Virus record (IMG/VR): IMGVR_UViG_3300036859_000195
Coordinates: 1 to 40,661 of that record
DNA: 40,661 nt
From: a virus
Direction: 5' to 3' (one strand)
The translations under genes were made by a program, and so were the position numbers. The notes below the pieces were generated by a model. It was not told the DNA's origin, ran no database searches, and saw nothing but the letters and a program-made list of their open reading frames with translations. Each line of letters starts with the position of its first letter. The stretch's first letter is position 1. This document shows, in pieces, positions 1-40,661 of this stretch.

Positions 1-137
1 CTGACACGGGAGATTCGAGATGGCTGACACCAGATTCACCTGCATCACCTGCATCACCTGCGGCCTCGCGCCCGCCTTCCACGGCTTCGACGACTGCCTC
101 GAATGCGGAGCCGCGTATCTCATCGTTGACAGCGACC
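1..137. repeat. Left copy of the 137-bp end overlap
   Basis: Matches 40525-40661 at a constant offset of 40524, except that base 127 is T here and base 40651 is C. It contains the start of gene 1. The likeliest reading is assembly overlap of a circular or permuted molecule, with one polymorphic or erroneous base. Confidence 0.9.
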
Positions 138-250
138 AGCTGAGCGCAGTCCGCCGCCTCTACGCGGGCACCGCCTGGCTCGTGACGCTCAATGCCGAGA
201 TCGAGCGGCAGCTTTTGGCGGTCATCGCGTGCGGGAGGGCTGCAGCATGA
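20..250 (+). CDS. Small cysteine-rich early protein, first gene of the rightward operon
   Basis: 76 aa. The N-terminus has closely spaced Cys pairs (CITCITC, then CLEC about 15 residues on), suggesting a small zinc-binding knuckle; the 9-base DNA repeat behind CIT-CIT is visible at about 37-60. A GGAG ribosome site precedes the ATG. It is the first gene after the near-consensus promoter at 40489-40517 (reading across the circular join), so it is probably an immediate-early product. The stop overlaps the next start as ATGA. I do not recognise the family. Confidence 0.7.
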   Translation: MADTRFTCITCITCGLAPAFHGFDDCLECGAAYLIVDSDQLSAVRRLYAGTAWLVTLNAEIERQLLAVIACGRAAA

Positions 251-507
251 AGGCGCCCGACACCACTGCCGCCGCCGAGTGGTTAGCCCTGCGCGCGCAG
301 ATGGGCCACGAGACCGGCCTCATGGTCGACGCCTGCCACGACTTTGGCCGCGCGATCGTCACGCAATTCCTTCTGGACGAGTGCTTCGCCGACATCGAGC
401 AGGCGCTGTCGTGCCACATGGGTGACTGCGAGTCGCTCTGGGGCGCGCTTGAGGAATTCGCCGATCAGTATGAGGCCGACAATGGTCCGTTCGGGGTGGG
501 AGCATGA
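247..507 (+). CDS. Hypothetical acidic early protein
   Basis: 86 aa from the ATG at 247, which overlaps the stop of the preceding gene (ATGA); an upstream in-frame GTG at 229 is less likely. Acidic and probably helical, with no membrane segment and no motif I recognise. Its stop overlaps the next start (ATGA), so the small early genes look translationally coupled. Confidence 0.65.
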   Translation: MKAPDTTAAAEWLALRAQMGHETGLMVDACHDFGRAIVTQFLLDECFADIEQALSCHMGDCESLWGALEEFADQYEADNGPFGVGA

Positions 508-809
508 GCGCCGTACAGATCGCCCTCCGGCTGCTGAATGGTCTTGTCGAACAAGGCATGGAATATCCGGACGCGCACAGCTTCGCCGTGACCAGCAGCA
601 AGCTGTCAGATGCTGAAGCCGAGCAACTCGCCGAGCTCTACGACACCCAGGCGTCATTTCAGCCTGATCGATATGAGCAGTTAGTGACCGCGGTCACCGC
701 TCTCCTGCCCGAAGTCGAGAGCGAGATCGAGCAACGCAAGACCAGCGGCATTGACGAAGACTGGAAGCAGCTGCAGCAGCTAGTCGACAACGTAAGGAGC
801 CTGCTGTGA
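504..809 (+). CDS. Hypothetical early protein, helical
   Basis: 101 aa, ATG overlapping the previous stop. Acidic and rich in Glu, Gln and Leu, with a probable coiled or helical C-terminal half (about residues 60-100). No catalytic motif. It ends in a GTGA overlap with the membrane protein gene that follows. Function unknown. Confidence 0.65.
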   Translation: MSAVQIALRLLNGLVEQGMEYPDAHSFAVTSSKLSDAEAEQLAELYDTQASFQPDRYEQLVTAVTALLPEVESEIEQRKTSGIDEDWKQLQQLVDNVRSLL

Positions 810-1126
810 GCCCCAACCTCCTCTTCCTCGGCGCCATCGGCGGCGTCGCTCTCTTCTGCCTGATCGTGTTCATCGCCAGGCACGAGCGCGATGCGATGTT
901 AGGCCGCCAACTTCGAAAGGCTGCGGGTAGCGAGTCCGCTGCGCGCAGGGCGATCGAATCAGCCAACCTCGATCGGCTGCTCGAGCAGAAGTTCAGTGGT
1001 GAGCTCGAGCGGGCTGAGAAGCGGCGCACGACCGGACATCGGCTGCCGCCGAACGTGGTGCGCTTGACGCCGCGCGTGACGAGCCGCGGGCGCGAGGTGC
1101 ACTTCACGCCGGACGGTGCCGCATGA
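806..1126 (+). CDS. Small single-pass membrane protein
   Basis: 106 aa from a GTG at 806 that overlaps the preceding stop. Residues about 4-24 form a hydrophobic segment (LLFLGAIGGVALFCLIVFIA) followed by basic residues, giving an N-terminal anchor with a charged cytoplasmic tail. The tail is helical to about residue 75, then basic. Position among early genes could fit a superinfection or host-membrane function, but nothing in the sequence shows this. Confidence 0.6.
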   Translation: MSPNLLFLGAIGGVALFCLIVFIARHERDAMLGRQLRKAAGSESAARRAIESANLDRLLEQKFSGELERAEKRRTTGHRLPPNVVRLTPRVTSRGREVHFTPDGAA

Positions 1127-1308
1127 GCAGGCTCTCATCGACAACGCTCGAGATTGCGTGCGTCGCGCTCGAGTACACGTCCACGGAGCTGCTCAAGCTC
1201 TACACAACGTCGGGTGTTGTAAATCTTAAGAAGGCGGCCGAAGCGCAGATTGCGGCACGCGCCGAAATTCGCGCTTTTCTCGACGCGCCAGAGCCGGTGC
1301 AGCCGTGA
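1123..1308 (+). CDS. Hypothetical small early protein
   Basis: 61 aa with ATGA overlap at its start and GTGA overlap at its end. Mostly helical composition (Ala, Glu, Leu). No recognisable domain. The tight overlaps on both sides support it as a real gene. Confidence 0.55.
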   Translation: MSRLSSTTLEIACVALEYTSTELLKLYTTSGVVNLKKAAEAQIAARAEIRAFLDAPEPVQP

Positions 1309-1484
1309 ACCCCCTGCACCAGATCCGCGTTCTCTACCGCCATCACCGCCGGCGCCTCCACGTGCGCCTGGTGCGCTCGATGCAGGCGAAGCCTTACCGG
1401 CCGCGGATCTACATCAATGAGGCGCCGCGCTTCGATGAGCGCTCAACCATTGCGCGCTTCCGCCGCGAGAGCGGGCAGCGCTAA
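1305..1484 (+). CDS. Hypothetical small basic protein
   Basis: 59 aa starting at a GTG that overlaps the previous stop (GTGA) and ending in TAA at 1482-1484. It is strongly basic: Arg and His are frequent from the N-terminus (YRHHRRRLHVRLVRS), so nucleic-acid contact is possible. It fills an otherwise empty gap between two genes in the same direction. Family not recognised. Confidence 0.5.
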   Translation: MNPLHQIRVLYRHHRRRLHVRLVRSMQAKPYRPRIYINEAPRFDERSTIARFRRESGQR

Positions 1485-1508
1485 CAACCTTTCGATACGG
1501 AGAACGAT

Positions 1509-2309
1509 ATGACGACCGCCACCCGCGCCGCAAACCCACTGATCGAGATCTGGATGAATGTCGAGCGCGTTCTCGATGCGATGCCGGAGCACGAACGCCA
1601 GAAGCACTGGGACATGAGCCAGTGGGGCGCGAAAACCGATTGCGGCACCGTGGCGTGCGCGGCCGGTCACTGCGGCCTCGATCCGTGGTTCCGCGAGCGC
1701 AATTTCAAGCTCGACTTCAACAAGCGCGGCGAATCGAAGATCTCCGACGTGACAGCATTCTTCGGCTTCACGGGCGCACAGCGGATCTTCTTCAACTCCG
1801 ATAAGCGCCCGGTCGAAAAAGTCCTGGCCGAGGTGCGCGAGTACATCGACGAGCTGCGCAGGATCGATTCGCTCACCGCGGATCTGAATGTTCCGGCAAT
1901 CGGCTCCGAATGGCCCGAACAAGGCGGGCACTTCGCCGGTGCGATGTTGGGCGCCGATGGCGAGCCCGACTATCTCCTCATCGTCGGGCCGGAATGCGAT
2001 GGATATAGAACCTGGGATGGCGCGAAGGAGTGGGTCGCGTCGCAGGTTGTTGGCGGACACCACGACTTTGAGCTGCCAACTCGCCGCGAGAGCGCGGCGC
2101 TCTTCGAGCGGGTTCGCTCGCTGTTCCAGCGCTCGTGGTATTGGACCAGTGAGCAGCACGCTGTCTACGCCTACGGCGCCTGGGGCCAGCACTTCGGCGA
2201 CGGCGACCAGCTCAACTGGCTCAAGGACTACGGCTTCAGGGTGCGTGCTGTCCGCAGAGTTCCCATTCGCTCATTGGATCATTTGGTCATTTCCGGCGGT
2301 GCGTCGTGA
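1509..2309 (+). CDS. DGR variable protein 1 (C-type-lectin-like C-terminus with VR1)
   Basis: 266 aa, ATG preceded by GGAG. The N-terminal part (about 1-110) carries a Cys/His cluster (C45, C50, H54, C55) resembling a family of small phage proteins with a GTVAC-AGH signature. The C-terminal part (about 118-254) is lectin/DUF1566-like (DYLLIVGPE, then LPTRRE, then YWTSEQ) and is paralogous to the gene at 3901-4404. Its last part is VR1, which aligns to the template repeat with 18 of 19 differences at template adenines. No signal peptide or membrane segment is seen, and 12 residues follow the shared VPIR end. The next gene starts inside its stop (GTGA). The ligand is unknown; the target role is well supported, the binding role is inferred. 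Confidence 0.88.
   Translation: MTTATRAANPLIEIWMNVERVLDAMPEHERQKHWDMSQWGAKTDCGTVACAAGHCGLDPWFRERNFKLDFNKRGESKISDVTAFFGFTGAQRIFFNSDKRPVEKVLAEVREYIDELRRIDSLTADLNVPAIGSEWPEQGGHFAGAMLGADGEPDYLLIVGPECDGYRTWDGAKEWVASQVVGGHHDFELPTRRESAALFERVRSLFQRSWYWTSEQHAVYAYGAWGQHFGDGDQLNWLKDYGFRVRAVRRVPIRSLDHLVISGGAS
2153..2256 (+). repeat. DGR variable repeat VR1
   Basis: 104 bp aligning without gaps to the template at 4963-5066. I count 19 differences: 18 at template A (to T, G or C) and one T-to-G (2175 versus 4985). The last stretch, GGTGCGTGCTGTCCGCA, is identical to the template and is the expected initiation-of-mutagenic-homology end. After base 2256 VR1 and VR2 continue alike for 15 bases while the template diverges. 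Confidence 0.93.
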
Positions 2310-3157
2310 AGATCACGAGCCGCATGCCGCGCGCCGAATATGACGCCATCCAGGCGCTCAACATCTCGCGGCTGAAGGAGATCAAGCGCTCGCCGCAGCA
2401 CTTCCGCCACGCGATCGATCAGCCGAAGCTGTCGGCGCCGATGAACGTCGGCATTGCAACGCACGTCGCGGTGCTTGAGCCAGAACGCTACGTGAGCGAG
2501 TTCGCGGTGTGGACGCGCCGCACTTCCTCCGGCAACGCCGCTCCGCGCAATGGGCAGTGGTGGGATGCGTTCCACGCCGAGCATGCCGGCAAGCACATCC
2601 TCACCTACGATGAGAACGCGCTCGCCAATGCGATCGCCGCGGCGGTGCGCTTCGATGAGCGTGCGAATCGATACCTTGCAACGGGCGAGCCGGAGGTCAC
2701 GCTCGAGTGGAATCTCGACGCTGCGCTCGACGCCCGCCTCGCCAAGGGCCGTGTCGACTGGCTCACCAATATCGAGGGTGTGCCCTATCTCGTTGGCCTC
2801 AAGACCGCCCGCAACTGCGCGCACTACGCCTTTGGCAGCCAGGCCGCGGAGCTCGGCTATCACCTGCAGTGGGCGTACTACTTCGATGGCTTCAAAGCGA
2901 TACGTGGCAAGGCGCCGCGAATGGTCGAGATCGTCGTCGAGTCGAAGGCTCCGCACGCGGTCGCCGTCTACCGCATCGAGAACGATCTGATCGAACAGGG
3001 CCGCGAGGAGTACTGGGAGGCCGCGAAGATCCTCGCCGAATGCGAGGCACGCGATGAGTGGCCAGGCCCTGTGCCGACCGAAGAGGCGCTCACGCTTCCC
3101 TCCTGGGCGTACCACCAGGACGAGGACGTCAGCGAGATCGGTCTCGAGGCCGCCTAA
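2306..3157 (+). CDS. RecE/exonuclease VIII-like PD-(D/E)XK recombination nuclease
   Basis: 283 aa from a GTG at 2306 overlapping the previous stop. It resembles the phage exodeoxyribonuclease VIII/PDDEXK family: an early HFRHAI region, then G-x-ATHVAVLEPE, KGRVDWL (D151) and YLVGLKTA, with a Gln/Tyr helix (HLQWAYYFDG) after it. Such enzymes degrade one DNA strand to start phage recombination with a single-strand annealing or binding partner. Where the family normally has Asp before Leu-Lys (DLK), this protein has Gly (G164, L165, K166), so activity is in doubt. The OB-fold-like gene downstream is a probable partner. Family assignment is good; activity uncertain. Confidence 0.82.
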   Translation: MKITSRMPRAEYDAIQALNISRLKEIKRSPQHFRHAIDQPKLSAPMNVGIATHVAVLEPERYVSEFAVWTRRTSSGNAAPRNGQWWDAFHAEHAGKHILTYDENALANAIAAAVRFDERANRYLATGEPEVTLEWNLDAALDARLAKGRVDWLTNIEGVPYLVGLKTARNCAHYAFGSQAAELGYHLQWAYYFDGFKAIRGKAPRMVEIVVESKAPHAVAVYRIENDLIEQGREEYWEAAKILAECEARDEWPGPVPTEEALTLPSWAYHQDEDVSEIGLEAA

Positions 3158-3213
3158 ACATCTTTTCGCGCATCTGCATATTGCAACCGCGCACAACGCA
3201 AGGACTAACAATC

Positions 3214-3672
3214 ATGGCCGAATCAGCAAAAGTTTTCGCGAAGCCTGTCGATTGGGACGAGCTCTACCCAGGCCGCTTTCTTAAGGCCGGCGAGTTCAAG
3301 GGCAAGAAGCCGACGATGACGATCACCGCCGTGCAGCTCGATGAGCTCGAGGGCAACACCGGAAAAAAGGTGAAGGGCGTCATTTCCTTCGACCGCACGA
3401 CGAAGCAGCTCCCGCTCAACAAGACGAACGGCATCTGCCTGAAAGCGATGTTCGGGCGAAAGGTGCAGGACTGGGTGGGGCACAAGATCACGCTCTTCGC
3501 CGGCACCTGGAATGGCGAGGAGTGCATTCGCATCTGGGGCTCACCTGAGCTCACCGCCGATCAGGAGGTCGAGGTCGCCCTGCCCCGCAAGCGCCCTTTC
3601 AACATGACGATGCATAAGGTCGTCCAGCCGACCGCCGTGCAGACCAACAACGATCAATCCACTGAGGAATAG
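3214..3672 (+). CDS. OB-fold-like phage DNA metabolism protein next to the nuclease
   Basis: 152 aa from the ATG at 3214, preceded by an AAGGA ribosome site; a longer frame exists upstream but overlaps the nuclease gene. The pattern LPLNKTNGICLKAMFG followed by DWVGHKITLF and CIRIWGSPE matches a conserved small phage family found in recombination and replication clusters and thought to have an OB-like fold. The tail is Thr/Gln/Asn rich and acidic. It probably binds DNA or assists the neighbouring nuclease, but no biochemical role is proven by the sequence. Confidence 0.72.
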   Translation: MAESAKVFAKPVDWDELYPGRFLKAGEFKGKKPTMTITAVQLDELEGNTGKKVKGVISFDRTTKQLPLNKTNGICLKAMFGRKVQDWVGHKITLFAGTWNGEECIRIWGSPELTADQEVEVALPRKRPFNMTMHKVVQPTAVQTNNDQSTEE

Positions 3673-3675
3673 ACG

Positions 3676-3876
3676 ATGGCGAACAACACAAGAATCTATG
3701 TCGTGCGCGGCCCTAACAAGGCCGTCGCACTCGTCAAGGCGTCAAGCCAGGCGCAGGCCGTGGGGCATGTCGTGCGCAACGCCTACGAGGCGGAGGTTGC
3801 CGAGCAGGACATCCTGGTCGAGCTCGCCTCCGCCGGCGTCAAGGTCGAGCTCGCGGGCGTCGAAGCTGCCGCCTAA
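3676..3876 (+). CDS. Small hypothetical protein of the recombination/DGR cluster
   Basis: 66 aa, ATG three bases after the previous stop, with GAGGAA upstream. It has a beta strand-like start (TRIYVVRGPNKAVALVKASS) and an alternating strand/helix pattern, a compact alpha/beta domain that I cannot name. It sits between the OB-like protein and variable protein 2 in one operon. Confidence 0.6.
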   Translation: MANNTRIYVVRGPNKAVALVKASSQAQAVGHVVRNAYEAEVAEQDILVELASAGVKVELAGVEAAA

Positions 3877-3900
3877 CCACCACTTCACCAGGGCGTCACC

Positions 3901-4404
3901 ATGGAATTCAAGCGTAACGGCATTTCCGTCACTGTCTCCGAACAGGTCATCGCTCGACTCATCGTCGAGCGACTGCTGGCTGAAGACCGGGTAGCGGATC
4001 CCATCCCGTCGAGCATTCCCCGTATCGGCACCGACGATTCGCTTTTGGGCGGCGTCGTCGCCGGCGTCATGCGCGGCCGCCCTGGGACTTTCGATGGCGG
4101 GGACTACTTGCTCATCGCAGGTCCCGAGCACGATGGTGCGATCGCCTGGCAGCCGGCAACGGAGTGGGCTGAGAAGCTTCATCTGCACGGGCACACCGAC
4201 TGGAGCCTGCCGTACCGCAAGGAGCAGGCGCTCCTCTTCGCCAACGTACCGGAGCTCTTCAAGTCCGAGTACTACTGGTCTTGCGAGCAGCACGCTGACT
4301 TCGCCGGCTACGCCTGGAGCCAGTTCTTCGACGACGGCCAGGGCTACTGGCGCAAGGGCTTCAGCAGCAGGGTGCGTGCTGTCCGCAGAGTTCCCATTCG
4401 CTAA
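3901..4404 (+). CDS. DGR variable protein 2 (short lectin-like target with VR2)
   Basis: 167 aa. Residues about 48-167 are paralogous to the C-terminal domain of variable protein 1 (GGDYLLIAGPE, WSLPYRKEQ, YYWSCEQHA, RVRAVRRVPIR). It lacks the Cys/His N-terminal domain of its paralog and starts instead with a short helical segment. Its 3' end is VR2, which differs from the template at 17 adenines and lacks one AAC triplet. No signal peptide is seen, and the protein ends right after the conserved VPIR. It lies directly upstream of avd, template and RT, the usual target-avd-TR-RT order. What the variable face binds is unknown. Confidence 0.9.
   Translation: MEFKRNGISVTVSEQVIARLIVERLLAEDRVADPIPSSIPRIGTDDSLLGGVVAGVMRGRPGTFDGGDYLLIAGPEHDGAIAWQPATEWAEKLHLHGHTDWSLPYRKEQALLFANVPELFKSEYYWSCEQHADFAGYAWSQFFDDGQGYWRKGFSSRVRAVRRVPIR
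4287..4387 (+). repeat. DGR variable repeat VR2
   Basis: 101 bp aligning to the template at 4963-5066 with all 17 substitutions at template adenines and one 3-nt gap opposite the AAC at 5015-5017. It ends in the same GGTGCGTGCTGTCCGCA as the template and VR1, then shares GAGTTCCCATTCGCT with VR1 but not with the template. Confidence 0.93.
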
Positions 4405-4437
4405 TTCATTGATTCATTAATTTAGTTTTTACTCAGC

Positions 4438-4770
4438 ATGGCCTTCCACACCAAACTACCGATCTACAAGGTTGCCTACGACCTGTTGTCGGTCGCCACC
4501 GATTTCACGGTGAACTTCCCACGCCCGGTCCGCCGCATTGGCGATCGTGTGCGGGATCTGTGCATCAGCACCGTGATTCTAATTGCCAAGGCGAATGCGG
4601 CTGCCGACAAGCAGCCCCATCTGTCCGAGCTGCTCGATCTCAATCGCGAGCTCGAGCTGCTTCTGCGTCTCTGCGTCGACAAGAGGTTCATCAGCAAGCC
4701 GCAGTACGCGCGCGCTGTTGAGCTCACGCAGAGCGTCGGAAAGCAGGCAAATGGATGGAGGGGCAAATGA
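4438..4770 (+). CDS. avd: DGR accessory variability determinant (Avd), four-helix bundle
   Basis: 110 aa, the usual size for Avd. The start KLPIYKVAYDLLSVATDFTVNFPR, then RRIGDRVRDLCISTVILIAKAN and LLDLNRELELLLRLCVDKRFISKPQY match the four-helix-bundle family (Avd, related to the 23S rRNA intervening-sequence protein) that forms a pentameric barrel and binds RT and template RNA for mutagenic cDNA synthesis. It is basic, as expected for nucleic-acid binding. It lies between the VR2 target and the template repeat, and its stop overlaps an ATG (ATGA at 4767) of the long frame leading into RT. Confidence 0.9.
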   Translation: MAFHTKLPIYKVAYDLLSVATDFTVNFPRPVRRIGDRVRDLCISTVILIAKANAAADKQPHLSELLDLNRELELLLRLCVDKRFISKPQYARAVELTQSVGKQANGWRGK

Positions 4771-4962
4771 CTTCTCGCCCGCTGCCCGATCGTCAAGGCG
4801 ATCAGGCCTGTGCGATTGATCTGGTCGCGCCGCTGGCTTCGGCCACCGAGAAGCGCCACATGGATGACACCGGCGATCTCACGCGCCGGGGCGGATCCGG
4901 CGCAGTTTCCTCACTGATCGGCGAAAGCCTTCGATGGGGCGACGTGGAGAGTGCGATACATC

Positions 4963-5066
4963 GCAGCACGCTGACAACGCCAACTACGCCTGGAACCAGA
5001 ACTTCGACAACGGCAACCAGAACAACTGGCACAAGGACAACAACAACAGGGTGCGTGCTGTCCGCA
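4963..5066 (+). repeat. DGR template repeat (TR)
   Basis: 104 bp, A-rich at informative codon positions: in the VR frame it is mainly AAC codons (Asn), plus GAC, CAC and CAG, spaced by invariant TGG, TTC and GGC. Every VR1 and VR2 substitution except one falls on an adenine of this copy, the signature of adenine-specific mutagenic retrohoming. It lies between avd and the conserved RT domain. The region 4771-4962 upstream is presumably part of the template RNA. Confidence 0.94.
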
Positions 5067-6287
5067 AATCAATCTGGCGACCATGCTGAGCTTTCTTTCG
5101 CGGATCTCGTCCAGGCCTACTTCGACTGCCGCGAGCACAAGCGGAACACGCGCTCGGCGCTGCACTTCGAGGAGGAGCTCGAGCGCAACCTGGTCGCGCT
5201 GTATAGCGAGCTCGTCGCCGGCGACTACAAGATCGGGCCGTCGACCTGCTTCGTCATCACGAGGCCGAAGCCTCGCGAGGTGTGGGCCGCTAACTTTCGC
5301 GATCGCATCGTCCATCACCTGCTCTACAACCGTGTCGCAGCTCGCTTCTACGCGAATTTCACCAACGACTCGTGCGCGTGCATCCCCGGCCGCGGCACCC
5401 TCTTCGCTGCCAGGCGCCTCGAGGCGAAAGTCCGCAGCGTCACGCAGAACTGGTCTCGCCGGGCGTTCTACCTCAAGTGCGACATTGCCAACTTCTTCGT
5501 GTCGATCGAGAAATCGCGTCTGGCTGAGCTTCTCGACGAACGCATCATCGAGCCATGGTGGCGCGCGCTCGCCCACCAGGTGCTCTTCCATGATCCGCGG
5601 GTCAATGTGTTCGTGCAGGGAGATCCAAAACGCCTCGCACTAATCCCGAGGCACAAGAGTCTATTCAACCAGGACGCAGCGCACGGCCTGCCGATCGGGA
5701 ATCTGTCCTCGCAGTTCTTCGCGAATATCTACATGAACGTGCTCGATCAGCACGTGAAGCACGTTGTCGGCGCGCGTCACTACGTTCGATACGTCGATGA
5801 CTTCGTGCTGCTCCACGATTCGCCCCAGTGGCTGAACGCGGCCAAACGCGAGATTGAAGCCGTTCTCGCGGATCGACTGGACTTGCGCCTCAATCCCAAG
5901 AAGACCGTTCTGCAGCCCATTGCGCGCGGCATCGACTTCGCCGGCCAGGTGTTGAAGCCCTGGCGCCGCACGATCCGTCGGCGTGTCGTGAATGATGCGA
6001 TCGCGCGCACCGTCGCGGCCGCGGATCTGCACACGACCGCGAACAGCTATTTCGGCCTCTTTCGCCAGGCAACGCATTCACATGGCGATCGACGGCGTCT
6101 CGCACGGGTCGCGCTTCGCCGCGGTCACGTAGTTGATCTCAAGCTCAATAGGATTTTCCGACAACAACAGATGAGGTTCCCATGTCCATCGCAAGAACAG
6201 CAAAACCCTGGCGCCCTTCGGAGGTCTCGCGCCTCCGTAAGCTTGCCGCCGCCGGCAAGTCCGCGCGTGAGGCGTCGAAGATTCTGA
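5055..6287 (+). CDS. DGR reverse transcriptase
   Basis: About 410 aa if begun at the in-frame GTG at 5055. Conserved blocks: a start like other DGR RTs (FADLVQAYFDCREHKRNT), the metal-binding KCDIANFF (D at about 143), the DGR-type IGNLSSQFFANIYMN and the catalytic YVDD (246-249). It copies template RNA into adenine-mutated cDNA together with Avd. The frame is open back to ATG 4767, which overlaps the avd stop, so a coupled start with the template inside the coding sequence is possible; the Thr-rich translation of the template makes me prefer a start near 5055. The C-terminal ~45 residues overlap the next gene and look non-conserved. RT identity is firm; the start is not. Confidence 0.92.
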   Translation: MLSANQSGDHAELSFADLVQAYFDCREHKRNTRSALHFEEELERNLVALYSELVAGDYKIGPSTCFVITRPKPREVWAANFRDRIVHHLLYNRVAARFYANFTNDSCACIPGRGTLFAARRLEAKVRSVTQNWSRRAFYLKCDIANFFVSIEKSRLAELLDERIIEPWWRALAHQVLFHDPRVNVFVQGDPKRLALIPRHKSLFNQDAAHGLPIGNLSSQFFANIYMNVLDQHVKHVVGARHYVRYVDDFVLLHDSPQWLNAAKREIEAVLADRLDLRLNPKKTVLQPIARGIDFAGQVLKPWRRTIRRRVVNDAIARTVAAADLHTTANSYFGLFRQATHSHGDRRRLARVALRRGHVVDLKLNRIFRQQQMRFPCPSQEQQNPGALRRSRASVSLPPPASPRVRRRRF

Positions 6288-6430
6288 AGCGTCCACATCC
6301 CGGCCTTCGCTACAAGGCGATGGTCGAGGGCATCAAATTCTTCTCGACGCCGCAGCCTGCCGGTGTGCAGAAGCGCCTCGCGCGCCGGCGCCGCAAGTTC
6401 GGCATGCGGGCGACGCTGCGTGCTGCCTGA
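6182..6430 (+). CDS. Small basic HTH/Myb-like protein at the end of the DGR cassette
   Basis: 82 aa, ATG preceded by GAGG at 8 bases, overlapping the RT 3' end by 106 bp in another frame. Residues about 8-45 (WRPSEVSRLRKLAAAGKSAREASKIL) look like a helix-turn-helix or Myb-like fold of the kind that counts Trp-led helices; the C-terminus is very basic (RRRRKFGMR). It is the last gene before a terminator, so it is co-transcribed with RT. It may be a DNA- or RNA-binding DGR accessory or an unrelated phage regulator. Confidence 0.62.
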   Translation: MSIARTAKPWRPSEVSRLRKLAAAGKSAREASKILKRPHPGLRYKAMVEGIKFFSTPQPAGVQKRLARRRRKFGMRATLRAA

Positions 6431-6473
6431 TGTTCACCGTCTGCAACGCGAGACCTCCCACTCGGCGTGCAGG

Positions 6474-6507
6474 GCGCGGCGGCTGTGACAGCGGTCGCCG
6501 CGTTTTT
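6474..6507 (+). terminator. Rho-independent terminator after the DGR cassette
   Basis: Stem GCGGCG (6476-6481) pairs with CGCCGC (6496-6501), followed by GTTTTT. It closes the transcript carrying the DGR genes and separates it from the next small-gene group. Confidence 0.72.
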
Positions 6508-6527
6508 CTCACTAGATAGGTGACAGC

Positions 6528-7025
6528 GTGAACGACCTCGCCTTCCTCGACCACGCCGCCGAGCGCGTTTCGCTGCCGTCGACCTATATCGCGGCACGGA
6601 TTGCGCTCGCGAAGTGCGATCGGGTCGACGAGTGCCTGACCTACTCGAGCCAGGCCGCGGCGCTTGAGGCCTACGCTCACCAGTCGCGCGACACGGCTCT
6701 TATGGACTTCGCGACGCGCATCCAGGCGCGAGCGGTCCGCCGGCTCGGCGAGCTGCTGAAGGAGATCCCGATCGGTGGCCGGATCGCCGCTGCCAATGCT
6801 TCCGGGCTCTCTCGCCTGCAACGCAACCAGGCCTCGAGCATCGCGCAGATTGCGCCAAAAACATTCGAGCAGTTAGTCGAGTCGAAGGCGCCGCCCAAGG
6901 TCTACAAGCTGGCTGACATTGGTCGGAAGCGGCGCCCAGGCACGGGCATGCCAACGAATCACAACAGCCGCGTGCACAAGAACTGCCCGACTTGCACCTG
7001 CAGCGAATCGGAGATCGACGAATGA
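6528..7025 (+). CDS. Conserved phage/plasmid helical protein
   Basis: 165 aa from a GTG at 6528 with AGGTG upstream. The central part (LEAYAHQSRDTALMDFATRIQARAVRRLGELLKEI) matches a family common in phages and plasmids whose members pair this helical region with a basic second half. The C-terminus has a Cys cluster (CPTCTC). It may bind DNA; the role of the family is not known to me. The next gene starts in its stop (ATGA). Confidence 0.68.
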   Translation: MNDLAFLDHAAERVSLPSTYIAARIALAKCDRVDECLTYSSQAAALEAYAHQSRDTALMDFATRIQARAVRRLGELLKEIPIGGRIAAANASGLSRLQRNQASSIAQIAPKTFEQLVESKAPPKVYKLADIGRKRRPGTGMPTNHNSRVHKNCPTCTCSESEIDE

Positions 7026-7198
7026 AACTTCAGGTCAACACCAGTGGCGCATGGAAGGACATTGGCGAGTTCGAAAAGGAGCGCGAGGAGATGATTCTCG
7101 AAGGCCTGCGCATCCTCAACAACGCGCTCGATGGAAGACGGCCCAAGTGGTGCCTGGTCGACGACAAAGGCAACCGCGAGTGGTTGAAATTTCCGTGA
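7022..7198 (+). CDS. Hypothetical small protein
   Basis: 58 aa, ATG overlapping the previous stop, with a GTGA overlap at its end. Composition suggests a strand, a helix rich in Glu and Arg, then strands (KWCLVDDKGNREWLKF). Unrecognised, but the tight coupling on both sides supports coding. Confidence 0.6.
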   Translation: MKLQVNTSGAWKDIGEFEKEREEMILEGLRILNNALDGRRPKWCLVDDKGNREWLKFP

Positions 7199-7437
7199 GC
7201 TCCCGCCTCCCCGCCATCGCCGCCAAGCTCGCCGCAGCCCTGCGCCTGACGCCGTGCTCGTGCAACTACGCCGGCTCCTGGCCGACGTTCAAGGCCGAAG
7301 CCTGCGTCGGCGAGAAGTCGAAGCACAAGCTCTTCGCCTGCAACCGCTGCAAGGCACTCGAGGAGTACGACGCATTCGTGAGCATCATTCAAACGCCAGG
7401 CATACAGCAGGGCGCTGCCAAACAGGAAAAGCCATGA
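7195..7437 (+). CDS. Small Cys-rich, possible zinc-ribbon protein
   Basis: 80 aa from the GTG at 7195 overlapping the previous stop; longer frames upstream clash with the neighbouring genes. Cys residues occur as CSC in the middle and CNRC later, a possible split zinc site. The ATG of the next gene overlaps its stop. Function unknown. Confidence 0.55.
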   Translation: MSSRLPAIAAKLAAALRLTPCSCNYAGSWPTFKAEACVGEKSKHKLFACNRCKALEEYDAFVSIIQTPGIQQGAAKQEKP

Positions 7438-7565
7438 TCTTCTTCGTGCACAATGGCCGTGCGGCTATTCGCGTCGGCCGGTACTGGATGGTCTATTCCG
7501 CAGGCAATGTGACGAATGGCAAGCGATACACATCGTCTCGCGCCGCCCTCGAGGATCAGCTATGA
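7434..7565 (+). CDS. Hypothetical 43-aa protein
   Basis: Starts at ATG 7434, overlapping the previous stop, and ends with an ATGA overlap at 7562. Mostly beta-like (FFVHNGRAAIRVGRYWMVYS). Supported mainly by its exact fit in the chain of overlapping genes. Confidence 0.5.
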   Translation: MIFFVHNGRAAIRVGRYWMVYSAGNVTNGKRYTSSRAALEDQL

Positions 7566-7789
7566 GCGCGGAGGAACAGAAGCGCGGGAACCCGCTGCCA
7601 AAGAAAGCATGGGCGTTGGTCCACTACGGGCCGGACGGACATCTGCTCGAATTCGCAAATGGATTCGGAATCTACCCGACACGCGACGAGGCCGAAAGCT
7701 GCGCTCTTGACTACAAAGGCGCTTACCGCGTGGTCCGCGTTCAGATAGTTGACGCGCGCGCCCTCAAGGCCGCTCGGGGTGAGTCATGA
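7562..7789 (+). CDS. Hypothetical small alpha/beta protein
   Basis: 75 aa with ATGA overlaps at both ends. The pattern AWALVHYGPDGHLLEFANGFGIYPTRDEAESCA suggests a strand-strand-helix domain. No known motif. It directly precedes the AlpA-like gene and may be co-regulated with integration functions. Confidence 0.58.
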   Translation: MSAEEQKRGNPLPKKAWALVHYGPDGHLLEFANGFGIYPTRDEAESCALDYKGAYRVVRVQIVDARALKAARGES

Positions 7790-7998
7790 GCGATCCCATC
7801 CTTCGCTTTCCTGAAGTCGTGAAGCAGACCGGCCTCTCGCGCGCCACGATCTATCGACGCATCGACGCCGGCGACTTCCCCAAGCCAAGCAAGCTCACCG
7901 AGCACGCAGTCGGTTGGCGCGCCAGCGTCATCGAAGCATGGAAGATTGCTCACGTGGGGGTATCCGTGGGGGTATCCGAAGAGTCGAACGCCGCTTAA
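7786..7998 (+). CDS. AlpA-family phage regulatory protein (excisionase-like)
   Basis: 70 aa. Residues about 7-40 (FPEVVKQTGLSRATIYRRIDAGDFPKP) are a typical AlpA/MerR-like winged HTH. Such proteins bind near attachment sites and act as excisionases or activators of integrase. It is the last gene before the attachment region and integrase, as expected. Its 3' end encodes two tandem copies of the 12-bp GTGGGGGTATCC repeat, which read as VGVSVGVS. Confidence 0.82.
   Translation: MSDPILRFPEVVKQTGLSRATIYRRIDAGDFPKPSKLTEHAVGWRASVIEAWKIAHVGVSVGVSEESNAA
7954..7977. repeat. Tandem GTGGGGGTATCC repeats, putative integrase/Xis arm sites
   Basis: Two exact 12-bp copies (7954-7965, 7966-7977). Near copies recur before the integrase start at 8166-8209, so five copies bracket the putative attP core. 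This arrangement resembles arm-type binding sites of P4-like integrases. Confidence 0.6.
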
Positions 7999-8006
7999 GT
8001 CGTTGA

Positions 8007-8022
8007 CGTTCCACGTGGAACA
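8007..8022. other. parS-like palindrome
   Basis: GTTCCACGTGGAAC (8008-8021) is a perfect 14-bp palindrome. With its flanks it matches 15 of 16 bases of the ParB-binding chromosomal site TGTTCCACGTGGAACA. It lies in the 211-bp non-coding region between the AlpA-like gene and the integrase, 14 bp before the putative attP core. No parA/parB genes are seen, so host ParB would be the reader. Binding is inferred. Confidence 0.6.
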
Positions 8023-8035
8023 GCTCGCCACTTGG

Positions 8036-8050
8036 TTCCCGCCGCCTCCA
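8036..8050 (+). other. Putative attP core resembling a tmRNA/tRNA 3' end
   Basis: TTCCCGCCGCCTCCA matches the T-arm/acceptor end of proteobacterial tmRNA (and some tRNA) genes, which are standard targets for this integrase class. It sits between the AlpA-like gene and integrase and is flanked by the GGGGGTATC repeats. The host sequence is not in the window, so crossover here is inferred. Confidence 0.45.
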
Positions 8051-8064
8051 ATTTTGCCGGGTCT

Positions 8065-8086
8065 CGGCACGTCTCACGACGTGTCG
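8065..8086. other. Inverted repeat next to the attP core
   Basis: CGGCACGTC (8065-8073) pairs with GACGTGTCG (8078-8086) with one G-T wobble, separated by TCAC. It may be a protein-binding dyad or part of the att region. No T-run follows, so it is not a terminator. Confidence 0.4.
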
Positions 8087-8165
8087 GGGCGCTGGTGAAA
8101 TGCTTGAAAATACGCGAATCTCGGTATCATCTCGTCTCATGGCGTATCGGCATATATCAAGCATG

Positions 8166-8209
8166 TTGGGGGTACGCGTGGGGGTATCGGCAAGAGGTGG
8201 GGGTATCGG
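8166..8209. repeat. Three GTGGGGGTA(T)C repeats before integrase
   Basis: Copies at 8166-8177 (degenerate: TTGGGGGTACGC), 8178-8190 and 8197-8209. The last abuts the GTG start of integrase and occupies the place of a ribosome site, so a protein bound here could control integrase expression as well as recombination. Confidence 0.6.
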
Positions 8210-9412
8210 GTGCTGACCGAAGCGGCGATACGTGCCCTAAAACCGCATGGGAAGCCCTACAAGCGGTCCGATGCTGGCGGGCTGTTCATGCTCGTCTCAA
8301 TCACTGGCGCTCGCCTGTGGCGCTACAAGTACCGGCACGGAGGTGTTGAGCGTCTTTTGACTCTCGGTGCGTATCCCGAGGTGTCCTTGCGCGAGGCTCG
8401 CGATGCGAGAGACGCGGCCCGGCGGCAGCTCAAGGCTGGCCAGGATCCGAACGCGATCAAGCGTGCCGCGCGTGGTGCGGCTGGCGAGTCCTTCGAGGAA
8501 GTTGCACGCGAGTGGCTGGCGAAGCAGTCACATCTCTCTGCCGGCACCGTGAAGCGCGATCGGGAGCGCCTCGAAAACTTCATCTTCCCCAGGCTCGGCA
8601 GGCGCCCCACCCGCACCATCACCGCCCCCGATCTCCTCGCTGAGGTGCGCCGGATCGAGGCCCGCGGCACTCACGAGACCGCACATCGCACGCTCGCTCT
8701 GGTCGGGCGCATCTTCCGCTACGCAATCGCCGCCGGCGCTGCGGGTGTCGAGCGAGATCCATCCGCAGATCTGCGTGGCGCGCTCAAGCAAACTGTCGTC
8801 ACCAACTTCCCCGCGATCACGGAGCCCAAGCGCATCGGCGAGTTGCTACGCGCGATCGACACCTACCGCGGCCAGCCATCGGGCGAGTACGCGCTGCGAA
8901 TGCTACCGTATGTCTTCGTGCGCCCCGTCGAGCTGCGCCTGGCAACCTGGTCGGAATTCGACCTCGAAGGCGCGATCTGGCGGATCCCGGGCTCGCGTAT
9001 GAAGCGCGGCCGCGAGCACCTGGTCCCGCTCGCGCGCCAGGTAGTCAAGCTGCTCGAGGATCTCAAGCCCATCACCGGATCTGACGAGCTACTCTTCCCA
9101 GGCCTGCGCTCCAACGAACGGCCGATCTCGGAGGTCACGCTCAACGCGGCACTGCGAAGGCTCGGTATTCCGAAGGAGGAGCACTGCCCTCACGGTTTCA
9201 GATCCACCGCCTCGACCAGGTTAAACGAGATGGGCTGGGATCCGCCGCTCATCGAGTTGCAGCTCGCGCACGCGAAGAAGGACAAGGTCGCCGCCGTCTA
9301 CAACCGTGCGTTGCGCCTCGAGGAACGGACAAAGATGATGCAGGCTTGGGCCGACTATCTAGATGGGCTCAAGAGCGGCGCGAAGGTGATTGCGATCAGG
9401 AGAAAGAAGTGA
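8210..9412 (+). CDS. int: P4-type tyrosine integrase
   Basis: 400 aa from a GTG. The N-terminal ~90 residues are the DUF4102 arm-binding domain (IRALKPHGKPYKRSDAGGL); residues about 95-185 are the core-binding SAM-like domain. The catalytic set is visible: R238 (VRPVELRLATW), H328 and R331 (HGFR), H354 and nucleophile Y364 (VAAVYNR). It integrates and, with the AlpA-like protein, excises the prophage by site-specific recombination. Position beside the tRNA/tmRNA-like core fits. Start is set by homology since no good ribosome site is present. The next gene overlaps its stop (GTGA). Confidence 0.95.
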   Translation: MLTEAAIRALKPHGKPYKRSDAGGLFMLVSITGARLWRYKYRHGGVERLLTLGAYPEVSLREARDARDAARRQLKAGQDPNAIKRAARGAAGESFEEVAREWLAKQSHLSAGTVKRDRERLENFIFPRLGRRPTRTITAPDLLAEVRRIEARGTHETAHRTLALVGRIFRYAIAAGAAGVERDPSADLRGALKQTVVTNFPAITEPKRIGELLRAIDTYRGQPSGEYALRMLPYVFVRPVELRLATWSEFDLEGAIWRIPGSRMKRGREHLVPLARQVVKLLEDLKPITGSDELLFPGLRSNERPISEVTLNAALRRLGIPKEEHCPHGFRSTASTRLNEMGWDPPLIELQLAHAKKDKVAAVYNRALRLEERTKMMQAWADYLDGLKSGAKVIAIRRKK

Positions 9413-9609
9413 GCGAAGATGCCCCCTACTACGGGCCGATGACCGAGCAGCGTGCTCGGGACTTGATCGACAAATGCGTGATCGATGGCAATTTCTTTTC
9501 CTGGCCGGCGTACGGAGATGATCCTGACCACGCGCAGCTTGACGGCGAGTTCACCGCCGAAGAGCTTGAAGCTATCGCGTGGTGGATGAGGAACCAGAAG
9601 CCGGCCTAA
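9409..9609 (+). CDS. Small acidic protein downstream of integrase
   Basis: 66 aa from a GTG overlapping the integrase stop. Acidic, with an EFTAEELEAIAWWMRNQ helix. A longer upstream frame lies within integrase. It is the last plus-strand gene of the early region and converges with the minus-strand gene at 9572-10213 (38-bp overlap). Function unknown. Confidence 0.6.
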   Translation: MSEDAPYYGPMTEQRARDLIDKCVIDGNFFSWPAYGDDPDHAQLDGEFTAEELEAIAWWMRNQKPA

Positions 9610-10213
9610 CTCTCGCCGCTTCGAACTTCTCCGCGAGCTCGCGATATTGTTTTGCTTCACGCTCGAACTTCGCCCGCACCGTCGGGCTCGCCTGTGTTGC
9701 CGCGTCGCGCTCGGCCTGCACGGCCAGTGCCCGGCAGCCCATCGCGGCTCGCCCCTTCTCATCGTCTGTGAGGTCCATGGGCGAAGGATGTTCCCGCGCG
9801 CGCTTGGGGTCCAACCAGTGGTACGCAGAACCGTTACTGGGCATCTTGATGCCCTTCCGCCCCTTCAAATACGTGCTGATCGTGGTGTGGGTCCGACCCA
9901 TCATCAGGCCGATCTTCGTGACCCTGCAGCCGATGGCGCGCAGCTCATCAATACGCGCCTTCTCGGCATCCGTGAGCCGGTTCGCAGGCCTTGGGCAATG
10001 CAGACCGAGCTTCACGAGCCGCGCGTGAATGACCTGCAAACTGCGGCTGGTTCGAAAGTGGACGTTAAACGCCCGGGTGAGCGCTGCGAGCGGCTTATCT
10101 AGGCGGTAGTTCTCTGCAAGATAGGCGTCCTCGTGGATCGAGAACGGGCGCAAAAGACTGCCATTCCAAATCGTCACGGCCGAGCGGCGCACCGTGACGA
10201 ATGGCGAGTCCAT
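9572..10213 (-). CDS. HTH DNA-binding protein, last gene of the leftward unit
   Basis: 213 aa. The N-terminal half contains two helical DNA-binding-like units: FSIHEDAYLAENYRLDKPLAALTRAFN (Myb/SANT-like) and a second segment (LTDAEKARIDELRAIGCRVTKIGLMMGRTHTTISTYLKG) typical of a resolvase-like HTH. The C-terminus is a charged helix. It may control late or integration genes. It converges with the plus-strand early operon. The specific role is unknown. Confidence 0.7.
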   Translation of the reverse strand: MDSPFVTVRRSAVTIWNGSLLRPFSIHEDAYLAENYRLDKPLAALTRAFNVHFRTSRSLQVIHARLVKLGLHCPRPANRLTDAEKARIDELRAIGCRVTKIGLMMGRTHTTISTYLKGRKGIKMPSNGSAYHWLDPKRAREHPSPMDLTDDEKGRAAMGCRALAVQAERDAATQASPTVRAKFEREAKQYRELAEKFEAARVRPASGSSSTTR

Positions 10214-10351
10214 TTACTTGACCGGAATCACGCCCAGCGCGACCACGACCCACAGCAGTATGAACGCAATCCATAACTGCGCCTTCCCGAGCGCGCTGGC
10301 AATTGCTGCGACCAGCGCGCCCACGAGGAACAACCACGTGATGGTGAGCAT
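10214..10351 (-). CDS. Tiny two-span membrane protein (holin-like)
   Basis: 45 aa, ATG at 10351 sharing a base with the stop of the upstream gene. Almost entirely hydrophobic in two stretches (ITWLFLVGALVAAIASAL and LWIAFILLWVVVALGVI) with a short polar turn (GKAQ) between them and Lys at the end. Size and two-helix topology fit a small holin or antiholin, but another membrane protein in the lysis cluster is the stronger holin candidate. Confidence 0.55.
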   Translation of the reverse strand: MLTITWLFLVGALVAAIASALGKAQLWIAFILLWVVVALGVIPVK

Positions 10352-10731
10352 TACGGCGTCGGCGCGTCGGGGTTCTGGTCGTCGTCTTTCTGCACCGACG
10401 CTTTGAGATCCGCGACTGCCTGATCGACTTCTGGTGTCGTGCCGCCGGCCGCCGAGAGCGCATCTTCGAGCACTTTGATCTGCGCGAGGATTTCGAGGCG
10501 AGCCTTTTCATTCTGCGCGGTGATGTCGCGGAGGTCCTGAGCGAGCTGAGCTTGTGATGCCATGATGCGTTCCACCTTTCGTGAGAGAGAGTTTTGGTTT
10601 TCGAGGACCTGCATCACTGCCTCGTGCAGTTCGAGCAGGTGGGCGTGAATGTGCCGAAGCGTGATTCGCGGAGTGCGCGGCTTTCGCTTGGTGAGTCTCA
10701 TCAGCCAATGCAACGCCTCCCGAATCTTCAT
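10351..10731 (-). CDS. Coiled-coil protein of the lysis/late cluster
   Basis: 126 aa. A basic N-terminus is followed by a long heptad-like helix (about 35-95: LHEAVMQVLENQNSLSRKVERI, then QLAQDLRDI) and an acidic Pro/Asp-rich tail. Such proteins often occur near phage lysis or tail genes. No transmembrane segment. Function unknown. Confidence 0.62.
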   Translation of the reverse strand: MKIREALHWLMRLTKRKPRTPRITLRHIHAHLLELHEAVMQVLENQNSLSRKVERIMASQAQLAQDLRDITAQNEKARLEILAQIKVLEDALSAAGGTTPEVDQAVADLKASVQKDDDQNPDAPTP

Positions 10732-10768
10732 CGCCGTAGTCCAAACGGCAGAAAAAAACGGGATCGCA

Positions 10769-10939
10769 TTACTTCGGTTTCCAGGGTCGAAGCGTCACGG
10801 GACCGAATGAGGTTTCGACCACCATCACCGAATGCTCTCGTGCAGGAAGAGCCGGCAGCGGCTTCCACACAACACGACCGTCGGCCCGCAACATTTTGAA
10901 GCCGCGAACCTCGTGTCGTATGGAGGAGCCGTCAGCCAT
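10769..10939 (-). CDS. Small hypothetical protein
   Basis: 56 aa, ATG at 10939 directly after the stop of the Fn3-like gene (10940-10942), stop TAA at 10769. Beta-rich (SSIRHEVRGFKMLRADG, then EHSVMVVETSFGPVTLRPW). The exact abutment to its neighbour supports it. It fills an otherwise empty 200-bp gap. Unrecognised. Confidence 0.5.
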   Translation of the reverse strand: MADGSSIRHEVRGFKMLRADGRVVWKPLPALPAREHSVMVVETSFGPVTLRPWKPK

Positions 10940-11524
10940 TCACTTCACGGTGAGAATGACGGTGCCAGGGAACTGGATACTCGCTGTGTCGGATGCGGTT
11001 GCGCCTGTCGTGATCGTCTTGCTGGCGATGTTTGAAAGCGGCCCCTCGATACCCATCGAATTGAACACTTTGATGCCGAAATACCAGACACCAGCAGTGA
11101 GCGTAGGTGACGTCCAACTGCGCGCGGCTGGGTCCTGCACATAGGCCGATGTATCGAGACCTGCCTCGGTGTTCGTCTTGCCATACATGAGGCGAAAGCC
11201 GCCCGGATTCGTGTACGGAGTGCCGTCATTGTTCTGCGTCGGCGCGGTCCACGAGACGATGGCTGTCGTGTCGCCAAGCCATGTGCAGGTGATGACATAG
11301 GTCTTCCCCGTCGTGATCTTGGCGAGCGTCTGCGTGCCTGCGGCCGCCTTCGTGCCCGCCCATGCAGCATCACCCGAGCCTACGCAAGAGGCGCCGGCGG
11401 GCGTGCTCGACCAGGTGAGGATCGGCGTGACGCCTGTGCCCGTGGCGAGCGATGGGGTCAGGGTGACGGTCTGCGCAAAGGCTGGGGCCGCCAACAGCAG
11501 GATGAGCGGTAGATAGCGTTTCAT
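10940..11524 (-). CDS. Secreted fibronectin-III-like protein
   Basis: 194 aa. The start KRYLPLILLLAAPAFAQ is a clear Sec signal peptide with an AFA cleavage box. Residues about 20-90 form an Ig-like region with one Cys pair; about 90-185 match the Fn3 pattern (AIVSWTAPTQNNDGTPYTNPGGFRLMYG, then YFGIKVFNSMGIEGPLSN). A phage-coded exported protein in the late region could be a lysogenic surface factor or a periplasmic helper; the location is clear, the role is not. Confidence 0.68.
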   Translation of the reverse strand: MKRYLPLILLLAAPAFAQTVTLTPSLATGTGVTPILTWSSTPAGASCVGSGDAAWAGTKAAAGTQTLAKITTGKTYVITCTWLGDTTAIVSWTAPTQNNDGTPYTNPGGFRLMYGKTNTEAGLDTSAYVQDPAARSWTSPTLTAGVWYFGIKVFNSMGIEGPLSNIASKTITTGATASDTASIQFPGTVILTVK

Positions 11525-11709
11525 GGGGTCCTCGCATCGATGGCGGCCTGCAGCTGGGCGCGCGCCAAGTCATCGCCAATGAACAGATTGTTGAGTTCCT
11601 CGCGGGTGACGTCGCGCCCTTCAGCGCGCGACTTCGCGACGAGCGCAGCGTATTGCTGCAACTGCATTGCGCCCTTGAGGATGAGGTCGATCAGGATGGC
11701 GGCGTTCAT
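11521..11709 (-). CDS. Small hypothetical helical protein
   Basis: 62 aa with ATGA-type overlap to the Fn3-like gene and one-base overlap with the lipoprotein gene upstream. Helical (MNAAILIDLILKGAMQLQQYAALVAKSR) and without a clear membrane span. Co-translated in the lysis cluster. Unknown function. Confidence 0.58.
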   Translation of the reverse strand: MNAAILIDLILKGAMQLQQYAALVAKSRAEGRDVTREELNNLFIGDDLARAQLQAAIDARTP

Positions 11710-12050
11710 CAGTGGCTCCTGGTGGCAAGGTAGGTTTGAAGGGCAGTGAGGCCTGCGACGATGGCGGTCAGTCGATCGCCCCCAGCCTCCGGGTTCGCCG
11801 CGTGGATCTGATCGGCCACCTGGATGGCCTCGCGCGCGTTGTCGGCCTGCGCTTGGATGTTCTGCGCGTCGGCGGCCGTGATCTTGTTGCTCGTCAGCAG
11901 CGAGAGCGCGGTGCCACGGATCGCGGTCACGGTTGAGATCGCCGCGGCTTCCTTCTCGTTGAAGGTCTGCGGGCTAGGAACCCCGAGGCTCTGGCACGCT
12001 GCCAGCAGGAACAGGAGGGCTGTCAACAGGACTTGTCTTGAGGGGCGCAT
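11709..12050 (-). CDS. Lipoprotein of the lysis cluster (possible outer-membrane spanin)
   Basis: 113 aa. Signal peptide VLLTALLFLLAACQS with a lipobox (LLAAC; lipidated C19), then a Ala/Gln/Asn-rich helical domain. It overlaps the upstream two-span membrane protein gene by 77 bp in another frame, which recalls overlapped spanin pairs, although it is longer than most o-spanins. Lipoprotein nature is well supported; a spanin role is a guess. Confidence 0.66.
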   Translation of the reverse strand: MRPSRQVLLTALLFLLAACQSLGVPSPQTFNEKEAAAISTVTAIRGTALSLLTSNKITAADAQNIQAQADNAREAIQVADQIHAANPEAGGDRLTAIVAGLTALQTYLATRSH

Positions 12051-12336
12051 GAGTGGGCTCCGATGGCGTGGTGGTCTGGGTCAATTGCGTGGTGGTAGTG
12101 GCTGGATCTGGCGGCCCGTCGGTGCGGGATCGCAGAAACAAGAAAGCGAACAGCAGCCCGAGGGCACCCGAGAGCCCGACCGCGAGCGTCTTGGCGAGCT
12201 CAAGCAGCTCAGCGGGGATCGAGGCGTGGGCGAGGAAGAGCACGCCGAGCAGGGCGAAGTAGCCGATCAGAAAGACGATCGCGACCGCGAACTGTAGATA
12301 GGCGGTGATGTAGGAAAGCGGCGGGCGGCTTTTCAT
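11974..12336 (-). CDS. Holin-like two-span membrane protein
   Basis: 120 aa from ATG 12336, overlapping the muramidase stop (ATGA); a longer frame upstream is shadow. Two transmembrane helices (AYLQFAVAIVFLIGYFALLG and LAVGLSGALGLLFAFLFL) with a short outer link, then a Pro/Thr/Ser-rich polar tail. Topology and position next to the endolysin make it the best holin candidate. Confidence 0.65.
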   Translation of the reverse strand: MKSRPPLSYITAYLQFAVAIVFLIGYFALLGVLFLAHASIPAELLELAKTLAVGLSGALGLLFAFLFLRSRTDGPPDPATTTTQLTQTTTPSEPTHAPLKTSPVDSPPVPAGSVPEPRGS

Positions 12337-12902
12337 GTGCCCTCGTTGACTCGTGTTAGAACCCAGCCGAAAAGAAAGGCCTCGGCAATCGGCCGCGCCT
12401 CTGCTTGGCGGATGTATTCCGCGCACTGCAGGCTGTTGAGACATCGCAGCAGCACGAGCTCGCCGTCCTTGCCGCGTTTGTTCATGAATGCGCGCAGAGC
12501 TTCGATGGTGCCGGCGCCTATCAACCCATCGACGCGGATGTCCGGGTAATCCTTGGTCTCCCGATTGAGCGCGGTCAGGCTTCGCTGCAGGAAAGTTGCC
12601 GCGGCGCCGCTATAGAGATTGAAGTTCGTGTCGAAGACTTCCATCGCCACGAGCGCCGAAATCTCCGCGATCTGCTGAAGGCGCAGCGGGTTCCAGTACT
12701 CGGAGCGTGCGATGGCGCGCGCGGTTTCCTTCGGTAGATCCCGCATCTTCCCGGTATAGCCGTGCAGACGTGCCACACGCACGGTGATGCCGAGATTGGT
12801 CTCCCCGCCTGGGTCACGCGGGTCGAACACGTAGCCTTTCTCGGCAAGGCCGGTGCGCCGCCAGGCTTCTTCGAATACGTCGGTGTTCTCGGCGCCGATC
12901 AT
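12333..12902 (-). CDS. GH108 N-acetylmuramidase endolysin
   Basis: 189 aa from ATG 12902 (overlapping the previous stop); an in-frame ATG at 12965 is less likely. The N-terminal motif (AEKGYVFDPRDPGGETNLGIT) corresponds to the EGGY...DPGG.TNYGIT signature of glycoside hydrolase family 108, with the catalytic Glu at 21 kept and Lys at the following Gly. A C-terminal peptidoglycan-binding-like domain follows (DGLIGAGTIEALR). It cleaves the MurNAc-GlcNAc bond for host lysis. Flanked by holin-like and coiled-coil membrane proteins. Confidence 0.88.
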   Translation of the reverse strand: MIGAENTDVFEEAWRRTGLAEKGYVFDPRDPGGETNLGITVRVARLHGYTGKMRDLPKETARAIARSEYWNPLRLQQIAEISALVAMEVFDTNFNLYSGAAATFLQRSLTALNRETKDYPDIRVDGLIGAGTIEALRAFMNKRGKDGELVLLRCLNSLQCAEYIRQAEARPIAEAFLFGWVLTRVNEGT

Positions 12903-13300
12903 TTCGTCACCGTGTAAATGATCGCCACGAGCGCAGACAGCAATCCGACCGCGCCAACGATCCAACCCGCAACGTCGGTGCGGCCGATGCCCCTGTCATC
13001 ACGTGAATTCACTCGCGTCGTGAGAATGTCGATCTTTTCGGTGATTGAGCGTATGGCTTGCTCGCTCTCAGATCGCGGCATCAGAAGTCGCGACTGATCG
13101 TTCAACGACGCACGGAATTCGTTGACGTTTTCGAAGCGCTTCTCCGATGCGTTCTCAGCCTTCGCGACCGCTCGATCGGCAGCAGCGAGCGCAGCCGCGA
13201 CGGCCTTTTCCTGTGCGGCAAGCGCTGCTGTAACCGCCTTGTCCTGCGCCTCGAAGCGGGTATCGACGTACTCGCGCAGGCTGATGGCGTCGTTGCTCAA
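12899..13300 (-). CDS. Coiled-coil protein with C-terminal membrane anchor
   Basis: 133 aa. Residues about 20-75 are an Ala/Lys/Glu coiled coil (DKAVTAALAAQEKAVAAALA) and the C-terminus is one hydrophobic segment (WIVGAVGLLSALVAIIYTV). Position directly upstream of the muramidase suggests a lysis role (haemolysin XhlA- or spanin-like), but no family is certain. Confidence 0.62.
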   Translation of the reverse strand: MSNDAISLREYVDTRFEAQDKAVTAALAAQEKAVAAALAAADRAVAKAENASEKRFENVNEFRASLNDQSRLLMPRSESEQAIRSITEKIDILTTRVNSRDDRGIGRTDVAGWIVGAVGLLSALVAIIYTVTK

Positions 13301-13482
13301 GGTCCGCGCAGCTTCTTGTGGATGATCCTGCAGACCTTGATCGTGTCCTTGTAGGTCATCCGGTTCGTGGTGCGTGCGGCGATCTCACGCAGCACTGCAA
13401 CCTGCTCTGCTGTGAACTCTCGCGGATCGAGCGTGATGGCTCGGCCGCCGATGATGATCGGATCCTCGTTTCCTGGACTCAT
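13297..13482 (-). CDS. Hypothetical small protein
   Basis: 61 aa; ATGA overlaps with both neighbours. Basic C-terminal helix (YKDTIKVCRIIHKKL). Unrecognised, and supported by overlaps and composition. Confidence 0.55.
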   Translation of the reverse strand: MSPGNEDPIIIGGRAITLDPREFTAEQVAVLREIAARTTNRMTYKDTIKVCRIIHKKLRGP

Positions 13483-13829
13483 GGTTTCTCCTTCATGCGC
13501 TCAAGATTCCCCAGCGGGCCGTGCTCCTTGTCGGATGGCAGCGCCCAGTGGTTCAAGATTGCGTAGGCCTCGATGTCGAGCAGGCGCCGCTCGGTGAGCC
13601 ACGACTGCGTCTTGTAGTCGCGCACCAACTGGTTCGCCGCATCCACCTGTCGCTGCAACATCACGCAATAGAGAATCGAAGCAGCCGCGAACACGCAGGC
13701 CATCGCGCACAGCGGCAGCACGTACTTGGCGGGCGATTCGACATTGATGACTTGCGCGCTTCTACCCTCGTTGCTCGCTTCGATTCCAAAGAGCGGATAG
13801 TCAGCGAGTTGCTGGTGCATCTGGCCCAC
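13479..13829 (-). CDS. Single-pass membrane protein with a coiled segment
   Basis: 116 aa. One membrane span near residues 35-58 (YVLPLCAMACVFAAASILYCVML) followed by a charged helical stretch (QVDAANQLVRDYKTQSWLTERRLLDIEAY). Topology resembles an i-spanin-type protein, without proof. It overlaps the next upstream gene by 29 bp. Confidence 0.6.
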   Translation of the reverse strand: MGQMHQQLADYPLFGIEASNEGRSAQVINVESPAKYVLPLCAMACVFAAASILYCVMLQRQVDAANQLVRDYKTQSWLTERRLLDIEAYAILNHWALPSDKEHGPLGNLERMKEKP

Positions 13830-14136
13830 CTCGAAGGTTTCTCCCTTCCAGCGTGTAGACCCGTCTATCCACCGCGTTGATGTGATCTTCCTGTCGTTCG
13901 TTGAGCGCCCGAATCTCTACGAGCTGCCTGTCGAACTCTTGCTTGCTGACCGCATAGGCTGCGAGGGTCAGATTGATCTGGTAGAGGTTATTGGCTGCAA
14001 CCCATGTACCGGTGACTATGGCCATGCCGATGGAGCCGTAGCACCAGGCGAGCACCTTGGATACGCGGCCATCGCGGAGGCTGATGCGTGCGCCGCCGTG
14101 CTCTCCACCCGCGTCTGCGTGGTCCGTTGGTGTCAT
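13801..14136 (-). CDS. Membrane-anchored coiled-coil protein
   Basis: 111 aa with one span at about 28-48 (VLAWCYGSIGMAIVTGTWVAA) and a heptad-rich helix (about 60-100: EFDRQLVEIRALNERQEDHINAVDRRV). Starts 15 bp from the divergent acyltransferase gene on the other strand, so the short gap must hold regulatory signals for one or both. Function unknown. Confidence 0.6.
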   Translation of the reverse strand: MTPTDHADAGGEHGGARISLRDGRVSKVLAWCYGSIGMAIVTGTWVAANNLYQINLTLAAYAVSKQEFDRQLVEIRALNERQEDHINAVDRRVYTLEGRNLRGGPDAPATR

Positions 14137-14151
14137 GTACTATCTCGGGAC

Positions 14152-15315
14152 ATGAAAATCATAGCGGCGCTCTCCCGCGTCACGACGAGCGGGCTGGTTC
14201 TGATGGAGGTCGATGGCCTGCGGTTTCTGGCTATCGCGAGCGTGGTGCTGTACCACTTGAAGGGCTACGTGCTGGTGAAATCGCCGGCGGCCAACCCAGA
14301 ATGGCAGTCGAGCCTGTTGGTGTCGGCGCTCGATCGAGGCTGGTTCGGCGTGATCCTGTTCTTCGCGATCAGTGGCTTCATCATTTCGCTGCCGTTCGCC
14401 TCTCACTACTTGGGAGGCGCGAAACCAGTCTCGCTGAAAAGCTACTACCTGCGCCGGGTGACGCGATTGGAGCCGCCCTACTTCATCTGCATCACGGTGC
14501 TGTTTCTGCTGCATCTGGCCCGTGGAGACACCGGACTGCTGCCGCATTACTTCTCGACGCTCACCTACTCGCACAATCTGTTGTTCGGCGAGAAGAGCAC
14601 CATTGCACCGGTGGCCTGGTCGCTTGAGATCGAGATTCAGTTCTACCTGCTCGCGCCCATAGTTGCGCGAACCTTCGCCATCGATGGAAAGCTCGAACGG
14701 CGCACGCTGCTGGTCGTCCTGATCCTGGTGGGATGCGCTGTGCAGCCGCTCATGAACAATTGGCGGCTGAATGTGCTGATGTTCGCGCAGTGCTTTCTGG
14801 TCGGCTTTCTGATGGCCGACATCTACGTGAGCGAGTGGAAGAGCTCGCCAGCGAAGGCCTGGCGATGGGACGCGCTCGCACTTGCTGCTGGCGCGCTGCT
14901 CTTCGCGCTGACGGGCAGCATCACGCGCGTGTGGTGGAGTCCACCGACGCACAGCGCTGATCAGTGGGTAGACCCAGTATGGTGCGCACTCGCCTGCCTC
15001 GGGCTGCTGGCGCTCTTCGCCGCGGCGTTTCGTGGAAGGGTGACGAATGCCTTCCTGTCTATTCCCTACGTCTCGGTGATCGGCGGCATGTGCTACACGA
15101 TATACCTGTATCACGAGCACGTCTTCTCGTTCGTGGGCAGGCTCGCGATGCGCGCGCACTTCACTGAAACCTTCGCCGGCAATTACCTGCTTGGGATCGC
15201 GTTGATGGTGCCGTTCACGCTGGCTGTGACGAGCGCGCTCTTCGTGGCGTTCGAGAAGCCGTTCATGCGGCGCGTGTGGGCAGCGCGGCTCACGATACAT
15301 ACGCAGACCCGCTGA
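14152..15315 (+). CDS. Acyltransferase 3 family protein (O-antigen/polysaccharide O-acetylase-like)
   Basis: 387 aa, ATG at 14152. About ten hydrophobic segments and the family start (DGLRFLAIASVVLYHLKGY, His at about 35) mark the OafA/YrhL-type acyltransferase 3 family, which moves acetyl groups across the inner membrane to surface polysaccharides. It is the only large plus-strand gene inside the minus-strand late region and sits beside the tail spike genes, the usual place for serotype-converting genes. Its end overlaps the tail spike gene by 26 bp. Substrate not deducible. Confidence 0.88.
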   Translation: MKIIAALSRVTTSGLVLMEVDGLRFLAIASVVLYHLKGYVLVKSPAANPEWQSSLLVSALDRGWFGVILFFAISGFIISLPFASHYLGGAKPVSLKSYYLRRVTRLEPPYFICITVLFLLHLARGDTGLLPHYFSTLTYSHNLLFGEKSTIAPVAWSLEIEIQFYLLAPIVARTFAIDGKLERRTLLVVLILVGCAVQPLMNNWRLNVLMFAQCFLVGFLMADIYVSEWKSSPAKAWRWDALALAAGALLFALTGSITRVWWSPPTHSADQWVDPVWCALACLGLLALFAAAFRGRVTNAFLSIPYVSVIGGMCYTIYLYHEHVFSFVGRLAMRAHFTETFAGNYLLGIALMVPFTLAVTSALFVAFEKPFMRRVWAARLTIHTQTR

Positions 15316-17146
15316 TGAGAATGATCACGCCAGCTCCGACGGCTGTTAGAGCGGGCAGCTTGATTCCGTTGTTTTCTACAAATCCTGTACCGACAGTTGC
15401 CCCGGTGTTGTAGTTAGTTACTGTGACATCTGCCGATACCACGGACGCACTAAATGGCAATCCGGTGATCTGAGTCAGCGCAGCCCATGACATGGAGACG
15501 CTGTCTTGAATGGCAAAACTGAAAAACATCTTCTTTCCATCAAGAGAAAGACGTTTGTTGCTGACTGTCAGCGCACCGCCGTGAGTGACAGCGCCCGTAC
15601 CCGGCGTCCACGTAGTGTTGGTCGTGCCCGTCTCGTACCAGTTGTCGTTGGTGCGAGTGGTTATTGTGAAGCCGGTAGTATCGCCGGTAAGTGAGTTCTG
15701 CTGCGAAATTCCCAAGATGATGAGGCTGACTTGATCCACAACGCTTTGCATCAACCTTGTGACGCACTCCAGCCCCTTTGATGCAAGCTCAGAAATGTTT
15801 GTGAATGACGATGAGCCGACAGTGATGTTGTTTCCGGCGAACACTGCGCGCGTGCCGCAGGCGATATAACTATCTCGCAAAACGATCTGTGAATGGGTAA
15901 CTGCACCGCCAGCCGCGGCCATGCAAATACCGTAGGTCGGCAATGGTGAGGAGTTCTCCGTTTCGAGGCCGTGTAAGATTATCCGGTCGCTGCTACCGTT
16001 GGTCGGGTCGATAAAGACCACTGACCTGCCTAGCGATACGGTGAAAATCCCGTAGCCATAGAAGTTGCGGCAATTGTCAAAGGCGAAGACATCAGAGGTT
16101 GCGCTCGTGTTCATGTTATAGAACGAGCCGCCGATCACTTTATGAGCGATGCAAGACTGCGTACCTGTGGCAATTGTGATGAAAGTGGACGCCAGCCCGA
16201 GGATGTTGTTAGCCGTGTACCAAACGAGCTTTCCTGAGCCGGAGGCGGCAGTGTTTACAAACAGGCATGCATCTAGCTGGCTCTCTTCAGATCCATAGTC
16301 GTAGATCACTGCCGCAGATGCTTGCATTTGCGTGCGGCAATCTGTCCAGCGATGATATTGGGAGTTCCCTCCGCTCACATTGCGCGCGAGGAACCAGCAA
16401 GTGCTCTTGAGCACCGAGCCAGCCTTCTCGCCGACCGTCACGTCGTACCAGTGGATGCTCGGAGCTCCCGCGCAATCGAACACGTGGCCGGTGTGCTCGG
16501 CGAGGATGCTCGGATAGAACGGGGCCGTCGTGGTCGCCGCGGACTTCTGGCCGATGTTTCTGACCGCGTAGCCGTAGTTAGACGTTCCCGCGGCGCAAGT
16601 GGCATTGACAGGTCCGGTCAGCAGATACGGCCACGTGCGCCCATAGGTCACATCTAACCCTGAAGTTTTCGCCAACAGGAATGCGCTGTTGAAAGCCGCC
16701 GTCATGTCGGTTGTGCCAGGCGTAGTGTTCGTGCCGTAGCGATCAACTTCGCCTGGTGGATAAAAATAGTTGGTCGGTGTGATGCCTGCAGCAATCTCGG
16801 CCCCAGTGCGCGGATACAGTATCTGCCCGAGGATCTGCTGGGAGAGCGATGCGTATGTGACGGCAGCCGAGATGTTGTCGACAGTCCAAATAGGCCGCGT
16901 CGGCGGATCGGTGTCCCCGACCGGAGCCAGCACAAACTTGTAGGTCAAAGTCTGATCGAGCCAAACATTCGCCTCGCCGCGAAAATCGAGCACGATTGGA
17001 TTAGTGTTCGTGGGGCCGCCGCTCGAATCCTTGTAAGTCGCGATCTTCGTCGTCGTGCCCGCGATGTAAGTGAACAGCTGGCCCCCAACAAGGGGCGCGC
17101 CGTTGTTGTCGAAGAACTTCTGGATTGGCAGGGGCGAGAGATTCAT
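15290..17146 (-). CDS. Tail spike/fibre with a phage-anchor domain and variable C-terminus
   Basis: 618 aa. The N-terminal ~105 residues (NLSPLPIQKFFDNNGAPLVGGQLFTYIAG, TKIATYKDSSGG, NPIVLDFRGEANVWL) form a head-binding domain shared with the next upstream gene. The middle is repetitive Gly/Ser/Asn/Thr sequence with beta-helix character, typical of a P22 gp9-like spike. The C-terminus has a beta-rich end. It binds or cleaves host polysaccharide. Last of the structural genes, beside the acyltransferase. Confidence 0.85.
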   Translation of the reverse strand: MNLSPLPIQKFFDNNGAPLVGGQLFTYIAGTTTKIATYKDSSGGPTNTNPIVLDFRGEANVWLDQTLTYKFVLAPVGDTDPPTRPIWTVDNISAAVTYASLSQQILGQILYPRTGAEIAAGITPTNYFYPPGEVDRYGTNTTPGTTDMTAAFNSAFLLAKTSGLDVTYGRTWPYLLTGPVNATCAAGTSNYGYAVRNIGQKSAATTTAPFYPSILAEHTGHVFDCAGAPSIHWYDVTVGEKAGSVLKSTCWFLARNVSGGNSQYHRWTDCRTQMQASAAVIYDYGSEESQLDACLFVNTAASGSGKLVWYTANNILGLASTFITIATGTQSCIAHKVIGGSFYNMNTSATSDVFAFDNCRNFYGYGIFTVSLGRSVVFIDPTNGSSDRIILHGLETENSSPLPTYGICMAAAGGAVTHSQIVLRDSYIACGTRAVFAGNNITVGSSSFTNISELASKGLECVTRLMQSVVDQVSLIILGISQQNSLTGDTTGFTITTRTNDNWYETGTTNTTWTPGTGAVTHGGALTVSNKRLSLDGKKMFFSFAIQDSVSMSWAALTQITGLPFSASVVSADVTVTNYNTGATVGTGFVENNGIKLPALTAVGAGVIILISGSAYVS

Positions 17147-18408
17147 AGCGGATACATCAGGGACCAGCCAGCCTCGAGGCCCTTTGATCCCGCTGCGGTG
17201 AATCCCGCCGCGTTGTTGTTGATGCCGGTTCCGAAGGTGATGACACCGCTCGTTGCGACGACAGCGACTCCACCAAAGGAGCTAACACCGTTGTCCCGCA
17301 TACCGACGCTGATCACTGTGCGTGCGACGGATGGGCGGAAGTTAGTCGGCATAGTGCCGGTGAGCGTCATCGCCGTGCTGTTGGACACAGCGACGATATT
17401 TGCCGTGCAGTAGATCTGCACGAAGTTGCCGATGCGCTTGCAGAAGATTGTGCCTGTCGGGTCCGCAGCATGGCCGGTGACGGTGCCGGTATAGGCGTCA
17501 TCTACGGTGGTGATCGACGTGAGCGTTGACTGCATCCACGTGTTCGCGGCCGTCTTCGTGATGTATGTCGCCGTTACCGGCTGCAGCGTGATCGTTGAGG
17601 AGGCGAGCGAAGGGGACCCGAATGCGTAGAGATTCACGCCGCCGGCGGGCGCGATCGAGAGAGTCGTGCTGCTCTCGTTGATGATCTGGATGCTGGTGCC
17701 GATGGCGAAATTTACTGTTGCATCTGCCGGCACCGTGTAGGTTCTCGGCGTTGCATCGGTGTGTCGCACGATGTTGTACGCATCGCCGATGACGAACTGG
17801 TAGTTAGCGTTCTGCGTGTTCACGGTTGGCGTGAGCCCGACCGCATTCACGTTGAGCAGAATGAAGCCGCCGGTCTTATAGAGGATGCCGACGACGTTGT
17901 TCGCGATGAGCTGCCCAGGTCGCAGCGCCGTGCCGTCCTGGTTCGTGATCGCAACCGCGCCGAGCCCGTTGACATTGACGGTCGACGCGCCAGTGTTCGT
18001 GTTCGACGGGATCCAATAGATGATGATGCCGTCGGTGTACGCGGTGAACTGCGCCGTGAAGGTGAGCACGTACGCATTGACGCTTCCGGTATCGACGCCG
18101 CCGTAGAGCGTGATGAGCTGCGAGCTCACGATGTTGTCGACGGTCCAGATCGGACTTGTCGGCGGGTCATCGCTGCCGGGCGGCGCGAGCACATACTTGT
18201 AAGCGACGTTCGGCGCCACCCACAGATCGCACTCGCCGCGAAAGTTCATGACGATCGGGTTTGCGTTGTTCGCCCCCGAGGGAGATGCCTTGGTCGCGAT
18301 CTTGGTCGAGGTGCCGGCGGCATATGTAAACAGCCGGTAGCTGACGGCCGGGAGCCCGTTATTGGTCAGAAACTGCTGCTTGGCATTCGGAGTTAGGACG
18401 TTTGCCAC
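17143..18408 (-). CDS. Second tail fibre with a paralogous N-terminal anchor
   Basis: 421 aa, overlapping the next gene by 4 bp. The first ~115 residues (ANVLTPNAKQQFLTNNGLPAVSYRLFTYAAG, TKIATKASPSGA, NPIVMNFRGECDLWVAPNVAYKYVLAP) are clearly paralogous to the start of the 618-aa spike; the rest is unrelated beta-rich sequence. Probably a second receptor-binding fibre, or the adaptor on which the spike sits. Confidence 0.82.
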   Translation of the reverse strand: MANVLTPNAKQQFLTNNGLPAVSYRLFTYAAGTSTKIATKASPSGANNANPIVMNFRGECDLWVAPNVAYKYVLAPPGSDDPPTSPIWTVDNIVSSQLITLYGGVDTGSVNAYVLTFTAQFTAYTDGIIIYWIPSNTNTGASTVNVNGLGAVAITNQDGTALRPGQLIANNVVGILYKTGGFILLNVNAVGLTPTVNTQNANYQFVIGDAYNIVRHTDATPRTYTVPADATVNFAIGTSIQIINESSTTLSIAPAGGVNLYAFGSPSLASSTITLQPVTATYITKTAANTWMQSTLTSITTVDDAYTGTVTGHAADPTGTIFCKRIGNFVQIYCTANIVAVSNSTAMTLTGTMPTNFRPSVARTVISVGMRDNGVSSFGGVAVVATSGVITFGTGINNNAAGFTAAGSKGLEAGWSLMYPL

Positions 18409-18443
18409 AGTCCCTCCGCGCGCCAGGCGTTATCCTTCAGGCC

Positions 18444-18581
18444 ATGCACATCCCGCTCGGCATCGCTCTGCTGATCTACATTGCCTGCGTGGTCCCTGGG
18501 CTCTACCGCCAGTGGAAAAACGAGCGCGCGGCCCGCAGGTCGTTCGCGCCTGGCGCCGGAATCATTCCTCGCAAGCACTGA
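18444..18581 (+). CDS. Possible small plus-strand membrane protein
   Basis: 45 aa in the 175-bp gap between two minus-strand genes: a hydrophobic N-terminus (MHIPLGIALLIYIACVVPG) then a basic tail (YRQWKNERAARR). It looks like a real one-span protein, but the ribosome site is weak and a competing minus-strand frame (18393-18587) has a GTGA overlap. Low confidence. Confidence 0.35.
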   Translation: MHIPLGIALLIYIACVVPGLYRQWKNERAARRSFAPGAGIIPRKH

Positions 18582-18583
18582 GG

Positions 18584-20659
18584 TCACTTCTCTTCCTTCC
18601 CGACCTTCGAGAGGTCAGAGAGACGAGTGAGTCCAGCGCCAGGCGCGAATGTCTTGGCCGCAGCCTTTCGTCCCTGTCGGTCGGTAACGTTCTGCCGAAT
18701 CCAGCTACCCACCGGCACGCCGCCGGCCTTCACGTTAGCCATGCCCTCAAGCACATCGGCACCATGACCGAGCGCGCGCTGCGCGACCGAGGTATTGGAG
18801 TTGTTGACGTAGTGCCCTTCGGGCTGAAGCTGGCTGTATCGCGCGACATCGCCCAGGGTCTGCACATGCTCGGTCAGCTTGGGATCGAGCAATGAGCCTA
18901 ACTTCGGCTCGAGCGCCCGCAGCGCTTTGTTGTAGCCGGCCTGGGAGAAGTTGCCGTTGAAGCTCGCATCGATACCGGCCGCTTGGCGCAGGTGATCGAG
19001 CGTTGCGACCTTCAAGGTCTGCGCGGCGGCCATATCTCCTGCCATTGCCTGGGAAAGCTTCGCGACGTTGTCGCGCGCACCAGTGATAACGAACTTCTGC
19101 ACAAACTTGTCAGGCGGCGTCGTCTCGTTCACTGCTGCTTTGTATGCAGGGTCAGCCTCAAGCGCCTGGAAGCGCTCACGAGCCGCGGCGCGCGCGGAAT
19201 CGGCGAGCGGCTTTAAGTTCGCCGCTGCGCCCGTCATCGGGATCTGCTCCATTTGATCGCGAATGACACCGGCGGCGAAGCGTTGATTGCCATCGACCGA
19301 GTGCGAACGCTGGAGACGCGCAAGGTTCGTGCGCAGGCTCTCGAACTGCTCGAAGGTCATCGAGCCGCTCTGCGAGAGCTCCTCGAGCGTATGCATCACC
19401 GAGGGCGGCGCGTCGTGGGTGAGCAGTTGCTTGCCGAGCTCCGTCTTCACATTGCCGAGAAGCGACTGCACATCGACCGGAAACTCACCCCCCGCCGCGT
19501 CGCGCAATGCTTGGTACTTGGCCGAGATGTCTGCGGTACGCGCCTCGTCGATCGCCTTGTAGCGACCGATGAGGGTATCTCCGTGCTCTACCTGGTTGGT
19601 TGAGAAAACGTTCTCGCCAGCCGTATCGCGAAACGCGCGCATGTTGGCGGTGAGCGCCTTGTTCTGCGCGGCGAAGCCTTCGACGTAGCCCGGTGTCGCG
19701 CCGCGCGCGTTGCGCTCTTCGGAGATCAGGCGCGGGTCGCCGAGCACCTGGCCTTCCGACAGTTGCACCTTCACCGGCAGCGAATCCGCCTGGATGTGTC
19801 GCGCCATCGCCTCGGGGTTCACCGCGCCGCCGGTCTGCTGCACGGCCTTCTCGACGGCGCTCTTGAGCTCCGGCGAGAGCTTTTGCAGATCGACTGCTGC
19901 GCCAGACGCACCCATCGAGTGCTCGGATGCCGCGGCGTTAAGCTTCTCCTGCGCGCTCGGCTCATCTTGTGTTGGCCGTGACAATGGCTCGCCAGGCGCA
20001 GCCTCACTCAGGCGAGCAGCAGCGTGACCCGCGAGCAATGACAGGGCGGCCTGGGATGCAGGATCGAGCCCAAGCTCACTGCCAACACCTGCCGCACCAG
20101 CGCCCGCAATGCCTGCCGCGATGCCTGGGCCGCCGCCGGTCACGCCACCCGGAATGCCCGATGCGGCTGCGTGGAATACGCGCGAGGTGGCATCGTCGGG
20201 GTTACGCACGCTCGTGACATCGCCGAGCGGCGTCGAGTTGAGCGCCGCTTCGTTCCAGGCACCTGACAATGGGATTGAAGCCGGGTCGACTGGATCGAAA
20301 GTAGAGGATGGCGCCTCGCCGGTGATCTTCGACTGCAGGTAACCCATGCCGGCGCTGGCGAGGTTTGCTGCGTCCACAAGCGTCGTGACGGGCATGCCTA
20401 GGATGTGCGCGACGCCTTGATTGATGCCCGGCGCGATCTCTTCGAAGGGTCGAAACTGACTGCCGTCATTGCCGACCAGGCTCTGCACTTCCGGGGTGTA
20501 GTAGCCATAAGGCTGAGAGAAGACGCTGCGCTCGCCAGGCCTGCCTACGACGTCCTTCTTTACCGGCGGCGAACGAAGCGCGGCGAGCACCGGATCGCCG
20601 ACGACCACGGGCGGCGCCTGGTTGCCACTGCGCAATGCCTGAAGCACCGGATCGCTCAC
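18584..20659 (-). CDS. Large ejection/internal virion protein (P22 gp16-like position)
   Basis: 691 aa from GTG 20659, which overlaps the previous stop; the longer upstream frame is shadow. The N-terminus carries two copies of a DPVLxALRS segment. A Gly-rich, membrane-active-looking stretch lies near 175-225, and the C-terminal half is long charged helices. Third in order after two other ejection-type genes, as in P22 (gp7, gp20, gp16). Such proteins leave the virion with DNA and form a path across the envelope. Assigned from order and composition. Confidence 0.68.
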   Translation of the reverse strand: MSDPVLQALRSGNQAPPVVVGDPVLAALRSPPVKKDVVGRPGERSVFSQPYGYYTPEVQSLVGNDGSQFRPFEEIAPGINQGVAHILGMPVTTLVDAANLASAGMGYLQSKITGEAPSSTFDPVDPASIPLSGAWNEAALNSTPLGDVTSVRNPDDATSRVFHAAASGIPGGVTGGGPGIAAGIAGAGAAGVGSELGLDPASQAALSLLAGHAAARLSEAAPGEPLSRPTQDEPSAQEKLNAAASEHSMGASGAAVDLQKLSPELKSAVEKAVQQTGGAVNPEAMARHIQADSLPVKVQLSEGQVLGDPRLISEERNARGATPGYVEGFAAQNKALTANMRAFRDTAGENVFSTNQVEHGDTLIGRYKAIDEARTADISAKYQALRDAAGGEFPVDVQSLLGNVKTELGKQLLTHDAPPSVMHTLEELSQSGSMTFEQFESLRTNLARLQRSHSVDGNQRFAAGVIRDQMEQIPMTGAAANLKPLADSARAAARERFQALEADPAYKAAVNETTPPDKFVQKFVITGARDNVAKLSQAMAGDMAAAQTLKVATLDHLRQAAGIDASFNGNFSQAGYNKALRALEPKLGSLLDPKLTEHVQTLGDVARYSQLQPEGHYVNNSNTSVAQRALGHGADVLEGMANVKAGGVPVGSWIRQNVTDRQGRKAAAKTFAPGAGLTRLSDLSKVGKEEK

Positions 20660-22116
20660 TGCGGCAGCGCTCCCGTCATCTGTAGCGACATCAGGTTCTC
20701 GCGCTTCTTCGCGAGCTCCTCGCGTTTGGCGGGTGAGAGGCCTCCGAGGATTGCATCGACCTGCTTCTGGTCGCCATCGGCGATCGCGTTCTCGAGCTTG
20801 AAGACATCGATGTCGAAGTTCTTCGCCCAAGCGGCCTTGAACTGCGGCAGCTTGGTGTAGTCGGGATTTCCGAGGCCGACCGCCTTGTCCATGCCGGCGC
20901 GGTATTGCTCGAGCGCGGTGTTCGTCGCGTAGTTGAATTGCGTGACCGCCTTCAGCGCCTTCGCGTTGAACTTGGTCGAGCCACTCGCTGCGGCCGCAGC
21001 TTCAAGGCCAGCGTTCGAGTGCGGAGCGCCCATCGCCTGCATCTGCGCGACGGCGTTTTTCTCGAGGTACTTGCCGAGCTCCTGGTAGTTGTCACCGAAG
21101 ACCTGGCCGCCGATCTTCGTGCCCTGCAGATACGACACGAGTGGGCCGGTCGCGGTCTCGTCAGTGAGCCGCAAGATGTTCTGGTAGATGTTGCGGTTCT
21201 GCGGAGCGGCCGAGGCCTGCTCGCGCGTCGTTGCCACTTCCGCCTGGTTCGTCGCGATATCCTTGTCCTGGCCAGGATAGAACGGCGCCGGGATGCTTGA
21301 GGCGGCTCGCGGCCGCGGCACTATCGGCGTTGTCGGCGGCATATCCTGGTGAGCGCCGCCGGGATAGCCCTGCCCAAGATCCCGTGTCTCGCCTGTCTGC
21401 GAGTTGAGTAGATAGGGGTTGTTCGTGCGCGGGTCGACGACGACATGAAAGCCTGGCGCAATACCCATGGCGATGTCTGGTGCACTGCCCATTGGCGCGA
21501 GGGGATTCACGTTCGTCAGCACATCGCCGCGGCTTGCGTACTGCGGCTTTTGCATCTCGACCTGGCGGTCCGCATCCGCCGCCTGCAGTCCGATAGCCCG
21601 CAGCGCATCGCTCATGCGCCCCTTCGGCACCTTCTGAAGACCTGGCGCGTACGCCTCGAGCACCGGCAGCGCATCGTCTCCGTAGAGCTGCCCGAAGCGA
21701 ATCATCTCGTCGTTGACCTTACGGCGCCCAGCATCGCTGTCCTCGGCAACATCTTTGTCCGAGCGCAGCGCGGTCATCAGGTCCGAGAACTGCTTGCGCT
21801 GCTCGGTGCGAAGGTTGAGCAAGGTCGATTTCTGCGAGAGCTGCGCCTGCTTCGCCTGCGCGACATGGCTCATCAGATCGATGTAGGAGTCGCCCGCAAT
21901 GCCGGCGAGCTCTGGATCAGCCGAGACGCTCTCGACATCGATCGTGCCGTCTGGCCCGATGTGTTTGTTCCAGTCGTATTTGGCGATCCCGGCGCGCTGG
22001 CGGGCGTTCTGCTCTTCCTGTGAGACCTGCGCGCGCTGCCCGCGGATCTGCAGCAGCTGCGAGAGCTTGCCGAGAACATCCGGGGAGTGGCCCTGCAGGC
22101 CGACGAGTTCGGTCAT
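20656..22116 (-). CDS. Ejection/internal virion protein (P22 gp20-like position)
   Basis: 486 aa (P22 gp20 is 471). Charged helical N-terminal ~180 residues (LLQIRGQRAQVSQEEQNARQ), a Pro-rich centre, then a helical C-terminus ending in EELAKKRENLMSL. No enzymatic motif. Size, helical nature and position between the other two ejection-type genes suggest an injected internal protein. Confidence 0.66.
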   Translation of the reverse strand: MTELVGLQGHSPDVLGKLSQLLQIRGQRAQVSQEEQNARQRAGIAKYDWNKHIGPDGTIDVESVSADPELAGIAGDSYIDLMSHVAQAKQAQLSQKSTLLNLRTEQRKQFSDLMTALRSDKDVAEDSDAGRRKVNDEMIRFGQLYGDDALPVLEAYAPGLQKVPKGRMSDALRAIGLQAADADRQVEMQKPQYASRGDVLTNVNPLAPMGSAPDIAMGIAPGFHVVVDPRTNNPYLLNSQTGETRDLGQGYPGGAHQDMPPTTPIVPRPRAASSIPAPFYPGQDKDIATNQAEVATTREQASAAPQNRNIYQNILRLTDETATGPLVSYLQGTKIGGQVFGDNYQELGKYLEKNAVAQMQAMGAPHSNAGLEAAAAASGSTKFNAKALKAVTQFNYATNTALEQYRAGMDKAVGLGNPDYTKLPQFKAAWAKNFDIDVFKLENAIADGDQKQVDAILGGLSPAKREELAKKRENLMSLQMTGALPQ

Positions 22117-22117
22117 T

Positions 22118-22810
22118 TCAAACCGCTCCGGGCGCGCCCGCCGCCACTGGCCTCTGCATCTGTCGCATCAGCCAATAGTTAGTCAGCCCATCGCTTGCCG
22201 CATTACCGGCCCCGACAATGCCCGCACCTGATGCGGCGCCGGCGTTCGAGAGCATTTGGCCGGCGTTCCCGGCGAGCTGAGTGCCTTGCGCGCCGACACC
22301 CGCGGCCGCGTTTTGACCGAGATTCGCGATCGAGGAGAGGCGCGAGAAGATGTTCCCCTGGCTCGTCTGATAGCGGTTGAATGCGTCGTTGTAGCCGGTG
22401 CGTGCGAAGTTCTGCGAATAGCCGAGCAGGTCCTTGAGTGCAGCGCCCGAGAAGGCGCCAGAGCCCGCTGACGCTGCGTTCTGCAGTGTTTGGTTGCCCT
22501 GCTGCAGCTCGAATGCATAGCCTGGGTCAGCGAAGTTGTAGAACTGCTCAACATCGAAGGGCTTCGTGAAGGAGCCATAGGACGAATCGCTTTCATCGCC
22601 CAAGTACTGCGCGGGGTCGAACGCATCGCTGCCATCGTTCGCGGCGGGCGCGGTCTTCGGGGATGAATGCGAGAACAGATCCTTTGCGCCGCCCACCAGG
22701 TTCCCAGGATCGAGCATCCCCTTCACATTGCCGTGAAGGCCTGCCTTGACGCCCTTGACCGTGTCCTTGATCGGGCTGAATGGATTGAGCAGATGCGACA
22801 GGAGGCCCAT
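22118..22810 (-). CDS. Ejection/DNA-transfer protein (P22 gp7-like position)
   Basis: 230 aa. The central block (DPGYAFELQQGNQTLQNAASA, GALKDLLGYSQNFARTGYNDAFNRYQ) matches a widespread phage family of virion DNA-transfer proteins; Gly/Ala-rich regions flank it. It starts at an ATG overlapping the previous stop. Role inferred from family and gene order. Confidence 0.72.
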   Translation of the reverse strand: MGLLSHLLNPFSPIKDTVKGVKAGLHGNVKGMLDPGNLVGGAKDLFSHSSPKTAPAANDGSDAFDPAQYLGDESDSSYGSFTKPFDVEQFYNFADPGYAFELQQGNQTLQNAASAGSGAFSGAALKDLLGYSQNFARTGYNDAFNRYQTSQGNIFSRLSSIANLGQNAAAGVGAQGTQLAGNAGQMLSNAGAASGAGIVGAGNAASDGLTNYWLMRQMQRPVAAGAPGAV

Positions 22811-23145
22811 TACATTTGACCCAGCACACGCTGCGCTTCGGTATCCCCGTTCGCGGCGCGCAGCATCAGGATCTGTGAGAGGCGAGAACCGCCCACCGGA
22901 CGAGGCGCCATTGCAGGCCCACTCGCGACGATCTGCTGCATGCCGCCGTTTGGCCGCGGCCGATACGCTTGCCCAGCGTTGGGCCCACCACCGCGCGGCA
23001 TGAGGGCGGCATTACCGCCGAGTGGCATCGGTGAGCCGCCCGGCCGACCGCCGATGCCTAACAAGGTGTTGAGCTTGCCCATCGCGCCATAGCCACTTTG
23101 GATGAAGGGCTGCTGCTGGCGATTGAGGGTGTCGAACTGCTGCAT
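22810..23145 (-). CDS. Gly-rich structural/ejection-associated protein, likely N-terminally longer
   Basis: 111 aa from ATG 23145. Starts QQFDTLNRQQQPFIQSGYGAMGKLN and continues Gly/Pro-rich. In the same frame, upstream sequence up to 23265 encodes a Gly/Ala membrane-like segment (TWVAVAIGGSALIGAGASYAG) that looks real but has no ATG, GTG or TTG; a TAG ends it at 23266-23268. The true start may be non-canonical or lost to a frameshift. Position within the ejection gene group suggests a virion protein. Confidence 0.6.
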   Translation of the reverse strand: MQQFDTLNRQQQPFIQSGYGAMGKLNTLLGIGGRPGGSPMPLGGNAALMPRGGGPNAGQAYRPRPNGGMQQIVASGPAMAPRPVGGSRLSQILMLRAANGDTEAQRVLGQM

Positions 23146-23213
23146 CTGCAGGTTCGCGCCCTTCTTCGAAGCGTCTGATTGTTTCTTGCTTCCAGCGTAG
23201 GAAGCACCAGCGC

Positions 23214-23753
23214 CTATGAGGGCTGATCCGCCGATAGCGACTGCGACCCAAGTGATAGAGATACCCTACCTTCGCGCGTCTGTGCGCTCATGAGTTCGCG
23301 ACACTCCCTCGCCAGGAAGTCGTCGAGCTCTTGGTAGTCGGGCGCGATTATCTCGCGCTCAATCTCTGCGAGGTCAGTCGATTGAACGGCGTGGATTGTC
23401 GTCCAGACCGTTTCTTCGTGCACATAGAGGGCACGTTTTGCGCCCGCATCGGAGGTGAAAGTCACAGGACCATTGGTCGCATCGATTTCGCGACGGCCGA
23501 ACTCAGTGACCACCGTGCAGCGGCCGCGCGTAACGATGTTCAGGTGCGCGTGCTTGTGGATCTTGCCAACGATGAAGGTGTCGGCCGGAAGCAGGATCTC
23601 GCGCGCGTACATGCCGGGCGCGAAGGTGTGCTTGAGGGGGCAGTCGATCTGCGGGAGTTCGGCGAGCACCCCTTGGAAGGCGAGAATCTGCGAGCGAGCA
23701 GCGCCGGGAAGCGTGGCCAACGCCTGGGCGTCCTGATCAACCACCGCATTCAT
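23214..23753 (-). CDS. Cupin-fold phage structural-region protein
   Basis: 179 aa. A cupin-like core at about 50-125: MYAREILLPADTFIVGKIHKHAHLNIVTRGRCTVVTEFGRRE with the HKHAH metal-type motif and a later GPVTFTSDAGAKRALYVHEET. The C-terminal helix (ELDDFLARECRELMSAQ) runs past it. Cupin proteins occur in the tail regions of several podophages. Its last codons overlap the start region of the next gene in another frame. Confidence 0.7.
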   Translation of the reverse strand: MNAVVDQDAQALATLPGAARSQILAFQGVLAELPQIDCPLKHTFAPGMYAREILLPADTFIVGKIHKHAHLNIVTRGRCTVVTEFGRREIDATNGPVTFTSDAGAKRALYVHEETVWTTIHAVQSTDLAEIEREIIAPDYQELDDFLARECRELMSAQTREGRVSLSLGSQSLSADQPS

Positions 23754-24091
23754 GTCGGCACGAACGTCACGGTTGGAATGACGGTGTAGGTGATGCGCAG
23801 CCGGTCCGCCGCGTTCAGCAGGAACATGCCCGAGGTCTGCCCGACCGAATAGAAGGTGACGCCATCGCGCGAGAACTCGATTGCCGAGACTGTGCCGCCG
23901 GTAACTATGAGCGAACCGCGCACCGCGGCGCTGTAGGTGTACGGGGAAGCGCCAGGTGTTACCGGTGCTTCAGCCGCAGGCGGCAAACCGTTGTAGAGGC
24001 CGGCCCAGAAGAAGTACCAGTCTTTCGAGGTGTGCTTCCCCACCTCAAGCGGTGTCGGGTAGTTCGGCAGGAGGTTGCGCTGAGTGATCAT
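23750..24091 (-). CDS. Small structural protein (tail region)
   Basis: 113 aa. It opens ITQRNLLPNYPTPLEVGKHTSKDWYFFWAGLYNG, a pattern of small tail-associated phage proteins, then beta-rich Gly/Thr segments. It overlaps the gp10-like gene by four bases and precedes the cupin gene. A tail-machine component by position. Confidence 0.66.
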   Translation of the reverse strand: MITQRNLLPNYPTPLEVGKHTSKDWYFFWAGLYNGLPPAAEAPVTPGASPYTYSAAVRGSLIVTGGTVSAIEFSRDGVTFYSVGQTSGMFLLNAADRLRITYTVIPTVTFVPT

Positions 24092-25635
24092 GCTTCAGGA
24101 GACGCAAAGAGCGTGGCACCCGCAACGTCGCGTCGACAGGGGTCTGAGAAGCGCGCTTCGTATTGCCGATCGCGCGCCTGGCCGAGGCGACGAATGAGGG
24201 CGCGGTTCTTGGTCTTGCCCGCCTTACCGATCGTCACCCAGTGCTCGTTACCGAACGATTCCCCAGCGTCATCGGACCAGCGAATCATCACCTGCGGGTC
24301 TGTGCCCTGCCCGGTCTGAAGGCCTACGCCCGGCCTGAAGTCGATCTGCAAGGATGAGTGGAAGAGCCGCTTTCGATTCTCTCGGCTCCAGAGGATCGGA
24401 GCGCGCCGCACGCAGATGAGCGGCTCGACCGTAGGCAGTCCGCTCGCCGAATCGAAGCCCGCGTCGGTGAAGACATTGCGCGTCATCTGGTGCATGTAGC
24501 CGGAGAGGAAGTCACCGACCATGCGAATGTTCTGCAGGTTCATGAAGCAGTTCGCGCGCGCGCGGTGGAACTGGCCAGTGGATGAGGTGAACGAGGCGCG
24601 CTCGTGCCACTGAGGGGTGCCTGAGATCTCGCTCGCGGTCGCGTCGTAGACCCAGGTCTTATCCGCAGTCGGGAAGGTGAGCTGGTAGAAAAGATGCTCT
24701 TCTTCCTCATACACAAAGGCGATTGCATCGGAAACGAGCGGGTAGCTAGAGATCGCCGCGGCCACCGCCTGGGTCGAGATCGTCGTATAGCTGTACTGAT
24801 CCGTCTTGATGATGACATTCTCGCCACGCTCGGATCTGGCGAGCCAGGCGAGTGAGGCGCCGAGGCGCGCGATCGAGTGCTTCGCCGCGCAGCCGATTTG
24901 CGGGGCTACACCTGGAATGCGGGAGAAGGAGAAATTCGCGCCGCCCGCGTTGTACCAAACCTCGCTCGCCCGCTCGCCCACGTTCCACAGCTCGCGGCTG
25001 TTCTCCATGAGCGTCACGAGGTTGTCGCTCGAGGAGTCCTTCAATGCGAAGAAGGCAGCCGGAAAGGTCAGAGAATATGGCGTCGGGCCGTTCGTCACGA
25101 AGCGGTTCGTGCCCGGCACATTGCAGATCCACCACCCATCGATAAAGGCGATCTTGTCGGGCCCAACAAAGCCCGCATCTGCGATCGTTGTGAGGGCATT
25201 GGTGGCGAGGTTCACTAGATAGCCATTCACCCCATCGCCAATCATCGCGTAGCCACCGATGCCGTTGTCGCGGATGGCCACCTGGCCATTGTTGGTGGCG
25301 AGCGTGCCGAAGGTCGTGACCGAGAATTGTGCGATCGAGGTCTGCGTCGCCGGCACGGTCATCGTGACGCGTGAGACCGAGGAGCCGCACACAACGATCG
25401 CGCTGGTCCCGCCTGGCAGCACCCAGCAGCCGCGCACTTCGCCGCCGGCGGGCCCATTGGCAACCGAGAAGAGTGGATTGAGGCCTGGCGCGCCTAGCAA
25501 AGCGACAGGCGTTTTCGATTTCCCGTCCTGGCTGAATTCGGTGTACCAGTTGATAGCTTGCTGGCGGTCCTGTCCCGGATCACTCGCGGTATAGGACTGG
25601 CCGACGAACCCGAAGTCGCCGCCCTCGAAACTCAT
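24088..25635 (-). CDS. P22 gp10-like packaged-DNA stabilisation protein
   Basis: 515 aa (P22 gp10 is 472). Beta-rich throughout with family-like passages: GQSYTASDPGQDRQQAINWY at the start, then AGPDKIAFIDGWWICN, SRELWNVGERASEVWYNAGG, GCAAKHSIARLGASLAWLAR. It seals the portal vertex after packaging and forms the tail hub with the gp4-like protein upstream. Order and similarity agree. Confidence 0.84.
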   Translation of the reverse strand: MSFEGGDFGFVGQSYTASDPGQDRQQAINWYTEFSQDGKSKTPVALLGAPGLNPLFSVANGPAGGEVRGCWVLPGGTSAIVVCGSSVSRVTMTVPATQTSIAQFSVTTFGTLATNNGQVAIRDNGIGGYAMIGDGVNGYLVNLATNALTTIADAGFVGPDKIAFIDGWWICNVPGTNRFVTNGPTPYSLTFPAAFFALKDSSSDNLVTLMENSRELWNVGERASEVWYNAGGANFSFSRIPGVAPQIGCAAKHSIARLGASLAWLARSERGENVIIKTDQYSYTTISTQAVAAAISSYPLVSDAIAFVYEEEEHLFYQLTFPTADKTWVYDATASEISGTPQWHERASFTSSTGQFHRARANCFMNLQNIRMVGDFLSGYMHQMTRNVFTDAGFDSASGLPTVEPLICVRRAPILWSRENRKRLFHSSLQIDFRPGVGLQTGQGTDPQVMIRWSDDAGESFGNEHWVTIGKAGKTKNRALIRRLGQARDRQYEARFSDPCRRDVAGATLFASPEA

Positions 25636-26591
25636 CTGAAGCCGCCGTACATGATCCAGCCGGCATCCGTGCGCGCCCCTTGCGTGAGCTCGCTGTCATA
25701 GCGCGAGACGGGCGTGGGGATCGAATTGAGCGAGCGCACGTAGTCCTCGGCTTCCTTGGCGAGCTTCTCCATTTGCGGCGTCCACTCGGCGCCGTATTCG
25801 GGCGCAAGCTCTCGCGCGAGCTTGCGCTTGAGGTAGCGGTTGTAGCCCTGCGGCATCACGACCTGGGTGGTTAGGGATGCGAGGTTGCTGAGGATGGTGT
25901 CGGTGTAGAGGTGCACCTCACCGCCGCCTGATGGATTCTGGTAGAAAAAAAGCTCACCCAATGGAATGGCCGGGTTGTACCAGAGCGCGATCGGCCAAGG
26001 TGCGCTGATCGCCTTGAAGCCGATTCGCGTGTATTGGCCCTGATCGATGATGTCGATCGGATAGTCGAGGCCCGAGCCTTGCGTCGTGATGCGAGTGAAG
26101 GCCTGCGTGATGCGCAAGGGACGCTCGGTCTTGAAGTCCCCCGGAATGGTGTAGGCGATCTGAAGCGGCGCGCCAGGCGTCAAGGTTGCGTTCGCGCTCA
26201 TCGTCACGGTGCCAGCGCCCGCGTTGAACGACAGGATCGTCGTGCCCGTCGGGATGCCTGTGCCGGTCAGATCGCCGCGCGCCACCATGTTCGTTGGCAC
26301 GGTGACGCCCGTGATCGTAGGGCTGCCGTTCGTCACAGTGCCTGCGAAGGTGCCAGCATCGTAGTTGCCGATCGTGTAGCGGTACTGGCCGCCAACGTAC
26401 GAGAACACGGATTCGCCCGAGGCGTAGACGCTTGCCTGATCGGTCGAGAGCGACTCGAGCAGATCGTTCAGGGTCTGGAGCGCATCGGCCGAGTCGTCAG
26501 CTGCCAGGCTCTCGCCAGGTGCGTAGACGTTACAGAAGCGCAGGGCCCCTATGATGATCGACTCGGCGGTCTGCGGGACTGGCGTGCCCAT
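25632..26591 (-). CDS. P22 gp4-like tail accessory/head-completion protein
   Basis: 319 aa, about twice P22 gp4 (166). The outer parts (TAESIIIGALRFCNVYAPGESLAADDSADALQTLNDLLESL; RYLKRKLARELAPEYGAEWTPQMEKLAKEAEDYV) match the helical head-completion family, while a Gly/Thr/Val beta segment (about 85-150) appears inserted. It binds under the portal. Overlaps the gp10-like gene by four bases. Confidence 0.8.
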   Translation of the reverse strand: MGTPVPQTAESIIIGALRFCNVYAPGESLAADDSADALQTLNDLLESLSTDQASVYASGESVFSYVGGQYRYTIGNYDAGTFAGTVTNGSPTITGVTVPTNMVARGDLTGTGIPTGTTILSFNAGAGTVTMSANATLTPGAPLQIAYTIPGDFKTERPLRITQAFTRITTQGSGLDYPIDIIDQGQYTRIGFKAISAPWPIALWYNPAIPLGELFFYQNPSGGGEVHLYTDTILSNLASLTTQVVMPQGYNRYLKRKLARELAPEYGAEWTPQMEKLAKEAEDYVRSLNSIPTPVSRYDSELTQGARTDAGWIMYGGFR

Positions 26592-26602
26592 GCGCGCGCC
26601 GC

Positions 26603-26968
26603 CTACTCGTAGAAGACGCTGATGATCCCCGAGCCCGCAGCGACCACTGTCGAATCGTTGTCGGCCACGAGATTGGTGACGGCGAGAAAGAGCAGGCCAG
26701 CCTTCTGCAGTCCGTCAGGCCAGGACTGCAGCACGGTGCCCGTCGTGGTGCCGAGCGCTGGGATCTCGATGGTGATATCCGGCACCGTGGCGCCTACTGC
26801 CGGCGTCGGCGCCGAAGCAGTAGGGATGTACCAGAAGAATTTGAGGAAGATCGCCGCCGCGGTGGTATTCGTGGCGGCGATTCCTTTCAGCGATGCCGTC
26901 GCCCCATCCTTCACCTGCGTGAGGTTGGTGGTGTTGGCGACGACGATTCTCTTGACAAGCGCCGTCAT
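26603..26968 (-). CDS. Head/decoration region structural protein
   Basis: 121 aa from ATG 26968, which shares a base with the previous stop; the longer frame upstream is shadow. Alternating beta segments (IVVANTTNLTQV, AAAIFLKFFWY, TGTVLQSWPDGLQKAGLLFLAVTNLVAD) suggest a beta-sandwich virion protein. Lies between coat-associated and gp4-like genes. Confidence 0.64.
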   Translation of the reverse strand: MTALVKRIVVANTTNLTQVKDGATASLKGIAATNTTAAAIFLKFFWYIPTASAPTPAVGATVPDITIEIPALGTTTGTVLQSWPDGLQKAGLLFLAVTNLVADNDSTVVAAGSGIISVFYE

Positions 26969-27306
26969 CAGCCAATGCCCAGCGGAAGCGAGGATACCGG
27001 GTTGTCGTAGGCCGGACGGATCACGAGAAGGAAGTAGTTCTCGGCGGTGAGAGTGGGCGTGCCATTCGTGCATACGATGGTGAGATTGACCGTATCGGCC
27101 GCTGACACTCGGGCATGCGCGATCGCGACACCTGATTGAAAGGTCGGCTTGATCGCGAGCACAACATCGCCAAGGCGAACGCCAAGCACGGTGTATGAGC
27201 GCTCGGTTGCCGTGGGCGCCGACAACGCGCTGCCAGCGGCGACAGCGAATTGCAGCAGGAAAATGTTGGCAGCGTTGCCGAAGGGGACATTTGCGGGACC
27301 GGGCAT
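26968..27306 (-). CDS. Beta-sandwich head protein, paralog of 27361-27792
   Basis: 112 aa. Its core (GVRLGDVVLAIKPTFQSGVAIAHARVS) aligns with the next upstream gene (GIKAGDVIIGFNPPGMQAGVVAANVRV), so the two are tandem paralogs. Possibly head decoration or coat-associated proteins. No enzyme motif. Confidence 0.66.
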   Translation of the reverse strand: MPGPANVPFGNAANIFLLQFAVAAGSALSAPTATERSYTVLGVRLGDVVLAIKPTFQSGVAIAHARVSAADTVNLTIVCTNGTPTLTAENYFLLVIRPAYDNPVSSLPLGIG

Positions 27307-27360
27307 TGTCTTCTCCTGAAGAAAGGCGGCGAGTGGTTAGCCCGCCGCCTTGAGCATCGC

Positions 27361-27792
27361 TTACGCCGACTGGATCGAAGTCGGCAGGAACGCGTAGGTC
27401 GTCGAGCCCGGCGGGCGCGTCGACACGTTCGGACGTGCCACATGCAGGATGTAGAGCCCGGCGGTCGGCACGACGCCACCCGCAGTTGGGTTCACGAACT
27501 GAATGTAGAACTTGTCATCGACCGCTGGATCGACGCGCACGTTCGCAGCGACCACACCCGCCTGCATGCCTGGCGGGTTGAAGCCAATGATCACATCGCC
27601 CGCCTTGATGCCAGTCGCGGCGGTCGCCTGGCTCACGCCGTTCAGACCGAAGCTCTGCTCGGCGCTGGTGATGGTCGCGACCGAAAGTGGCGTCAAGCTC
27701 ACGGCGATCGTCTGGATGAACTGCTCGAACGCAGCCGGTGACTGCGTATTGACCTGCTGCGAGGAGGCAGGACCTGGATTCACTGAAGGCAT
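27361..27792 (-). CDS. Beta-sandwich head protein, first of two paralogs
   Basis: 143 aa. Ser/Gln/Pro-rich N-terminus, then the shared core (GIKAGDVIIGFNPPGMQAGVVAANVRVDPAVDD) with the same C-terminal pattern (AGLYILHVARP) as its neighbour. Directly follows the major coat gene, the usual site of decoration proteins. Confidence 0.68.
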   Translation of the reverse strand: MPSVNPGPASSQQVNTQSPAAFEQFIQTIAVSLTPLSVATITSAEQSFGLNGVSQATAATGIKAGDVIIGFNPPGMQAGVVAANVRVDPAVDDKFYIQFVNPTAGGVVPTAGLYILHVARPNVSTRPPGSTTYAFLPTSIQSA

Positions 27793-27807
27793 GGTCGTTG
27801 ACTCCTG

Positions 27808-29166
27808 TTAGCCGAAGACGCGCAGGCCGAGCTGCGTGTAGAGGTCCGCATACCCGTAGAGCACATCCATGCGCGTCGGGAGCGCATCGTTGTTGATGGT
27901 GTACTGACTGACTGAGCGCATGCTCATGCCGATGTCAGAGTCGTTGGCACGGGCCGCTTCGTGCACGCCGCGCGGGAGTGGCAGATCCGCGAACGCGAGT
28001 GCCATCTTGTTGCGATGGAGCACGGCGCCCTGCGGGGAGACCTTGTTCGCGTTCACGCCAGCCGCGGCACCGTTGACGGTGATCGCCGAGGTCGCAGTAA
28101 AGGCTGAGGTCGTGACCACGTTCTGGTACTGACCACCGGAAATGCAGCACTCGCGGATGAAGATCGAGAGCGCGCCGGCGCCGGAGCTCGTGTAGACGCC
28201 CGTGGCCGGGTTGAAGGTGCCCGAAGTAAGCGTCGCCGCGGCGAAAGCGAGACCTGGTGTCGCCGAGCCCACCGGGTTCTGCGTGTAGCCGCCGGGCGGA
28301 ATCACGACAAACTGCTTGAGCGAGTTGCCGTATTGCGTGCGGCTCTGGGGGTTTGCCGGAAGGACGCCCGCGATCTGGATGATGTCGCCGACCTTGATGA
28401 CGCCGGTCGAGTTGGTCCAGCCGTTGGTCTGGATCTGGCCCGAAGCCGCCCAGCCCGTGGTGAGGAATGCGCCGCCCGTGTTGGCAGTGAGGAGCGGCGT
28501 GCCGCCCTGCGCTCCGGTCGTGAAACTCACGACGTTCTGGTCTTCGAACCAGTCGAGGCCCGCGAAGTTCTTGGCGATCATGCCGTTCTTCACGTACTCG
28601 CCGAGCTGCGCCTGCGGGTTGAAGAGGCCTTTGATGCCATCCGTCGCCGAGCTCATCGAGAGCGGATCCAGAATGCAGCTCTTCGGACCCGCGGGGCAGG
28701 CTTCGAAGGCGAGCAGCGCTCGTGCATCGCTGAAGGTCTTGTACGCGGCGGGCGAGACGCCTGGCGTGCCGACCGCAAGCGCGGTGTTCTGGTAGAAAAA
28801 GTACAGGCCGTCGGAGTCGACGCGGTTGGCGATCGTCGCCTGCATCGGAGCCAGCACGCGCTCCTTGAAGCGGTCCATCGACAGCAGAAGGTCTGCGGTC
28901 GTGAACTGCACGTCGACGTGGAACTGGTAGTTCAGCGTGACCGGCACGTAGGTTTCGTTCGTGTCCTCGACGTTCAACGCCGGGCCGAACGTGCCCTGGT
29001 AGCGGGCCGGGCGACGGACGTTGCAGGTGGCGCCGATCTTGGCTTCCTTCACTGCGAACTCGTCGGAGTACTGGCGGTTCACCTTGTCGGCGAAGACCAG
29101 GGTGTTCTCGAGGATGATCAGCGCTTCATTCGTGATGTAGCTGATCGTCAGCAGGTTGTTCGACAC
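27808..29166 (-). CDS. Major coat protein, P22 gp5-like
   Basis: 452 aa (P22 gp5 is 430). The start (LTISYITNEALIILENTLVFADKVNRQYSDEF), ARYQGTFGP and DVQFTTADLLLSMDRFKERVLAP match the P22-type HK97-fold coat family; the centre has a Gly/Thr-rich insertion-like segment. Assembles the T=7-type head with the scaffold coded next upstream. Confidence 0.9.
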   Translation of the reverse strand: MSNNLLTISYITNEALIILENTLVFADKVNRQYSDEFAVKEAKIGATCNVRRPARYQGTFGPALNVEDTNETYVPVTLNYQFHVDVQFTTADLLLSMDRFKERVLAPMQATIANRVDSDGLYFFYQNTALAVGTPGVSPAAYKTFSDARALLAFEACPAGPKSCILDPLSMSSATDGIKGLFNPQAQLGEYVKNGMIAKNFAGLDWFEDQNVVSFTTGAQGGTPLLTANTGGAFLTTGWAASGQIQTNGWTNSTGVIKVGDIIQIAGVLPANPQSRTQYGNSLKQFVVIPPGGYTQNPVGSATPGLAFAAATLTSGTFNPATGVYTSSGAGALSIFIRECCISGGQYQNVVTTSAFTATSAITVNGAAAGVNANKVSPQGAVLHRNKMALAFADLPLPRGVHEAARANDSDIGMSMRSVSQYTINNDALPTRMDVLYGYADLYTQLGLRVFG

Positions 29167-29198
29167 GGACTATCTCCAGAAAGAGGTTTGCGAACCCC

Positions 29199-30221
29199 TC
29201 ACCGGCTAGCTTTCGCGCGCCTCTCCGCTTCGCGGAATGCGCGCAGCTCTTGGAAAGTCATCTGACTCGGGTCCTTGTTGACCGTCGTCTCTTTTCCCTC
29301 GAGCGGCGAGATCGGTGCGGGAGCCTTGGAGATTTCCTTCGCTGGGGCCGCGTCTGCCTTTGCAGGCGCCGCGGCCTTCTCGAACTTCGTCTCCAATTTG
29401 CCGAGCTCTGCTACACAGCGACTCGGCGAGAGCTTCTTCAGCCGCGTGACCTCATCCGGGTTCTTCGCGAGGTGGTAGGCCAGCTGCGGCCCCACTTCGC
29501 TTTCGATCAAGTACTGCTTGGCGATGTCTGGGACGATCAGATCGGTGCCACCCACTACGTCCTCGTAGTCCGGTGTTGCCGCCTTGAATTCGTCCTGACG
29601 CTTCACGAACGCGCTAACTATCTCGTTTGCGTGTTCCTGCTGCTTTGACTGCTCGGCTTGCGCCTTGCCAGTCTCACCAGCCTTCTTCGCCTCGTACTTG
29701 ACCAGCGCCCGGGTGTACTCACCCACGGTTTTGAAGTCGCCCGGCTTCGGCTCGTCGGGATCACTCCCGCCGTCCTTGTCCGCGCTTGGGCCACCTGACT
29801 TCGTGCCCTTCAGCGCATCGATCTCGCGCTGAAGCTGCTCTGCCCGTCGCTCTGCCTCGATCGCTCGTCGACCTTCACCGGTCGCGAACTCCTCGGCCTC
29901 TCTCATCTGGCGATGCTTTTTGTTGATGAGCTTCTGGATTTTCTCCGTCAGCTTCGCATCGGCATCGCCTTCCGCCTCGACTGCCGGCGTGTCACCGGCC
30001 TTTATGAACTTGCCGTCAGCGTCACGCTTGGGCTCGTCCTTCGACTTCGTGCCATCGTCGACTTTCGCCTCCGTCGACACACCCGTCGTGGGTGTAGCTT
30101 GTTTGGCATCGGCAGGTTTCGCGTCGGACTTCGCCGGTTCCTTCGCACCTGGGGCCTTGAACTCAGGCACTTTCCCGGTGGTGATGAACTCGACGTGATT
30201 TTCCGGCGTGATGACCTGCAT
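29199..30221 (-). CDS. Scaffolding protein
   Basis: 340 aa, highly charged: Lys/Ala/Asp-rich disordered ~85 N-terminal residues, long coiled helices (about 90-145 and 185-215), and a basic C-terminus (LRAFREAERRAKASR) as needed for coat binding. Size, composition and position between portal and coat match P22 gp8-type scaffolds. It drives head assembly and leaves before packaging. Confidence 0.82.
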   Translation of the reverse strand: MQVITPENHVEFITTGKVPEFKAPGAKEPAKSDAKPADAKQATPTTGVSTEAKVDDGTKSKDEPKRDADGKFIKAGDTPAVEAEGDADAKLTEKIQKLINKKHRQMREAEEFATGEGRRAIEAERRAEQLQREIDALKGTKSGGPSADKDGGSDPDEPKPGDFKTVGEYTRALVKYEAKKAGETGKAQAEQSKQQEHANEIVSAFVKRQDEFKAATPDYEDVVGGTDLIVPDIAKQYLIESEVGPQLAYHLAKNPDEVTRLKKLSPSRCVAELGKLETKFEKAAAPAKADAAPAKEISKAPAPISPLEGKETTVNKDPSQMTFQELRAFREAERRAKASR

Positions 30222-30314
30222 TGCTGCCCTCGACTGCGATCACCTGATCGCCATGGGGCGCGAATATGCGCGCGCAGGTTCTAGCGCTTCAAAACTTCGG
30301 ACGCAGTTTGTGTC

Positions 30315-32507
30315 TTACGCGGCGCCGTTCGCCGGCCGATCTGTCGCGCCCTCCTTGATGGCTTTGTCGGCGGCGCGCTCGTTGTGAGCGGCTTCCGCGT
30401 GCGTATTCATCAGCGAGCCTGCGACCTGGATCTCGGCGACGTCCTTCTTTGCCGCCGCGTTGATGAGCACGGTCTCGAGCCAGACCTTGTTTTCCTCGAG
30501 CCAGCCCTTGAAGTCGAGGCGTGCGTTCTCTTGGTCGACGGCAGCCTTTGTCTCGGTGTCGTGGGCCTTGCCGGTAGTTTGGATGAGAGTGCGCTTCGTC
30601 GCGCCATCATCCTGCATTTTCTTGATTTCGCCGCCGTACTTGAGCTCGAGGCCCTGGCTTTGAATCGTCTCCTGCGCCTGTTTTAGCTGGCCCTGCAGCG
30701 CCTGCACGATCGTCTGCGCCTGCTTCGGCAGATTCTTGAGCATCTTGTCCATGCCATCTGGCGTTGTGACGGCAAGACTGTCGGCGAGCTCATCGGCGCC
30801 GTGGAAGTCCATGTTCCGCACGGGGATATCAGGGCGCGTTGCGACGATGGCCTCGCCCAACTTCGTGTTGAGCAGCTCCATCATGTTCTCGGCCGCCTCC
30901 TCGCGCTTTGTCGCGTAGCCCGGACCCGTATCCATGATCACATCGTAGCGCCCGACGAACCAGCGGTTGTTAGTCTTGCCGGTGGGGTTCCCTTGCTCGT
31001 CGAGCTCGCGCTCGTTGAGCGTGACTTTCTCGCTCTGACCGTCTTCTCCCAGGATGTGCAGGACGCGCTCGGTGTCGTAGTAAGCGGGCGCCATGTCGAG
31101 CAGGATGATCCCGGTCCACATGATCGAGTAGGTCTGGTTGTCGTAGTACTGGAAGTGCGTCAGGTCTTGCATGCCCTGGCGGCGCTGGAGGTACTTGTTG
31201 CCAGAGACGACGCGAGCGGAGATCTCTGGGTTCTCCTGCGGCATGCCAGCGACCGCCATGAGGTTGCGCTCGGCGCCCGATGACCACTCGCTCATGCCGG
31301 CTTCCACTTGGGCGGGATTTTGGCGTTGAGGTAGTGGCAAGAGTGTCTGGCCATCGGGACCGAGAACAGCTTTCGCAACGAGAGTCGAGTAGCTCTTGCG
31401 GTTCGCGTCGCCCCACTCCGGATGCCCTTCGATCACCTGCTCGTAGGCTACCCAGGGGGCTTTCGGAGTCAGCGCGTACCGCTCGGCTTTGGTGGTCTCG
31501 GCGTAGTTGAAGATCGTCGCCGGGTCCATCAGGTTCTCGACCATGCCCTTGCGCAGAATCTTTCCGTTGATGCGCAGCTTGTTGCCGATGCACTTGATGA
31601 TCGGAATGTATTTCCCAGGCAGCTCACGCCGATCGACGACCTTGCGGCCATTCAATCTGAACCATTGCACGGTGCGCGTTGAGGTTGGCCTCTTATCGAT
31701 GACCTTGATCTGCATTGCCCCCAGGATCGCCTGGATGTCGGCCTTGTTCGGATTGAGCTCGCTCTCGAGCTTCGTGCTGCCATCGCTGAACAGATACAGC
31801 GTCTCGCGCTTCTGGTAGATCCGGAAGTATTCCGCCAGGCGCACGTGGGTCTTGCTCTCCCAGTCGAGAACGAAATCGCCGGGAGCCTCGGTGAATAGAT
31901 AGTCTTTGTTCGGTGCGTCGCGATAAAGCCGCTTGTATTCATCGCGCGGCATGTCCTCGGCGATCACGAGCCAGTTGCGATCCTCGCCCGCGGGCATGAT
32001 CGAGGAAGGGTCGTCGTAGACGCTAAAAGGATTGTCGATCGGGATGATCTTCAGCTGCTGCTCGAAGCTGCGCTCGTGCACGTATTCGGATCCGATGCGC
32101 CAGTATCCCCAGCCGATGTCCTTTGCCATCGCGACGCCCGAGTCGTAGGCGATCGAGGCGTTGCTGCGCGATTCGATCTCGCGAATGAGTCCTGCGACCT
32201 TACTTGCGCTGTCGACCGTGGCGTCGCTGACCGGACGCACCTTGATGCGCGGGCGTTGCTGGCGGAGCGTGTTCTCGACACGCGTGCAGGCGACATCGGT
32301 GTGATTGATCGTCATGCAGGGCCGCTGATCGACCTTGCGATCGTTGCGAGCCTTCTCGGGCCACTGATCGCCCCAACGGAATTGCAGCGCCTTCAGCCCA
32401 CGTGTGCGGTTGTCGCTCTCGGCATCCGCCGACATCTTCTGCCGGGCCGCGCACTCGAGCCAGATGTCGTTGTCGGTCTCGGCGAGCTTGTCGGGATCCA
32501 GGCTCAC
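30315..32507 (-). CDS. Portal protein, P22 gp1-like
   Basis: 730 aa (P22 gp1 is 725) from GTG 32507, overlapping the stop of the tiny gene upstream. Family features: LQFRWGDQWPEKARNDRKVDQRPCMTINHT, RENTLRQQRPRIKVRP-like block, GWGYWRI, DNPFSVYDDPSS, then helical C-terminal barrel (ALQGQLKQAQETIQSQG). Twelve copies form the DNA entry vertex, contacting terminase and the gp4-like protein. Confidence 0.93.
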   Translation of the reverse strand: MSLDPDKLAETDNDIWLECAARQKMSADAESDNRTRGLKALQFRWGDQWPEKARNDRKVDQRPCMTINHTDVACTRVENTLRQQRPRIKVRPVSDATVDSASKVAGLIREIESRSNASIAYDSGVAMAKDIGWGYWRIGSEYVHERSFEQQLKIIPIDNPFSVYDDPSSIMPAGEDRNWLVIAEDMPRDEYKRLYRDAPNKDYLFTEAPGDFVLDWESKTHVRLAEYFRIYQKRETLYLFSDGSTKLESELNPNKADIQAILGAMQIKVIDKRPTSTRTVQWFRLNGRKVVDRRELPGKYIPIIKCIGNKLRINGKILRKGMVENLMDPATIFNYAETTKAERYALTPKAPWVAYEQVIEGHPEWGDANRKSYSTLVAKAVLGPDGQTLLPLPQRQNPAQVEAGMSEWSSGAERNLMAVAGMPQENPEISARVVSGNKYLQRRQGMQDLTHFQYYDNQTYSIMWTGIILLDMAPAYYDTERVLHILGEDGQSEKVTLNERELDEQGNPTGKTNNRWFVGRYDVIMDTGPGYATKREEAAENMMELLNTKLGEAIVATRPDIPVRNMDFHGADELADSLAVTTPDGMDKMLKNLPKQAQTIVQALQGQLKQAQETIQSQGLELKYGGEIKKMQDDGATKRTLIQTTGKAHDTETKAAVDQENARLDFKGWLEENKVWLETVLINAAAKKDVAEIQVAGSLMNTHAEAAHNERAADKAIKEGATDRPANGAA

Positions 32508-32623
32508 GACTTCGATCGCTCCAACACACGCATTGCTTCCAGCACCTCTGGCGGCAATTTAGGCAGCGGCGCTGCTCCGAGCTGGTCGGCAAATCGACTG
32601 AATGCGCGCCAGAGTTTTTTCAC
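32504..32623 (-). CDS. Tiny protein between packaging gene and portal
   Basis: 39 aa from GTG 32623; GTGA overlaps at both its start (with the 32620 gene stop) and its end (with the portal start). Basic N-terminus (KKLWRAFSRFADQLG) and a Pro-rich centre (PLPKLPPEV). The exact double overlap makes it very likely real though it is short. Confidence 0.6.
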   Translation of the reverse strand: MKKLWRAFSRFADQLGAAPLPKLPPEVLEAMRVLERSKS

Positions 32624-32832
32624 GCTGCGTGAAGCCTCGCGGCGACGCCGGCAATGATCTGCAGGCGCTCCTGCTCAACAGCGCGCGCCTTGTTCTCGGA
32701 GTCCATGACGCCGACTTTCAGCGCGAGCGCGGTATCTAGCTCCGCGGCGCACTGGAGCATCGTTTGGCGAAGCGTTGCTGCTTCACTCGGGGTTTCTTCA
32801 AGTGGAGTACGGGCTACTTTTGCCATGCTCAT
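32620..32832 (-). CDS. Small helical protein of the packaging cluster
   Basis: 70 aa. Basic start, then a long helix with acidic and basic residues (AATLRQTMLQCAAELDTALALKVGV, DSENKARAVEQERLQII). Overlaps the terminase gene by four bases. Unknown role; may assist packaging. Confidence 0.6.
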   Translation of the reverse strand: MSMAKVARTPLEETPSEAATLRQTMLQCAAELDTALALKVGVMDSENKARAVEQERLQIIAGVAARLHAA

Positions 32833-34220
32833 CCTAGCCAGGTGCCGCCCGCAGGACGGGGTGTGGTGTGCGATTTAACGACGAGGTTCTGGACGACCGC
32901 GTGACGGCGCATCATCACGCCGTAGCGGGTTGCGCTCATGAGATCGTCGGCCGTCTTCACGATCAGGCCATCCTTGCGGTGATAGAGGCGAAATTCCTCG
33001 AACCAATCGGCCAGGTGCGCGAAGACTTTGAAGCGCCCGGTCTGCATCCGATCGAGTAGTTGGGCGACGCCAGCCTCGACGCCGAAGGATCCGTCCTCGA
33101 ACGTCGCGCGCATCGGCAGCATCTTGAGCCCCTGCGCGCGATATTGAGCGGCGAGTTGCTCGCCAGAGCCTTTGTCGTGTTGCAGTCCGTCATGCGGCCA
33201 CGCCCATGGGAGCCATTGAGAGCCGTCGGGATTGCCGCCCCATGGCTTGACCGAGGCGGCGAACAGGGCGGGAGTCTGCTCACGCATCCGGTGCGCTGCA
33301 ATTGTGTAGACACAATCTGCGTCCCGATCCCACGCGAGTTTCACGCCGGCGCTGGGGTGATCCCAGCCAAAATCGATTGCACCGATCTGTGGCCAGTGCG
33401 CTGGGATTGCGAATGGCGCGACCTTGATCTCGTCTTCGTCGATTGGATACACGCGTCCGCTCCCGAGTTGTGGAATGCCTTTGGTGCGCGCGTTGCGCTC
33501 GTGCGCCGGGTAGCTCGCAATGATTGCGGCGCGCTCTTCGGGCGAGTAATGCTCGGCGTCATCGATGCCCATCATGGTGAAGTGCGTGCCCGGCATTGAG
33601 GTTGCCGCCGGGTAGAAGCGACGCACGACATCCGACATGCCTTGAAGCGGCGTGAACGTGATGTACACCGGGCAGAGGCCGACGTTCGTGCGTGTCATGC
33701 CCTCGCTGTAGATGTCCTCGGGCGGCTCCTCGTCAAACCATACGAGGCCCAAAGTAGGCCCCTGCCACTTCTCGCGCCCCTGGTCGTAGCTTTTGAAGCC
33801 GAGTACGCACTGCCCGGGCTGCACGTCAGCACCGCCGCCGAACTGCACGATCATCGTGTCGATGGCATCAGCAAGCCCGCGGCGAGGCGCGATGTCCTTG
33901 ATGGCATCCTTTGGGATCATGCCGGTGCCAGGCGCACCGAGCGGCCCGTAGAGAATGCGCTGGGGGTTGTCACGCGTCGACTCGCCGGTGACGCCTGATA
34001 CCCATGCGTGAAACTCGCGAGTCTTGACGTGCCCGTCCCACCAGTCGGGATACCGACCGGTCACATGCATTGCTGTCTCGGCACCTGCTGACAGTGTCTT
34101 GCCTAACTGGTTACCAGCCATGAGCAGCCGCTCGCGAAAGAGTCGGCCCGCGCTGTGGAACTCGCGTTGTTTGGCGTACGGCTTGTAGTCAGTGAGTCTG
34201 CGAAGTGCCGTCCGCCTCAC
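32829..34220 (-). CDS. Terminase large subunit
   Basis: 463 aa from the GTG at 34220; an ATG at 34322 or TTG at 34247 would also give a start but overlap the small subunit more. Walker A (AGNQLGKT, residues about 35-42), Walker B (LGLVWFDEEPP) and a nuclease-type acidic region (AIDFGWDHPSAG, later Asp residues) are visible. It powers DNA translocation through the portal and cuts the concatemer. It resembles P22-like/BPP-like podophage packaging ATPases. Confidence 0.92.
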   Translation of the reverse strand: MRRTALRRLTDYKPYAKQREFHSAGRLFRERLLMAGNQLGKTLSAGAETAMHVTGRYPDWWDGHVKTREFHAWVSGVTGESTRDNPQRILYGPLGAPGTGMIPKDAIKDIAPRRGLADAIDTMIVQFGGGADVQPGQCVLGFKSYDQGREKWQGPTLGLVWFDEEPPEDIYSEGMTRTNVGLCPVYITFTPLQGMSDVVRRFYPAATSMPGTHFTMMGIDDAEHYSPEERAAIIASYPAHERNARTKGIPQLGSGRVYPIDEDEIKVAPFAIPAHWPQIGAIDFGWDHPSAGVKLAWDRDADCVYTIAAHRMREQTPALFAASVKPWGGNPDGSQWLPWAWPHDGLQHDKGSGEQLAAQYRAQGLKMLPMRATFEDGSFGVEAGVAQLLDRMQTGRFKVFAHLADWFEEFRLYHRKDGLIVKTADDLMSATRYGVMMRRHAVVQNLVVKSHTTPRPAGGTWLG

Positions 34221-34572
34221 CTGCTCCCGCTTGAGCGTCGCCAGCAAGCTGGCTTTGGAGTAAGGCGATGGCAGCGTAGAGCTGTGCATCCGTGAGGTCG
34301 TCCAGTGGGTTGGTCTGCTCAATCTGTTTTGGTAGAAGGCCTGCGCAAACTTTCATGTATGCACCGGGATCCTCGGTGCGCGTGCGCGCGATGGCTTTCT
34401 TGCCATGCGCGTCGAAGTCCTCCGCGAGCGCGTGCAGAAAGGCTGTCGTGATGCGGTTGCGCGCAGCGACAGGCTTGCCGCCAGGGTTTCCAGATTGGCC
34501 TGGCTTGAACTGCGTGGCCTCGCCTGCTTTGTTTCCAGGCTCGAATGAGCCGGGTTGTGGTTTCTTAGCCAT
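34189..34572 (-). CDS. Probable terminase small subunit (DUF5681-like)
   Basis: 127 aa. The motif FKPGQSGNPGGKP followed by a helical region (RNRITTAFLHALAEDFDAHG) is the DUF5681 signature, common next to large terminase genes. Helical C-terminus then Ala/Gly-rich tail. It probably binds the pac site and feeds DNA to the large subunit; this is inferred from position. Confidence 0.7.
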   Translation of the reverse strand: MAKKPQPGSFEPGNKAGEATQFKPGQSGNPGGKPVAARNRITTAFLHALAEDFDAHGKKAIARTRTEDPGAYMKVCAGLLPKQIEQTNPLDDLTDAQLYAAIALLQSQLAGDAQAGAGEADGTSQTH

Positions 34573-34936
34573 GGATTACTCCTGCTATGTCGCGCTCGGT
34601 CACGATAATCATTGTCTCGGTACCGACGATCACCTCAGGGAACTGATAGCCCTGTCCGTCGAACACGTTGAGGCCGCCGAGCTCGACCACGTCGCCCACT
34701 TTCACATCGACGGGCCGGAAGTGCTTCGAATAGTCCATCTTCTTCGTCTTGTCACTCCGCGTGCCGTATTTGAGCGGATTGTGGCCAGGCCCGATCGCCA
34801 TCACCTCGCCCCGCAGTGCGCGGCCGTGGCGCACAACATCGAGGATCTTCGACGGCTCCCACTTGAGCGGGCGCAGCAGGATGCGATCGCCCAAGGGGCG
34901 GAACTGGGCGACGGTGTTGCAGATTAGCTCGGTCAT
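34565..34936 (-). CDS. GroES-like cochaperonin
   Basis: 123 aa from ATG 34936. Match to the Cpn10 fold: FRPLGDRILLRPL at the start, RGEVMAIGPG, VKVGDVVELGG and a last strand ending IIVTERDIAGVI. An insert (about 60-85) separates the two halves and replaces the usual mobile-loop spacing. Phage cochaperonins (T4 gp31) help GroEL fold coat protein; the position just upstream of packaging and head genes fits. The exact partner is not proven. Confidence 0.78.
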   Translation of the reverse strand: MTELICNTVAQFRPLGDRILLRPLKWEPSKILDVVRHGRALRGEVMAIGPGHNPLKYGTRSDKTKKMDYSKHFRPVDVKVGDVVELGGLNVFDGQGYQFPEVIVGTETMIIVTERDIAGVIHG

Positions 34937-35175
34937 ACATCCGCCAACGCACGCCACGCGGCGTTGCCACACAGATCCTGCCCCGCATTTGAGTGCCGCT
35001 TGAGCAGCGCCTGCAGCTCGTGCCGCACGACGATGCGGCGCAGCTGATAGCGGTGAAGGCCTGTGAGCCGTGCCGCCTGATTGATGCTGCCGTCCGCGAC
35101 CTTGAGCGCCTCGACTGCGAGCTCACGCTCGGTGGCGTGCAGGCGGGCTCGGAAACTGGATAGGACGATGCTCAT
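34933..35175 (-). CDS. Fis/NtrC-C-terminal-like HTH protein
   Basis: 80 aa. The segment VADGSINQAARLTGLHRYQLRRIVVRHEL is a typical Fis-family HTH (variable helix, turn at TGLH). ATGA overlap with the GroES-like gene. It may be the late-gene activator because it precedes the packaging and head genes, which is inferred. Confidence 0.65.
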   Translation of the reverse strand: MSIVLSSFRARLHATERELAVEALKVADGSINQAARLTGLHRYQLRRIVVRHELQALLKRHSNAGQDLCGNAAWRALADV

Positions 35176-35414
35176 AGGCTCTCCACCTCATTCCCCGCCA
35201 TGCGCCCGACATACCCGTGCGCAATGACGCTGACCGCTGAGACGGGCCGACCATCGGGGCCATCGATCTCGACCTCACGCGCTTCGAATCGAATCGAGCG
35301 GCAGCCGTTGCGCTTCATGGCATCGCGCGCGGTGTCTCGATCGCCTGGTCGCTCGACGGGGAAGTTCATGACGTAGTCACCAGCACGCAGACTGGTCGGG
35401 GGCGCGCCGTTCAT
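35172..35414 (-). CDS. Hypothetical protein
   Basis: 80 aa from ATG 35414 (overlapping the previous stop); the longer frame is shadow. Beta-rich (YVMNFPVERPGDRDTARDAMKRNGCRSIRFEAREVEID). Unrecognised. Confidence 0.58.
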   Translation of the reverse strand: MNGAPPTSLRAGDYVMNFPVERPGDRDTARDAMKRNGCRSIRFEAREVEIDGPDGRPVSAVSVIAHGYVGRMAGNEVESL

Positions 35415-35689
35415 TTGTGCGATCCCCCATTGACGAGCGCGAGCCGCACCGCGCCAGCGGTCGTGTCTTGCGCCGGTGGTGACACGTCCCAATTTTGTGG
35501 GCGGTGGTACGCCAATTTGTAATTGTCGACGCCAGTACCGCAGCGCTGGTGCTTCGCATACCAATCATCCGCGCGCTTCGTGCTCGCAGAGATGTATTGC
35601 GCATTGCCGTCGGCGCGCTCGGCGAGCAACAGCGCGTGCTCGAGCTGCGGGCAGTGCTGGCAGACGAGGAAGATCCGGTTAGCGGACAT
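35411..35689 (-). CDS. Hypothetical Cys-containing protein
   Basis: 92 aa starting MSANRIFLVCQHCPQLEHALLLAE with a CxxC near the N-terminus. Overlaps its neighbours in series. The middle (AERADGNAQYISASTKRADDWYAKH) is helical. Function unknown. Confidence 0.6.
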   Translation of the reverse strand: MSANRIFLVCQHCPQLEHALLLAERADGNAQYISASTKRADDWYAKHQRCGTGVDNYKLAYHRPQNWDVSPPAQDTTAGAVRLALVNGGSHK

Positions 35690-35843
35690 ACCGCACCCCG
35701 GGCGTACTCACCGGCCGAGGGACCGCGGGACACAGCGGCTTGCCGCACAGTCCAGGCGGTGGTGGCTGGTATGGGAATCGCGACGCCGATTGGTGCGAGA
35801 GGATGAAGGCGATGACGTAGGCGATCACGGTGTGTGTCTCCAT
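35679..35843 (-). CDS. Small possibly membrane-anchored Pro-rich protein
   Basis: 54 aa from the internal ATG at 35843; a longer frame to 35915 is possible. Short hydrophobic start (TVIAYVIAFILSH) then Pro-rich (PYQPPPPG). The 159-bp gap upstream holds a TA/TG tract (about 35938-35962). Weakly supported. Confidence 0.42.
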   Translation of the reverse strand: METHTVIAYVIAFILSHQSASRFPYQPPPPGLCGKPLCPAVPRPVSTPGVRYVR

Positions 35844-36002
35844 GGAAAACGTGAATGGGCGCGTGCCTGAAACTGAGGCGGCTGGTGACTCAAAACCACC
35901 ATCACAGGGGAGCACAGGGTCATACCCCCCACCTTCTTCTATATATATGTGTATGTGTGTGCCTGATATGGGGTAGATACAACCCTATGAGCCCGTGTGC
36001 AT

Positions 36003-37274
36003 TCATGTAGTTAGCTTCCTGAAAACGTTGCGGCGGTTCTTCCCTCGACCGACGATCCCCACTTTCTGCCACCCCTGCTGCTTCATCACGGCTACGACTT
36101 GGGGCCCTATGCGCCCAGCCCTCTCCACGTAATCCGCCTTGTCTGGCTCAAGATTCAGGGCGTGCACCATGATCTGCTTGACCTCGACTTCGAAGATTCC
36201 GCCCTGCTCCTGACGCTCCAGGTATGAGGTCACCTCCTGCTCGAGCTCAGTGACGATGACGCGCTCCTCCTGCTCGGCAACGGCCAGCGCCTGCTCGTCG
36301 TTGTCGAGGTGCCATGGCTCGTTCGAGCGGTAGGCGGCGAGTGCTTCAGCCCATAGCTGGTCGCGATCGGCCTCCAATCGTTCGAGCTCTATGGCGCCGC
36401 ACCTGACGGGCCAGTAGCGGCGATTGCCAGTGCGGTCTCGCAGGTAGGCCCCCTCGTTCGTTGAGCCGACGAAAACGCATTGCCGTGGCACTGAAACGCT
36501 GCGGCGTCCATAGGGTGGGCGGTACACATCGTGCGTGCGCGTGAGATACGCCTTCGAGGACTCGATGCTCGCGGTGTGACGCACGGCGGCGAGCTCCGCG
36601 AGTTCCACGATCCACCGGCCGGCAAGCTGAATAGCGGCGTCCGCGGTGTGAAGATCTGGCAGGCGATCGGTAAACCAGTCCGGGTGCACGGCAAGTGCTC
36701 GAGCGGTGCGTGACTTGCCCGCCCCTTGAAGGCCTTCGAAAACGAGTGTGTGATCCGCCTGGCACCCTGGTCTCATCACCCGGGCCACTGCACTCACGAG
36801 CCAGCGTCGACCGATAGCCGCGAGGTACTCATCGCCCCCGCTGGCACCCATGTACTTCGCAAGCCAGGTACTGATCCGCGGTGTTGCGTCCCATTCCAGG
36901 CCCTCGAGGTACTCGCGCACCGGATGGACGACACGCTCATGTGCACACACCGCCACGCACTCGCTCACCGAGCTGCGGCTTCGTATGCCGATCCCACAGT
37001 GCTGCAACCAGACCATGAGTTGCATGTCATCATTGTCGGTCCAGCGATCGCCCGCGGCGGCTCCTCGCCATGGTGGAGCACGGCGCAGCTCGCACTGCAG
37101 GGAAAATTCGTTGTACTGCGTAAGGCCTGACAATTCCGGTGCCGAGCGCATAGCGATCATCGCGTTCGCCTCATCGCCCAGCGTCTTGCCCTTGTCGCTC
37201 TTGCGCAGGCGCGCACGCCACGGCAGGTCAATGACGTTGTCGGACTCGGCTGCCACGTTAAGCCGCCTTGACAT
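36003..37274 (-). CDS. VirE-family (virulence-associated E) P-loop helicase
   Basis: 423 aa from ATG 37274. Walker A GLQGAGKS (181-188), a Walker B-like run (WIVELAEL), then [54 protein letters not shown], the classic PF05272 pattern. It is a superfamily 3-like helicase used by phages and satellites to open replication origins. No separate primase gene is seen. Part of the leftward early/replication operon. Confidence 0.88.
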   Translation of the reverse strand: [423 protein letters not shown]

Positions 37275-37509
37275 GGTGTTGCCGCTCGCGCTTAGGCTTA
37301 GCAGTCCGCTCCCGAATATCCTCCGCCCCCTCGATCGCTGCCCGTTGGAACTCAGGGTCCATGATCGCCGCCCAATCATCGAGGTTGTTTACCGACTCAT
37401 CGGCATAGAGCACAACAGCGACTATCTCGAGGTAGCGGGCGTGATCGTGGCTCCCTACGGCGCGCGCGACAGCGTAGGCGACGCGACGGATGCGGTCGGT
37501 GTGAGTCAT
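37258..37509 (-). CDS. Hypothetical protein upstream of the helicase
   Basis: 83 aa, helical. ATGA/overlap relationships with both neighbours; the stop overlaps the helicase start by 17 bp. Lys/Arg-rich C-terminus (KPKRERQHHVKAA). Unrecognised. Confidence 0.55.
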   Translation of the reverse strand: MTHTDRIRRVAYAVARAVGSHDHARYLEIVAVVLYADESVNNLDDWAAIMDPEFQRAAIEGAEDIRERTAKPKRERQHHVKAA

Positions 37510-37748
37510 GCCACGCCCATCTTTCTCGCCACGCTGCCGTCTAACTTCTTCCCGTAAATAGCCTCAAATACGGCCTCAAAAGTGCGCGCCCTGCCATCGA
37601 CCTGCGGCCACCGGCAGCACACCGCGCCCTCGCAAAAGCCTGTGATTGCCGCCCGTGCAGTCTCTTCGGTGAAAGGCTCGTTAGGCTCCATCGCCAGCAC
37701 TTCGACCAGCCGAGTACGCAGCAGCGAGTGCAGTTTCGGGTCAGCCAC
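37506..37748 (-). CDS. Hypothetical protein
   Basis: 80 aa, overlapping both neighbours. A helical core (LLRTRLVEVLAMEPNEPFTEETARAAITGFC) and a Cys pair nearby (CEGAVCC). Family not recognised. Confidence 0.55.
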   Translation of the reverse strand: MADPKLHSLLRTRLVEVLAMEPNEPFTEETARAAITGFCEGAVCCRWPQVDGRARTFEAVFEAIYGKKLDGSVARKMGVA

Positions 37749-38199
37749 GCAGCAACTCCTCGGCGTCTTCAGCGCTCCTCGCTACACCACCGATCCCGCC
37801 GGCGTCTTTCAGTGCATTCAAAAATACTTCCTGCTCGCCCGAGAGCACGCCGTACTCGCTCTTCGACTCAATGGCGACGAATTGCGCGATACGCTGACCC
37901 ACCATGCCGGGAGTGATCGTGAGTGTCCGATAGCCTATCCAGTCCGAACTACCATCGATCAAAAGGCCTAGTAAAATAGGCTTATTCATCCCTGGCGGAG
38001 TAGCTAGGCGGCGCTTGTTCCTCCCCAGCACGAGCTCTGGATGCAGCGCACGCCACTCGCTGATGGCATCGTTCGTGAGGCCCTCTTTCTGCCGGCCGCG
38101 AGCCTGGGGGGCCAGCATTTCTGTCTCGCCATTCAAAAACGCGAGATGGTTAGAAACCGCTCTCTGGCTGGGACGTTTAATTCGTACGGGACGATTCAT
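37741..38199 (-). CDS. VRR-NUC domain nuclease
   Basis: 152 aa from ATG 38199 (ATGA overlap). The C-terminal 90 residues show the VRR-NUC pattern: Asp in SSDWIG, then FVAIESKSEYGVLSGEQEVFLNALKDAGG with the E-x-K catalytic pair, ending GVARSAEDAEELL. N-terminal half is a basic helical extension. Such nucleases occur beside phage replication helicases and may resolve or nick DNA. Confidence 0.82.
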   Translation of the reverse strand: MNRPVRIKRPSQRAVSNHLAFLNGETEMLAPQARGRQKEGLTNDAISEWRALHPELVLGRNKRRLATPPGMNKPILLGLLIDGSSDWIGYRTLTITPGMVGQRIAQFVAIESKSEYGVLSGEQEVFLNALKDAGGIGGVARSAEDAEELLRG

Positions 38200-38519
38200 G
38201 CGCCCTCCTCGATCCGCCCCGCCGCCCCGCGTCGTCGCTCGAGCCGCTCGGCTGCCAATCGCACCCGCCTCGCGGCGGCTTTCTCTGTCTGCCCGAAGCG
38301 CACCGGCCCTCGCGCGCGTTGCATCGACTTCGCGCCAGCCCGCTGCCTCCCGAGCGCCATCTGCTGAGGGGTGAAGCATGACCAGGTCGCGGCCTTCACA
38401 GGAGTCGATGGCAGCGGTGTTCTGCATCGCGGACAGCCGGCAGGGCCAAAGAGCATCGTCTCGTTGCAGACTGCGCAATGCTCGCGGGTTAGGGAGCGGA
38501 GGCTCACGGTTCGTACCAT
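38196..38519 (-). CDS. Zinc-ribbon-like basic protein
   Basis: 107 aa from ATG 38519. CAVC and CPRC pairs (about residues 15-35) suggest a zinc ribbon; the C-terminal half is very basic (RRVRLAAERLERRRGAAGR). Possibly DNA- or RNA-binding. ATGA overlap with the nuclease gene. Confidence 0.55.
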   Translation of the reverse strand: MVRTVSLRSLTREHCAVCNETMLFGPAGCPRCRTPLPSTPVKAATWSCFTPQQMALGRQRAGAKSMQRARGPVRFGQTEKAAARRVRLAAERLERRRGAAGRIEEGA

Positions 38520-38638
38520 CTGCCGCTGCCACCGTGATCCCGCCGAAACGCGCCAACCACCTGCCCCGCGAGCCAGCACACCGCGACGAGCGCGGCGAGC
38601 AGGATCATGAGGACACAGATGGCGGCGCGGGCGAGCAT
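38504..38638 (-). CDS. Tiny single-pass membrane protein
   Basis: 44 aa from ATG 38638: hydrophobic start (RAAICVLMILLAALVAVCWLAG) and a basic/Gly end (FRRDHGGSGRW). Stop-start arrangement with the Gp49/66 gene supports it. Function unknown. Confidence 0.5.
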   Translation of the reverse strand: MLARAAICVLMILLAALVAVCWLAGQVVGAFRRDHGGSGRWYEP

Positions 38639-38639
38639 T

Positions 38640-39020
38640 TCAGCGTGCGTCCGGATCCGGCCGCGACGCCTGGTGCAGCGTCTCGCGCTGCGCGTAGCCG
38701 AGGAGCGGCCACATCTGGTCAATCGCATCCTCGCGAGCAATGCGCCTGCCGAGCTCAGCGTTGAAGTTCTCGTCTTGTATCGGCACCGAGTGGCCGAGTA
38801 CGACGAAACCATTGCGCAGGGTGAGCACGCAGATGGTGAGCGCGTTGAGTCGTCCGGACACCAAGCCGCGCTCACAGCCGTTGGCACCAATGACGCCTTC
38901 CGCCGCGGTGAAGTAGTGCTCGGCGGCGATGTTCGCTTCGATGTCGGCCGGCGTGACGCGCGGGGATGTTGGGCCCTTGCGCTGGATCTCGGCTTCGACG
39001 GATTCGGTCTGTGCATTCAT
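38640..39020 (-). CDS. Phage Gp49/66 family protein
   Basis: 126 aa from ATG 39020, preceded by AAGGGG. The sequence RVTPADIEANIAAEHYFTAAEG, LTICVLTLRNGFVVLGHSV and GRRIAREDAIDQMWPLLGY matches the N4 gp49 / Sf6 gp66 family, found in many phages with unknown role. The family member is clear; the function is not. Confidence 0.82.
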   Translation of the reverse strand: MNAQTESVEAEIQRKGPTSPRVTPADIEANIAAEHYFTAAEGVIGANGCERGLVSGRLNALTICVLTLRNGFVVLGHSVPIQDENFNAELGRRIAREDAIDQMWPLLGYAQRETLHQASRPDPDAR

Positions 39021-39066
39021 CGTAATCCCCTTGCGTTGGTTGTTAGCGATTTTGTGGATTGATGAG

Positions 39067-39246
39067 TCAGCGCAGCCCCCGCTCCTGCTCGAGCTGCGCC
39101 ACCTGCTCAGGCGTGCGCTCGGCGTTACGCGAGAGGACGGCAAGCACGAACGCCTGGCCGTATGCTCGGCGCTGCTCTGGGGTTTCAGCAGCCACCATCG
39201 CCGCCTGCATCCGATCGATTCGCGCTTCATGTTCGGCTGGCGTCAT
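39067..39246 (-). CDS. Small helical protein
   Basis: 59 aa from ATG 39246 with a GGAG-type site; the longer frame upstream is shadow. Glu/Ala/Gln-rich helix (HEARIDRMQAAMVAAETPEQRRAYG). It lies just after a terminator, so it may need readthrough or its own promoter. Function unknown. Confidence 0.52.
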   Translation of the reverse strand: MTPAEHEARIDRMQAAMVAAETPEQRRAYGQAFVLAVLSRNAERTPEQVAQLEQERGLR

Positions 39247-39313
39247 GGGCTCGCTCCGACAGCCGCCCTCACGTAATTGCGCCAGCGAGCACCTACAAAT
39301 CCGCAAAAAGAGC

Positions 39314-39340
39314 CTAAAAAAGCGCCATTTCGGCGCCGAC
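39314..39340 (-). terminator. Rho-independent terminator (leftward)
   Basis: Read leftward, GCGCCG...GGCGC (stem 39322-39336, loop of 5) is followed by a T-run (39316-39321 on the complement). It lies after the Arc-like gene and before the rest of the leftward operon, so antitermination may be needed for full expression. Confidence 0.68.
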
Positions 39341-39361
39341 AGGTGGCTTGGCGATGGGCCT

Positions 39362-39610
39362 TCATGGGGACCTTCCGGCGGTCGCGCCATCGTCTTCCGC
39401 ATCCATTCCGTCGAGTTCCATCTGCAATCCTTTGGACCGCAGCCGCTTCGCATATAGCTTGTGAACACGATGACGTTCACGAGCCCACCTCTCGAGCACC
39501 TGCCGCGCGATCGCATGGATGTCGTCGTGGGTGCCTGCCGCCTCAGTATCGAGCACGTCATGCACGTACTCGGGAACGACCAGGCGAAGATCCTTGGTGG
39601 CCTTCGCCAT
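39362..39610 (-). CDS. Small ribbon-helix-helix/Arc-like protein
   Basis: 82 aa. The N-terminus (KDLRLVVPEYVHDVLDTEAAGTHDDIHAIARQVLERWARERHRVHKLY) resembles a ribbon-helix-helix repressor domain with a long helix. Second in the leftward operon and followed by a terminator, so it may be an early auxiliary regulator. Confidence 0.6.
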   Translation of the reverse strand: MAKATKDLRLVVPEYVHDVLDTEAAGTHDDIHAIARQVLERWARERHRVHKLYAKRLRSKGLQMELDGMDAEDDGATAGRSP

Positions 39611-39683
39611 CAGAATGAAGTCCGTTCAGCGGTTAAGTCGAACACCGAGCCTGAAAACAAGGCACTTCCCCTCGACTGGTTAG

Positions 39684-39917
39684 TTAGGCAGCGAGATGCG
39701 AATGGCTTTTCGAGTCGGGCACTGGTTCCGCGAGCAGTTGCTCGATGGATAGGCCCGTGATCGCGCTCAATTCACGCAATTTCTTAGGCCGCGGTGTGTA
39801 CTGCCCGGACAACCACTGCGACACGGTTGGCGGCTTCACTCCCATCAGATCCGCTAGGGCCTGCTGAGTGGTTTTCGAAGACTCAAGCCATGCGCGCAGT
39901 GCTTTCATGCCACGCAT
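39684..39917 (-). CDS. Cro-like XRE repressor
   Basis: 77 aa from ATG 39917 (or 74 from 39908). HTH_XRE pattern: KTTQQALADLMGVKPPTVSQWLSGQYTPRPKKLRELSAITGLSIEQLL. First gene of the leftward unit and divergent from the CI-like gene. The operator-like sites at 39920-39932 and 39944-39956 abut its start. It would act as Cro to choose lysis. Confidence 0.82.
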   Translation of the reverse strand: MRGMKALRAWLESSKTTQQALADLMGVKPPTVSQWLSGQYTPRPKKLRELSAITGLSIEQLLAEPVPDSKSHSHLAA

Positions 39918-39919
39918 CG

Positions 39920-39956
39920 TAGGGGAAACCTACGGTTTTGCAATAGGGCAAACCGA
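39920..39956. promoter_or_regulatory. Operator pair between cro-like and cI-like genes
   Basis: TAGGGGAAACCTA (39920-39932) is the exact reverse complement of the sequence at 40476-40488; TAGGGCAAACCGA (39944-39956) is a degenerate second copy. Spacing is 24 bp. They lie between two divergent regulators and so probably control both. Repressor binding is inferred. Confidence 0.7.
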
Positions 39957-39981
39957 ATGCGACGCACCTCACACTTCGGCG

Positions 39982-40368
39982 GTGCAGAAAACGCCACAAC
40001 GAACGTTCTGGGCTCGAGTCGAGGAAGCGCTAAGGGAGCGCCGCCTGCCGACGACAAAGGCGTATGTCGCCTCCCATCTGCATATCAAGCCGCCGTCGAT
40101 CAACGACTGGAACAAGCCAGGCGGGTATCCGACGATTGAGAACACGATCTCGCTGGCCAAGCACCTCGGCGTATGCACCGAGTGGCTTTTGACCGAACGA
40201 GGCCCAAAGCGCCCCCTTCCGCAGGATGCAGCAGCCCAACGACTCTGGGATCTTTGGCCACATCTGGACGATGTGACCAAAGGCGAGCTAATCGGAATTG
40301 CCGGGACCGCTTCTGGGAGGCTTAGGCGAAGCGATGGCGACGTCGATGAAGACCGTCAACGCGCATAG
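39982..40368 (+). CDS. CI-like XRE repressor (short, no peptidase domain)
   Basis: About 128 aa from GTG 39982, a weak start; an in-frame ATG at 39907 would read through the operators and overlap the divergent gene. XRE HTH: LPTTKAYVASHLHIKPPSINDWNKPGGYPTIENTISLAKHLGVCTEWL, then a helical tail. No S24 Ser-Lys autocleavage domain is present, so induction would not use RecA-stimulated self-cleavage. It likely maintains lysogeny through the TAGG...CCTA sites on both sides. Confidence 0.72.
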   Translation: MQKTPQRTFWARVEEALRERRLPTTKAYVASHLHIKPPSINDWNKPGGYPTIENTISLAKHLGVCTEWLLTERGPKRPLPQDAAAQRLWDLWPHLDDVTKGELIGIAGTASGRLRRSDGDVDEDRQRA

Positions 40369-40475
40369 GGTTTCTATTACTCGGAAGCCTGCAAACATCC
40401 TCCCTTTCCCGGCCGCTTCGATACCAATCCGTCTGCGTTAATTTTCAGTCTCAGACCGTGCGCTGGTCGAAATAT

Positions 40476-40517
40476 TAGGTTTCCCCTATTGACTGTACCG
40501 TAGGGGATTCCTAACAT
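40476..40517 (+). promoter_or_regulatory. Rightward early promoter with two operators
   Basis: -35 TTGACT (40489-40494), 17-bp spacer, -10 TAACAT (40512-40517). TAGGTTTCCCCTA (40476-40488) and TAGGGGATTCCTA (40501-40513) flank and overlap it, so repressor binding would block it. It reads across the join into gene 1 and the early/DGR operon. Confidence 0.82.
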
Positions 40518-40524
40518 GCTCCCA

Positions 40525-40661
40525 CTGACACGGGAGATTCGAGATGGCTGACACCAGATTCACCTGCATCACCTGCATCACCTGCGGCCTCGCGCCCGCC
40601 TTCCACGGCTTCGACGACTGCCTCGAATGCGGAGCCGCGTATCTCATCGTCGACAGCGACC
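40525..40661. repeat. Right copy of the 137-bp end overlap
   Basis: Repeats bases 1-137 with one mismatch (40651 C versus 127 T). The early promoter at 40489-40517 lies just before it, which places that promoter upstream of gene 1. Confidence 0.9.
40544..40661 (+). CDS. Partial second copy of gene 1 (cut by the window end)
   Basis: Same ATG context and codons as 20-137. This copy exists only because of the end overlap and is not a second gene. Confidence 0.85.
   Translation, partial: MADTRFTCITCITCGLAPAFHGFDDCLECGAAYLIVDSD

Follow-up and report, generated by a model that had tools for sequence, protein, structure and literature searches.

The cassette at 1.5-6.5 kb of the window (the whole stretch of DNA analysed here, an entire IMG/VR virus record of 40,661 bp) is best explained as a two-target diversity-generating retroelement (DGR) working by mutagenic retrohoming, a reading in which we have very high confidence. 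As a DGR it is an ordinary-looking system of a known kind. What our analysis adds is the assignment of a structured RNA, RT-15, to the template transcript, and a proposed nesting of the template repeat (TR) in the reading frame of the reverse transcriptase (RT). The cassette lies on the + strand in the order target gene 1, exonuclease VIII and small genes, target gene 2, avd, structured RNA, TR, RT and terminator (Table 1). Judging by phrog matches to tyrosine integrase, exonuclease VIII, helicase/primase, terminase, portal, major head, head-closure and DNA-ejection proteins, the window is a temperate phage. Outside the cassette it also holds an O-acetyltransferase/O-antigen acetylase gene (13882-15315), of a type typical of lysogenic conversion and on the opposite strand to the structural genes.

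Table 1. Positions of the cassette's features in the window.
Feature	Position	Strand	Remarks
Target gene 1 (266 aa)	1509..2309	+	N-terminal domain (about aa 1-120) unrelated; C-terminal Lcl_C/C-type-lectin domain ending in VR1
VR1	2153..2256	+	18/19 differences at TR adenines
Inverted repeat, 6 bp (TCGTGA-AGA-TCACGA)	2304..2318	+	About 45 nt 3' of VR1
Target gene 2 (167 aa)	3901..4404	+	Lcl_C/C-type-lectin protein ending in VR2
VR2	4287..4387	+	17/17 substitutions at TR adenines; 3-nt deletion relative to TR
avd (accessory variability determinant), 110 aa	4438..4770	+	PF22296, phrog_3206
RT-15 structured RNA (RF03018)	4773..4963	+	Rfam match; putative 5' domain of DGR template RNA
TR (template repeat)	4963..5066	+	35 adenines in 104 nt
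RT reading frame	4767..6287	+	Homology core 5085-6180; start codon putative
Intrinsic terminator	6471..6507	+	16-bp hairpin (about 6471-6506) + T5

An earlier note on this DNA had described a complete DGR whose single TR serves two adenine-diversified targets, and the adenine bias, Avd, RT and terminator all bear this out. Across the 104 aligned bases of TR and VR1, every difference but one falls at a TR adenine (hypergeometric p = 1.1e-9), the exception being T4985, which is G in VR1. For VR2 the claim that all substitutions lie at adenines stands (p = 1.5e-10), but the note had missed a 3-nt gap, equal to one codon, at about 5014-5016 of the TR. Apart from these two changes the non-adenine bases of the TR are the same in both VRs, and the 3' end, GTGCGTGCTGTCCGCA, is invariant and common to all three repeats. 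The codon missing from VR2 points to a 3-nt deletion that was either tolerated or produced by homing. No third VR turned up when the TR was compared with the whole window on both strands. A hairpin or cruciform downstream of the VR is needed in BPP-1 (PMC3240598), and the inverted repeat that follows VR1 is a candidate for such a structure, with no comparable clear one after VR2. Among relatives of the cassette, GC-rich stems of at least 7 bp follow 47 of 295 VRs, as against 3 of 295 shuffled sequences and 10 of 153 TRs, a distribution in line with the BPP-1 hairpin.

The avd product matches PF22296 (bAvd) above its cut-off and phrog_3206 ('Avd protein of DGR', 2e-25), while the RT matches PF00078 and phrog_1423 (4.5e-105) and carries the DGR-type motifs IGNLSSQ and YVDD, which conform to [IL]GN..SQ and YxDD. 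The window has TR/VR adenine bias, an RT of DGR lineage, Avd, and a C-terminal VR in a target of C-type-lectin fold. The terminator has a folding energy of -26.8 kcal/mol; a simple terminator scan scored just a 5-bp part of its hairpin. A promoter scan gave no signal above chance. An ORF at 6182-6430 was considered as an accessory DGR component and rejected, as its homologue is absent from every related locus.

Searching with the RT and with an RT alignment yielded about 200 loci, and 173 loci were analysable in the clade (at least 55% identity). The same cassette is present in the isolated phages Magia and QDWS. With short flanks searched, two VRs were found in 120 of the 173 loci, three in 17, one in 28 and none in 8. 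At least 137 clade relatives therefore carry two or more VRs, and the earlier suggestion that two targets served by one template are less common does not hold within this clade, where they are the rule. Among DGRs at large, multi-VR systems made up about one seventh of those catalogued in DiGReF (2012, PMC3521204), which lists them for Burkholderia, Ralstonia and Pseudomonas; a later survey put the share of DGRs with several VRs at 28.6% (Yan 2019, PMC6642488). Summed over the 173 clade members, 3989 mismatches lie at TR adenines and 95 elsewhere, although the search scoring favours A mismatches and the window's own adenine test is the cleaner measure.

Near-identical contigs from relatives supplied, at the level of the family, the adenine-specific VR changes expected in populations. 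Between loci L047 and L048 the flanks differ at 6 of 2426 positions (0.2%) and the TR at 0 of 110, whereas the VR differs at 14 of 107 (13%), always at a TR adenine. L086 and L129, with 8.8% divergence in the flank, have no difference over 103 TR bases, and 30 of their 32 VR differences are at TR adenines. The TRs of L025 and L029 are identical in flanks about 9% different, with 14 of 16 VR differences at TR adenines, and L028 and L029 differ by about 2% in the flanks and by 21-22% in both VRs. Three further pairs (L003/L004, L009/L090 and L014/L015) were uninformative, being from the same contig or identical in sequence. These comparisons of natural sequences show a DGR family that is active in nature. 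As the window's phage is represented by one sequence only, its own activity is presumed by analogy with these relatives.

One subgroup presents a different picture of the template itself. In L028 and L030 the TR (5882-5968 in both) has lost adenines that the A-rich TR of the close relatives L025 and L029 retains; the 11 differences of the L028 TR from that of L029 fall at A positions. The pattern resembles self-homing, or conversion from VR to TR, and either would erode the template. A nearby ATG in this subgroup allows the RT to start after the TR.

Two explanations deny the window's phage a working DGR. In one of them, which we consider unlikely, the DGR has decayed and VR1 and VR2 are left over from diversification that has since ceased in this phage. 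Decay does occur in the clade, as the lost adenines of L028 and L030 indicate, and VR2 lacks both one codon and a clear downstream hairpin; yet all genes of the window's cassette are intact, the catalytic motifs are present, and TR and VRs are equal outside adenines but for one base and the 3-nt gap. Because VR1 and VR2 sit in different genes, such identity would need recent rewriting from the TR. The other explanation invokes ordinary paralogy or gene conversion, with two lectin genes and a pseudogene copy and without reverse transcription. The two targets are indeed paralogous across the lectin domain, but 35 of 36 substitutions fall at TR adenines, an intact RT and Avd lie beside the template, and the same pattern recurs in about 170 relatives. 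The adenine bias leads us to reject this explanation, whose probability we regard as negligible. Mutagenic retrohoming by a two-target DGR accounts best for the locus.

Both targets end in Lcl_C (DUF1566-type) domains. Target 2 scores 37.4 against PF07603, above the gathering cut-off of 34.9, and target 1, at 32.9, falls just under it while being 50% identical to target 2 across the domain. An AlphaFold model of target 2 (pLDDT 90.9) has as its best Foldseek match in the PDB the C-terminal domain of Legionella Lcl (8q4e), followed by C-type lectins. An alignment of 35 targets shows invariant scaffold residues with the hypervariable positions between them. Residues 1-120 of target 1 (window 1509-1870, motif ACAAGHCGLDPWF) match no other target in the DGR family; this N-terminal domain is a free-standing phage protein in L250 and L254, and adjoins a RecT-like gene in L250. 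By these matches, target 1 is a fusion of an unrelated early-protein domain and a variable lectin domain. The target genes are on the + strand among exonuclease and integrase genes, and the tail, head and portal genes are on the - strand at about 15-34 kb; the targets are thus located away from the window's tail genes, in contrast to an Mtd-like tail adhesin. They are probably non-tail proteins of the early or lysogenic region, which would make the diversified products of this cassette lectin-fold proteins of the early region and not tail fibres.

The 191 nt between avd and the TR, in which the earlier note had overlooked any RNA, match the Rfam RT-15 RNA over the full length of the model (positions 1-192) with 149.3 bits against a gathering cut-off of 82. 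Of 25 relatives scanned with Rfam, 22 have RT-15 in the corresponding position; the match was absent in the other three (L035-L037), the most distant relatives scanned, at 47-49% RT identity. We also scanned 698 genomes of two taxa, together with 11 genomes known to hold the cassette, using the RNA model alone. Each of the 43 distinct matches above cut-off lay upstream of an RT of the window's clade, and at 42 of them a TR starts at the last bases of the RNA and at least one VR is present. Among 21 sequences, 28 of the 45 consensus pairs have double-sided changes. Given the shared position in most relatives scanned, the adjacency to the clade's RT at all genome matches, the TRs beginning at the RNA's end and the covarying pairs, we conclude from comparative sequence data that the DGR template RNA of this clade has RT-15 as its 5' domain. 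It probably recruits Avd-RT. An Rfam RNA named merely for its RT neighbour is in this way linked to a DGR template transcript. Our literature search, which lacked the founding description of RT-15 (NAR 2017) and a large DGR survey, found no papers tying RT-15 to DGRs, so the link may have been recognised before.

The RT frame of the window is open from before the avd stop as far as 6287. An ATG at 4767 overlaps that stop (GGAGGGGCAAATGA) and is preceded by GGAGGGGCAA. We favour 4767 or 4860 as the RT start, with GTG 5055 as a possible one; from any of the three, the RT frame takes in the TR wholly or in part. Of 153 non-redundant loci, 141 keep this frame open across the TR. Over the 102 nt before the TR the RT frame has 23 stops and the other two have 251 and 263, a depletion partly due to conserved RNA motifs, and between TR and RT there are none in the RT frame against 110 and 34. 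The distance from the TR 3' end to the RT keeps one phase in 142 of the 153 loci, over 12 distinct lengths. Counted in disjoint sister pairs, 31 of 34 length changes between TR and RT are multiples of three (p = 3e-12), as are 23 of 30 from the last RT-15 motif, at the RNA's 3' end, to mid-TR (p = 1.5e-6); within RT-15 the corresponding counts are 15/29 and 15/34 in the middle and 5/25 at the 5' end. The frame lock thus weakens upstream, a pattern that fits a start of translation within RT-15 or, for some lineages, one close to avd or in the TR itself.

After the TR, 79 of the 141 frame-open clade loci have a start codon and 62 have no ATG, GTG or TTG; ten frame-open loci have none of these codons either after or inside the TR. 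In DGRs of other clades, taken as a control, a start codon follows the TR in 12 of 12. Locus L022 keeps its frame through two compensating shifts around the TR. Pseudomonas loci (L139 and others) have an RT-frame TGA in the TR and, 9-12 nt later and still in the TR, an ATG or ATGATG, mostly with no start after the TR, an arrangement that suggests translation restart inside the template. In L020 (about 4843-5990) and at the corresponding place in L021, a gene that by eye is PAPS-reductase-like stands between TR and RT, and in L020 the upstream open frame passes through the TR into this gene and not into the RT.

It is possible, though we hold it to be improbable, that the DGR is real but its RT starts at GTG 5055, at the TR 3' end, or at another unusual start near there, the upstream open frame being an untranslated by-product of conserved RNA motifs and high G+C. 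An AGGG-like site precedes GTG 5055, some few loci do have an ATG after the TR, and in the Pseudomonas subgroup the RT may begin inside the TR. Amino-acid constraint on the frame upstream of the TR is also almost nil, with rates at the three codon positions of 0.221/0.227/0.253 against 0.17/0.14/0.47 in the RT, which favours a late start. These flat rates imply that the upstream protein sequence, if translated, hardly matters, and the case for nesting therefore rests on the reading frame and not on protein conservation. A late start sits poorly with the in-frame indels found both between the RT-15 3' end and mid-TR and between TR and RT, with the ten loci devoid of ATG, GTG and TTG in or after the TR, and with the two compensating shifts of L022. 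Taken together, the frame data strongly support an RT frame that extends into the TR, and in most relatives through it, so that the template RNA would also be the 5' part of the RT coding sequence. We think it somewhat more probable than not that in the RT-15 clade the RT coding sequence contains both the template and the structured 5' domain of the template RNA, such that ribosomes must read through the TR, the same RNA is both mRNA and mutagenic template, and RT-15 is the recruitment domain. Overlap of TR and RT is not in itself new, since the DiGReF account of structural groups (PMC3521204) includes a class, group 3, whose TR overlaps the RT ORF at its end; our addition is the evidence of constraint.

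In the mechanism that best explains the cassette, a transcript would carry avd, the RT-15 structured RNA, TR and RT. The Avd-RT complex would recognise the structured RNA beside the TR, and the TR would be copied into cDNA with misincorporation opposite adenines. This cDNA would then replace VR1 and VR2, whose 3' end GTGCGTGCTGTCCGCA is that of the TR, and in this way rewrite the ligand face of both lectin-fold targets. With one RNA serving as message and as template, the two uses would compete, or else be coupled in cis. If true, nesting could result in cis-preference or let the RNA switch between being translated and being reverse-transcribed. It also has a bearing on the recognition and priming of DGR RNAs and on what keeps them from translation during copying.

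Among known systems, the window's DGR resembles that of Bordetella phage BPP-1 (mtd-avd-TR-brt) in its order of target, avd, TR and RT, its A-specific TR/VR differences, its DGR-type RT and its C-terminal VR in a protein of C-type-lectin fold. It differs from BPP-1 in having an RT just 32% identical to Brt, two targets of Lcl_C/DUF1566 type located apart from the tail genes, an RT-15 RNA preceding the TR, and a TR that overlaps the RT reading frame. The BPP-1 system has been reconstituted in E. coli (PMC12875486). Closer are the DGRs of Burkholderia phage Magia (NC_070954) and Shewanella phage QDWS (OK094664), which belong to the same clade (RT 63% identical) and share lectin targets, Avd and a position in the early/integrase region. 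Two lectin genes of Magia had already been flagged by annotators as possible DGR targets. Unlike the window, Magia has three A-diversified VRs, and unlike both phages the window has a target 1 that is fused to an unrelated early-protein domain; this target is also farther from the TR than are the QDWS targets. The QDWS (L038, 1571-4132) and Magia (L039, 8498-11058) cassettes are 88% identical in DNA, which suggests a recent transfer. The records of QDWS and 'Hujiaoplasma phage zrk29-1' have equal length and the same RT match, and one host label may be wrong. With the multi-VR DGRs of DiGReF (PMC3521204) the window shares the possession of two or more VRs. Whereas the overlap in DiGReF structural group 3 is an arrangement class, frame preservation across about 150 loci here indicates a constrained coding overlap, and RT-15 (RF03018), a family whose name points to reverse transcriptases and which the window matches end to end at 149 bits, is here tied to the TR of a DGR.
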